Source: a virus. Taken from it: 40,522 nucleotides of DNA. Below, piece by piece: positions 1 through 40,522 of the stretch (position 1 is its first letter; every line of letters begins with the position of its first letter). The stretch is taken from positions 1 to 40,522 of IMG/VR virus record IMGVR_UViG_3300027513_000031; one strand, 5' to 3'. The notes beneath the pieces were generated by a model. It saw only the letters and a list, made by a program, of their open reading frames with translations, was not told where the DNA came from and searched no databases. A program made the translations under genes and the position numbers.

Positions 1-19
1 CTTGCTTGTATGGGTTCGT

Positions 20-35
20 AGCCCCGATCGGGGCT
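20..35. repeat. 16-bp perfect palindrome, copy 1
   Basis: AGCCCCGATCGGGGCT, identical to its reverse complement. The 14-bp core GCCCCGATCGGGGC recurs at 95-108, 38431-38444 and inside 40052-40073, always between genes. It could be a protein binding site or an RNA hairpin that ends or processes leftward transcripts. No run of T follows in either direction. Confidence 0.75.
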
Positions 36-40
36 GACGT

Positions 41-59
41 GTGTGGATGTCTTCCACAC
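41..59. repeat. Short inverted repeat (hairpin)
   Basis: GTGTGGA at 41-47 pairs with TCCACAC at 53-59 around a 5-nt loop. The left arm resembles a DnaA box (TGTGGATAA) with mismatches, but the perfect boxes lie further right at 563-571 and 760-768. Confidence 0.5.
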
Positions 60-76
60 CCCAAAGGCTATCGGCT

Positions 77-90
77 GATTGGTACCAATC
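77..90. promoter_or_regulatory. Operator-like 14-bp palindrome
   Basis: GATTGGTACCAATC is a perfect palindrome with an AT-rich arm, unlike the GC-only palindromes around it. Its form fits a dimeric repressor site, but no matching regulator can be named from the sequence. Confidence 0.4.
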
Positions 91-94
91 CACC

Positions 95-108
95 GCCCCG
101 ATCGGGGC
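95..108. repeat. 14-bp perfect palindrome, copy 2
   Basis: GCCCCGATCGGGGC, the core of the dispersed intergenic palindrome family, only five bases from the GATTGGTACCAATC site. Confidence 0.7.
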
Positions 109-225
109 TGGCCCGCCCCTACCCCTCCCCCCATGACGGTGGGGGCGTGGTGCGACAGCAGATTAGTTGTAGGAGTCCCACCGAAATCTTGTAATCAACT
201 TCCAGAAGGCCATCGAACAGGTGTT

Positions 226-546
226 CTAGATTTCGTCACTCCACCAGCAGTCATAGAGAGTTCCGCATTCGCGGCAGGAATACTGCGCCAGCCATCCACC
301 GGCTGACTCCTGTAGGCGATGAGGCCAGTTGAGCGTGTCTGAGCCACAGGGACAGGTCGAATCTCCGAAGCGGCAGGCGTGGCTGAGGGCGACGATCAGT
401 TGATCGAAGGACTCCCAGGTGCTGCCGTCGCCTTCGTGGGCGTGGAGGTAGCCGTCGAGGGCCTCCATCAAGGCGTCGAAGCTGGCGCTTGGCCTGGTGC
501 CGTAGGAGCGGCTGATCTTGGCGACGATGGACAGGTGATCGGTCAT
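226..546 (-). CDS. Small zinc-ribbon-like protein, unknown function
   Basis: A 106-residue protein. The first half looks helical and carries no known motif. The second half has paired cysteines (CPC near residue 65 and CREC near residue 91), as in a small zinc ribbon. The ATG start is supported by GAAGGAAG a few bases upstream. The gene is the first one after the proposed origin and reads away from it. Its leader overlaps the DnaA box at 563-571, so initiator binding could affect its expression (inference). I do not recognise a family. A role in replication control is possible only by position. Confidence 0.7.
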   Translation of the reverse strand: MTDHLSIVAKISRSYGTRPSASFDALMEALDGYLHAHEGDGSTWESFDQLIVALSHACRFGDSTCPCGSDTLNWPHRLQESAGGWLAQYSCRECGTLYDCWWSDEI

Positions 547-562
547 GGTCTTCCTTCTGGGT

Positions 563-571
563 TGTGGATAA
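563..571 (-). promoter_or_regulatory. DnaA box, left
   Basis: Perfect consensus TTATCCACA on the minus strand. It overlaps the leader of the leftward gene that starts at 546. Confidence 0.65.
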
Positions 572-576
572 GTAGG

Positions 577-756
577 TTTCCGCCCCCTGGGTTTCGTTTC
601 CGCCCCCTATAGGGCGGGGGGCGGAAAGTCGGAAACTGGTTATCGCCCCAGGGGCGGAAAGGGTTTCTTGGGGCGGAAACCCTCTGAGCAGGTACGATGT
701 CGGGGCGGAAACCCCCCCATTCGGGGCGGAAACCCCAAATAGGGCCGGGGCGGAAA
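577..756. repeat. Iterons, GGGGCGGAAA x 8
   Basis: Copies at 577-586 and 597-606 are on the minus strand. Copies at 618-627, 651-660, 670-679, 702-711, 723-732 and 747-756 are on the plus strand. Start-to-start spacing of the direct copies is 33, 19, 32, 21 and 24 bases, so they are not in one coding phase. Confidence 0.85.
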
Positions 757-759
757 CCC

Positions 760-768
760 TGTGGATAA
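760..768 (-). promoter_or_regulatory. DnaA box, right
   Basis: Second perfect TTATCCACA (minus strand), abutting the last iteron and six bases from the stop codon of the primase-helicase gene. Confidence 0.65.
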
Positions 769-774
769 GTCACG

Positions 775-2745
775 TCAATCCTCCACCAACGAGCACACGA
801 TCTTGGGTCGACCGCCCGCTCCTGCCACCTTCAGTGAGCGCTCGACTACCTCTCCACGCTCGATCAGGATGCCCAACGCCGCCCTCATCCGCTCCTTCTT
901 GCCACCCACGCCCTCGATCAGTTCGTTGCGTCCCACCGGACGCCCCTGGCGTCTCAGGTACCGCTTGATCGCCAACTGTGCCTCGGTCATCGTCGCCTGG
1001 TGGCGCTCGTCGTCGGTTTCGGCGATCGCTTCCGCCAGTCGCCCCACCTTCCAGTGGATCGAGCCGATGTGGACGCCGTACTCGGGGTCGAACCGCCCCA
1101 GGCTCAGGTCGATGGCGTAGTCGCCACCGCCCCACTGGCGGCTCCCGACCCGCAGCTTCAGCCGGAACCGGCCTTCTTCGACCTGAGGCTTCTCCCGGTG
1201 ATCGACGAGCATCCACGAGTCGCACCATTCGGCGTGCCCGGCACCCGCCAGGCGCTGCAGGCCGTCGCCGGTCCCTCCGGTGTTCAGGTGATGGTTGATC
1301 ATCGCCGTGCGCTCCACGCCGACCGCCTGACGCCAGGCGGAAAGCACCTGGCCGATGTCGGTCAGGAGTGCCGACGAGGCGACAGTCGAGCCCGGAGCGT
1401 AGGCGTACCAGGGATCGAGCCACACGATCGCCGGATCGAACTCGTCGATCGCCGCTCGGACCGAATCCAGCATCAACGGCGACGTGATCGGCGCTGTCAT
1501 CGTCGTGTAGCGCAGCCAGGGTCGCAGATCGGCGATCGACGCCCCGTACGCCTCGGTGACACGCTCGACCCGGCGCAACATCCCGACTTCGCCGCCCTCG
1601 CCCGACAGCATCAGCACCCGCTGGCGCTCAGGAACCTCGAAATGGCCGAGAACTGGCACTCCGAGTGCGATCGCCACCACCGTCGTCAGCGCCAAATACG
1701 ACTTCATCGACTTCTCGGGGCCCCCGAGTTCGCCATGTGTGCCGCTCATCAACAGCCCTTTGGCGTGCCATTCGATGGCTGGCAGCACGAATGGGTCGGG
1801 TAGCTCCCTGAACTGGATCAGGGCTCTGCTATTGTCACCCAGCAGGTCAGGCGACTCATCCTCGTCGGGCTCTACGGCCGGGCTGGGTGCTTGCGAGAGT
1901 GCCCGCCCGACCGCCCACGTCACGATCCCCTTGAACTCGCGTCCGTGGCGTTCCGGCGGCGTCACCGAGCGCCACCACTCTTTGATGATCGCGTGGGCGG
2001 TCACGAAGTTGTAGTAGCCGTCGCGGGCATCCTCGGCGGCTGCCGTCATCAGCCACACCGCGTACGGATGGCGTCCCCGCCGTGGGTCGCCCGCCAGCTT
2101 CGGGTTCCAGTCGGCACACGCCTTGCGGATCGACTCGATCTTGTTGGGACGTGTCCCCTCGCCCGCACAGCGGTTGGCGAAGGCGATCACTTCCGCTTCC
2201 GTCGCCACGTCGGTCTTGCCGCCGTACTCGCTCAACCAGTCGGGATATGGGAACGGTCCGGCGTGGTTCAGTTCGGTGATATCGAGCCCGACCCGATCGG
2301 GCCCGGCGATCACGATGTAGCCGCCCTTGCCGCGGACCTCGCCCCAACCCTGATCGGGAAAGCCTGCGGTCCCGTTGCCGCACTCGAAGCCAGGCATCTT
2401 GAAGATCAGATGGAGGCCGCGCTTGGTGACGCTGATCGCCCCCGACGACATAATCTCGGACACCCACGACGGGAACAGCGCTTCGTCGACATCCAGATCG
2501 ACCGCCATGTATCCGTCGAGCCCCAGCGCCCAGGCGACCGAGACCTGATCGCCCCACTGTTCGACCGCCCGCGTGAAGTCTTCGACGACGTGGTTGGTGG
2601 CGCTCGATGCCAACTCGACCCAGCCGTAGCCGGTCATCGGACGCTTCTCGACGGTGTGGACCGGGAACACCCGCAGCCCGTATCTCGAATAGACGAGTGC
2701 TCGATCGACTATCCCGTTGCCGGTATCGTTGCTATTGTCACTCAT
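775..2745 (-). CDS. Bifunctional primase/polymerase with RepA-like helicase domain
   Basis: A 656-residue replication protein. Residues about 12-160 look like an archaeo-eukaryotic prim-pol domain, with an acidic DLDVD at 83-87, a KRGLH segment with His112, and RGKGGY near 138-143. Residues about 325-560 form a RecA-fold RepA/DnaB-like ATPase with Walker A GGPEKSMKS (341-349), Walker B IVWLD (440-444) and a MINHH segment (482-486). Residues about 585-655 look like a winged helix that could bind DNA. This layout is known in phage and plasmid replication proteins that prime and unwind at their own origin. The iteron array begins just after its stop codon, so it is the natural initiator candidate. 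ATG is chosen. AAAGGAAG lies about 15 bases upstream, a little far. No separate replicative polymerase is present in the window. Confidence 0.85.
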   Translation of the reverse strand: MSDNSNDTGNGIVDRALVYSRYGLRVFPVHTVEKRPMTGYGWVELASSATNHVVEDFTRAVEQWGDQVSVAWALGLDGYMAVDLDVDEALFPSWVSEIMSSGAISVTKRGLHLIFKMPGFECGNGTAGFPDQGWGEVRGKGGYIVIAGPDRVGLDITELNHAGPFPYPDWLSEYGGKTDVATEAEVIAFANRCAGEGTRPNKIESIRKACADWNPKLAGDPRRGRHPYAVWLMTAAAEDARDGYYNFVTAHAIIKEWWRSVTPPERHGREFKGIVTWAVGRALSQAPSPAVEPDEDESPDLLGDNSRALIQFRELPDPFVLPAIEWHAKGLLMSGTHGELGGPEKSMKSYLALTTVVAIALGVPVLGHFEVPERQRVLMLSGEGGEVGMLRRVERVTEAYGASIADLRPWLRYTTMTAPITSPLMLDSVRAAIDEFDPAIVWLDPWYAYAPGSTVASSALLTDIGQVLSAWRQAVGVERTAMINHHLNTGGTGDGLQRLAGAGHAEWCDSWMLVDHREKPQVEEGRFRLKLRVGSRQWGGGDYAIDLSLGRFDPEYGVHIGSIHWKVGRLAEAIAETDDERHQATMTEAQLAIKRYLRRQGRPVGRNELIEGVGGKKERMRAALGILIERGEVVERSLKVAGAGGRPKIVCSLVED

Positions 2746-2775
2746 GGCAGCGCCAGAACGCTTCCTTTCATCAAT

Positions 2776-2784
2776 GGGTTGATG
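2776..2784 (-). promoter_or_regulatory. Conserved leader motif CATCAACCC
   Basis: On the minus strand CATCAACCC is followed by ATTGATG and then GAAAGGAAG ahead of the primase-helicase start. The same motif precedes the genes starting at 4239 (GATCAACCC), 36805 and 38393, with weaker forms before 39996 and 546. Confidence 0.5.
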
Positions 2785-2787
2785 GAC

Positions 2788-2815
2788 GAAGGCCCGCCTC
2801 CACAGGCGGGCCTTC
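2788..2815 (-). terminator. Intercistronic hairpin
   Basis: GAAGGCCCGCCT (2788-2799) pairs perfectly with AGGCGGGCCTTC (2804-2815) around a four-base loop. It lies after the stop of the membrane peptide at 2842-2949 and before the leader of the primase-helicase gene. There is no U tract, so it may be a U-less terminator, an attenuator or an RNA processing site. Confidence 0.6.
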
Positions 2816-2841
2816 GCTATTCCCCGGACGGACTGTCGACG

Positions 2842-2949
2842 CTACACCTGTCCGGCGAGCCACACGGCAGCCCGCCACAGGCACAGCCACAGCAGGATCA
2901 CCAACACCGGCAGCCACCATGACACCGGGTCATCCTCGCCGAATCGCAT
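2842..2949 (-). CDS. 35-residue single-span membrane peptide
   Basis: This very short gene starts MRFGEDDPVSWW and continues as a leucine/valine/tryptophan-rich segment (about residues 11-33) ending AGQV. It looks like one membrane helix behind a short acidic N-terminus. The ATG overlaps the stop of the previous gene as TGATG, which argues for coupled translation and for a real gene despite its size. It is the last gene before the hairpin at 2788-2815. Function is unknown. It is one of several tiny membrane proteins in the leftward blocks. Confidence 0.6.
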   Translation of the reverse strand: MRFGEDDPVSWWLPVLVILLWLCLWRAAVWLAGQV

Positions 2950-3038
2950 CACACGTAGAGGATCAGCAGGATGATCGCGGCGGCGACAGCGATCGTGAAC
3001 ATCGCCGTCGCCAGCGCGCTGCCGCTGCGGTCGTTCAT
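2949..3038 (-). CDS. 29-residue single-span membrane peptide
   Basis: A short polar head (MNDRSGSALAT) is followed by a hydrophobic helix rich in Ala, Ile and Leu that runs to the C-terminal YV. The ATG overlaps the stop of the zinc protein upstream as ATGA, and its own stop overlaps the next start as TGATG. The gene is locked into the operon on both sides, and that is the main evidence that it is translated. No family can be named from 29 residues. Longer upstream starts in this frame are unlikely because they would overlap the whole preceding gene. Confidence 0.6.
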   Translation of the reverse strand: MNDRSGSALATAMFTIAVAAAIILLILYV

Positions 3039-3346
3039 GACGGGATCGGCATCCCGCACGCCGCGCACTCGTGGCCTCCGAACCACGGAATGAAGCGCGG
3101 CTGCGGGGTCTCGCACCGACAGGGCCCCATGTACGGCTCCTGATACGTCGGCGGTGGAACCTTGTGAAGTTGACGCCGGGGTTGCTCGGAGGCCCCTTTC
3201 GTTTGAACCCGGCGTCGCGATTGATGCGGGCGCTTGGCGTCGTAACGCTTGCGCTTGGCGGTGCAGCGGATGCATCGACATCCGTAGGAGTAGGCGGTCA
3301 ACGCCGCTCGCTCGGGGAACCAGCACTCGTCGACACCGAACGTCAT
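3035..3346 (-). CDS. Cysteine-rich putative zinc-binding protein
   Basis: A 103-residue basic protein. Cysteines fall in two groups: an N-terminal CRCIRC near residue 24, and C-terminal CRC (about residue 77) plus CAAC (about residue 94), which suggests one or two zinc sites. The middle is rich in Arg, Lys and Gln (about 30-70), compatible with nucleic acid binding. The ATG at 3346 is preferred because it forms an ATGA overlap with the preceding stop. A GTG six bases upstream is an alternative. The N-terminus (CxRCxxC with following Arg/Lys) resembles small phage HNH- or WhiB-adjacent proteins, but no His-Asn-His core is present. Confidence 0.6.
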   Translation of the reverse strand: MTFGVDECWFPERAALTAYSYGCRCIRCTAKRKRYDAKRPHQSRRRVQTKGASEQPRRQLHKVPPPTYQEPYMGPCRCETPQPRFIPWFGGHECAACGMPIPS

Positions 3347-3555
3347 AGCCACTCCACTTCAACAGAGTTGCCTTGCACGAGGTACGGCGTGAAGCCTTCG
3401 GCGCGGGCGTAGTCGTAGCTGATGTACGGCACGAAGACAGGGCGGGGCCGGGCCCGAAGGCCCGGCCCCTTACCCATGCGTCGGGTAGCGACAACCACGC
3501 ATGTAACCACACACAACATGGAAGCTGCGCCCGACGCGATCAGGAGACGGTTCAT
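3343..3555 (-). CDS. 70-residue membrane-anchored protein
   Basis: Residues about 4-24 form a hydrophobic helix (RLLIASGAASMLCVVTCVVV), followed by a basic RPRP-type stretch and a C-terminal half with many Tyr and Phe. This suggests a membrane anchor with a cytoplasmic or external tail. The ATG overlaps the preceding stop as ATGA, and the stop overlaps the next gene as ATGA. A GC-rich perfect 11-bp stem hairpin (3444-3469) lies inside the coding sequence. Function is unknown. Confidence 0.6.
   Translation of the reverse strand: MNRLLIASGAASMLCVVTCVVVATRRMGKGPGLRARPRPVFVPYISYDYARAEGFTPYLVQGNSVEVEWL
3444..3469. repeat. GC-rich hairpin inside a coding sequence
   Basis: GGGGCCGGGCC (3444-3454) pairs with GGCCCGGCCCC (3459-3469) around a CGAA loop. 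On the minus strand it encodes a Gly/Pro/Arg-rich stretch. It may slow or attenuate leftward transcription, or it may simply reflect codon bias. Confidence 0.5.
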
Positions 3556-3767
3556 GGCGACTCGAACAGCGAGGGCTGCTGCCACGTCATGCCCGACTTC
3601 TCGAACGCCTCGACACACGAACGGCAGGCGTAGCGCTGCTCGGAGCGACGCCCGCGCAGGCCCTGGGTTGACGGATACATCCGACGCCACCCAGTGACGA
3701 GTTGGAACATCGCCTCCTGGGTGGGGTCGGCTGTACGACCGCAACCCTCACAGGTCACGGCCTGCAC
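3552..3767 (-). CDS. 71-residue zinc-finger protein
   Basis: The GTG start at 3767 comes one base after the stop of the SSB-like gene, giving MQAVTCEGCGRT. Two cysteine pairs, CEGC near residue 6 and CRSC near residue 51, frame a basic helical middle, the layout of a small treble-clef or zinc-ribbon fold. Its stop overlaps the next ATG as ATGA. A much longer reading in this frame exists upstream, but it would lie inside the SSB-like gene and is rejected. By position it may serve replication or recombination. No specific function can be claimed. Confidence 0.6.
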   Translation of the reverse strand: MQAVTCEGCGRTADPTQEAMFQLVTGWRRMYPSTQGLRGRRSEQRYACRSCVEAFEKSGMTWQQPSLFESP

Positions 3768-3768
3768 G

Positions 3769-4239
3769 TCAGTCGCCGAACAGGTCGTCGGCTTGCACGG
3801 ACGAGACCGGAGCCTTGTACTGGGCCCGGAACAGGTTCGCGCCCTGATAGCCGCGCGTCGTCGGCTTGGCGATGCCGGTGTACTGCACCGCCAGCACGGC
3901 ACCTTCCTCGATCGCCGTCTCACCAGCGGCACGCACCGCTTCGGCGATCGCCACTTCCATCGACGTGCCCGAACCCTGGGCGGGCTCGAAGTTCTTGCCA
4001 CCCTTGGCGTACAGGGCGCGGACACCGTCATCGTCGTCGCCCTCGTTGAGTTCGGTCTCCAACTCGATGTAGGTCAACAGACGCGGCCGTCCGTCGTCCC
4101 ACGTCAGTTCCTTGCCGGAACCGAACTCACGTTGCGGACGCCGCTCGACGAGGCGGATCGTTCCGGCGATCTTGTCGCCGATCGTCTCCGGGGACCACGA
4201 CTTGCCGCCGCCCCCAATCTCACTCAAACCAACAGGCAT
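3769..4239 (-). CDS. Putative single-stranded DNA-binding protein
   Basis: A 156-residue protein. The N-terminal part (about 20-80) alternates charged and hydrophobic strands with aromatic residues (KSWSPETIGDKIAG, LLTYIEL), compatible with an OB-fold, followed by an Ala/Glu-rich helix and a short linker. It ends in the acidic DDLFGD, reminiscent of the DDDIPF-type tails with which SSBs recruit partners. It sits directly downstream of the RecB-like exonuclease, where phage SSB or annealing proteins often lie. AAAGGAAAG precedes the ATG, together with a GATCAACCC leader inside the upstream gene. The SSB call rests on tail and context rather than a clear sequence match. Confidence 0.5.
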   Translation of the reverse strand: MPVGLSEIGGGGKSWSPETIGDKIAGTIRLVERRPQREFGSGKELTWDDGRPRLLTYIELETELNEGDDDDGVRALYAKGGKNFEPAQGSGTSMEVAIAEAVRAAGETAIEEGAVLAVQYTGIAKPTTRGYQGANLFRAQYKAPVSSVQADDLFGD

Positions 4240-4241
4240 GA

Positions 4242-5486
4242 CTACTTTCCTTTCCGGGTTGATCGGTGGCCGCTGGATTGCGGTCCACCCTCCACGAAGC
4301 CGAGTTCGAAATCGGCTTCGACCTTCGACAGCAGCGACAGAATCTCGTTCGCCTGATCCACTGTCTTGACGCCCTGCTTCGGCGTCGGTAATCCTGCGGG
4401 CCACAGCCGCATTAGAAGTTTCGTGGCACCTTCGTTCTGGGCAACATACGACAGTCGGAGTTTCGCCCACGAGACGAGTTCGTCGAGCCCGCCGTCTTCT
4501 GTCACGCTGACGGCGGGCTCGTCGATTTCTGGGGCGGGTTGCTTCAAGCACTCGTGTCCGTCACCGAAGTTGCCGTTGTCGCAGCAGTCGTTGAGCCCCA
4601 CGGTCGTCGGCTCGGGCGGTCCCATTGGTCGTGCCTTCGAGAACTCGAACTCGCCAGCGCGCCAGTTCTTGCGCCACAGCTTCACCTGCTGAACGATGTA
4701 GGCACCGAAGCCACCGACTTCCAGATCGCACCACAGGAACTCGCAGATGCCCTCGTCGACCGGCATGTGCACAATCAGCGCCCACTTCTGATTGATCACT
4801 GGCGTAGGTTCGAACTCATCGGTGACGACGTTGTAGAACTGACCGCCCGCGTACAGGAACGACTGCACCGCGTAGGCAGGCATCGAGTACTCCATCTTGC
4901 CGCCCGTCTTCAGGTCCCCGATCACCAACTCGCCTATGCGAATCACTGTGTCGTCCGGCGCAATCAAATCCTTCGTCAGTCGGTACAGACGGTCCGCTGT
5001 CCCCGCACAGCGGTATTCCACATTGACCGTGTGGAACTCGAAGCGCTCACTTACGAGCCCCAACTCATTCATCGCTTCGTTGTACGCAATCAACGACGAC
5101 AGGTACGGCTCCGGTGGCGAGAACTTCTCATCCTGCTCCCAGCGCACCGACATCGCGTGCAGCGCTGTGCCGATGTCAGCCGCCTGCGCCCCCCGCCCGG
5201 CGCTGATCGAATCGTCACGCAGCTTCGTCTTCTCTTTGTTCTGGCCCTTGTCATCCAGGTCGAGCGCGCACCACCGCGCCTGCAGGGCCCGATCCCCGGC
5301 GACACCGAGGCAGCCACGGTCGATCCGCCAGTTCGTCAGCGCGCTCTTGTCGTCGAGCGGGTCGGCGAACGACGAGGGGCGTGAGTAGCGCTCGCCCTTG
5401 CCATCGACGACGACCTGTGGTGCGCCGTTCGCACGCCGGTAGTCGGTGCGCGTCGTTGGCTCGATGTCTTCCAGGTCAAGGCTCAT
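4242..5486 (-). CDS. RecB/Cas4-like PD-(D/E)XK exonuclease
   Basis: A 414-residue nuclease. Motifs in order: GTALH (106-110), CAGTADR (160-166) with Asp165, GDLKTG (190-195) with Asp191 and Lys193, and QSFLYAGG (208-215). These match the core of RecB-family exonucleases found in phage recombination modules. A Cys cluster (301, 302, 313) in the C-terminal half may bind a metal. The last 80 residues look like a separate helical domain. The ATG overlaps the upstream stop as ATGA. With the SSB-like protein downstream and RuvC upstream it probably processes DNA ends during replication or recombination. Confidence 0.8.
   Translation of the reverse strand: MSLDLEDIEPTTRTDYRRANGAPQVVVDGKGERYSRPSSFADPLDDKSALTNWRIDRGCLGVAGDRALQARWCALDLDDKGQNKEKTKLRDDSISAGRGAQAADIGTALHAMSVRWEQDEKFSPPEPYLSSLIAYNEAMNELGLVSERFEFHTVNVEYRCAGTADRLYRLTKDLIAPDDTVIRIGELVIGDLKTGGKMEYSMPAYAVQSFLYAGGQFYNVVTDEFEPTPVINQKWALIVHMPVDEGICEFLWCDLEVGGFGAYIVQQVKLWRKNWRAGEFEFSKARPMGPPEPTTVGLNDCCDNGNFGDGHECLKQPAPEIDEPAVSVTEDGGLDELVSWAKLRLSYVAQNEGATKLLMRLWPAGLPTPKQGVKTVDQANEILSLLSKVEADFELGFVEGGPQSSGHRSTRKGK
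4256..4264 (-). promoter_or_regulatory. Leader motif GATCAACCC
   Basis: A one-mismatch copy of the CATCAACCC leader, within the 3' end of the exonuclease gene and followed by GGAAAGGAAAG ahead of the SSB-like gene start at 4239. Confidence 0.4.
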
Positions 5487-5665
5487 GCTGTTGCTTTCAG
5501 AGTGAACTCGTCGACGTAGTGGACGACGAGTGGATGGGTTGATGTCAGCCGGTACAGGTCGAGCAGCATCTGTGCCAGTTCGCGTTCGTTGCGGGTTGCG
5601 CCGTGCTCGGCGAACTGTCGCAAGGTGCTCATGAATGGATCATGACCGAGGGATGTGACACTCAC
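5483..5665 (-). CDS. Small unknown protein (60 aa)
   Basis: The GTG at 5665 overlaps the preceding stop as GTGA, and the TGA overlaps the next ATG, so the gene fits tightly between the 51-residue protein and the exonuclease. The product starts MSVTSLGHDPF and is mainly amphipathic helix (RNERELAQMLLDLYRL) with no Cys and no membrane segment. It could be an adaptor or regulator of the adjacent nuclease, but nothing in the sequence proves this. A Met 12 residues in is an alternative start. Confidence 0.6.
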   Translation of the reverse strand: MSVTSLGHDPFMSTLRQFAEHGATRNERELAQMLLDLYRLTSTHPLVVHYVDEFTLKATA

Positions 5666-5817
5666 TTCGACCCCTCCTGCGTGTAGCTGTATTCGCTCCA
5701 CGGTTGCGTGGGGTCGATGCCGAGTCGATCGAGGATCGCTTCGATGTACGCCTCGCGGTCGTCCCATATCTCGTTGGTGGCTGCCAGGCATTCGGACCAC
5801 ACCGTCGCTTCACTCAC
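5662..5817 (-). CDS. Small acidic unknown protein (51 aa)
   Basis: The GTG at 5817 overlaps the RuvC stop as GTGA. The stop in turn overlaps the next start as GTGA. An ATG five codons earlier (5832) is an alternative start. The protein is acidic and rich in Trp, Glu and Asp (SECLAATNEIWDDREAY), probably a short helical protein. It belongs to the resolvase-exonuclease operon. I do not recognise a family. Confidence 0.55.
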   Translation of the reverse strand: MSEATVWSECLAATNEIWDDREAYIEAILDRLGIDPTQPWSEYSYTQEGSK

Positions 5818-6281
5818 TTCGGCCCCGTCCATGCGTACGTCGCGATCAGTAGGGCCTCGGCGCGGTTGTGATCCTTCTTGCGCTTCAGGTCGTCGAGCCG
5901 TGATGGGAACAGTTCGCGGGCCCGCATCCGCGACGCCTCTTTGCGTTCGGTCGACTTCACGTTGGAGAGTCCGACCGAGCGTTGCCATTGGCTCGGCTTG
6001 ACGCGCCACAGCGTGATTCGCGAGCAGAGCACGGTGGCGATGATCAAACCCTCTGTGCGTCCCATCGAGTAGTTCGCGAGACTGCCATTCCGTCCATTGG
6101 CCCGGTTGTCTTCAAGCCACACCGAACGCACTCCCCAGGTGTCCGTGAGTAGCTCTTGCAAGGCAACCGGGTCGATGCCGTGCGGGCCCGATGGGAGGTC
6201 GACGACATCGACCTCCCCGTCATCGGTGTCGATCAGTGCCGCTGCGCCATCGACCCCAGGATCAATGCCGCAGACCCTCAT
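5814..6281 (-). CDS. RuvC-like Holliday junction resolvase
   Basis: A 155-residue RNase H-fold nuclease. The N-terminal GIDPGVDGA carries the first catalytic Asp (residue 7). VWLEDN supplies Glu57, VKPSQWQ lies at 94-100, and KDHNRAEALLIA carries Asp137 and the C-terminal helix, as in RuvC. Length and motif order fit phage crossover-junction endonucleases, which resolve branched DNA before packaging. The ATG overlaps the RHH gene's stop as ATGA. The family call is firm. Substrate choice in this phage is inferred. Confidence 0.85.
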   Translation of the reverse strand: MRVCGIDPGVDGAAALIDTDDGEVDVVDLPSGPHGIDPVALQELLTDTWGVRSVWLEDNRANGRNGSLANYSMGRTEGLIIATVLCSRITLWRVKPSQWQRSVGLSNVKSTERKEASRMRARELFPSRLDDLKRKKDHNRAEALLIATYAWTGPK

Positions 6282-6469
6282 CGCACAGGCGGCAGCGATT
6301 GGACGAGCAGGTTGACCATCAGGCGGTTGATCGAGATGCCGCGCTTGCGCGCTTCGGCGATCAACTGCTCTCGGTAGAAGTACGGCACGCGCAGGTTCAT
6401 CTGCACCGTGACATCCTGCGGATCAGCCCGCGGCGTGACTGTCTGTGTCTCAATCCTCATGGGGTACAT
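6278..6469 (-). CDS. Ribbon-helix-helix DNA-binding protein
   Basis: A 63-residue protein. About residues 20-60 (VTVQMNLRVPYFYREQL, then ISINRLMVNLLVQSL) match the Arc/CopG-type ribbon-helix-helix pattern: one strand, two helices, dimeric. Such proteins are usually repressors of nearby promoters. It is early in the leftward operon, close to the divergent promoter region at 6682-6734, so it may regulate leftward or late transcription (inference). No good ribosome binding site is visible. A second ATG at 6460 (MRIETQ) is an equally plausible start. Confidence 0.7.
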   Translation of the reverse strand: MYPMRIETQTVTPRADPQDVTVQMNLRVPYFYREQLIAEARKRGISINRLMVNLLVQSLPPVR

Positions 6470-6498
6470 GGTACCACATCAGTCGGAGGATTGATACC

Positions 6499-6517
6499 CC
6501 TATAACGCTGTTACAGG
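6499..6517. repeat. Imperfect inverted repeat
   Basis: CCTATAACGCTGTTACAGG: the outer CCT/AGG and the inner TAAC/GTTA pair, with one mismatch between them. It overlaps the stop codon of the membrane protein gene and lies about 30 bases before the RHH gene. It could be an operator for the RHH protein or a weak terminator. Confidence 0.35.
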
Positions 6518-6681
6518 ACGAGCCACCCCAACGCCAAGCAGGCGAACCCGGCACGCACGATCACCGAGTCGATCGAGCGTGCCATCGCCGCCATCACCGC
6601 CGCGATCACGAACAGGATGAATGCCACCAGGAACAGCACATCAGCGATGTCGACTTCGCCAGAGGCAATGTCAGCAAGCAT
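6511..6681 (-). CDS. Small two-span membrane protein (56 aa)
   Basis: The ATG at 6681 is chosen because GGGAGGTC sits six bases upstream, the best ribosome binding site in this block. A longer reading to 6723 lacks this. Residues about 12-33 and 39-56 are hydrophobic helices joined by a short basic loop (ARSID), with an acidic N-terminus. It is the first gene of the leftward replication block and diverges from the small terminase gene. Function is unknown. A holin role is less likely here than for the peptide next to the endolysin. Confidence 0.65.
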   Translation of the reverse strand: MLADIASGEVDIADVLFLVAFILFVIAAVMAAMARSIDSVIVRAGFACLALGWLVL

Positions 6682-6734
6682 GGAGACCTCCCATTGTCGG
6701 TCGTGCTCATGGCAGTCTGACACAATGAGACGCG
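6682..6734. promoter_or_regulatory. Divergent promoter region
   Basis: This 53-bp gap separates the leftward replication block from the rightward late block, so both probably have promoters nearby. On the plus strand TTGTCG (6695-6700) and CACAAT (6720-6725) lie 19 bases apart and could be weak -35 and -10 elements ahead of the GTG at 6735. No clear match is seen for the leftward direction. Confidence 0.35.
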
Positions 6735-7169
6735 GTGGCTGACAAGGAAGACTTCAAGCGCCAGCTATTCATCGAGTGGCTGTGTACGCCCAAGCGCGAA
6801 CGCGAACCGTCGACACAGGAGGCGTTCGCGCGCGAGCACTTCATCAACCCCGACACGCTCACCCGGTGGAAGAAGGAGCGCCAGTTCCTGCTCGACTGGG
6901 AACAGCACTATCTCGCCACGATCGGTAGCCCCGAACGGAAGCAGAACTTGCTCGACACGTTGTACCGCACCGGCACCGACAACGACGATCCACGGCACGT
7001 CCAAGCTGCTGCGAAGTACATGGAACTCGTTGATGGTTTGAAGCCGCAGAAGCTGGACATCACTGTCAACCGTCCTGCCAAAGACCTCAGCGACGAAGAA
7101 CTCGACGCCATCGCCGCTCAGTTCGCTGCCCGCGAGCGCGCCGCCAGGGAGCAAGAGCGGGCGTCGTGA
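6735..7169 (+). CDS. Terminase small subunit
   Basis: A 144-residue protein. The N-terminal half ([24 protein letters not shown], read in two parts around residue 28) is a helix-turn-helix of the phBC6A51/insertion-type small terminases. A helical middle ([17 protein letters not shown]) and a charged C-terminus follow. It would recognise the packaging site and activate the large subunit. The GTG start is used because the nearby ATG at 6725 runs into a stop. It is the first late gene. Unusually, eight tail and unknown genes separate it from the large terminase at 12773. Confidence 0.75.
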
Positions 7170-8182
7170 CAACTGGGGGGCGCGCGGGATTCGAGTCGCG
7201 AACCCGCGACCCGGAACGCCGTGCGTTCTTCGATCTACAGCGCCGCATCACCCATGTCGAAGGGCTGACCGCTGGTGCGCCGTGGGACTTCCTGGGCACG
7301 ATCCCTTCACCCGGCCCACCCACCACCGCCCAGGACCCGTTGCCGCACGAAGACGGCGACATGTGGATCGACTCCAACGGCATTGGCTGGGTCTGGAACG
7401 GAACAGCCTGGGTCAATGTCGGCAGCATCCGAGGGCCCGCAGGCTCTACCGGACCACCGGGCCCGGCCGGACCGACAGGGGCTACCGGGCCAGCGGGCCC
7501 GGCCGGTGCCGGGACTGACGAGGTTTCGATCAGCCTCACTGATCCCGGCGGGGCCTACGAGTTGTGGTACGACCCCGACGCTACCGCGCCGCCTGCCGAG
7601 ACAGGACCGATGGGACCGCCAGGACCACCGGGACCGCAGGGCGATCCCGGTCCCACAGGCCCGACCGGCGAGACGGGGCCGATCGGTCCACAAGGTCTAC
7701 AAGGCGATCCTGGTCCCACTGGCCCGACCGGTGCGACCGGGTCTGCCGGTGCCGATTCGGTCGTGCCCGGCCCGCAGGGCCCGCAAGGCATCCAGGGGCT
7801 GACCGGTCCGCAAGGTGATCCCGGCGCGCAGGGACCACAAGGTCCGCAAGGCGTCAAAGGTGATACCGGAGCGCAAGGCGTCAAAGGCGATACCGGCAAC
7901 ACTGGGGCACAGGGAACGCAGGGCGTCCAAGGTCCGGCCGGGCCTGCCGGTGCCGATTCGGTTGTGCCTGGCCCGCAAGGTCCGCAAGGCATTCAGGGCA
8001 TCCAGGGTGCGACCGGGCCTGCTGGTGCTGATTCGGTCGTGCCCGGACCGCAAGGCCCCAAAGGCGATACCGGTAATACCGGAGCGCAAGGCATCCAAGG
8101 CATCCCCGGTACCGGGATCGCGGTCGGTACGACGCCACCGGGTAGCCCTGCCGTCAACGCCTTGTGGGTGGACACGACATGA
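7166..8182 (+). CDS. Collagen-like tail appendage protein
   Basis: A 338-residue protein. The N-terminal domain (about 1-85) is globular and includes the [18 protein letters not shown] pattern. Gly-X-Y repeats run from about 88 to 117 and again from about 145 to 318, rich in GPQGPQG, GPTGPTG and GVKGDTG. Between them lies an [12 protein letters not shown] segment that recurs in the 10285-10875 protein. Phage collagen-like repeats form trimeric fibre shafts. GTG overlaps the small terminase stop as GTGA. The coding repeats at 7748-8075 make this gene prone to length change. Confidence 0.8.
7748..8075 (+). repeat. Tandem coding repeats in collagen-like gene
   Basis: Three near-identical units of about 50 bp start at 7748, 7949 and 8024. 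Each encodes [12 protein letters not shown]. Shorter GVKGDTG-coding repeats lie between them. These are protein repeats, not a CRISPR array. Confidence 0.8.
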
Positions 8183-8790
8183 CGACGCTCGCCAAGCGCG
8201 GCACTGGCACGCCGGTCACCAGCGGCACGACGTGGACGACTACCACCAATGCCGTTGATGGCACGCCGCCAGCCAACCCCGCCACCTACGCCGTGTGGAC
8301 ATCGAGCACATCAGGCGCGACCGCCTACATCGAAATCTCGGGCTATGACTTCTCGACGATCCCTGACACCGACACGCTCAACTCGGTCAGCGTCAGCTTG
8401 CGTCACTTCGAGAACAACACCACTCGCATTGCCACCGTCACGTTCCAGGCGTACTCGGGGGCGACGCCACTCGGGACGGCGGTGACATGCACACGCGCTA
8501 CTGCCGCTCGCAACGATGTCGGCACGTTCCCGGTCACGCTGGCACAGTTGAAGGCAGCCAACTTCAAGATACGAGCGACCGCCACTCGGGCAGCGGTGAC
8601 GCAGAGTGCGACCTTCAACGTCGATCACATCGACGTGACCGCCGACTACACCGCCCCACATACGCCTGGCTACCTCAAAGTGTGGAATGGTTCGGCCTGG
8701 GTGTCGAAACCGATGAAAGCATGGAGTGGTAGCGCTTGGGTCGTCAAACCCGTCAAGCGTTGGACCGGAACAGTTTGGGAGTTGACCTGA
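8179..8790 (+). CDS. Virion surface/tail appendage protein
   Basis: A 203-residue Thr/Ser/Ala-rich protein, probably all beta ([31 protein letters not shown]), like many jelly-roll tail domains. The C-terminus holds three degenerate copies of a W-x-G-x-x-W motif ([31 protein letters not shown]), probably a small repeated attachment or trimerisation element. ATG overlaps the collagen-like stop as ATGA, so the two are likely made together. The exact role is unknown. Confidence 0.6.
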
Positions 8791-9056
8791 TGGGTGTTCT
8801 TTATGCGCGCGTCGGTGCGGCTTGGGTGCCGATCACCAGCGGTGGTGGTGGGACAGGTGGACCTGTCGCCTTCACCCACAATCAGGACACGATCGCTGCC
8901 AGTTGGCTGATCGAACATAACCTCGGGTTCTTCCCCAACGTGACAGTGATCGACTCCAGTGGTTCGACATGTGAAGGTGATGTCGCCCACATCGACAACA
9001 ACACATTGACGATCCAGTTCTCGGGCGGATTCACCGGGACCGCTTACCTCTCGTAG
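8790..9056 (+). CDS. Short tail fibre domain protein (88 aa)
   Basis: This starts [15 protein letters not shown], nearly the same N-terminus as the S74-type protein at 10880, followed by a Gly-rich hinge and a compact beta domain (WLIEHNLGFFPNVTVIDSS to TIQFSGGFTGTAYLS). This domain type recurs at the ends of phage tail fibres. TGATG links it to the preceding gene. It is likely a small trimeric fibre segment or chaperone partner for its neighbours (inference). Confidence 0.6.
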   Translation: MGVLYARVGAAWVPITSGGGGTGGPVAFTHNQDTIAASWLIEHNLGFFPNVTVIDSSGSTCEGDVAHIDNNTLTIQFSGGFTGTAYLS

Positions 9057-9064
9057 GAGCAGAC

Positions 9065-10288
9065 ATGTCACGCAAGTTCCTCACCGCGATCGACCTCTCC
9101 AAGAACGAGTTGCAGAACGCTGTCGTGCAGAACCTGGCTTCTGCACCGTCGTCACCGGTCAAAGGTCAGTTGTATTTCGATTCGGTCGGCAACATCTTGT
9201 ATTGGTGGAACGGTGCGGCGTGGGTGGCGGCACAGGGCGGTGCGGGCGTCGGCTATGGAGCGACCCAGCCTGAAACGACGTTCGGGATCGCTCGTTCCGA
9301 TGGCGTTGCCACCACCGTCGCTCGCTCTGATCACACCCACGGTTCGCCTGCTCACTCCGCTGCCGAACACTCGACCATTCCGATCAGCGCCCTCGCCGCT
9401 GCCACCGCCAATGTGTCGATGGGCGGGTTCACGCTCACCAACGTCGCCAACCCTGTGTCGCCATCGGACGCAGCGAGCAAGGCTTATGTCGATTTCGCCA
9501 TCCAGGGCCTGGCATGGAAGGACTCGGTGCGCGTCGCGTCGACAGCCAATCAGGCCACTTCGGGTCTCGCCGCCATCGACGGCGTGGTGCCGATTGCCGG
9601 TGATCGCATTCTGCTGAAGAACCAAACTCTCGGGACCGAGAACGGGATTTGGGTAGCGGCTTCGGCTGCCTGGGCGCGCGCTATCGACGCCGATGCGGCT
9701 GGAGAGTTGGATGGTGCCGCGGTCTACGTGATGGAGGGCACCGCGCAGGGCGATACGGCATGGGTCTGTACGACTAACGGTCCGATCATCCCTGGTACGA
9801 CGGCGACCGTCTGGGCGCAGTTTGCCGGGGGCGGCACAGTTGGCGCGGGTGCCGGTCTGACAATGACCGGCAACGCCATCAACGTGATCGGCGACTCGAC
9901 GATGACGGTCGTAGCCGATTCGCTCGGCGTTGCCAACGACGGCATCACCAACGCCAAGTTGGCGAACATGCCCGCGCTCACCGTCAAAGGTAACGACGGG
10001 GGGGCGGCAGCCGATCCCAAAGACCTGACGATCGCAGAGTTGATCGGACTGATCACCTTCACTGGCGGGATGCCGCGCAAGTTCGCGGCCACTCTGGCAA
10101 CCTCGGCGACGAGCTATACGGTGCTGCACGCTTTCAACACGAAAGACCTCACGGTCAATGTGTACCGCGTGGCGACACCGTTCGACACCGTTGAATGCGA
10201 CGTGGAGCGCACCGACACCAACAACGTGACGTTGCGGTTCGCTACCGCTCCCGCTGCCAACGAATACCGCGTCGTGGTTCTCGGGTGA
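9065..10288 (+). CDS. Tail fibre / minor tail protein
   Basis: A 407-residue modular protein. Residues 1-60 include MSRKFLTAIDL and an LYWWNGAAWVA motif. About residues 150-265 hold the common phage fibre domain with DSVRVAS and GDRILLKNQT, then ENGIWV. The last 70 residues (VLHAFNTKDLTVNVYR to APAANEYRVVVLG) form a known fibre end domain. GGAG precedes the ATG. Its N-terminus is paralogous to the next gene. Probable receptor-facing fibre. Confidence 0.75.
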   Translation: MSRKFLTAIDLSKNELQNAVVQNLASAPSSPVKGQLYFDSVGNILYWWNGAAWVAAQGGAGVGYGATQPETTFGIARSDGVATTVARSDHTHGSPAHSAAEHSTIPISALAAATANVSMGGFTLTNVANPVSPSDAASKAYVDFAIQGLAWKDSVRVASTANQATSGLAAIDGVVPIAGDRILLKNQTLGTENGIWVAASAAWARAIDADAAGELDGAAVYVMEGTAQGDTAWVCTTNGPIIPGTTATVWAQFAGGGTVGAGAGLTMTGNAINVIGDSTMTVVADSLGVANDGITNAKLANMPALTVKGNDGGAAADPKDLTIAELIGLITFTGGMPRKFAATLATSATSYTVLHAFNTKDLTVNVYRVATPFDTVECDVERTDTNNVTLRFATAPAANEYRVVVLG

Positions 10289-10875
10289 GTCGCAAGTTCC
10301 TCGTCCCTGTCGTGCTGCCCGCTGATCCCACGGCGGCGTTGGAGGCTGCCACCAAGCAGTACGTCGATGGCAAGGTTGTCGGCGGCGGCACGAGCGAAGT
10401 CGAGATAGCCGCAGCCGATCCGATCGGGACCAACCCGACCGCCGAGTTGTGGTACGACACCGACGAGGCTGCCGCTCCGCTCACCGCATCGAACGTGTCG
10501 TTCACGCCGACCGCGCCGATGACCGCGACGGACGTGCAGTCGGCGATCGCGGCCCTTGCTCCCACGCCGTGGATCGCACCGACGTTTCAGAATGGCTGGG
10601 TCAACTACGGCCTCGGATGGTGCCCTGCTGGCTATCGCAAGATCGGCGACATCGTGTATTTGCGTGGGCTGATCAAGAGCGGCGCGCTGAACACCGCGAT
10701 CTTCACCTTGCCCGCTGGCTACATCCCCGGAGGCGGCAATCTGCTCATGCCGACCCTTGGTAGCGATTCGTGGGCGCAGACCCAGGTGCTGTCAAGTGGA
10801 GCGGTGGTCCCGCAGTTCGGCACAGTGTCGGGTTGGTGGAGCCTCAGTGGTATCTCGTTCTCGGTGACGGGGTGA
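10285..10875 (+). CDS. Tail fibre protein, paralogous N-terminus
   Basis: A 196-residue protein, GTG start overlapping the previous stop as GTGA. MSRKFLVPVVLPADP echoes the 9065 protein, TKQYVDGKV is a frequent fibre attachment motif, AELWYDTDEAAAP repeats a segment of the collagen-like protein, and FTPTAPMTATDVQSAIAAL is a recurrent phage fibre helix. The C-terminal 100 residues look like a beta-rich tip (YLRGLIKSG, IPGGGNLLMPTLG). Likely an appendage subunit. Confidence 0.7.
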   Translation: MSRKFLVPVVLPADPTAALEAATKQYVDGKVVGGGTSEVEIAAADPIGTNPTAELWYDTDEAAAPLTASNVSFTPTAPMTATDVQSAIAALAPTPWIAPTFQNGWVNYGLGWCPAGYRKIGDIVYLRGLIKSGALNTAIFTLPAGYIPGGGNLLMPTLGSDSWAQTQVLSSGAVVPQFGTVSGWWSLSGISFSVTG

Positions 10876-10879
10876 TGAC

Positions 10880-12280
10880 ATGGGTGTTCTGAAAGCACGA
10901 GTCGGCGGGGCATGGGTCAACGTCGGCGTCAACGGGGGGCCGCTGCCACCCGGTGGCGTGCTCGGCGACATCCTCGTCAAGAACTCGGCAACCAACAGCG
11001 ACGCGCTGTGGGGCACGACCATGCCGAAGTTGAAGCTGACGCCCGGCGACGTGGTTGGCCTCGATCAGACCAACCCGGCATTGATGATCGGTGAACCGAT
11101 CGGTCAGAACCTCGCCGCGTATTGGGGCGGGTTGCAGAGTCGAAACAACAGTGCCGCGAGCACGCTGCGCTTCAACTACTACGGCGGCGAAGTCATCGCT
11201 GGTGGCGGCAACGCAGCGCAGTACCCCGGTGGGTTGACTATCGCCAACTCGGCTCACGCCACGTCCAAACGAGCGCAGCTAAACATCGGTACGGACCCCG
11301 GCTGGCAGATCGGTCAGGATCTCAGCGCCAACGGCACCAAGGACTTGTACGTCTATCAACAGACCAATGGTCGAACGCCGTTCCACATCAACGCCGCTGC
11401 CGACTTCCTGACGTTGCTTGGTGGCGGCGGCACGATCAAGCTGCCCGACACGGCGTGGCTGCGGTCGGGCAGCTACCAGTTCACGAGCGCCACTGGCGGC
11501 AGTGTCTTGTTCAGTCACAACGGCACCAACTTCGATGTGAACGGAAGTGCCTATTTCTCGGGTGAGGTCTACGGCGGCAACAACTTTTGGTTCCGGGTTC
11601 GCGGCAACACCGGCATCCATTGGGAAAGCTGGGGCGGCGGCTGGAACATGACCGATGCCACCTACATGCGGTGCTATGGCGGCAAGACGATCTACACATC
11701 CGGCAACATCCTCTGCGACGGCACCGTCATAGCTCCCGGCGTGAACGTCAGTGCATCGCTCAACATGAATCGCGGTTGCTACATCCGGCTGTCGGGATCG
11801 GCCGACAACAACCATCGCCTCAACCACACGACCGGCACGCCTGCCGGTTCCGGCGAAGCGATGGACGGCCCGCAGTTGGTTGGCTACAACAATGTGATTC
11901 TGCAGTCGATCACTGGCGCGCAGTTCATGTTGTCGACCGGTGGCAACACGTTCATTAACGCTGGGAAGTCGTACACGACGTTCTCGTCGCGTGAGCACAA
12001 AGAGAACATCATGCCGCTCGACCCGGACGAGTCGCTCGAAATGGTCAGGCGCTGGCGTCCCGTCGAGTTCGATCTGAACACGGACGGCACGCACGCCGAA
12101 GGATTCATCAGCGAGGATCACGTCCATGTCACGCCTGCGATGGTGAACGTCTGCGCTCCCGACAGCCTGCGGCCGGGATGGGCGAACTCCGTCGACTACG
12201 GCGGAGGCACTGTCCGGTTGACGGGAGCCGTTCAGGCACTACTTCGCCGTATCGAACAACTGGAAGGAAGGGCCGCATGA
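10880..12280 (+). CDS. Tailspike/fibre with S74 self-cleaving chaperone domain
   Basis: A 466-residue fibre. N-terminal MGVLKARVGGAWVNVG matches the 8790 protein. The middle is Gly/Asn-rich and probably beta-helical or an S74-type spike. From about 368 to the end is an intramolecular chaperone: FSSREHKENI with candidate nucleophile Ser369/370 and Lys374, then MVRRWRPVEFDLN and a C-terminal coiled coil ending RRIEQLEG. In known S74 proteins this domain trimerises the fibre and then cleaves itself off. It is the most likely host-recognition spike. Confidence 0.75.
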   Translation: MGVLKARVGGAWVNVGVNGGPLPPGGVLGDILVKNSATNSDALWGTTMPKLKLTPGDVVGLDQTNPALMIGEPIGQNLAAYWGGLQSRNNSAASTLRFNYYGGEVIAGGGNAAQYPGGLTIANSAHATSKRAQLNIGTDPGWQIGQDLSANGTKDLYVYQQTNGRTPFHINAAADFLTLLGGGGTIKLPDTAWLRSGSYQFTSATGGSVLFSHNGTNFDVNGSAYFSGEVYGGNNFWFRVRGNTGIHWESWGGGWNMTDATYMRCYGGKTIYTSGNILCDGTVIAPGVNVSASLNMNRGCYIRLSGSADNNHRLNHTTGTPAGSGEAMDGPQLVGYNNVILQSITGAQFMLSTGGNTFINAGKSYTTFSSREHKENIMPLDPDESLEMVRRWRPVEFDLNTDGTHAEGFISEDHVHVTPAMVNVCAPDSLRPGWANSVDYGGGTVRLTGAVQALLRRIEQLEGRAA

Positions 12281-12468
12281 GCGACCAGGAACAGATGACC
12301 GTCGAAGACGTGTGGGTGAATCGACTCGCGCAGCGCATCGGCATCCTCACCGCCCAGAACGAACGGCTGATGATCGAGAACGAGGCGCTGCAACAGCAGG
12401 TGGCTGCGATGCAGGAGCCTCACGAGCCAGAGCCGTCCAACGGCGAATACCAAGGAGTCATCGCATGA
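12277..12468 (+). CDS. Small coiled-coil protein (63 aa)
   Basis: ATG overlaps the spike stop as ATGA. Residues about 18-46 (RIGILTAQNERLMIENEALQ) form a leucine-zipper-like coiled coil, followed by a Glu/Pro tail. It could be a trimerisation or assembly factor for the spike, or a scaffold for the next proteins. Too small to assign a family. Confidence 0.6.
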   Translation: MSDQEQMTVEDVWVNRLAQRIGILTAQNERLMIENEALQQQVAAMQEPHEPEPSNGEYQGVIA

Positions 12469-12776
12469 GCCAGAGCACTGTGGCGCGAGCCGCCAACGAT
12501 CCCGACTTGCGTGACCGTGTCACCGCTGCTGTGTTCTCCGAAGCGATCGGCAACCCGGCGCTCGTTGACACACAGTTCGCTCGACGCGTGATTGAAGGCA
12601 GCGCCAATCTCACCGGCATGTTCTGGGCCGTCGCCGACGCCGTCGATTTGGAGTACGAGTCGGGCGTCAACGCCGGACGTGGCGCACCCGGACACGACCA
12701 GGATGTCGTTACCGATGGTGCGATCACGTCAGCCGTCGTCGCCAACTGGCCCCCGGATGTCGTCACGGTGCCGTGA
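12465..12776 (+). CDS. Unknown late protein (103 aa)
   Basis: Linked on both sides by ATGA and GTGA overlaps. The protein is mildly acidic with two predicted helices (LRDRVTAAVFSEAIG, VIEGSANLTGMFWAVADAVD) and a glycine-rich loop (GVNAGRGAPGHD). No membrane segment, Cys motif or known family is seen. By position, between fibre and large terminase, it may be an assembly factor. Confidence 0.55.
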   Translation: MSQSTVARAANDPDLRDRVTAAVFSEAIGNPALVDTQFARRVIEGSANLTGMFWAVADAVDLEYESGVNAGRGAPGHDQDVVTDGAITSAVVANWPPDVVTVP

Positions 12777-14410
12777 CTGATCTGCTCGACGACCAGTACT
12801 CGTTCGAGGAAATCTTCAACGAGCGTGAATGGCGCAAGTGCGCGCCCAACACGCAGGACCCGGCCAAACTGCTCGACGGCTTCATCTACTTCTGCGAGAC
12901 GTATTGGTACATCCGTCATCCCGAGAAGGGGCGGATCAAGTTCGAGTTGTTCGAGGCTCAGATCGAGACAGTCCACTCGTGGCTCAACCATCGCTACAGC
13001 TTGATCCTGAAGGCACGCCAGATCGGATTCTCGACGCTGCTCGCTGCTTTCGCCTTCTGGCTCTCGTTCTTCTACAGCGATCGCTCGATCCTGATGCTGT
13101 CACGCACCGAGCGCGAAGCGATCAAGCTGTTGAGCAAATCGAAGTACGGCTACCAGTTCCTGCCGGACTGGATGAAGTGGCGCGGCGGGCCCGTCAACCA
13201 AACGCTGACCACGATCCAGTTCACCAACAACAGCTACATAGAGTCGTTGCCATCAGCCAGCGACCCAGCCCGAGGCGAATCCGCCTATCTCGTTGTCGTC
13301 GACGAACTCGCCTTCCTGCCCAACAGCGAGGAAGCCTGGGGCGCGATCGAACCGGTAGCAGACGTTGGTGGACGCATCATCATGCTCTCTACTGCAAATG
13401 GTGAGGGCAACCTGTTCCATCGTCTGTGGGGCGAAGCGATCAGCGGCAACAACCGCTTCGAGCCGCTGTTCTTTCCGTGGTCCGCGAACGGTCGCGACCA
13501 AGCCTGGTACGACGCCCGTTCGGCCGAACTGCCTGACTGGCAGATGGCGCAGGAGTACCCCGATAATCCTGAGGATGCGTTCCTGAAATCAGGACGCCCG
13601 GTCTTCGATTTGCGAATGCTTCGTGAGATTGAGTCGACTGATCCACTCACGCGCGGCTACCTGACTCCCGAACTTCGCTTCGTAGAAGACGGGGGTGCCC
13701 TCCGCGTATGGTCGTGGCCCAATGATGACGATCGTTATGTCGTGGGCGCTGACCCTTCCCAGGGGTTGGAGCACAGCGACAAAGCATCGGCGCACGTCAT
13801 CAACGCTCGTAACGGTGAAGTAGTAGCGCATTGGCACGGCCTCATCGACCCCGACCTGTTCGGGAGTGATGTCCTCGTACCGCTTGGCCGTTTCTATCGT
13901 CAGGCCCTGCTCGGGGTGGAATCCAACAATCATGGACTGACCGTCCTGAAGGCCATCCAGCGCGCCAAGTACTTCCCGATCTACTACGAGCGATCCCCGA
14001 AGTACAAACACTCTGTCCCAACCGACGTGCTCGGATTCCACACGACGCAGGTTAGTAAGCCGCTCATGATCGACGAGTTGGCGAAAGAGCTACGCCCCGA
14101 GGGCAAGCTGAAGCTGCACGACGCTGAGACGCTCGCCGAGTTGCGGACGTTCGTGCGAACCGACAAGGGCAAGATGACCGGGTCGCCGTTCGACGACCGG
14201 GTGATCAGCCTGGCGATCGCTGTCCAGATGCTGAAGTTCGTGTGGTTCGCCGAGTTCACGCCGAAGAAGGACCCACCGCAGGGATCGTTGGGCTGGTGGG
14301 AGCGTCAGACGTTCGGTCAGAGTTTCAGCGACGTGCTCGCGGGTACGGGCCGTAAGTCGATCACGAAGGACCGCGAACCGATTGGTTCATTCGCGGTACG
14401 TCCGAAGTGA
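12773..14410 (+). CDS. Terminase large subunit
   Basis: A 545-residue packaging motor and nuclease. The ATPase part has the Walker A variant KARQIGFST (80-88), Walker B LVVVDE (173-178) and coupling motif STANG (206-210). The RNase H-like nuclease part has GADPSQG (Asp327), VESNNHG (Glu383) and DDRV (474-477). Order and length fit the family. GTG overlaps the previous stop as GTGA. With the small subunit at 6735 it cuts and packages the genome into the prohead. Confidence 0.9.
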   Translation: MTDLLDDQYSFEEIFNEREWRKCAPNTQDPAKLLDGFIYFCETYWYIRHPEKGRIKFELFEAQIETVHSWLNHRYSLILKARQIGFSTLLAAFAFWLSFFYSDRSILMLSRTEREAIKLLSKSKYGYQFLPDWMKWRGGPVNQTLTTIQFTNNSYIESLPSASDPARGESAYLVVVDELAFLPNSEEAWGAIEPVADVGGRIIMLSTANGEGNLFHRLWGEAISGNNRFEPLFFPWSANGRDQAWYDARSAELPDWQMAQEYPDNPEDAFLKSGRPVFDLRMLREIESTDPLTRGYLTPELRFVEDGGALRVWSWPNDDDRYVVGADPSQGLEHSDKASAHVINARNGEVVAHWHGLIDPDLFGSDVLVPLGRFYRQALLGVESNNHGLTVLKAIQRAKYFPIYYERSPKYKHSVPTDVLGFHTTQVSKPLMIDELAKELRPEGKLKLHDAETLAELRTFVRTDKGKMTGSPFDDRVISLAIAVQMLKFVWFAEFTPKKDPPQGSLGWWERQTFGQSFSDVLAGTGRKSITKDREPIGSFAVRPK

Positions 14411-14441
14411 GAGAATCCACCCAAATCAAGGAGGCAAGGAC

Positions 14442-14681
14442 ATGACCGGTAAGAAGCAAGATTCCGATGTCGAGGCGTTGACCGAGTTTCAGGGCGGTGC
14501 CACGCTCGAAGACCCCGAGGTCGGACCCGAGGATCAGATGGAAATCAGCAAGTGGAGCCAACAGCAGTTGGATGAGCGCATCGCCAACGGCGAAGGCGAA
14601 GCGGTACGCCAGGAACTTGCCGAAGCTGCTGAGGGCCTGAAGTCCCAGACTCATGGTGGCCGCAAGGACGCTGACGCCTGA
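14442..14681 (+). CDS. Small acidic late protein (79 aa)
   Basis: A strong ribosome binding site (AAGGAGG) lies about eight bases before the ATG, after a 31-bp gap, so it may be made in quantity. The product is very acidic and Gln/Glu-rich, with helical segments (SQQQLDERIANGEG, RQELAEAAEGLK). It ends HGGRKDADA. It has no known family. It might be a head assembly or minor scaffold protein. Confidence 0.6.
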   Translation: MTGKKQDSDVEALTEFQGGATLEDPEVGPEDQMEISKWSQQQLDERIANGEGEAVRQELAEAAEGLKSQTHGGRKDADA

Positions 14682-15361
14682 TGGCCAAGACCCGTACCCA
14701 GCGCCATCAGCGTCCCCACGCCAAGGGCAAGCATCAGCGCAAGGGGCAGCGCGCTGATAAGCGTGCCAACCCGCCGTCCGGTGTGAACTGGGGGACATTG
14801 GGGTGGCCGGGTACGGCTCCCGGTGTCGTCGTTCCGTACGCGTTCCTGACGTGGGAGCAGTTGTTCGTGACTCCGCCAGGGAGCGCCTGCATCCGCGCTA
14901 ATCAGCCGGTCGGTTCAGCGGCCACGCACCTGTTCGTCAGCGAGACGTTCGGACCCGGCAGCGTCGGCGATCCGTTGGCGGGGATGATCGTCAATGATCC
15001 GATCCGGCTCTACAACTCCGCCAATCTGGCGGAGTGGATCGAATACAAGATCACCGCCATCACCGATGCCGGTGCGTACAAGGACTACACCGTGACGTAC
15101 CAGGCGACCGGTGGCGGTGGTTGGGCCCCGTTCCCTGGGATGGGTGTCGGCATCATCGAGCGCACCGGTTCACCGAGCGAAGACCCGATGGTCTACGACC
15201 CCGGCGATCACACCATCGACGAAGTCAAGGCTCATGTCGACGGGCTGGCGGTGGACGATCAGCGCGACGACATCATCCAAGCGATCCTCAACTTGGAGCG
15301 AGCCAACAAGAATCGAGCCACCCTCGTTTCGTGGCTCGATCAGCAAACCGGCGTCGAGTGA
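14681..15361 (+). CDS. Probable minor head protein, unknown fold
   Basis: A 226-residue protein. The first 30 residues are a highly basic tail (KTRTQRHQRPHAKGKHQRKG), typical of proteins that touch packaged DNA or RNA. The remainder is a beta-rich domain with many Thr/Gly (TVTYQATGGGGWAPFPGMG) and a C-terminal helical part (DDIIQAILNLERANKNRATL). TGATG couples it to the gene before. Position between terminase and portal suggests a head protein. A DNA-condensing role is an inference from the basic tail. Confidence 0.5.
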   Translation: MAKTRTQRHQRPHAKGKHQRKGQRADKRANPPSGVNWGTLGWPGTAPGVVVPYAFLTWEQLFVTPPGSACIRANQPVGSAATHLFVSETFGPGSVGDPLAGMIVNDPIRLYNSANLAEWIEYKITAITDAGAYKDYTVTYQATGGGGWAPFPGMGVGIIERTGSPSEDPMVYDPGDHTIDEVKAHVDGLAVDDQRDDIIQAILNLERANKNRATLVSWLDQQTGVE

Positions 15362-15570
15362 ACTGTGCCTGCGGCAAGCCGGTCGAACCTGGCCGCGACG
15401 AGTGCTTCCGTTGTCGCGTAAGCGGCATCGGTTTCGCCTTCCGAGGCGGGGCGCTCGTCGGCCAGGGCGGTTGGCACATGACCAAAGGCGAGTACCTACG
15501 CGAACATCTCGGCACCGACAACGAACGTGAGTTGGCACGCAGGCCCAACATCGAGAGGGCAGAATCGTGA
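15358..15570 (+). CDS. Small zinc-finger late protein (70 aa)
   Basis: GTG overlaps the preceding stop as GTGA, giving MNCACGKPVEPGRDECFRC. CxC and CxxC pairs within the first 20 residues suggest one zinc site. The last 40 residues include a helix with LREHLGTDNERELARR. The stop overlaps the portal GTG. Two short sequence blocks separated by a Gly-rich turn make it look like a small adaptor. No family assigned. Confidence 0.6.
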   Translation: MNCACGKPVEPGRDECFRCRVSGIGFAFRGGALVGQGGWHMTKGEYLREHLGTDNERELARRPNIERAES

Positions 15571-17453
15571 AGACGCAGGCCGAGCTACTCAGCTTCTATC
15601 AGAACGAGTTGAAGCGTTCGAAGAACTGGCGCACATCGTCGACGACGAACTACGACAAGGCGTGGAAGCGCTACATCGACCTGTATCAGGGTCGGTATCT
15701 CGACGGCGATCCATCGACCGATGCACTCGTTGTCAACATGGTGTTCGCCACGATCAACGTGATGGCCCCGGCCGTGGCGATCAATAACCCGCGCTTCGTC
15801 GTCAATGCCCGCAACCCCGAATCAGGCTTCACCGCGATCATCACCGAAGAAGTGCTCAACTGGCTATGGCGTACCTACGACTACCAGCGTGAGTTCCGAC
15901 TTGCGATCAATGACTGGCTGCTCGTCGGGCACGGTTGGGTGAAGTGCGGCTACAAGTGGACGAAGCCGCCCGAAGTCAAAGCCGCTGACACTGTCGACAA
16001 CAACAACGACGGTGCCGACGCCGGGCCCGAAGAAGGCATCGACGACCGCGAGGACAAAGAGGGCAACGTCGAATCCGAGATGTTGCAATGGGACGAGGAT
16101 CGCCCCTTCATCGAACGCGTCAGCATCTTCGACATGTTCGTCGATCCCGACGCCCGCCACCCGAAAGAGATGCGTTGGATCGCCCAGCGGACGTGGCGAC
16201 CGGTGCAAGACGTACAGGTCGACAGTCGTTACGCGGTTGGCGCACGCAAGAAGGTCAGTGGTTCGTCGTGGTCGCGTTGGGACAACAACGACGGCGATGC
16301 ACGCGACAGTGGCGACAAGCCGAACCAGGGTTCGATTCGTTTCTGCGAAGTGATCGAGTTCTACGACCTGAAGCGGTACAAGGTCTGCACGTTCTGCCCG
16401 ACCAGTGACGATCAGGACGAGCCGGTCTATTTGATCAAGCCGGTGACCATGCCGTACGCGTTCGGGCATCCGTTTGTGATGCTGCGCAACTACGAGATAC
16501 CGGATCATTTCTACCCGATCGGCGACGTTGCCCAGATCGAGTCGTTGCAACTGGAACTGAACGAGACCCGCACGGCGATGTTCAACTATCGCAAGAAGTT
16601 CCGCCGGGCATGGGTGTACGCGCGCGACCGCTTCGACACCGATGGCGTCGAAGCGTTGGAGTCCGATCGTGACAACGTGATGATCCCGGTCCAAGGTGAT
16701 CAGGAGCCTGGATCGTCGATCGCACCCGTCCCGGTCGTGATCACGCCTGCCGAGTTCTTCGACCAGTCGACGATGATCAGCAACGACCTCGATCGCGTCT
16801 CAGGCGTCAGCGACTACCAGCGCGGCTCCCCACAGCAACAGATCAGGCGCACCGCCACCGAAGCGGGAATGATCCAAGATGCCGCCAATGCCCGCGCCCA
16901 GGATCGTCTCGCCAAGGTCGAACTCGTGCTGTCCGAAGTCGCCGAGCGCGTCGTCGGTCTGATGCAGCAGTACACGACCGGCGATCAGGTGGCTCGCATC
17001 GTCACCATGCCCGTCCGGGGCTGGGTCAGATTCGACAAGGATCGCATCAAAGGCGAGTTCGACTTCGAGGTTCAGGGCGGCTCGACCGAGCCCCGCAACG
17101 AGACCTTCCGGCGTCAGTCGGCGCTGCAGATCGTCGATGCCTCGATGCCGTTCATGGAGGCGGGCGTTGTCAACATGCCCGCTCTGTATCAGGAACTGCT
17201 CGCCAAGGGCTTCGGGATCAAGGACGCCGGGCGGTTCGTGCAGCAGCCTCCGCCCCCGCCTCCGCCGCCCGGCGCTGACCAATCCCTGCAGCAACTCGGT
17301 GGCCCGCCACCCGAGGCTCCGCCGCCCCAGGGTCCACCGCCGATGCCGCCGGGCATGGAGACAATGCCATTCCCGGCCGAGATGATGCAACAGCCCCAGA
17401 TGGAAATGATCCCCGGTGGTGGCCCGCCGATCGAGGCAATGCCCCCGTACTGA
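15567..17453 (+). CDS. Portal protein
   Basis: A 628-residue protein. The long N-terminal alpha/beta region (YDKAWKRYIDLYQG, NMVFATINVMAPAVAINN) and the central stretch with FYPIGDVAQIESLQLELNE, followed by long helices (about 430-480), are typical of dodecameric portals. The C-terminal 70 residues are extremely Pro/Met-rich, with a run of eight prolines near residue 562, unusual for a portal. It would sit at the single capsid vertex and bind the terminase and the adaptor at 19763. Confidence 0.8.
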   Translation: MKTQAELLSFYQNELKRSKNWRTSSTTNYDKAWKRYIDLYQGRYLDGDPSTDALVVNMVFATINVMAPAVAINNPRFVVNARNPESGFTAIITEEVLNWLWRTYDYQREFRLAINDWLLVGHGWVKCGYKWTKPPEVKAADTVDNNNDGADAGPEEGIDDREDKEGNVESEMLQWDEDRPFIERVSIFDMFVDPDARHPKEMRWIAQRTWRPVQDVQVDSRYAVGARKKVSGSSWSRWDNNDGDARDSGDKPNQGSIRFCEVIEFYDLKRYKVCTFCPTSDDQDEPVYLIKPVTMPYAFGHPFVMLRNYEIPDHFYPIGDVAQIESLQLELNETRTAMFNYRKKFRRAWVYARDRFDTDGVEALESDRDNVMIPVQGDQEPGSSIAPVPVVITPAEFFDQSTMISNDLDRVSGVSDYQRGSPQQQIRRTATEAGMIQDAANARAQDRLAKVELVLSEVAERVVGLMQQYTTGDQVARIVTMPVRGWVRFDKDRIKGEFDFEVQGGSTEPRNETFRRQSALQIVDASMPFMEAGVVNMPALYQELLAKGFGIKDAGRFVQQPPPPPPPPGADQSLQQLGGPPPEAPPPQGPPPMPPGMETMPFPAEMMQQPQMEMIPGGGPPIEAMPPY

Positions 17454-17457
17454 TCTG

Positions 17458-17483
17458 CGTGTGACTAGTATCCGGCTCACACG
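17458..17483. promoter_or_regulatory. Inverted repeat with -10-like box before scaffold gene
   Basis: CGTGTGA, 12 bases, TCACACG, in the 50-bp gap between portal and scaffold. TAGTAT at 17466-17471 inside the spacer resembles a -10 box, but no -35 is evident. It may be an operator, an extra promoter for capsid genes or an RNA hairpin. Confidence 0.35.
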
Positions 17484-17503
17484 AACAAGTCGAAGGGGCA
17501 CTC

Positions 17504-18373
17504 GTGAGCGATCCATCCGCCTCGTTTGAGGCAACCCCGGTTGACAGTGATCCCGCTGAGAGCGGACAAGTCGAGTCGCCGGATCAGTCCACAGCACCGC
17601 CGCCAGCGGAGCCCGAGTATCTCGATATCGACGAAGCGACTGCCGGAAGGCACGTTCGAGTCAAGGTCGACGGCGAGGAAATCTCGGTCCCACTATCGGA
17701 AGCGCTACAGGGGTATCAACGACAGGCGGCGTTCACACGCCACAGCCAGCAGCTTGCGGAGCAACGGAGAGAGGCAGAAGATGCCATCCGACTCCACCAG
17801 GCGATGCAGCAGAACCCTGGGTTGACGATGCAAGTCCTTGCCTCTCGGGCAGGGATGACAGTCGAGCAGTATTTGGGTCTGACGCCGCAGCAGCAGCAAG
17901 CCGTTGCTGATGCACAGGATGACCTCGATCAGTACGACGATCCTCTGGAACGCGAAATCGTCATCGAGCGCCGAGCACGCGAAGCACTCGAACAGCGAAT
18001 CGCACAGCGCGAAGCCGATGATCAACTACGTGGTGCGGTGTACGGACTGCAGCAGCAGTACGGATTGAACGACGATCAGATCAGGGCAGTCGTAGGTCAG
18101 ACCATGAACATGGGTCTGGGTATCGAGATGCTCCCGATGGTGTACCAGGCGATGGCTTTCCAAGCCCAGCAGGCGGCGCAGCAGCAACATGCCAGCGAGC
18201 AGCAGGAGACGGAAGCCCAACGTCAAGCGGCAGCGGCGCAAGCGGCTGCGGTGGTCGGCAACGGAACTGGTGTGAACGGCGGATCGCCGACTCCTGCGAA
18301 TCCGTCGTACTCGTCTTACCGAGAGGCGATCGAAGCGGCTTACGACGAAGTTGAGGCCCGCCACAATCGCTGA
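17504..18373 (+). CDS. Capsid scaffolding protein
   Basis: A 289-residue protein, GTG start behind GAAGGGG. Acidic and Pro-rich at the N-terminus, then a long Gln/Ala/Arg-rich helical region (about 65-255, for example RHSQQLAEQRREAEDA and AFQAQQAAQQQ), and a short C-terminal tail (EAAYDEVEARHNR) as often binds the capsid subunit. It lies immediately before the capsid gene, the usual scaffold position. Composition and position carry the call. No protease domain is visible. Confidence 0.75.
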   Translation: MSDPSASFEATPVDSDPAESGQVESPDQSTAPPPAEPEYLDIDEATAGRHVRVKVDGEEISVPLSEALQGYQRQAAFTRHSQQLAEQRREAEDAIRLHQAMQQNPGLTMQVLASRAGMTVEQYLGLTPQQQQAVADAQDDLDQYDDPLEREIVIERRAREALEQRIAQREADDQLRGAVYGLQQQYGLNDDQIRAVVGQTMNMGLGIEMLPMVYQAMAFQAQQAAQQQHASEQQETEAQRQAAAAQAAAVVGNGTGVNGGSPTPANPSYSSYREAIEAAYDEVEARHNR

Positions 18374-18402
18374 TCGGTCGTACCCGACAAGGGGCTATCC
18401 GA

Positions 18403-19437
18403 ATGGCAACCACCCACGTTCCAAGCACTTGGGACGAAATGCTGACTAGCACCATGCACAACGTGCGTGGCACCTACACCGACAACATCTTCAAGAAGAA
18501 TCCGCTGTTGGAGCATCTGCTCTCCGGTGGGCGTGTCCAAATCAAGGACGGTGGCTATGAAATCATCGAGCCGCTCCTGTATGCCGAGGGTCAGGCCGAC
18601 ACCTACGGCGAATGGGATGTGCTCAAAGTCAAGCCGACCGACTCGCTGACCGCGGCTCGCTTCCCCTGGAAGCAGTGGTTCTCGACCATCATCATCTCCG
18701 GTCTCGACGAGGCCCAGAACTCCGGGCGCGAGCAGCGCATCAACCTGCTCGAAACCAAGATCAAGCAGTCCGAGATGACGATGCGCAAGAAGATGGCGAA
18801 GATGCTGTACGGCACCTACATCTCGGCCGTGCCTGCCAACGACTGGCTTTCGCTCGACGCCGTGATCGACTCGGTCACGCCGGTCGGCGGCATCGACCCG
18901 GCCGTCGACACATGGTGGAAGTCGTACGAGGCGGCGGTCGGCGCAGTCGACGCAGCCGGGCTCGAAACGGCGATCCGTACCGCCGTGATGACCACGTCGG
19001 ACAACGGCAGCGATCAGGTCGACATCATCATCACCGACCCGGCGACGTACGCCTTCTACGAGTCGACGCTCACCCCGCAGGTGCGCTACACCGACACCGA
19101 CAAGGCGAACCTCGGGTTCCGCAACCTGTTGTTCGAGAACGTCCCGATCATGTGGGACGCCGAGTGCCCGGCGGGCACGATGTACGGGATCAACTCCGAG
19201 TACCTCGGCCTGGCGATCCACAAGGACCGTAACTTCAAGCAGTCGCCGTTCAGCGCCGGTCTGTCCGGTTCGGTCAGCGCCCCCGCGACCGGCAACCAAA
19301 CTGCTGGTGGTGCCGTGGGTGTCACGACGGCTGAGGCGCTCGATGCCCGCGTGTCGTTCATCACCACCTACGGCAACCTCACGGTGCGCAACCGCTCAAA
19401 GCACTTCAAGCTGACCGGCATCGCCAAGGCACCCTGA
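18403..19437 (+). CDS. Major capsid protein
   Basis: A 344-residue protein with HK97-fold features: an N-terminal arm, a long spine-like helix (NLLETKIKQSEMTMRKKMAK, about 110-130), a P-domain region and a C-terminal beta hinge (GNLTVRNRSKHFKLTG). AAGGGG precedes the ATG. It is followed at once by the scaffold-independent hairpin at 19444-19478, consistent with the abundant product of the block. The position after portal and scaffold supports the call. Confidence 0.8.
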   Translation: MATTHVPSTWDEMLTSTMHNVRGTYTDNIFKKNPLLEHLLSGGRVQIKDGGYEIIEPLLYAEGQADTYGEWDVLKVKPTDSLTAARFPWKQWFSTIIISGLDEAQNSGREQRINLLETKIKQSEMTMRKKMAKMLYGTYISAVPANDWLSLDAVIDSVTPVGGIDPAVDTWWKSYEAAVGAVDAAGLETAIRTAVMTTSDNGSDQVDIIITDPATYAFYESTLTPQVRYTDTDKANLGFRNLLFENVPIMWDAECPAGTMYGINSEYLGLAIHKDRNFKQSPFSAGLSGSVSAPATGNQTAGGAVGVTTAEALDARVSFITTYGNLTVRNRSKHFKLTGIAKAP

Positions 19438-19443
19438 TCCTGT

Positions 19444-19478
19444 CAGCCCCGGCCTCCGCTCCCGCGGGGCCGGGGCTG
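19444..19478 (+). terminator. Hairpin downstream of capsid gene
   Basis: CAGCCCCGGCC (19444-19454) pairs with GGCCGGGGCTG (19468-19478) over a 13-base loop. It starts 7 bases after the capsid stop and has no U tract. It may be a partial terminator or an mRNA stabiliser that raises capsid output over the genes behind it. Confidence 0.6.
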
Positions 19479-19499
19479 GCTCCATGAGAGGATGGGGCT

Positions 19500-19766
19500 A
19501 TGCCAAAGCCGAATAATCCATATGGTCGTCCCGTCAATGCCACCAAGGAATCGGCGAAGACGATCGGCGAGTACTACGGCACACGCGCCACCGACAAGAC
19601 ACACATCAACGCTTCCGGTGGCCGCAACGTGGCTCCTGCGTCGCGGTATCAGGCGGTCGGCAATGCCTACGAGTCGCCGACCGGCGAGAAGTCGAAGCCG
19701 AAGGCCAAACCGAAGTCAAAGCCTGAGCCCGAGACTGCGGTGACAGCGGAAGACCTGTTCGGGTGA
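19500..19766 (+). CDS. Small lysine/proline-rich protein (88 aa)
   Basis: ATG at 19500 behind GAGAGG. The protein starts MPKPNNPYGRP and contains a low-complexity Lys-Pro stretch (KSKPKAKPKSKPEPE) followed by the tail TAEDLFG, very like the DDLFGD end of the SSB-like protein at 3769-4239. It is coupled to the adaptor gene by a GTGA overlap. It might decorate the capsid or act in head completion. Function unknown. Confidence 0.6.
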   Translation: MPKPNNPYGRPVNATKESAKTIGEYYGTRATDKTHINASGGRNVAPASRYQAVGNAYESPTGEKSKPKAKPKSKPEPETAVTAEDLFG

Positions 19767-20461
19767 CGACGCTCATCGAACTCCGCTCGATCGTCCGCAC
19801 CCAGACGCAGACCGACGCCGCCGATCTGCCGGACGCCACAATCGACGTGTATCTGCAGCAGGGCTTCGAGCGCACGGTCAATGCCGAGACACGTTGGCCG
19901 TTCTACGCCCAGACGTGGGAACTCGTACTCGCCCCCGGCGAGAACACACTGACCTTGGCGGGCGACGTGGCAGAGCCTGGGATCATGGCGCTGACCGATG
20001 CCGCCAGCGGAGCGCGACTCGGGATGGTTCCCCAGGTCTGGGCCGAAGATCGTTTCGTCGGTGGTAACGGTGGAATGACGACGGCAGGGCTGTACTCGGT
20101 TTGGGGCGACAAGATTTATCTCTGGCCGCAAGGCACTCATGTCGAAGAACGCACGTACAGACTGCGTGGCTATCGCACGCCGCTGGTGTGGTTGACGCCG
20201 GAAGGATCACCGGACTGCGACCCACGACTGCACTTGCCGCTCACCCATTACGCGGTGGCGCTCGCCTATGCCCAGCAGGAAGACGAACAGCTGGAACAGT
20301 CGTACATGGCGCGCTGGCTGGCCGATGTCGAGATTGCGCGGCAGGCGATCATGGACCCGGTTCATCAGCGTCCGTTGGTGATGGCGGGCGCTGTCGGTTA
20401 CGCCTGTCCCCCGTCCAACGCGTGGACGTTCATAGCCCCGCCGGTCGAGACCGTGCCGTGA
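19763..20461 (+). CDS. Head-to-tail adaptor (tail tubular A-like)
   Basis: A 232-residue protein. The helical N-terminus (LIELRSIVRTQTQTD, IDVYLQQGFERTVNAE) and the following beta segments match the connector family found next to the portal ring in short- and long-tailed phages. The C-terminal region (LPLTHYAVALAYAQQEDE) is again helical. Followed directly by the tail-hub candidate at 20458. The connector call is supported by both position and overall pattern. Confidence 0.65.
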   Translation: MTTLIELRSIVRTQTQTDAADLPDATIDVYLQQGFERTVNAETRWPFYAQTWELVLAPGENTLTLAGDVAEPGIMALTDAASGARLGMVPQVWAEDRFVGGNGGMTTAGLYSVWGDKIYLWPQGTHVEERTYRLRGYRTPLVWLTPEGSPDCDPRLHLPLTHYAVALAYAQQEDEQLEQSYMARWLADVEIARQAIMDPVHQRPLVMAGAVGYACPPSNAWTFIAPPVETVP

Positions 20462-22191
20462 GTCGCCGCCTGGAAACGATCAACCTGACCGATTTCACAG
20501 GCGGCGTCAATACCACGCGCTCCGACTTCCAGTTGGCTCCCAACGAATCGCCGGGGATGCTGAACATGGAAGTCGATCCCTATGGTGGCTTCTACACCCG
20601 TCCCGGCTGGGCGCGCTGGAACCCGTCCGATATCGTCGCCACTCCGGTCGACAACTGGCGTCCTCGCAATGCCCAGTTGCATCCATATTCGAACGGCACG
20701 TTCGCGGTGTTCATCGCCAATGGCACCAAGGTTTGGGCGGCGGGCCCGAACACAGCGTTCACTGACCTCGGGTTGGTGTGTGGAGCGGTGCCTCATCTCG
20801 CTGACCCGGCCGCATGGGGCAATACGGTCTACATCGCCTGCGGTAAGTCCAATCCGTCGTGGAAAGTGACCAACCTGCCCGCAGCCGGGAACAAAGGTGC
20901 CGCGCTGACTGTGTCGGCAGCGGCCAACTGGAACAACAACTACACGATCCCGGTGCGCGGCACGATGCCAGCCGCCGAACATCTCGAACCGCACGGCGGC
21001 TACCTGTTCGCCGCCAATACCCGCGAAGACAGCGTCGTTTACCCGAATCGGATTCGTTGGTCGCATCCTGACGAGCCCGAGGATTGGGCGCTCAACGACT
21101 ACATCGACATCGAAGAAGGCGGCGGTCAGATCACCGCCATCCGATCCTTCGACGATCACCTGCTGATCTTCAAGACCGACTCGGTCCATGCCCTCTACGG
21201 CTATGAACTGTCGTCCTGGCAGCGCCGCAAAGTGTCAGCGTCGGTCGGTACTCCGAGCCCGACATGCGTGACCCGCTCCGAGGACGCCGTCTACTTCTAC
21301 TCGGCGACTGGTCGCAACGGCGTCTACGTCTACAGTGGTCAGACGCCCCAGGAAATCTCACGCAACCAACGCTGGCCGTTCGACAACCTTGCTAATACCA
21401 CTGACATCTGGCTGTCGTGGATGGCGCGCCGTCTGTGGTGCTCGGTGCCGTGGGAATGGGAGGCGCTGCAGGACGGCTCGCACGGATCGGTGCTCGTCTA
21501 CGACCCGGAGAACAATGGGTCGTGGGTACGTCACAAGCCACCGCTCGGCACGATCGCCTGCACCGTCGAGTACTCCGACATCACTGCCGAATACCCGCTT
21601 GTCGTGACGTGTGGTTGTACCGGCGTGGCCGGTGTGCTCGCCGTCGAACGCCATCCTGATATCGCAGGCGACATGCTCGTGCAGGGACAACCAGCGGTCG
21701 GGTTTCATTGTCGATACCGCACCAGTTGGCAGGACGCAGGCTGGCCCGAGCGCCAGAAGTCGTTTCTGCGCCCGCGCCTGATTGCGCGTGTCCCGCCATC
21801 GACCGTGGCCATCAAGGTCTCGACGTTCTGGAACTACAACCCGAACGACGAGCGCCGTTCGCACGCCTTCATGATCGAAGCTGGGGGCGGATTGTTCTGG
21901 CGCGCGGGTGGCTTCAGTGATCCGCTCGGCAACGGGTTCGATTGGGGCGACGGCGACCCGGACGGAGCGCACCCAGAGCGACCGGTGCCGATATTCGGAG
22001 CAGGCGTCACCGACCGGGCTGGCGACGTGTTGGTGCGACCAAGGGTTGCCAATCCGGCCACGCGCGGCACATCGTTGGGATGGGCGCGTGCTGTGCAGTT
22101 GGAGTTCGCTCCCAACGATCACACGCTGGCGCTTGCCTGGGGCATCGACGCCATCGTGCTCAAAGTCAACACGCGTGAACTGACGACATAG
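20458..22191 (+). CDS. Tail hub / stabilisation protein (P22 gp10-like)
   Basis: A 577-residue protein, GTG start overlapping the adaptor stop as GTGA. The N-terminus LTDFTGGVNTTRSDFQLAPN with following SPGMLNMEV is a hallmark of phage tail-hub/stabilisation proteins related to P22 gp10 and tail tubular B. The rest is Trp/Gly-rich and probably beta-propeller-like (YIACGKSNPSWKVTN, HLLIFKTDSVHALYG). It would form the short tail tube or hub below the adaptor. A 119-residue longer reading is possible but would run inside the adaptor gene. Confidence 0.7.
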   Translation: MSRRLETINLTDFTGGVNTTRSDFQLAPNESPGMLNMEVDPYGGFYTRPGWARWNPSDIVATPVDNWRPRNAQLHPYSNGTFAVFIANGTKVWAAGPNTAFTDLGLVCGAVPHLADPAAWGNTVYIACGKSNPSWKVTNLPAAGNKGAALTVSAAANWNNNYTIPVRGTMPAAEHLEPHGGYLFAANTREDSVVYPNRIRWSHPDEPEDWALNDYIDIEEGGGQITAIRSFDDHLLIFKTDSVHALYGYELSSWQRRKVSASVGTPSPTCVTRSEDAVYFYSATGRNGVYVYSGQTPQEISRNQRWPFDNLANTTDIWLSWMARRLWCSVPWEWEALQDGSHGSVLVYDPENNGSWVRHKPPLGTIACTVEYSDITAEYPLVVTCGCTGVAGVLAVERHPDIAGDMLVQGQPAVGFHCRYRTSWQDAGWPERQKSFLRPRLIARVPPSTVAIKVSTFWNYNPNDERRSHAFMIEAGGGLFWRAGGFSDPLGNGFDWGDGDPDGAHPERPVPIFGAGVTDRAGDVLVRPRVANPATRGTSLGWARAVQLEFAPNDHTLALAWGIDAIVLKVNTRELTT

Positions 22192-22199
22192 GGGCCGAC

Positions 22200-23183
22200 A
22201 TGACAGCAATGCCGCCACTGCGGCCAATCCTCAACAACATGCCAGCCTCGGCCATCGACATCGACTGGGACTTCCAGACGATCGAGGATTACGTCGCCAC
22301 TGACCTGATCCACCGCGACGGTTCGGTGGCGATGGAGGCTCCACTCAATCTGCTCGGTGCCCCGCCGTCGCTGCCGACGCACGCCATCTCGAAGCAATAT
22401 CTCGACACTGTTGGGATACCGGTCGGAGTCATCTGGCAGTACGCCGGGGCAGCAGCACCGGCCGGATGGGCGCTGTGCGACGGTTCACCGAAATCGACCA
22501 CGGACCCGCTGTACGCGGCGCTGTTTGCAGCTATCAGCTACGCCTACGGCGGGTCCGACGGTACTTTCAACCTGCCCAACCTGAGCGGGCGAATGCCGGT
22601 CGGACGCCAGGTCGGTGACGCTCGCTTCGGCACGCTCAATGCTCCCGGTGGCAACCGCAGCTTGATCATCCCTAATCACACGCATCCGATGCCGCACGTT
22701 CACGCCATGGCCGATCACGCTCATAATCGTGGCAGTCACGCCCACGGCATTGCCGCCCACCAACACCACATAGCCCACACCCATACCGTTCCGTTCCGCA
22801 AGGGCTACAACCTCAGCGCCGCTAACGACGGTGGGGAGAATGGAGTGTTCAAGGAGACCAACGCGGTGTGGAAGCCCGCGATGACGATTCCGCTGTCGTT
22901 CACGATACGCGAGACGGCGATCTGGACCGGCGACCCGCCAGGTGGACCCGACTATGCCTCGTCCGGTATCAGTGGGGGAAATAATTACTCCAACTTCAAC
23001 CACGACGGCATCGGGCAGGCGACCAGCACTGATGGTGACGGCGCTACGTCAGGGATGACCGCTGCTCAGAACACCGGAGGGACCGGGACACCCAACACCA
23101 GCGACGCCAACGGGGCGGTCTCTGCCACCGACGCCAACCTGCCTCCCTATGTCGTCGTCAACTTCATCATCAGGATCGGCTGA
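22200..23183 (+). CDS. Tail collar-domain protein with His-rich tip
   Basis: A 327-residue protein. About residues 72-140 form a phage tail collar domain (PVGVIWQYAGAAAPAGWALCD, then FNLPNLSGRMPVG). About 158-197 is strikingly His-rich with repeated HxH motifs (HTH, HVH, HAH, HQHH, HTH), as in metal-stabilised fibre tips. The C-terminus is Gly/Thr-rich and ends VVVNFIIRIG, typical of collar proteins. Likely a short fibre or tail tip. Confidence 0.8.
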   Translation: MTAMPPLRPILNNMPASAIDIDWDFQTIEDYVATDLIHRDGSVAMEAPLNLLGAPPSLPTHAISKQYLDTVGIPVGVIWQYAGAAAPAGWALCDGSPKSTTDPLYAALFAAISYAYGGSDGTFNLPNLSGRMPVGRQVGDARFGTLNAPGGNRSLIIPNHTHPMPHVHAMADHAHNRGSHAHGIAAHQHHIAHTHTVPFRKGYNLSAANDGGENGVFKETNAVWKPAMTIPLSFTIRETAIWTGDPPGGPDYASSGISGGNNYSNFNHDGIGQATSTDGDGATSGMTAAQNTGGTGTPNTSDANGAVSATDANLPPYVVVNFIIRIG

Positions 23184-23635
23184 TGGCAACCTTCTCGCCG
23201 TACAACGTCGGGCAATACGAACGCCAGAAGACCGGCATCGAATACGACTACGGCAATCAGGCGGCGACCAATGCCTACGGTCGTTTCCTCGGGCAGCAGC
23301 GAGGCTCGCGCCAACTCGGCGACATGACCCAGAACTTCCAGCGCAGCTACGCCCCGTACAAATCGCAGTTCGGTCAGCGCGGGCTCAGTGGCGGCGGCGC
23401 TCGCAGCGGCGTCCAGCATCAGGCGATGACCAACTACCTCGGTGACTATGCCCAGCAGTACGGGCGGGCCCAGCAGGACATCACCCAGGATCAGCAGCAG
23501 TTCGATCTGAACGATCAACGACTGGCTGCGTTCCGTCAGCAATCATTGGCTGACATCGAAGCAGAGAAGGCGCAAGCGATCGCCAACGACGCTCAGGCGT
23601 TGGAGTACTTGCGCAATCTCGTAGGAGGTATCTGA
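23183..23635 (+). CDS. Gln-rich virion protein (150 aa)
   Basis: TGATG links it to the collar gene. The protein is Gln/Ala/Arg-rich and predominantly helical (DITQDQQQFDLNDQRLAAFR, EAEKAQAIANDAQALEYL), with no Cys. Such proteins next to large internal virion proteins are often ejected with DNA in short-tailed phages. Its Gln-rich style continues in the next two genes, suggesting one structural set. Specific function unknown. Confidence 0.55.
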   Translation: MATFSPYNVGQYERQKTGIEYDYGNQAATNAYGRFLGQQRGSRQLGDMTQNFQRSYAPYKSQFGQRGLSGGGARSGVQHQAMTNYLGDYAQQYGRAQQDITQDQQQFDLNDQRLAAFRQQSLADIEAEKAQAIANDAQALEYLRNLVGGI

Positions 23636-24849
23636 TGGCGTTCGGCGTCACCATTCCCAAGAATCTCGCAGCCGCCGCAGCGGCCAAGCGCGCTGCTGCG
23701 ATCGCTGCCAACAAGAAGGCCACGCAGCGCAACTACGCGCCCAATGGGATGCCCGCCTATTACTCGGGCGGCGCGCCGACACGAGCAGCGAACGCGACGC
23801 TCGGTGGCGTGGCGCGTCCGGCGCTGACCGGCCCCAACCGCAACACCACGACGTATCAGGCCAGCGGTCAACCGGGATACATGAACCTCAATCAGGGGAC
23901 GCACTGGTGGGCCGATCAGGTACCGAACTACGACGCCATGACACCCGCCCAGAAGGCAAAGGTGCAGTTCGATTTCCATCAGGCCGGTGTCCCCTACGAC
24001 CAGGCGGCAGGGATGCAGCCGTACGGCACGCCGCTGCCGTTCATGGGTGGTGGCAGTAGCGGTGGCGGTGGCGGCGGGGGCGGCGGTGGAGGCGGAGGCG
24101 GCGGAGGGCCAGCCGGACTCGACCAGGAGACGTTCGACTATCTGCGAGGGCTGATCGGTCAAGGCAAGCCGCAGGACATCGCGTTCAATCCGCTCGACCT
24201 GCCTGACCCGAGCAAGTACATGAAATGGGACCCCACGCAGTACGGCGTCGCTCGCCAGGGCGTCGCCACTGGGATCGAAGGTATTCGTGGACGCGGTAAT
24301 ACGGCGTTCGACGCTGCCCAGACGGAACTGCAGAACTACCGCAACCCCTATGAGGGTGGGCTACAGACCAACAATCCCGACCTGCAGATGGCGATGCAGC
24401 GGATGATGGAGGCCAACCGCGTCAACCCGTCCCAGGTTGGTCAGACGCAGTACGAGAACATCAACGCCGACCGGGCAATGGCGAACACCTTGGCGATGCT
24501 GGCCGGTACCGACCAGGCCCGTCAGGCGGGCAACATGCGGGCGCTGATGGGCGACCGCACGACGTTCGAGCAGAACCTCGGGCTGGAAGGCAACATGTTG
24601 AACCTCGGCGTCAACATGGCCGAAGCGAAAGGCAAGACGGCTTTCGATCAGCGGCTGCAGGACGCGTTGCTGCAAGAGCAACAGCAGGAGGCGATGCAGA
24701 ACTGGACGCGCCAGAACACGGTCGGTGACACCAACGTCGGTACCCGCAACCAGTTCACGCAGGACGCCATCGCCAAGCTGATGGAGTTGGTCGGGATGCG
24801 CGCCCCCGGTGTCGCATTGCCGCCCGCAGGATGGAGCCCGGTCGCATGA
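23635..24849 (+). CDS. Internal virion candidate with poly-Gly hinge
   Basis: A 404-residue protein. The first 140 residues are Ala/Asn/Gly-rich and probably extended. Residues about 138-158 are an almost pure glycine run (DNA 24046-24109, GGC/GGT-type repeats). The C-terminal 240 residues are Gln/Met-rich helices (NPDLQMAMQRMMEANRVNP, EGNMLNLGVNMAEAKGKT). TGATG and ATGA overlaps fix its ends. The Gly run can slip and may act as a flexible linker. Ejection protein or internal core component is an inference. Confidence 0.5.
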   Translation: MAFGVTIPKNLAAAAAAKRAAAIAANKKATQRNYAPNGMPAYYSGGAPTRAANATLGGVARPALTGPNRNTTTYQASGQPGYMNLNQGTHWWADQVPNYDAMTPAQKAKVQFDFHQAGVPYDQAAGMQPYGTPLPFMGGGSSGGGGGGGGGGGGGGGGPAGLDQETFDYLRGLIGQGKPQDIAFNPLDLPDPSKYMKWDPTQYGVARQGVATGIEGIRGRGNTAFDAAQTELQNYRNPYEGGLQTNNPDLQMAMQRMMEANRVNPSQVGQTQYENINADRAMANTLAMLAGTDQARQAGNMRALMGDRTTFEQNLGLEGNMLNLGVNMAEAKGKTAFDQRLQDALLQEQQQEAMQNWTRQNTVGDTNVGTRNQFTQDAIAKLMELVGMRAPGVALPPAGWSPVA

Positions 24850-26567
24850 GCAACGACGAGTACTACGACGACTACTACCCCCAGACCGATCCCGGCATCT
24901 GGGCGATGCAGCAGTTCATGATGCCTGGAGCAGGCGGCTACCCGGAGTCGGGTTACATGCCCGCTCCGGGGATGCCGTCGCCGTACATGCCGCTGGGCCC
25001 GATGGGGATGCAGCCAGAGATGGACCCGTTGCTGTATCAGCAGGTGATGTCGCTGCTGCAGCCGTCGCTCACGTCGAAAGGCAAGTTGGAGCCGTACGAC
25101 ATCGACTACCAGGGCAAGATTCGCAACGCCCAGCAGGATGTCTACGGCAGCTTCGACGATCCGATCTGGACGTTGCTGTCGGGGCTCGGGGCGACGACGC
25201 CGGAAGCGTTCGATGACATCACCGAGCGCAAGCCGATGGAGTTGAAGGCGCAAGCGGAACTGGCGATCAAAGCGCAGATGGGTGGCATCGAAGGACAGAT
25301 CGCGGAGATGGTGCTGACCGGCATGTCGCCGATGGCGGCTGCCTCGGCGGTGCGTGCTGCGATCGAACATCCAGATCAGGTCGTGGGCGGGATGAGCCAG
25401 GAAGAAGCCGACAACCTGCGTGGTCAACTGCCGACGACGATGATCCAGAAGCCCGGCGGGTTCGGCCAGGAGGAAGGCCCGGATTGGGGCGCGCTCTACA
25501 AGACCGCCAATGACATTGCCAATCCGTACATCGCCGAGCAAGCGATGCTCGCCCAGCCCGGCATCGAATACGACGAGGAAGGCCGGGCCTACACCACATC
25601 GAAGAAGCCTTCGGCATTGCAGGAGTTCCTGCAGAAGACCGGCATCCCCGATCCCCGCGACACCTACGGCGCGGACTTCTTCGCCAAGCAGAACCCCGGC
25701 GAAGCGATGACGCTGCTCGATCGCATCTCGGCGTCGGAGGGACGCTTGAAGGATGCCAAGAAGGCGTACACCGGGTTCCTCACCGAGTCGGCGAACCGCA
25801 AGCGCAACCTCGACCAGGACGCTCGCCAGAAGGAACGCTATGCCGGGGAGATGCAGGCGTACGGCGAACGCCTAGCCCCGACCGGGGCTGCGGCTGCGAC
25901 CGGGTTGCGCGAGTACATGTCCAACATCAGTGCCGCCAGCGGTCGCGGCGACGCGCCCAACAAAGACGCTATGGCGGGCCAGCGAGCGCTGCTCAATCAG
26001 ATTCTGGAAGAAGGGCCACGCGCCACCGGTCAGATGGGCGGCATCCCCCGGCAGCGGGGGATCGACATGATGGGCAACCCGATCTACACGTCGGACTCGG
26101 ATGTCGACATGCTCGCGGCGTCGACCGGGATGGGCTTCCAGTCCGGCGGGCCGACTGGTTCCCCGGCGCAGGTGGAGCGCTCGTTGGGGCGTCCAACCGC
26201 CCCACGGTTGTCGACGTACAGCGAGCCGCAACAGGGTGAGAACCTGATCCAAGGCCAGATGCGTGGACTCACCAACATGTTCCGTCAAGCGGCGGGAGGC
26301 AGCCGCCGTCCGGGCCCGGAGAACAACCCGAAGCCGTTGACCGGCACCGCCAAGAGCCGGGGCAAAGACATCGTCCGGCGACGTGAAGACCTCGGGCGTG
26401 CCAACATGAACCTGATGCTGGCACTGGTACCGCAGTTGGCGTTGGCGAAGTCGGGGCGCACGCCGATCAGCGACGTGTTCCAACAGCGGATGCAACCGTT
26501 CTACGCGTCCGGCGCAACCGGACAGCCAGGGATGCCCTGGCAGTATCCGCGACCGCCGGGACGGTAG
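24846..26567 (+). CDS. Internal virion candidate (573 aa)
   Basis: ATG at 24846 overlaps the preceding stop as ATGA. The N-terminus is acidic and Tyr-rich (MSNDEYYDDYYPQTDPG), followed by Met/Pro-rich sequence, then long helices with Asp/Lys (about 290-370: LDRISASEGRLKDAKKAYTG). It ends in an Arg/Pro-rich tail. No enzymatic motif is seen. It is directly followed by the 2479-residue gene and likely acts with it in the virion. Confidence 0.5.
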   Translation: MSNDEYYDDYYPQTDPGIWAMQQFMMPGAGGYPESGYMPAPGMPSPYMPLGPMGMQPEMDPLLYQQVMSLLQPSLTSKGKLEPYDIDYQGKIRNAQQDVYGSFDDPIWTLLSGLGATTPEAFDDITERKPMELKAQAELAIKAQMGGIEGQIAEMVLTGMSPMAAASAVRAAIEHPDQVVGGMSQEEADNLRGQLPTTMIQKPGGFGQEEGPDWGALYKTANDIANPYIAEQAMLAQPGIEYDEEGRAYTTSKKPSALQEFLQKTGIPDPRDTYGADFFAKQNPGEAMTLLDRISASEGRLKDAKKAYTGFLTESANRKRNLDQDARQKERYAGEMQAYGERLAPTGAAAATGLREYMSNISAASGRGDAPNKDAMAGQRALLNQILEEGPRATGQMGGIPRQRGIDMMGNPIYTSDSDVDMLAASTGMGFQSGGPTGSPAQVERSLGRPTAPRLSTYSEPQQGENLIQGQMRGLTNMFRQAAGGSRRPGPENNPKPLTGTAKSRGKDIVRRREDLGRANMNLMLALVPQLALAKSGRTPISDVFQQRMQPFYASGATGQPGMPWQYPRPPGR

Positions 26568-26570
26568 GTC

Positions 26571-29500
26571 GTGGCCTCCCCGCTCGCACAGGCCACACTC
26601 CAGCGATACAACCGCCAGCAGGGACGCGGCGTCACGGTACTGCCGCAAGTCAACCGGCCTGTGATGCCTGCCCCTCGTCGGCAGCCGTTGGCGACGCCGA
26701 CACCGAACGCGTCGTTGGCGCAGCGGATCATGGCGTCACCGAACTTGATGGCACAGGCAGGCGCTGAGCGCGCCCAGCCCCAAACCGGTGGCAGCAATCT
26801 GGGTGGCCTTGGCTGGCTGATCGGCAAAGCTGGCAAGGCCGGGATGGGCGCGCTCACCGTCATGGACTATCCGCGAGCGGTAGTCAACGCGGCGCTCACC
26901 GAAGGCGTCGCCGAACTGATCCAGCGGATGCCCGATGCCGAGAAGTATCCGACGCTCGACACCGATTTCTCGTGGAGTGATATCGGCACCAACATCAAGG
27001 AGCACAAGGGTTTCGGCGAGACGCTCGTGGAGCCGATCATGGGGGCCGAAGGCAGCGACTGGAACCCCTGGGTGAAGCGTGCTGTCGGCTTCGCAGGCGA
27101 TGTCGCCACCGACCCGTTCACGTATCTGATCGGCGGCACCGGGGGCGTCGCGGGCAAGGCTGCCCGCGCCAACTACGTCACGCAGTTGGGCAAGGCGCAG
27201 AGCGAAGCCGCTGCATCGTTGGCGCGTTCGAAGGCGATGCGGGAACTCGTCGAAGGCGGGGCCCGCGAGACCTTGGAGTCGACGATCGAACAGCAGGCCC
27301 GCCAGGCCGCTCGTCTCGGCGGCGACGAGGCCCGCGAGAAGATCATGCGCCAGGGTGTCAACATAGCCAACCGCGAACAGTTGGCGGCGATGGACCCGAC
27401 GCTGCAGCACGCCATCCGGCTCGGTCACAAGGGACCGATCATCCCCGGCACCGAGAATCTCAGCTATGGCATTTCGCGTGCGCTGGGCCCGGTCAAGGCA
27501 GGCGTCAGCGCCAGCCCGGTCGGACGTGCAGCGCGGGCGCTGTCGGTGCCGCAGGGCGCAATCGGTCAATCGCTGAGGGCCCCGATGGATCGTCTCGTCA
27601 GTGGGCGCGGAGCGATGCCGGTCGACCAGGCGCTGGCGGCACTCGACTACAACGCGATGGCGCGTGAGGCACGCGGCACGTTCGGTTCGGTCGGTGCCCG
27701 CTATGTCGACAACCTCGCCCAGGAACTCGAAGACGTTCCGTTGGAGCAGCGTGCCGCGATGCAGCGTGCCGCCGAAGGGGCGGGCGAGGTCAACGCGCTG
27801 ACACCGATGGCTGAACGGATGCGCGCCACCGCCAAGGAACTCGATGTCGACATCCCTGAGTTGGAGGGCTACGTCGTCCCGCGTGTCATGGCCCGCGATG
27901 CGTTCCGGTGGATGAACTCGCTGAAGAAGGGTGAGAACCCGGCGGTCGACACGTTCCGCAAGGTCGTCGGCATCGAGAACAAAGACCTGCTCGAAGAAGG
28001 CGGCTTCATGCTGCGGCGCTCATTGGTGCCCGGCAAGAACCCGGACGGCAGCGTCAAGCCGTTGGTGTTGAAGTTCGGCAAGAACCAAGAGGATCAGATC
28101 GAAATCCTCACCGGCACGATGGCCGAACTCGAAGACAAGCTGGGCGGCTACCTGCGCAAGCACGGCTTCGAAGGCAACCTCTACGAACAGGACCCGGTCG
28201 CTGCCTGGCGGCGCTACGTGCAGACGACGAAGTACGACGTTGCCAAACGGTCGGCGACGGTTCGGGGATACAAGCGTGGGCTGCCCGGCTTCGAGAAGCC
28301 GGGACAGTTGCCTGGCGGCTACCAGCCGTTCGTGAAGGTCGACCTGGCACCTGACGAGAACGGCGTCGTGCGCCAGATGTACGTCAAGAACCCGGAGCCT
28401 GCACCGCCTGAGACCGAGTACTTCAAGTACATCGACGACGAGCCGAGGACGACGGCACGCAACCGGCGCATCGGTCGCAAGAAGAACAACGTCCAGCGCG
28501 AAATCTTGAAGGAGTTTCAGGAGGGCGCGCAGGGTGAGCGCGAGAACATTGCCAAGGATTTGGAACGCACCGCCAACGAGACGTGGGAACCGCTCACGCG
28601 CGAGAAGGACGAGTTGCGTCAGCGTCAGACTCGGGAGAAGGCGATCGCCTCCGAGGCGTTACGCAACCTCACGTCGACCGCCGAAGATCGTGCCCAAATC
28701 CAGAGGGCGATCAGAGCCACCGACGCTGAGATTCGTGCCATCAGACGCAAGCTGCGGTTCTCGCAGTTCGGTCTCGCCAAGCGCACCGCTGCCGAGCAGC
28801 GTGCGATGTTCGGTCCGTTGCGTGATGCCTACGACGCCGCGTTCCAGCGACGGGCGCAGTTGGAAGAAGACCTGAAGAATGCGTTGGAGGCGACCGGCGA
28901 GCCACTGTCGAAGGCGGTCAAGGAGAAGGCCAAGACGCTGCCGACCCGTCGTGCCAGGGCTCGCGCCAATGCGTTGACGGTGAAGTACGAGAACACGCTG
29001 CGGATGTATCGCAAGCATCTCGACATGGCACGCGAGACGTACAAGAGGAAGCTGCGATCGGGCAAGAAGTACATCGAGCGTGATGAATACTTGGAGGCGT
29101 TGGCGCGCATCGAACGGTCGAAGCGCGGCGGTGCTGGGCCCTACGACCTGCCGCACATCTCGGTGGTCGATGAGAAGGGGCGACTGCTCAGCCCGCCACC
29201 CGAACAGTTCCAGGGTCCGACGTTGGAGCGGATCAAGAGCGAGGCCGATGAGTACCTCGACATGTATAACGAGAAGCAAGTCATCGGACGCGACATCGTG
29301 GCCGGTGGCACCAAGCAAGACGAACTGAAGTCGCTACGCGCCGAAGCGGTGAACGAACTGAATCAGAAGGGCGAAGACGCGGTCGATGCGCTGCGGCGGA
29401 ACGAGTTGAACGACCTGATCGACAACCTCGATCACGAAATCCAGCAGTGGCTGCTTCATACCAACAACCTGATCAACCGGCGACGCAACCTCGATCTGCA

Positions 29501-32500
29501 CATCAAGGAACATCCGCTGACGAAGGCTCGTGACACGGTCGAGGCGTACGACAAGCAAGAAGCAGACATCATGAAGTACTCCGGTACTGATGTCTTCTAC
29601 GACGTTGGTGACAAGCCGCGTGCCGTGCGCCGTGGCACCGGACCAGTGCAGGAAGCACCAACCCGCGTCGAGCCGACGATCCCGCGTGAACCAACCACAA
29701 AGCCGACCACGCTCGGTCGTGCCAAAGACGAGTTCGGCATTCCGATCGAGGCACCGGAGTTTCCAGGGTTCCCGAAGGACGCGCCGGGCCCCGGCCAGAT
29801 CGACGTCAAGTGGGCAGAGAATCAGATGATGGAAGCCAGGCGCGACATGGAGGATTTCATTCGCGCCGACATCGGCGAGTTCGAACGGGCGACACGACCG
29901 CCTGCCCCGCCTCCACAGTTCACGCCGAAGGAGCAGGCCGAGTACGACCACGCGATGAAGTCGTTGGGGTTGGACGCCGAGCCGCGTACCCAGAAGTTCA
30001 CGGAGCAGGAACAGGCCGAATACAACAGGACGATGAAGGGGTTGGACCCGAAGGGTCAGCAACTGAAGGCCGATCCCGAGGTCTCCAAGTACAAGCGACT
30101 GAAGGCTCAGGTCGATGAGTTCGTCACCGCTTCCGAGAACCTGAACTTCCTGCGCCTCCACGGCGGCAAAGTGGGTGAAGTTCCGTGGGAACGCACCGGG
30201 CCCGGTACCTTCGAATACGAAGGCTGGATGATCCGTAAGGTCGAGGCCGGACGTAGTCGTGGGGATCGGACGGTCTGGGAGATTCTGAACCCGGACGAGG
30301 CTGCTGCCGCGAAGGCCGGAACCCTCGCAGCGCCCCAACCGGGGACAGCGGTTGACATGCCTCCGCCGGGAGCGGCCGAGGAAGTGTCTGCCGCTGTTCC
30401 TGAAGAAGCATTACCTGCCGCGCCCGCCGCCGTTCCCGAGGAAGCGGTGCCGCCTGCACCGGTCGCCGAGGCAGCCCCGACAGTCGATTGGGAAACGACC
30501 GGGCCCGGTCATTACACGTTCGGCGGCTACAAGGTCGACAAGGTCCGCGCCGAAGGCCAGCAGACGATGTACCACGTCACCGATCCGAAGGGTCGGGTCA
30601 GCGCCCATCCGTCGATGGTGCAGGCGCGTGACTTCGTCGAGAAGGAAGCTGACGTGCTCGGTGCGGGCGCTGCGCCGGAAGCCCCGGTCGTCGAGGAAGT
30701 CGTCGAGGCCGCACCAGCAGCAGCGCCGGGGCCCGCCAAGTTCGATCCGCTGAAGACCGATCCGAACTCGCCTGCGGCACAGATTCCGGGTCTCATCCCG
30801 CGCAAGGGTGGCTGGGTCAATCCCGCCACGTCGCTGCAGCGCCCGGTGCAACTCGGCCATATCGAATACGGCGAACTGTGGGAGTTCCAGCGCAACCGGG
30901 TGCGGCACATGGTGCCGTCCGAGACTGCAACGAAGCGGTTGGAGCGGTTGGGGCTGATCGAGAAGACGACCGAGAAGGTGCCCGGCGTCAAGAACAAGGG
31001 CAACTCCACGGCGTGGAAGCTGACCCAACGCGGCCGCGAGTTCGCAGCCCGAGTCGAGTTGAAGGGCGGCAAGTTCGAACTTCTCGAAGCTGACGCTGCC
31101 AGCGTTCAGGAAGCCGTCGCGAAGATTCGTTCCAAGACCACTGGCAGCACGTCGTTCCCCGAGGGCGGCGTGATGAAGGAAGCGACCCCCACCCCGCGAG
31201 ACCCGAATGATCCGTTCAAGCCTGCTGTCCCCGAGCCAGCCCCGACCGGGGCTGCGGAAATCACCGACGAACTCACCGACGAAGCGCTGACGGCCGGGCC
31301 TGAACTGAACGCCGGGTCGTACCGCAAGGTCCATGCCCGCCCCGCCGACGCTGACAAGTTCGGCAAGGACGCCTTCGAGATTGTCGATTGGGACGGCAAG
31401 GTGATGACTGTCGTGGGCGGTGGACGAGAGGCCGCCGAGCGCGCCGTCAAGAAGCGCCAGGCCACTGTCAAGGCGATGGTGACTCGTCGGCGCAACGCAG
31501 CGGGCGCGCCGAAGCCGGTGTTGGAAATCCCGCCGAAGGTCGTCGAGGAAGCGCGCCCGGCGTTGTCGCAGGTGAAGCCCGAGCCGCTGCCGAAGCCGCC
31601 GGGCACAATGCCGACCGCGGATGAGATGGCGGCGCTACTTGCTGCCGCCAAGGGTGTCGAGACGCCGCCTGCTGCTCCGGTCGTCGAGGCCGCAGCCGAA
31701 GCGAAGAAGCTGACCGCGCCGTCGTTGCAACAAGCCAAGGACAAGGTCGCCGAGTTGGTGCCGCCGCCACCGGTCCAGATTCCTGAGACCTCACTCGCCG
31801 AGTTCCGGGCTGCGACCGACTGGATCGGCAAGCATCCCGATGTTGTCGAGAAAGTATCGAAGGCAGAAGGGACGAAGCGGCGGTTGGAGGCGACACTGGC
31901 GTCGCGCGCCAAGGAAACCGAAGACATAGGGCGCGTCCCGTTCTTCCCGCAGGTCGAGAAGGAACAGGCGAGGATGTTCGCCAAGGCTGCAGAACTCGAA
32001 CGCAAGGAACAGTCGCTGGCGGCAGACCTGATCCCTCAGATCGTGCAAGCCGAACACGAAGAAGACCTGTTGCGTCCTGCGCTCGGCGCGGCGTGGAAGA
32101 AGTCAGGCGAGATTGCCGAGCGCGGCGAACGAGAGTTGGCATCAGAGGTCGCTGGCGGCATGGCGGCACGCACCGCGCTGACGGAAGACAAGAAGGCGTT
32201 GGAGGGCGTCGCCAAAGAACTCGACGATGCCTCGGGTGGATTCCAGCAGACGTACGAGACGGCGGTGGCGAACAGCGAAGCGGCGCGGATGCGTCACGAC
32301 GACATCAAGAAGAAGATGGAGCCGCTGAGTAAGCCCGAGCACGCATTGCCGATCGTGCAGGACACCGCCAAGGGTGGTCGTCCTACGGGGGCCGATCTGG
32401 AACGTGTCGCCAAAGGCGAGATGCCTGCCTACGAGGCGCAGCCGCTGCATCGTGTCGTCAGGGAAATAGATCAGGTGATCCAGGCCAACCCGGCGGGTCA

Positions 32501-34010
32501 GGACTTCCACATGAACCGCATGGAGGCGGTGCTGCACGGCAATGAGGAAGCGCTGACGAGGCTGACCCTCGAATACGACCTGCCTGCCTACCAGTTGGAT
32601 CGGATCATCAAGGATGCGAACCGGGGCAAGCTGTCGCCGGTCCTGAAGTCGATGCTGAAGTCCGATTGGGAGCGCGTCTGGGACAAGTCCGACTACGTCA
32701 TCGCCAAAGACCTGAAGCATCTCTACTTCAATGTCGCCGAGCAGTTGGACAACAAGCTGTTCGGTCGGATGTTGACGAGCTACACCAACTTCTTCAAGAC
32801 CTACGCCACGATGTCGCCCGGCTTCCATGTCCGTAACGCACTGTCGGCGTTCTTCATGAACGCATCGGAAGGCGTCACCAACAGCGAGCAGTTGGCGGCG
32901 CTGCGACTGTGGCGCAACTATGCCAACGCCGCCGATCCGCTGGAATGGCTGAAGCGTCGACCGCCGAAGATTCAGGACGCGTTCCGGGCGACGTTCGCGT
33001 CAGGTGCATCGCAGTTCACTGAGACCGGCGTGTCGCAGGCCGCTGGTGCGGCACGTCGCTCCGAGCGGGCGTTCAACAACTGGGCGACGCGACTGTCGCA
33101 GCGCACCGGCCAGGATTGGGTGGAAGGCCCGGCGCGTCTCGCGCTGGCGTTGAACACGACGCGCTATGGCGGGTCGATGAACGATGCCATGAACCGGATC
33201 ACGCGCATCCACTTTGACTACAGCCAGGTCTCCAAGTTCGATGAGCAGATGAAGCGGCTGATCCCGTTCTGGACGTTCATGAGCCGCAACGTGCCGCTGC
33301 AGTTCACGCAGATGTGGAGCAAGCCCAAGACGTACCTCCACTTCCAGTCATTCGCTCGCAACTTCGCCCAGCAGCCGCCCGAGTTCTTCCCCGAATACCT
33401 CGAACAGTCCGGTGGCTTCGACACCGGGTTGCGCACACCGGAATGGCTGTCGAAGGTGCCGATCATCGGGCCCCCGGCGGGGATGCCGATCGCGGCCACA
33501 CCCGATCTGCCGCACCTGCGTCTTCGGGACGACCTGAACCGCATCGCCGGGGCGGTCGGCGGTGAGAACCCGGCGCAAATCCTGTCGGACTTCAACCCGG
33601 CGTTCACCGCCCCTGCCGAGTTCCTCACGAACCAGGACTTCTTCACCGGTCGCCAGTACAGCGAAACCGATGTCACCAAGGCCAACGCAGCGATGACGAT
33701 CCCGGCGATGCTGATGTCGATCCTCGGTGGCGGCAAGCGCGACCCGGCGACCGGCGACTGGTACACGAAGGATTCGGCGGTCAACGCGCTGCGCTCGCTG
33801 AACCCGTTGCTCGATCGTCAGATGCGCCTGTTCCCCGGCATCGCAGGTGGTTCGACGAGCGACCCGGATCGTCTGCTCGAATCGTGGCTTCGTTTCGGGC
33901 TCGGTGCCCCAGGTCGTACGATCAGTCAGAATCAAATGGAGGGCGAGGCTGCTCGTCGGTACTTCGAGCAGCAAGATCGGATGAAGGCCCTACAAGCGAT
34001 GGGAGGCTGA
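26571..34010 (+). CDS. Giant internal virion / ejection protein (2479 aa)
   Basis: One uninterrupted reading frame of 7440 bases, GTG start three bases after the previous stop. Seen in order: an N-terminal helical head, long Lys/Arg/Glu-rich coiled coils (about 630-1000), Pro/Ala-rich linkers, a duplicated WE-x-TGPG domain (about 1207 and 1308), a winged-helix-like segment (about 1416-1497), further coiled coils (1770-1960), and a C-terminal part with GFHVRNALSAFFMNASEG (about 2083) and PFWTFMSRNVPLQ (about 2230), typical of giant phage polyproteins. No transglycosylase, protease or polymerase motif is clear. In short-tailed phages such proteins enter the cell with DNA. Confidence 0.6.
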   Translation: MASPLAQATLQRYNRQQGRGVTVLPQVNRPVMPAPRRQPLATPTPNASLAQRIMASPNLMAQAGAERAQPQTGGSNLGGLGWLIGKAGKAGMGALTVMDYPRAVVNAALTEGVAELIQRMPDAEKYPTLDTDFSWSDIGTNIKEHKGFGETLVEPIMGAEGSDWNPWVKRAVGFAGDVATDPFTYLIGGTGGVAGKAARANYVTQLGKAQSEAAASLARSKAMRELVEGGARETLESTIEQQARQAARLGGDEAREKIMRQGVNIANREQLAAMDPTLQHAIRLGHKGPIIPGTENLSYGISRALGPVKAGVSASPVGRAARALSVPQGAIGQSLRAPMDRLVSGRGAMPVDQALAALDYNAMAREARGTFGSVGARYVDNLAQELEDVPLEQRAAMQRAAEGAGEVNALTPMAERMRATAKELDVDIPELEGYVVPRVMARDAFRWMNSLKKGENPAVDTFRKVVGIENKDLLEEGGFMLRRSLVPGKNPDGSVKPLVLKFGKNQEDQIEILTGTMAELEDKLGGYLRKHGFEGNLYEQDPVAAWRRYVQTTKYDVAKRSATVRGYKRGLPGFEKPGQLPGGYQPFVKVDLAPDENGVVRQMYVKNPEPAPPETEYFKYIDDEPRTTARNRRIGRKKNNVQREILKEFQEGAQGERENIAKDLERTANETWEPLTREKDELRQRQTREKAIASEALRNLTSTAEDRAQIQRAIRATDAEIRAIRRKLRFSQFGLAKRTAAEQRAMFGPLRDAYDAAFQRRAQLEEDLKNALEATGEPLSKAVKEKAKTLPTRRARARANALTVKYENTLRMYRKHLDMARETYKRKLRSGKKYIERDEYLEALARIERSKRGGAGPYDLPHISVVDEKGRLLSPPPEQFQGPTLERIKSEADEYLDMYNEKQVIGRDIVAGGTKQDELKSLRAEAVNELNQKGEDAVDALRRNELNDLIDNLDHEIQQWLLHTNNLINRRRNLDLHIKEHPLTKARDTVEAYDKQEADIMKYSGTDVFYDVGDKPRAVRRGTGPVQEAPTRVEPTIPREPTTKPTTLGRAKDEFGIPIEAPEFPGFPKDAPGPGQIDVKWAENQMMEARRDMEDFIRADIGEFERATRPPAPPPQFTPKEQAEYDHAMKSLGLDAEPRTQKFTEQEQAEYNRTMKGLDPKGQQLKADPEVSKYKRLKAQVDEFVTASENLNFLRLHGGKVGEVPWERTGPGTFEYEGWMIRKVEAGRSRGDRTVWEILNPDEAAAAKAGTLAAPQPGTAVDMPPPGAAEEVSAAVPEEALPAAPAAVPEEAVPPAPVAEAAPTVDWETTGPGHYTFGGYKVDKVRAEGQQTMYHVTDPKGRVSAHPSMVQARDFVEKEADVLGAGAAPEAPVVEEVVEAAPAAAPGPAKFDPLKTDPNSPAAQIPGLIPRKGGWVNPATSLQRPVQLGHIEYGELWEFQRNRVRHMVPSETATKRLERLGLIEKTTEKVPGVKNKGNSTAWKLTQRGREFAARVELKGGKFELLEADAASVQEAVAKIRSKTTGSTSFPEGGVMKEATPTPRDPNDPFKPAVPEPAPTGAAEITDELTDEALTAGPELNAGSYRKVHARPADADKFGKDAFEIVDWDGKVMTVVGGGREAAERAVKKRQATVKAMVTRRRNAAGAPKPVLEIPPKVVEEARPALSQVKPEPLPKPPGTMPTADEMAALLAAAKGVETPPAAPVVEAAAEAKKLTAPSLQQAKDKVAELVPPPPVQIPETSLAEFRAATDWIGKHPDVVEKVSKAEGTKRRLEATLASRAKETEDIGRVPFFPQVEKEQARMFAKAAELERKEQSLAADLIPQIVQAEHEEDLLRPALGAAWKKSGEIAERGERELASEVAGGMAARTALTEDKKALEGVAKELDDASGGFQQTYETAVANSEAARMRHDDIKKKMEPLSKPEHALPIVQDTAKGGRPTGADLERVAKGEMPAYEAQPLHRVVREIDQVIQANPAGQDFHMNRMEAVLHGNEEALTRLTLEYDLPAYQLDRIIKDANRGKLSPVLKSMLKSDWERVWDKSDYVIAKDLKHLYFNVAEQLDNKLFGRMLTSYTNFFKTYATMSPGFHVRNALSAFFMNASEGVTNSEQLAALRLWRNYANAADPLEWLKRRPPKIQDAFRATFASGASQFTETGVSQAAGAARRSERAFNNWATRLSQRTGQDWVEGPARLALALNTTRYGGSMNDAMNRITRIHFDYSQVSKFDEQMKRLIPFWTFMSRNVPLQFTQMWSKPKTYLHFQSFARNFAQQPPEFFPEYLEQSGGFDTGLRTPEWLSKVPIIGPPAGMPIAATPDLPHLRLRDDLNRIAGAVGGENPAQILSDFNPAFTAPAEFLTNQDFFTGRQYSETDVTKANAAMTIPAMLMSILGGGKRDPATGDWYTKDSAVNALRSLNPLLDRQMRLFPGIAGGSTSDPDRLLESWLRFGLGAPGRTISQNQMEGEAARRYFEQQDRMKALQAMGG

Positions 34011-34011
34011 G

Positions 34012-34146
34012 ATGCCAGTCCACAAGACCAAGGGCGGCTACAAATACGGCACCGTTGGCAAGACCTACAAGTCCAAGGCTGCCGCCGAGAAGCAGGCGAC
34101 GGCGATTCGGATGAGCCAGAAGCGAGCAGGAAAGCAGGTCAAGTGA
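34012..34146 (+). CDS. 44-residue basic protein
   Basis: ATG one base after the stop of the giant gene, and GTGA overlap into the next. The product MPVHKTKGGYKYGTVGKTYK continues with SKAAAEKQATAIRMSQ and a basic end. The pattern KGGY-x-YG-x-x-GKTY-x-SKAAAEKQ-x-x-AI is a recurrent small phage protein or domain of unknown role. It is likely a basic beta-hairpin plus helix. Conservation of pattern and tight overlaps support a real gene. Confidence 0.65.
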   Translation: MPVHKTKGGYKYGTVGKTYKSKAAAEKQATAIRMSQKRAGKQVK

Positions 34147-34409
34147 GCGACTTCGCCGACTACGAACCCGAGGATGCGTGGGACGCTGACGACGACGCGA
34201 TCGACATGGCGCGCAACCTGTTGCGTCGGCTCGATGCGCTCGACAAGTCGACCAGTCGCGAGTCGGTCGAACTGCTGATTGGCGTCATCGAGCTACGTCT
34301 CGCTCAATACAACCGCCTCTATCACCAGTTGAGTGATCGTGAGCGGCTGCGCGTCGATCAGTTGGCCGAAGACCTGCCAACGCTGCGTGAGAGGGCGAGG
34401 CACGCCTGA
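34143..34409 (+). CDS. Small acidic helical protein (88 aa)
   Basis: GTG overlaps the previous stop as GTGA and the stop overlaps the endolysin start as TGATG. The N-terminus is strongly acidic (DYEPEDAWDADDDAID), then two helices (ARNLLRRLDALDKS, VIELRLAQYNRLYHQL). It is placed just before the endolysin. It could be a lysis regulator or the last virion gene. No family recognised. Confidence 0.55.
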   Translation: MSDFADYEPEDAWDADDDAIDMARNLLRRLDALDKSTSRESVELLIGVIELRLAQYNRLYHQLSDRERLRVDQLAEDLPTLRERARHA

Positions 34410-35311
34410 TGGGGACGGTGTATCTCTCTCAGCTTGCCGACTGGTGCCGTGCTGCTGGCCTCAACGTTCGGGAGATGGACGGCTGGGAGCATCGGGCCCG
34501 GTCGTCGGGCGGCTACGAGCCGGGACGGCCGTGGGCAGTAATGGTGCATCACACGGCGAGCGACACGACCGCCGAGAACGACGCCAACTACATCACCCAC
34601 AACTCACCGGACGCGCCACTCGCCAACATCCTGCTCGATCAGTCGGGCACGGTGTGGGTGTGCGCAGGCGGGGCCACAAACACGAACGGCAAGGGCAAGG
34701 CGATGGCGTTCGAGAAGGGCACTGTGCCAGCCGATTCGATGAACTCGTACGCGGTCGGTGTCGAGATGGCGAACAACGGCATCGGCGAGACGTGGCCGCA
34801 GGTTCAGATCGACGCCATGTTCACGTTGGTCAACATGCTCACCGGTCGCCTCGGGCTGTCGCCGTACGATGTCTGTTCACACCAGGAGTATGCCCCGGAT
34901 CGTAAGATCGACCCAGCCACGGCCGCTGCCGTACAGGGGCCGTGGCACCCCCGGTCGATCAACAGCAGCGGATCGTGGAGCCGTCCCGATTTGCAAGACG
35001 AAGCGGCGAGGCGGGTGGGAGTTGAGCCACCCCCAATGCCGGGTCCGACGCCGGAACCTGGCCCACCTGCACCACCCATTGGAGAGGATGACAAGAGCAT
35101 GGTCGTAGCAATCGACGAGAACGGCACCGCCTGGATCGGTGATGGGATGACTCGGTACAACCCGAGTGAGGATGACTTCAACGTCAAGGTGCTGCTCGCT
35201 GGCGACGACTGCTTCCGCCTCGTCAACACTCAGGGCGAGCGCGTTACGAGTTGGAACAACGTCCACACCGTGGGCGGCAATGTGATCGAGGCGTTGGGTC
35301 GCCGAGTGTGA
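34409..35311 (+). CDS. Endolysin, N-acetylmuramoyl-L-alanine amidase
   Basis: A 300-residue lysin. The amidase-2 domain spans about 1-180: VMVHHTAS gives the zinc His near 47/48, VGVEM carries Glu119, and CSHQEYAPDRKIDP supplies His158, Lys166 and Asp168. A Pro-rich linker (about 206-225) leads to a 75-residue C-terminal domain (VAIDENGTAWIGDGMTRYN to HTVGGNVIEALG) that is not a usual wall-binding repeat. It would cut the stem-peptide link of peptidoglycan at the end of infection. No signal peptide is visible, so it probably relies on a holin. Confidence 0.85.
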   Translation: MGTVYLSQLADWCRAAGLNVREMDGWEHRARSSGGYEPGRPWAVMVHHTASDTTAENDANYITHNSPDAPLANILLDQSGTVWVCAGGATNTNGKGKAMAFEKGTVPADSMNSYAVGVEMANNGIGETWPQVQIDAMFTLVNMLTGRLGLSPYDVCSHQEYAPDRKIDPATAAAVQGPWHPRSINSSGSWSRPDLQDEAARRVGVEPPPMPGPTPEPGPPAPPIGEDDKSMVVAIDENGTAWIGDGMTRYNPSEDDFNVKVLLAGDDCFRLVNTQGERVTSWNNVHTVGGNVIEALGRRV

Positions 35312-35491
35312 GTGTTCGCCACCGATTGGGAGAATCTCACCGTCGCTGGCGCGTTCGTGCTCGGTGCGGCGTTGGGGACGATTGCCACGATCCGTGTGAT
35401 GAGAGTCGTATTCGGCTATGTGCAACCGTGGAGGCGGAATCGGGGCGCGAAAGAACCCCCGCCGCCCGAAGGCGACGGGGGTTCTGAGTAG
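35312..35491 (+). CDS. Holin-like single-span membrane protein (59 aa)
   Basis: GTG directly after the endolysin stop. Reading FATDWENLT, then a helix about residues 10-37 rich in Ala, Gly, Val and Ile (AGAFVLGAALGTIATI), and a charged tail with Arg/Lys and PPPPEGDGGSE. One membrane span next to an endolysin gene is a common holin or lysis-accessory layout, but a single-span protein could also be an antiholin or spanin-like factor. The hairpin at 35452-35485 lies inside its 3' end, four bases before the stop. Length, position and linkage support a real gene. Confidence 0.6.
   Translation: MFATDWENLTVAGAFVLGAALGTIATIRVMRVVFGYVQPWRRNRGAKEPPPPEGDGGSE
35452..35485. terminator. Bidirectional terminator at convergent junction
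   Basis: AGAACCCCCG (35452-35461) pairs with CGGGGGTTCT (35476-35485), with an inner CGCC/GGCG stem and a CGAA loop. It separates the rightward late block from the leftward block that ends at 35498. It overlaps the 3' end of the holin-like gene, so that gene's last codons form the stem. Confidence 0.7.
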
Positions 35492-35497
35492 CGACGG

Positions 35498-35674
35498 TCA
35501 GTAGCCGTCGATTTCTGATGCCGTTCCTAGAGCGGCAACGTTGCGCCAGTTGGCCGGGTTGCATTCGTCATCGTGGCATTCGTAATAGTCGATTTGCCGA
35601 GGATGAACTTCGCCGTGGTACTCGCACAGCACCACGGATGTCAACGTTCGCCACCGTTTGGCGTCGTCGCTCAC
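35498..35674 (-). CDS. Small Cys/His-containing protein (58 aa)
   Basis: GTG overlaps the preceding stop as GTGA. The product begins MSDDAKRWRTLTSVVLCEYH and includes CEYHGEVHPR and ECHDDECNP, giving several Cys and His that could bind one zinc ion. The last part is ALGTASEIDGY. It is the final leftward gene before the convergent terminator. No family recognised. Confidence 0.55.
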   Translation of the reverse strand: MSDDAKRWRTLTSVVLCEYHGEVHPRQIDYYECHDDECNPANWRNVAALGTASEIDGY

Positions 35675-35913
35675 GGCGTGTCGTGAATCTCACGCACACT
35701 GATCTGCAATCGCTTGCGGTTGTGCTTGCCTTCCACGGTGAAGGTCGCTCGGTTGTCGTTGGTCGATGCATCGACGTTGATCAACGACAGGTCGAGCCCG
35801 CCGTGGAGCAAGCTGCCGATGACATATCCGGCGACGACGGTGACAAGCGGGTCGGGTCCTTGGTGGACGGGTTGACGGGGGACGGTGATGCTTCCTTGCA
35901 CGTCGGCGCTCAC
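35671..35913 (-). CDS. Unknown protein (80 aa)
   Basis: GTG overlaps the upstream stop as GTGA and the stop overlaps the next start. The sequence has a hydrophobic middle (VTVVAGYVIGSLLHGGLDLSLI) that could be a short membrane segment or a beta core, followed by a charged beta-rich end (TFTVEGKHNRKRLQISV). No known motif is visible. Membrane association is uncertain. Confidence 0.5.
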   Translation of the reverse strand: MSADVQGSITVPRQPVHQGPDPLVTVVAGYVIGSLLHGGLDLSLINVDASTNDNRATFTVEGKHNRKRLQISVREIHDTP

Positions 35914-36338
35914 AGTTCGACCTCGCCATCTGCCACCATCCGCAGCACCTTGGCTGCTTCCACGGCGGTTGCGTTGTCGAGGGCTTCACCGCTGCTGGGG
36001 TAGAACCCGGCCGTCTTCATCGCCCCGCCGAGGAACAGGTCGTGCGCCTCGCCGGAAGTGAGTTCGAGGTAGTCCTGAGCCAGTGAACTGATCATCACGT
36101 TGTTGATCGGTGCCAGCCCTTCCTCGATCGCCAGCGTTGCTGCCCAACCGGCGATGCAGCCGGTCGTACCGCAATGGCGAAGTGTGCCAGCGCCAATCAA
36201 CTCCCTGGTTGTGGAGACGCCGAGGGCGGGTTCGCCGTCCTCATCGAGGATGGCGTCTGCGCAGGCCCAAGCGTCGTACTTGAACCTGCCTGCTTGTTCG
36301 ATCGCATCAGCGACCTTGTGCATCCGTTCGGGATTCAT
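35910..36338 (-). CDS. Conserved-type phage protein with Cys pair (142 aa)
   Basis: A 142-residue acidic protein. GRFKYDAWACADAIL near the N-terminus and CGTTGCIAGWAATLA near residue 56 are segments that recur in small phage proteins of unknown function. The rest is helical with Asp/Glu. A strong GGAAGGAAGG ribosome binding site precedes the ATG, which also overlaps the upstream stop as ATGA. No catalytic site is visible. Confidence 0.6.
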   Translation of the reverse strand: MNPERMHKVADAIEQAGRFKYDAWACADAILDEDGEPALGVSTTRELIGAGTLRHCGTTGCIAGWAATLAIEEGLAPINNVMISSLAQDYLELTSGEAHDLFLGGAMKTAGFYPSSGEALDNATAVEAAKVLRMVADGEVEL

Positions 36339-36805
36339 GTTGTTGCCTTCCTTCCATTCTTACGGGTGATGGGTGGTGTCTCCTGTGGTTCGACAACGCT
36401 CTCGTCCCACTGGCGCACGTCGGGCAGAACCCGCGTGCCTTCCAGCTTGCGCCGACGACGCTCGGAGCGCAGCGCCGCAGCGCTGAACAGCCGAGTGCCA
36501 TCCTCGGGCACAGGCATCATGTAGCCCGGCGCGTGGCGGTAGCCGCGGGACAAGATTTCGCCGTACTTGTGGCTGATCAAGTCGTCGCGGATGCCGAGGC
36601 AGCGCAGGCATTGGTAGACGTGCAACTCGCCGAACTTCGCTGGTCGGTCGGGTTCACATTCCTGCCAGGCGTGGCCGAGTGATCGGCAGTCCAGGTAGGC
36701 GTCGGGCAGATCGCGCGCTCTCACCGATTGGGCGAGGAACGCGCGCTGCGCGGTGGTCGTCATCTTCTTGGTCGGTCGCAGCTTGGGCTGCGAGGTATCG
36801 GTCAT
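36335..36805 (-). CDS. Phage protein with CR-x-LGHAW motif (156 aa)
   Basis: ATG at 36805 behind GAAAGG and a CATCAACCC leader, giving MTDTSQPKLRPTKK. About residues 38-47 (YLDCRSLGHAW) with a later CLRCLG form a cysteine pattern seen in small actinophage proteins and may bind zinc. A basic helical part (about 110-130, RSERRRRKLEGTRV) suggests nucleic acid contact. The start overlaps the stop of the 52-residue zinc protein as ATGA. Function unknown. Confidence 0.6.
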   Translation of the reverse strand: MTDTSQPKLRPTKKMTTTAQRAFLAQSVRARDLPDAYLDCRSLGHAWQECEPDRPAKFGELHVYQCLRCLGIRDDLISHKYGEILSRGYRHAPGYMMPVPEDGTRLFSAAALRSERRRRKLEGTRVLPDVRQWDESVVEPQETPPITRKNGRKATT

Positions 36806-36960
36806 GACTTGCCTTTCGTTGATGGGTTGATGCGGTACAGCCCCGGACATGAGGCTTCGTGATTCTTGATGGCCTGCTCCAACGTCACCTTGCGCTGACC
36901 TTTCGGCTTGCGGGTGACGCCTTTGCAATGGGGACACAGGTGACTAGTTGGCTTCGGCAT
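36802..36960 (-). CDS. 52-residue zinc-finger protein
   Basis: MPKPTSHLCPHCKGVTRKPK begins a basic protein with CPHC and a later HEASC, a C2HC-type zinc site. AAAGGAACGCG lies just upstream of the ATG. The first 17 bases overlap the previous gene, and the stop overlaps the next ATG as ATGA. Its C-terminus reads through the leader motif (INPSTKGK). Short and unknown, but the overlaps and the Cys/His spacing support it. Confidence 0.6.
   Translation of the reverse strand: MPKPTSHLCPHCKGVTRKPKGQRKVTLEQAIKNHEASCPGLYRINPSTKGKS
36824..36832 (-). promoter_or_regulatory. Conserved leader motif CATCAACCC
   Basis: Exact copy on the minus strand, followed by ATCAACGAAAGGCAAG and the ATG at 36805. It lies within the 3' coding end of the upstream zinc protein, so it is not only a spacer. 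Confidence 0.45.
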
Positions 36961-37132
36961 CGCGTTCCTTTCGTGCTGCGAACCGAGCCAGCCATTCGTC
37001 GGCTGCCTTGTCGGCTTCGCAGTCGCACTCGGGGAGTTCGATGTCGGTTGGGTTGCCGCTGTTCCACTTACGACGCACCTTGAATGGCGTGTCGCAGACG
37101 GGGCAGCGGCTAGTCGATTGCCGGTTCGTCAT
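36944..37132 (-). CDS. 62-residue zinc-ribbon protein
   Basis: CPVC (about residue 10) and CDC (about residue 36) frame a basic stretch (KVRRKWNSGNP), a plausible zinc ribbon. The C-terminal half is an acidic/basic helix (DKAADEWLARFAARKERDAE). The ATG lies inside the end of the upstream C2H2 gene (23-base overlap). Unknown function, one of a cluster of small zinc proteins. Confidence 0.6.
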   Translation of the reverse strand: MTNRQSTSRCPVCDTPFKVRRKWNSGNPTDIELPECDCEADKAADEWLARFAARKERDAEAN

Positions 37133-37559
37133 ACCCTGCGTCCTTCATCATTTGAACCATCGTGTCGTAGCGAGCCGCCTTCACGCGGTTGGTCTCGACC
37201 TGCAAACGCAGGCCCTCTGTTTCGATGGCGTGCTCATCCACGATGTGCTTCATCGCCGTGTACTCGTCGTCGAACGACGCGAGTTTGTTGACGAGTTCCT
37301 GCGTCATGTCGAGCAGCGCCAGCGCCGCTTCGAGTACCTCGTTGGCGACAGCCGCCGAACGCGGTCGCTGTGTTGCGCGACGGCGTTGAGCGGCTTGACC
37401 AACGTGGGTCTTGTAATGCGACGGGATCGAATCCTTGTTGATGGATGCGAACTTGCAGCCCGGCCACTTGCAGCCGTACAAGAATGACTCGTCCGACATG
37501 TGGTGCAGGTTGGTCGTCTCCGTCAACCGTTCGGTCCTGATGATGATGGGATCGCTCAT
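37110..37559 (-). CDS. C2H2 zinc-finger protein with coiled coil (149 aa)
   Basis: Residues about 30-52 read CKWPGCKF then SIPSHYKTH, a classical C-x4-C...H-x3-H finger as in TFIIIA-type DNA-binding proteins, rare in phages. A basic region (QRRRATQRPRS) and a long helical coil (about 75-135, for example ALLDMTQELVNKLASFDDEY) follow, suggesting a dimer. It may be a DNA-binding regulator. Starts ATGA-overlapped with the previous stop. Target unknown. Confidence 0.65.
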   Translation of the reverse strand: MSDPIIIRTERLTETTNLHHMSDESFLYGCKWPGCKFASINKDSIPSHYKTHVGQAAQRRRATQRPRSAAVANEVLEAALALLDMTQELVNKLASFDDEYTAMKHIVDEHAIETEGLRLQVETNRVKAARYDTMVQMMKDAGYDEPAID

Positions 37560-37651
37560 GACACTTGCCCCGATGTCCAGAGGATGAGCAGCACGATCCC
37601 CGCGCCGACCCACATGCCGATCACGAAGCCTGATTCGAAGTCGCGGTTCAT
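37556..37651 (-). CDS. 31-residue single-span membrane peptide
   Basis: MNRDFESGFVIGMWVGAGIV continues as LLILWTSGQVS: a polar start, one hydrophobic helix with Gly and Trp, and a short polar end. Both ends overlap neighbours as ATGA, the main evidence for a gene of this size. It is similar in style, not in clear sequence, to the tiny membrane peptides at 2842-3038. Function unknown. Confidence 0.55.
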   Translation of the reverse strand: MNRDFESGFVIGMWVGAGIVLLILWTSGQVS

Positions 37652-37869
37652 CCCGTCACCCGCAGTTTCGCGTCGTCGAGTTGACGGGCCTTGCGCGAGA
37701 TGCGCGAGCACGCTTCGATTTCCTGAATCGTGGACTCGCGTTCGACATCGTTGTTGGGGTCGATCCGCCGCAACTTCTTCATCAGCGATTGCCGATGAAT
37801 GTCGATGCCTTTGGCGGTGACCGTCAACTCGAAGTCGGTCAACGGTAGGTAGTTGGTTACGTCACTCAT
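37648..37869 (-). CDS. Small helical protein (73 aa)
   Basis: ATGA overlaps at both ends. Short strands (LTDFELTVTAKG) lead into a long charged helix (SLMKKLRRIDPNNDVERES, then IEACSRISRKARQL). The start MSDVTNYLPL is unambiguous, with an AGGAAAG ribosome binding site. No motif points to a function. Confidence 0.6.
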   Translation of the reverse strand: MSDVTNYLPLTDFELTVTAKGIDIHRQSLMKKLRRIDPNNDVERESTIQEIEACSRISRKARQLDDAKLRVTG

Positions 37870-38393
37870 GTCTTTCCTCCTTCCTCGGGGTAGGGGTACA
37901 GGAAGTCGAGTTCCTCACGGAACTTGCTGATTTCGTCTTCGATCGCTTCCTTGAACTTCTCGTTCGCGGTCGCGCTGTCGAAGGGACTGCTGGCGCAGAA
38001 CATCGACGTGGCGTCGACGCCTTCAGGGATGTAGCGCTTGCTGACGACATCCATCGCGACGTTGAGGTCGACACGCGATGGATGCACCATTCCGCCACGC
38101 CATCCACCTGCGGTCGCCAGCGATGCGAGTTGCGCGCAACGCGCCTGACCATCCGTGTCCGGCCCCTTGACGTTCATGATGATGCACTCTTTGAGCGCCG
38201 CCAGGTCGGACGGAATCCAGTCGTACAGTTCGGCTTTGAGTTCGTCGAGGATGTCGTGAACGCTGGACTCGGTTTCGGGTTGAGCAGCGAAGTGAGCCAA
38301 CTCCGCTGCAACAACGACGGGTATCTGCTGGTCGAACATCGCACGCGCGAGCGACAGATACACACTGATGTAGGTCTCGGGTTCGAGAGCCAT
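37866..38393 (-). CDS. Unknown protein (175 aa)
   Basis: ATG at 38393 behind AGAGGAAG and a CATCAACCC leader. The protein is mixed alpha/beta: a helical start (TYISVYLSLARAMFDQ), then SVHDILDELKAELYDWIPSDL, and an acidic end (EISKFREELDFLYPYPEE). No nuclease, ATPase or membrane motif. It follows the palindrome that closes the AAA+ gene, so it likely starts a new translational unit of the same transcript. Confidence 0.6.
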   Translation of the reverse strand: MALEPETYISVYLSLARAMFDQQIPVVVAAELAHFAAQPETESSVHDILDELKAELYDWIPSDLAALKECIIMNVKGPDTDGQARCAQLASLATAGGWRGGMVHPSRVDLNVAMDVVSKRYIPEGVDATSMFCASSPFDSATANEKFKEAIEDEISKFREELDFLYPYPEEGGKT

Positions 38394-38412
38394 TGGTCTT
38401 CCTCTTTCTGTT

Positions 38413-38421
38413 GGGTTGATG
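38413..38421 (-). promoter_or_regulatory. Conserved leader motif CATCAACCC
   Basis: Exact copy on the minus strand. It shares its last plus-strand base with the 34-bp palindrome and is followed by AACAGAAAGAGGAAG before the ATG at 38393. Confidence 0.5.
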
Positions 38422-38454
38422 CAGCCCCCAGCCCCGATCGGGGCTGGGGGCTGC
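38421..38454. repeat. 34-bp perfect palindrome
   Basis: The two 17-base arms are GCAGCCCCCAGCCCCGA and its exact reverse complement, with no spacer. The central 14 bases are the dispersed GCCCCGATCGGGGC core. It begins six bases beyond the stop of the AAA+ gene and abuts the leader of the next gene. As RNA it would form a very stable hairpin. No U tract is present. Confidence 0.85.
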
Positions 38455-38460
38455 GGGGTA

Positions 38461-39996
38461 TCAGTTGGTGGTGATGTTGCCCGTCACCGGCTTGCCGGTT
38501 TCGGTCTCCAACTCCACCGTGGCGTTGTTGATGCGATGCTCGACGACGCTGTCGGCCATCTCGCGGACCATGTCGTAGTCGGTCGCATCGTTGACCGCCA
38601 CGCCAGCGTCGAGTTCGGTGCGAACCGCCTCGCGCATGATGTCTTCGACCGTGACCTTCTCGGGCTTGCGGGCAGCGGCACCCTGCTGCAACTCCCACTG
38701 ACGGCGCAACAGCTTGGCTCCGGTCATCAGGTCGTCGGTCGTGACGACGATGTTGTCGGCGGAATGGGTGCGGGCGATCACGGAACGGATCACCTTCGAG
38801 ATGCCACCGACGATCCATGCTGGGGTGTAGCCCTCGTTGGCTTCGAACGCCGCTTCCCAATGGATGTCGTCGGCCAGCTTCTCCTTCAAGCGCTGCTTGA
38901 TCAGACGCGTGAACGCATCCAAGTCGGGCAAGCCGACTTCGATGAAGTCATCGACACGACCCTGACGCAGGAACGCATCGTCGACCATCTCGGGGAAGTT
39001 GGTGGTCATCACGATCAGGATGCGATCGGACTTGCTGATCGAACCATCGAGGTTCTCCAACGCCAGCGACCGGTCGTGCGTCGCCATCTTCTCGATGTCT
39101 TCCATGAACAACCCGACGATCGAATCCTTCGTCATGTAGTTGCGGGCGATCGCCAATCCCCTCGCCATGTCCCTCGCCGTACCACCTGACGGGCAGATGA
39201 CCACGGTGTAGCCCATCTCGAACATGATCGACTGAGATGTCTTGCCGAGCAGCGTCTTGCCGGTTCCCGGCTTGCCCACCAACAGCACGCAGCGCTTCGG
39301 GTTCTCGCCAGCCTTGATGTTCTCATCAAGATCGACGATCGACGAAATGCACGCCACGTTGACGGCGTCGGACAGGTCGCGGTTGAACACGACCTGACTG
39401 CGATCGAAGCCAGCCACGTTGACGAACTGATAGTCCGACGTGATGACCTGACCCCGGTAGATCGAACGCTGTTCGAGTTCCTCACGGATGTAGGAGAACA
39501 GCCCGTTGATCGCAGCCTGGCGGTTGCGCTTGAACCGGAAGATGATCGAGCCGGTGCCGTCGTTGTTCCTGTCGGCCTTGCACATGCCATCGAGTCCGGG
39601 GATCGTCATCCAACCGCTGGGGATCGTCTCGTAACGCATGATCCCGTCCCGGTCGAAGCCGGTCTCGACGACCTGTTCCTCGGGGACCTTGAACGGCCCC
39701 ACCTTCAACGAGCGGGCGACACCCATGTCGCAGCGACGCAACACGCGGGTCATGCACACGGCGACATCGTTGTAGCCGTACACGAGTACCTCGGATTGCT
39801 CGACGTACTCGCGCATCGCCCGCTCGCTGTTGGCGTAATCCTCGACCGAAGCCTCGGTGTCGTCGGCGAAGTGCCCCGGTGCCTTGTACTGGTGCTCCCC
39901 AGGGATGAACACGATGGGCATCGCGTTGTCGGGGATCGCTCCGACCTTCTTGACGAGGTCGCGGAACGAGATGGGTGAGAGTTCCTTGCTTGCCAT
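38461..39996 (-). CDS. AAA+ ATPase, BCS1/CDC48-like
   Basis: A 511-residue protein. About residues 1-225 form an N-terminal domain of unknown fold. The AAA+ module follows: Walker A GKPGTGKT (241-248), Walker B-like GLFMED (295-300), sensor-1 MTTNFPE with Asn333, and FLRQGRVDDFIEVGLPD with the arginine finger near 344/347. The order ED instead of DE in Walker B and the LRQGRVD box resemble BCS1-type ATPases rather than ClpX or replication loaders. It probably forms a hexamer that remodels a protein substrate. The ATG at 39996 follows AAAGG; an ATG six codons earlier is an alternative. Confidence 0.8.
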   Translation of the reverse strand: MASKELSPISFRDLVKKVGAIPDNAMPIVFIPGEHQYKAPGHFADDTEASVEDYANSERAMREYVEQSEVLVYGYNDVAVCMTRVLRRCDMGVARSLKVGPFKVPEEQVVETGFDRDGIMRYETIPSGWMTIPGLDGMCKADRNNDGTGSIIFRFKRNRQAAINGLFSYIREELEQRSIYRGQVITSDYQFVNVAGFDRSQVVFNRDLSDAVNVACISSIVDLDENIKAGENPKRCVLLVGKPGTGKTLLGKTSQSIMFEMGYTVVICPSGGTARDMARGLAIARNYMTKDSIVGLFMEDIEKMATHDRSLALENLDGSISKSDRILIVMTTNFPEMVDDAFLRQGRVDDFIEVGLPDLDAFTRLIKQRLKEKLADDIHWEAAFEANEGYTPAWIVGGISKVIRSVIARTHSADNIVVTTDDLMTGAKLLRRQWELQQGAAARKPEKVTVEDIMREAVRTELDAGVAVNDATDYDMVREMADSVVEHRINNATVELETETGKPVTGNITTN

Positions 39997-40018
39997 TTCG
40001 GTAACGCCTTTCATTTGT

Positions 40019-40027
40019 GGGTTGTGG
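40019..40027 (-). promoter_or_regulatory. Degenerate leader motif
   Basis: On the minus strand CCACAACCC, matching the leader at seven of nine positions, followed by ACAAATGAAAGG before the AAA+ gene start. Same form as the leader of the 226-546 gene. Confidence 0.35.
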
Positions 40028-40051
40028 ATTGCGGGGTGGGTGTGAGATGAG

Positions 40052-40073
40052 GTCAGCCCCGATCGGGGCTGAC
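40052..40073. repeat. 22-bp perfect palindrome
   Basis: GTCAGCCCCGA with its exact reverse complement, containing the family core GCCCCGATCGGGGC. It lies two bases beyond the stop of the 40076-40399 gene and before the leader of the AAA+ gene, the same arrangement as at 38421-38454. Confidence 0.8.
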
Positions 40074-40075
40074 GT

Positions 40076-40399
40076 TCATTTGGGGTCATCGCCGAGCATG
40101 TTGAGCGGGATGGTGATGGTTCCGAGCAACTGATCGGTCTCCGGGTTGGGGAGGTCTTGTGTCGTGGCATGACACCGAATCTCCAATCCGCTCAGGTCGC
40201 CGTTGGGGACGAGGTAGATGAGTACGTTCGACGTTGATCGGTCGGGGAACACTTCCCAACCGATCAACGCCAGCCGCGCGTCGGACCACGGCATGTACGT
40301 GATCCGATTGACCGGATCGCGATACGCAGTGATGGCGAGCAGCTTGGGATCATCCAACTCGTCCCACGGTCGGGGCTTGCGCCCTCTTGGTGCTGTCAC
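40076..40399 (-). CDS. Unknown protein (107 aa)
   Basis: GTG at 40399 is chosen because AGAAAGGA lies six bases upstream. An ATG two codons earlier (40405) would sit directly against that site. The protein starts with a basic stretch (RGRKPRPW), then beta-rich sequence (LIGWEVFPDRSTSNVLIYLV) and ends PLNMLGDDPK. No motif is recognised. It precedes the AAA+ gene in the leftward operon and could be a partner, which is only a guess from position. Confidence 0.55.
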   Translation of the reverse strand: MTAPRGRKPRPWDELDDPKLLAITAYRDPVNRITYMPWSDARLALIGWEVFPDRSTSNVLIYLVPNGDLSGLEIRCHATTQDLPNPETDQLLGTITIPLNMLGDDPK

Positions 40400-40414
40400 T
40401 TGCATTCCTTTCTG

Positions 40415-40522
40415 TTAGTGGAGGATGTTCGCCTTGCGGACGCGGTCGTTGTACTTCTTCGCCTCGTCCTGACGCTTGCGATGGAAGAACGTGCCGTCGT
40501 TGCGTTCGGTCGTCAGCTTCGG
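40415..40522 (-). CDS. Partial gene at right edge
   Basis: The reading frame is open from the right edge and ends in TAA at 40415-40417. The visible 35 residues, KLTTERNDGTFFHRKRQDEA then KKYNDRVRKANILH, are very basic and helical. The start lies outside the window, so neither length nor function can be given. It reads leftward into the 40399 gene with a short gap. Confidence 0.5.
   Translation of the reverse strand, partial: PKLTTERNDGTFFHRKRQDEAKKYNDRVRKANILH

Follow-up and report, generated by a model that had tools for sequence, protein, structure and literature searches.

A conserved iteron array 3' of a phage primase-helicase gene tracks the helicase half of the encoded protein and probably serves as a replication origin

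The window, the whole 40,522-bp stretch of viral DNA analysed here, comes from a podovirus-like phage. Its proteins have PHROGs matches to terminase, portal, scaffold, major capsid, endolysin, exonuclease and Holliday-junction resolvase, and the nearest named terminase (48%) belongs to an environmental record titled Podoviridae sp. Among the proteins scanned, a part of the window's ORFs, no match to an integrase, ParA or DNA polymerase was found. The window also encodes a collagen-repeat protein (7166-8182) and an S74-peptidase (endosialidase chaperone) protein (10880-12280), both probably host-binding structures. The locus studied here consists of a primase-helicase gene, the non-coding gap at its 3' end and a small ORF, with the following features:

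226 to 546, minus strand: small ORF of 106 aa, adjoining the array
563 to 571, minus strand: DnaA box TTATCCACA, on the gene-distal side of the array
577 to 756, no strand assigned: iteron array with eight exact GGGGCGGAAA copies and the degenerate GGGGCGATAAC, kept in relatives
577 to 586 and 597 to 606, minus strand: GGGGCGGAAA copies
597 to 627, no strand assigned: head-to-head iteron pair with perfect 11-bp arms and a 9-nt centre
618 to 627, 651 to 660, 670 to 679, 702 to 711, 723 to 732 and 747 to 756, plus strand: GGGGCGGAAA copies
639 to 649, minus strand: ninth, degenerate iteron GGGGCGATAAC, kept in relatives
760 to 768, minus strand: DnaA box TTATCCACA, on the gene-proximal side of the array, after the stop codon
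775 to 2745, minus strand: primase-helicase initiator gene, 656 aa, identified by its Pfam domains
778 to 1032, minus strand: predicted winged-helix domain, aa 572-656 (AlphaFold2 and Foldseek)

The exact repeat GGGGCGGAAA occurs eight times in the entire window, always inside the array, compared with 0.08 in shuffles, and the repeat count at the array is 8 versus at most 3 elsewhere (k = 9-10; 799 200-bp windows of the record). The description in the initial annotation of eight exact copies, two inverted then six direct, lying between two perfect TTATCCACA boxes was borne out at every position, with no further copy of either sequence in the record. The 206 bp that it gave for the gap is the distance from box to box; the intergenic gap itself runs from 774 to 547, between the primase-helicase stop codon (775) and the next start (546), and measures 228 bp. 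The array does adjoin the primase-helicase gene, on its 3' side and not upstream; the stop codon and the first iteron are 18 bp apart in the window and a few bp apart in the relative L003. The spacing of the copies follows a period of about 10.5 bp (vector strength 0.81; with only eight positions, p is roughly 0.005). The locus thus has the several short, near-identical, phased repeats beside an initiator gene that characterise an iteron origin. On the gene strand, the head-to-head pair forms the hairpin TTTCCGCCCCC-CGCCCTATA-GGGGGCGGAAA, and the gap folds better as single-stranded DNA than shuffled sequences do (z -4.3). No promoter-like or terminator-like match lies inside the array, and the reading of its hairpins as an intrinsic terminator was discarded for want of a terminator-like site. 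A search of positions 1-3000 of the window against Rfam gave no credible match.

Pfam places a Prim-Pol domain (PF09250) at aa 17-151 of the primase-helicase and an AAA_25 RecA-type helicase domain (PF13481, E 2.3e-17) at aa 320-488. The AlphaFold2 model of aa 572-656 has a winged-helix topology (pLDDT 79.8), and its Foldseek matches in the PDB are largely winged-helix DNA-binding proteins (TM 0.55-0.72), with a best E of 3e-3 and none below 1e-3. The full-length AlphaFold model was unusable (pLDDT 41.9, pTM 0.29), and sequence searches of the PDB with the whole protein and with its C-terminus returned nothing meaningful. Mobile elements are known to carry this layout of Prim-Pol, RepA-type helicase and winged helix, and recognition of the origin has been proposed as the task of their winged helix (PMC5862659). 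A plasmid collection gave no homologue, and named phages gave only distant helicase matches (28-29%); in the three named-phage regions inspected, the gene is directly followed by a thymidylate kinase gene, leaving no room for an array. A pattern search for GGPEKSMKS-like helicases retrieved known members only. Since a peptide-pattern scan of GTDB genomes found no homologue of the initiator or the terminase, no host is assigned.

Relatives were drawn from public contigs scanned by primase-helicase, terminase and exonuclease, all of them metagenomic, partial records. They form eight further lineages: L003, L005, L118/G016, L119/G012, L155, G035 (with G026), L170 and L176. The truncated or near-duplicate records L139/L157, L006, L138 (an identical copy of L119/G012), L004 (a near-duplicate of L003) and G026 were not counted separately, and L002 is the window's virus again (99.97%). 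A scan for TCGGTGGGACTCCTAC returned the known relatives and further contigs; other viral contigs with paired GGGGCGGAAA were set aside, their pairs being unrelated. The 569-aa AAA ATPase (phrog_10440) encoded at 38461-40170 on the minus strand of the window is 61% conserved in G016. An array lies 3' of the gene clearly in six relatives (L003/L004, L005, L118, L119, L155 and L176) and in weaker form at the same place in L170 and G035:

L003/L004: GGGGCGGAAA, 7 copies
L005: GGGGCGGAAA, 8 copies
L118: GTTCCCA/GGTTCCC, 7-8 copies
L155: GGTTCCC
L119: ACCTGTCTG, 7-9 copies
L176: CGTTCCCC with two tandem TTATCCACA; primase gene at 12832-15042
L170: about three GAGGGGTAC copies with hairpins, not the top repeat window of its locus; primase gene at 12638-15070
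G035: imperfect CGTTC(C/T) copies only, exact k-mers being no better than chance

The initial annotation had pointed to homologous phages as a check, and in close relatives the array is indeed kept beside the gene, with a motif that differs between lineages. The arrays of all relatives contain an inverted pair of the local motif. In L170 and L176, the primase gene encodes another ATPase half and is followed directly at its 3' end by repeats of its own, which suggests from sequence that the arrangement extends beyond close relatives.

Such an array could also be a set of operators, through which the C-terminus of the primase-helicase only controls its own operon, the next gene or copy number while initiation takes place elsewhere. 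The position of the array just upstream of the next ORF and the presence of inverted, operator-like pairs agree with this explanation, as would covariation of motif and protein, which fits any cognate binding site of the primase-helicase. However, the next gene is unrelated between lineages, yet the array is kept: the 106-aa ORF of the window has no relative that could be found, and other lineages have unrelated small ORFs in its place. Moreover, eight phased sites with adjoining DnaA boxes exceed what an operator usually needs, and promoter-like and terminator-like matches are missing from the array. We therefore consider operator function alone unlikely.

The DnaA box TTATCCACA is found exactly twice in the window, both times on the minus strand (0.09 in shuffles). 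The form TTRTCCACA adjoins the array in seven of the nine lineages (the window, L003, L005, L118, L119, L155 and L176), amounting to 10 boxes observed near arrays versus 0.024 expected; none adjoins the array in G035/G026 or L170. A box on the gene-distal side is also present in L003/L004, L005, L118/G016, L119/G012 and L155, while outside the window a gene-side box is seen in L155 only. The side and orientation of the boxes vary among lineages, and in L176 both stand together within the array region. In L003, L005 and L118, the next ORF probably starts at a GTG that overlaps the box (TGTGGAYAA), which may constrain the sequence further. The involvement of host DnaA suggested at the outset thus gains from the recurrence of the boxes, but bracketing by two boxes, restricted to the window (with its duplicate L002) and L155, is not a conserved trait. 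The boxes in seven of nine lineages would also agree with initiation by host DnaA alone, the repeats then serving packaging, structure or another role; one or two boxes are, however, few for an origin fired by DnaA alone, and two lineages have none. A packaging signal, for its part, should track the terminase, which is 77-90% identical across iteron types where it can be compared. Initiation by DnaA alone is accordingly a most improbable explanation.

The arrays were then compared with the initiator domain by domain. The window, L003 and L005 share the same iteron, with helicase identities of 89-96% and C-terminal identities of 83-89%, and the Prim-Pol of L005 is only 41-45% identical to the other two; for the window and L005, the values are 41% (Prim-Pol), 90-91% (helicase) and 89% (C-terminus). 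The window and L118, which have different iterons, share 55% in Prim-Pol and about 22-25% in the helicase and C-terminus (multiple alignment). Likewise, L005 and L155 differ in their iterons and are 71% identical in Prim-Pol, 24% in the helicase and 21% in the C-terminus. L118 and L155, with related GGTTCCC iterons, are 43%, 70% and 39% identical in the same three parts, and the Prim-Pol of each is nearer to that of a phage with another iteron. From these identities, the iteron motif tracks the helicase/C-terminal half and not the Prim-Pol domain. In this comparison, no change of motif is seen without a change in the helicase/C-terminal half, as expected of a cognate initiator, and none of the other early proteins tested segregates with it.

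At the DNA level, L005 and L155 are about 70-86% identical over most of Prim-Pol, about 40% over the helicase, C-terminus and array, and 70-79% after the array, with the low-identity stretch extending from about position 6,933 to 8,195 of L005. The two phages therefore differ by a clean exchange of exactly the helicase, the C-terminus and the array between conserved flanks. The corresponding segment of the window is:

572 to 1939, minus strand: exchange cassette of helicase, C-terminus and array, with 84% DNA identity to L005 and diverged flanks

There are only two clear independent exchanges, which makes this strong anatomy and not a large-sample statistic. In sequence, the helicase half and the array behave as an exchangeable specificity cassette, which suggests that phages trade the putative origin and the half of the protein that would read it as one matched unit, perhaps as an escape from origin-directed defences or competitors. 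Because the helicase and the C-terminus are exchanged together, it is by fold and precedent that we propose the predicted C-terminal winged helix as the iteron reader.

The same comparison bears on a partition role, with the array acting as a parS-like centromere bound by a small ribbon-helix-helix protein in a phage held as a plasmid-like prophage. There is a precedent in the mycobacteriophages Miko and Rachaly, whose parS direct repeats are located immediately downstream of repA (PMC7157519), and a 63-aa protein of the window (6278-6469, minus strand) weakly matches Arc-like repressor and 'partition' PHROG families. This protein is 59% identical in L003 and 82% in L005, which have the same iterons, but also 47% in L118 and 65% in L119, which have others; being conserved across iteron types, it does not track the motif, which follows the helicase/C-terminal half instead. 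With neither a ParA family match nor an integrase among the scanned part of the window's ORFs, partition appears very unlikely. Overall, the partition, operator and DnaA-only explanations fare worse than an origin on the covariation test, although an operator or copy-control role of the same protein keeps some probability.

One further element is shared by phages with different initiators:

150 to 240, no strand assigned: conserved, initiator-independent element, AT-rich, with GTAGGAGTCCCACC (169-182) and a GAACN4GTTC palindrome (215-226)

Over 80-bp stretches, stability in the window is lowest at positions 160-239, where the minima for 50 and 120 bp are also located. The array had been described as GC-rich and devoid of an obvious AT-rich unwinding element; it is GC-rich, but this least stable stretch lies about 330 bp away, beyond the small gene. 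The surrounding block is recognisable in eight of nine lineages (L176 left out) regardless of initiator type, and in the relatives the stretch is among the less stable ones, with varying rank and not always as the least stable. We regard the element as a candidate for unwinding or regulation. The near-palindromic GTAGGAGTCCCACC adjoins the AT-rich stretch and is kept across lineages with different initiators. The GAACN4GTTC palindrome GAACAGGTGTTC is kept at this position in every lineage but L005 (AAACN4GTTC) and is rare elsewhere in most records. It resembles the Gram-positive SOS (LexA) box and may point to damage control or hint at an actinobacterial host. A different palindrome, (A)GCCCCGNNCGGGGC(T), is found at 20-35 and 95-108, and again at 25874, 31238, 38430 and 40055. 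Two of its copies precede the next gene, in non-coding DNA, and L003, L005, L118 and L119 have two palindromes of different sequence in that place; these look like operators of a fast-changing regulator.

Taken together, the repeats, which are conserved and in the window also phased, and a motif that covaries with the helicase/C-terminal half make it likely that the array is the phage replication origin, bound by the helicase-winged-helix half of the primase-helicase with the help of host DnaA. An iteron origin used by this protein, as first put forward in the initial annotation, is well supported by the comparison, with the array conserved and its motif covarying with the helicase and C-terminus. 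On the other side, the array lies close to the maximum of the cumulative GC skew and not to the minimum, which counts against an origin, although transcription bias confounds this measure. As to mechanism, we infer binding, unwinding, ring loading, DnaA action and origin activity in the following manner. The winged-helix C-terminus would bind the iterons along the same helical face, and the head-to-head pair could let two helicase rings assemble in opposite directions. Host DnaA on the boxes at the array edges may help to open the DNA or supply parts of the host replisome, and the Prim-Pol domain would lay the primers.

The proposed likeness to lambda is a poor match. Lambda has its iterons within the O gene and an initiator other than a helicase; the present array is located in non-coding DNA 3' of the gene, and the phage protein carries a helicase domain. 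By analogy, self-recognising primase-helicases of the SaPI and P4 type, with the origin downstream of the gene, seem to fit better; P4 in addition has a second site, crr. The SaPI Rep/ori and SCCmec Cch2 systems of Staphylococcus islands have, as here, an initiator helicase and a short-iteron origin directly downstream of its own gene, and SaPI Rep reads these iterons with its C-terminal domain (PMC7581432). The phage helicase is set apart from SaPI by domain family and element type, being an AAA_25 domain fused to Prim-Pol in a phage with terminase, portal, capsid and endolysin genes; in addition, DnaA boxes adjoin its array and the protein is without a sequence match to a solved structure. 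The P4 alpha protein combines primase, helicase and a winged helix binding origin repeats in one polypeptide, the same domain layout, but its primase is of the Toprim type (PMC4234260) and not Prim-Pol with AAA_25. The pRN1 ORF904 and phage BIP-1 replication proteins share the Prim-Pol type primase, helicase and C-terminal winged helix, as well as an origin with an inverted repeat directly 3' of the gene (PMC4234260); in them, the helicase is of the SF3 type and one large stem-loop takes the place of iterons, whereas here we find a RecA-type helicase and an iteron array that contains hairpins. The window protein thus has the fused primase, helicase and (predicted) C-terminal winged helix of the P4 alpha/pRN1 type, with AAA_25 in place of an SF3-type helicase. 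By these tests, given its different helicase type and a phage with virion genes, it is a member of none of the SaPI, P4 alpha and pRN1 classes. RSF1010 brings helicase, primase and iteron-binding functions to an iteron origin through RepA, RepB' and RepC (PMC4234260), three separate proteins compared with one fused protein here.

For the exchange itself, there is an experimental parallel in the V. cholerae satellite PLE, whose RepA DNA-binding domain and cognate iteron origin function together and are swapped as a module, as origin-swap experiments show (PMC8263062); the initiator is a different one, and the unit swapped here is helicase, C-terminus and array inside a phage primase-helicase gene. 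Tentatively, and with somewhat more doubt than confidence, we propose a RecA-type helicase/winged-helix/iteron cassette of virulent phages, located in a Prim-Pol fusion gene, repeatedly swapped and with DnaA as co-initiator. It is rare for the origin of a metagenomic phage to be located by sequence. For fusion proteins of this kind, a winged helix setting origin specificity has so far only been proposed (PMC5862659), and the natural chimaeras, by pairing protein halves with DNA motifs, make this directly testable in Prim-Pol/RecA-helicase phages. Should each cassette function as a matched unit, several replicons that are ready for use and possibly compatible with one another would become available, as would a case to compare with the origin-swapping arms race between ICP1 and PLE (PMC8263062).
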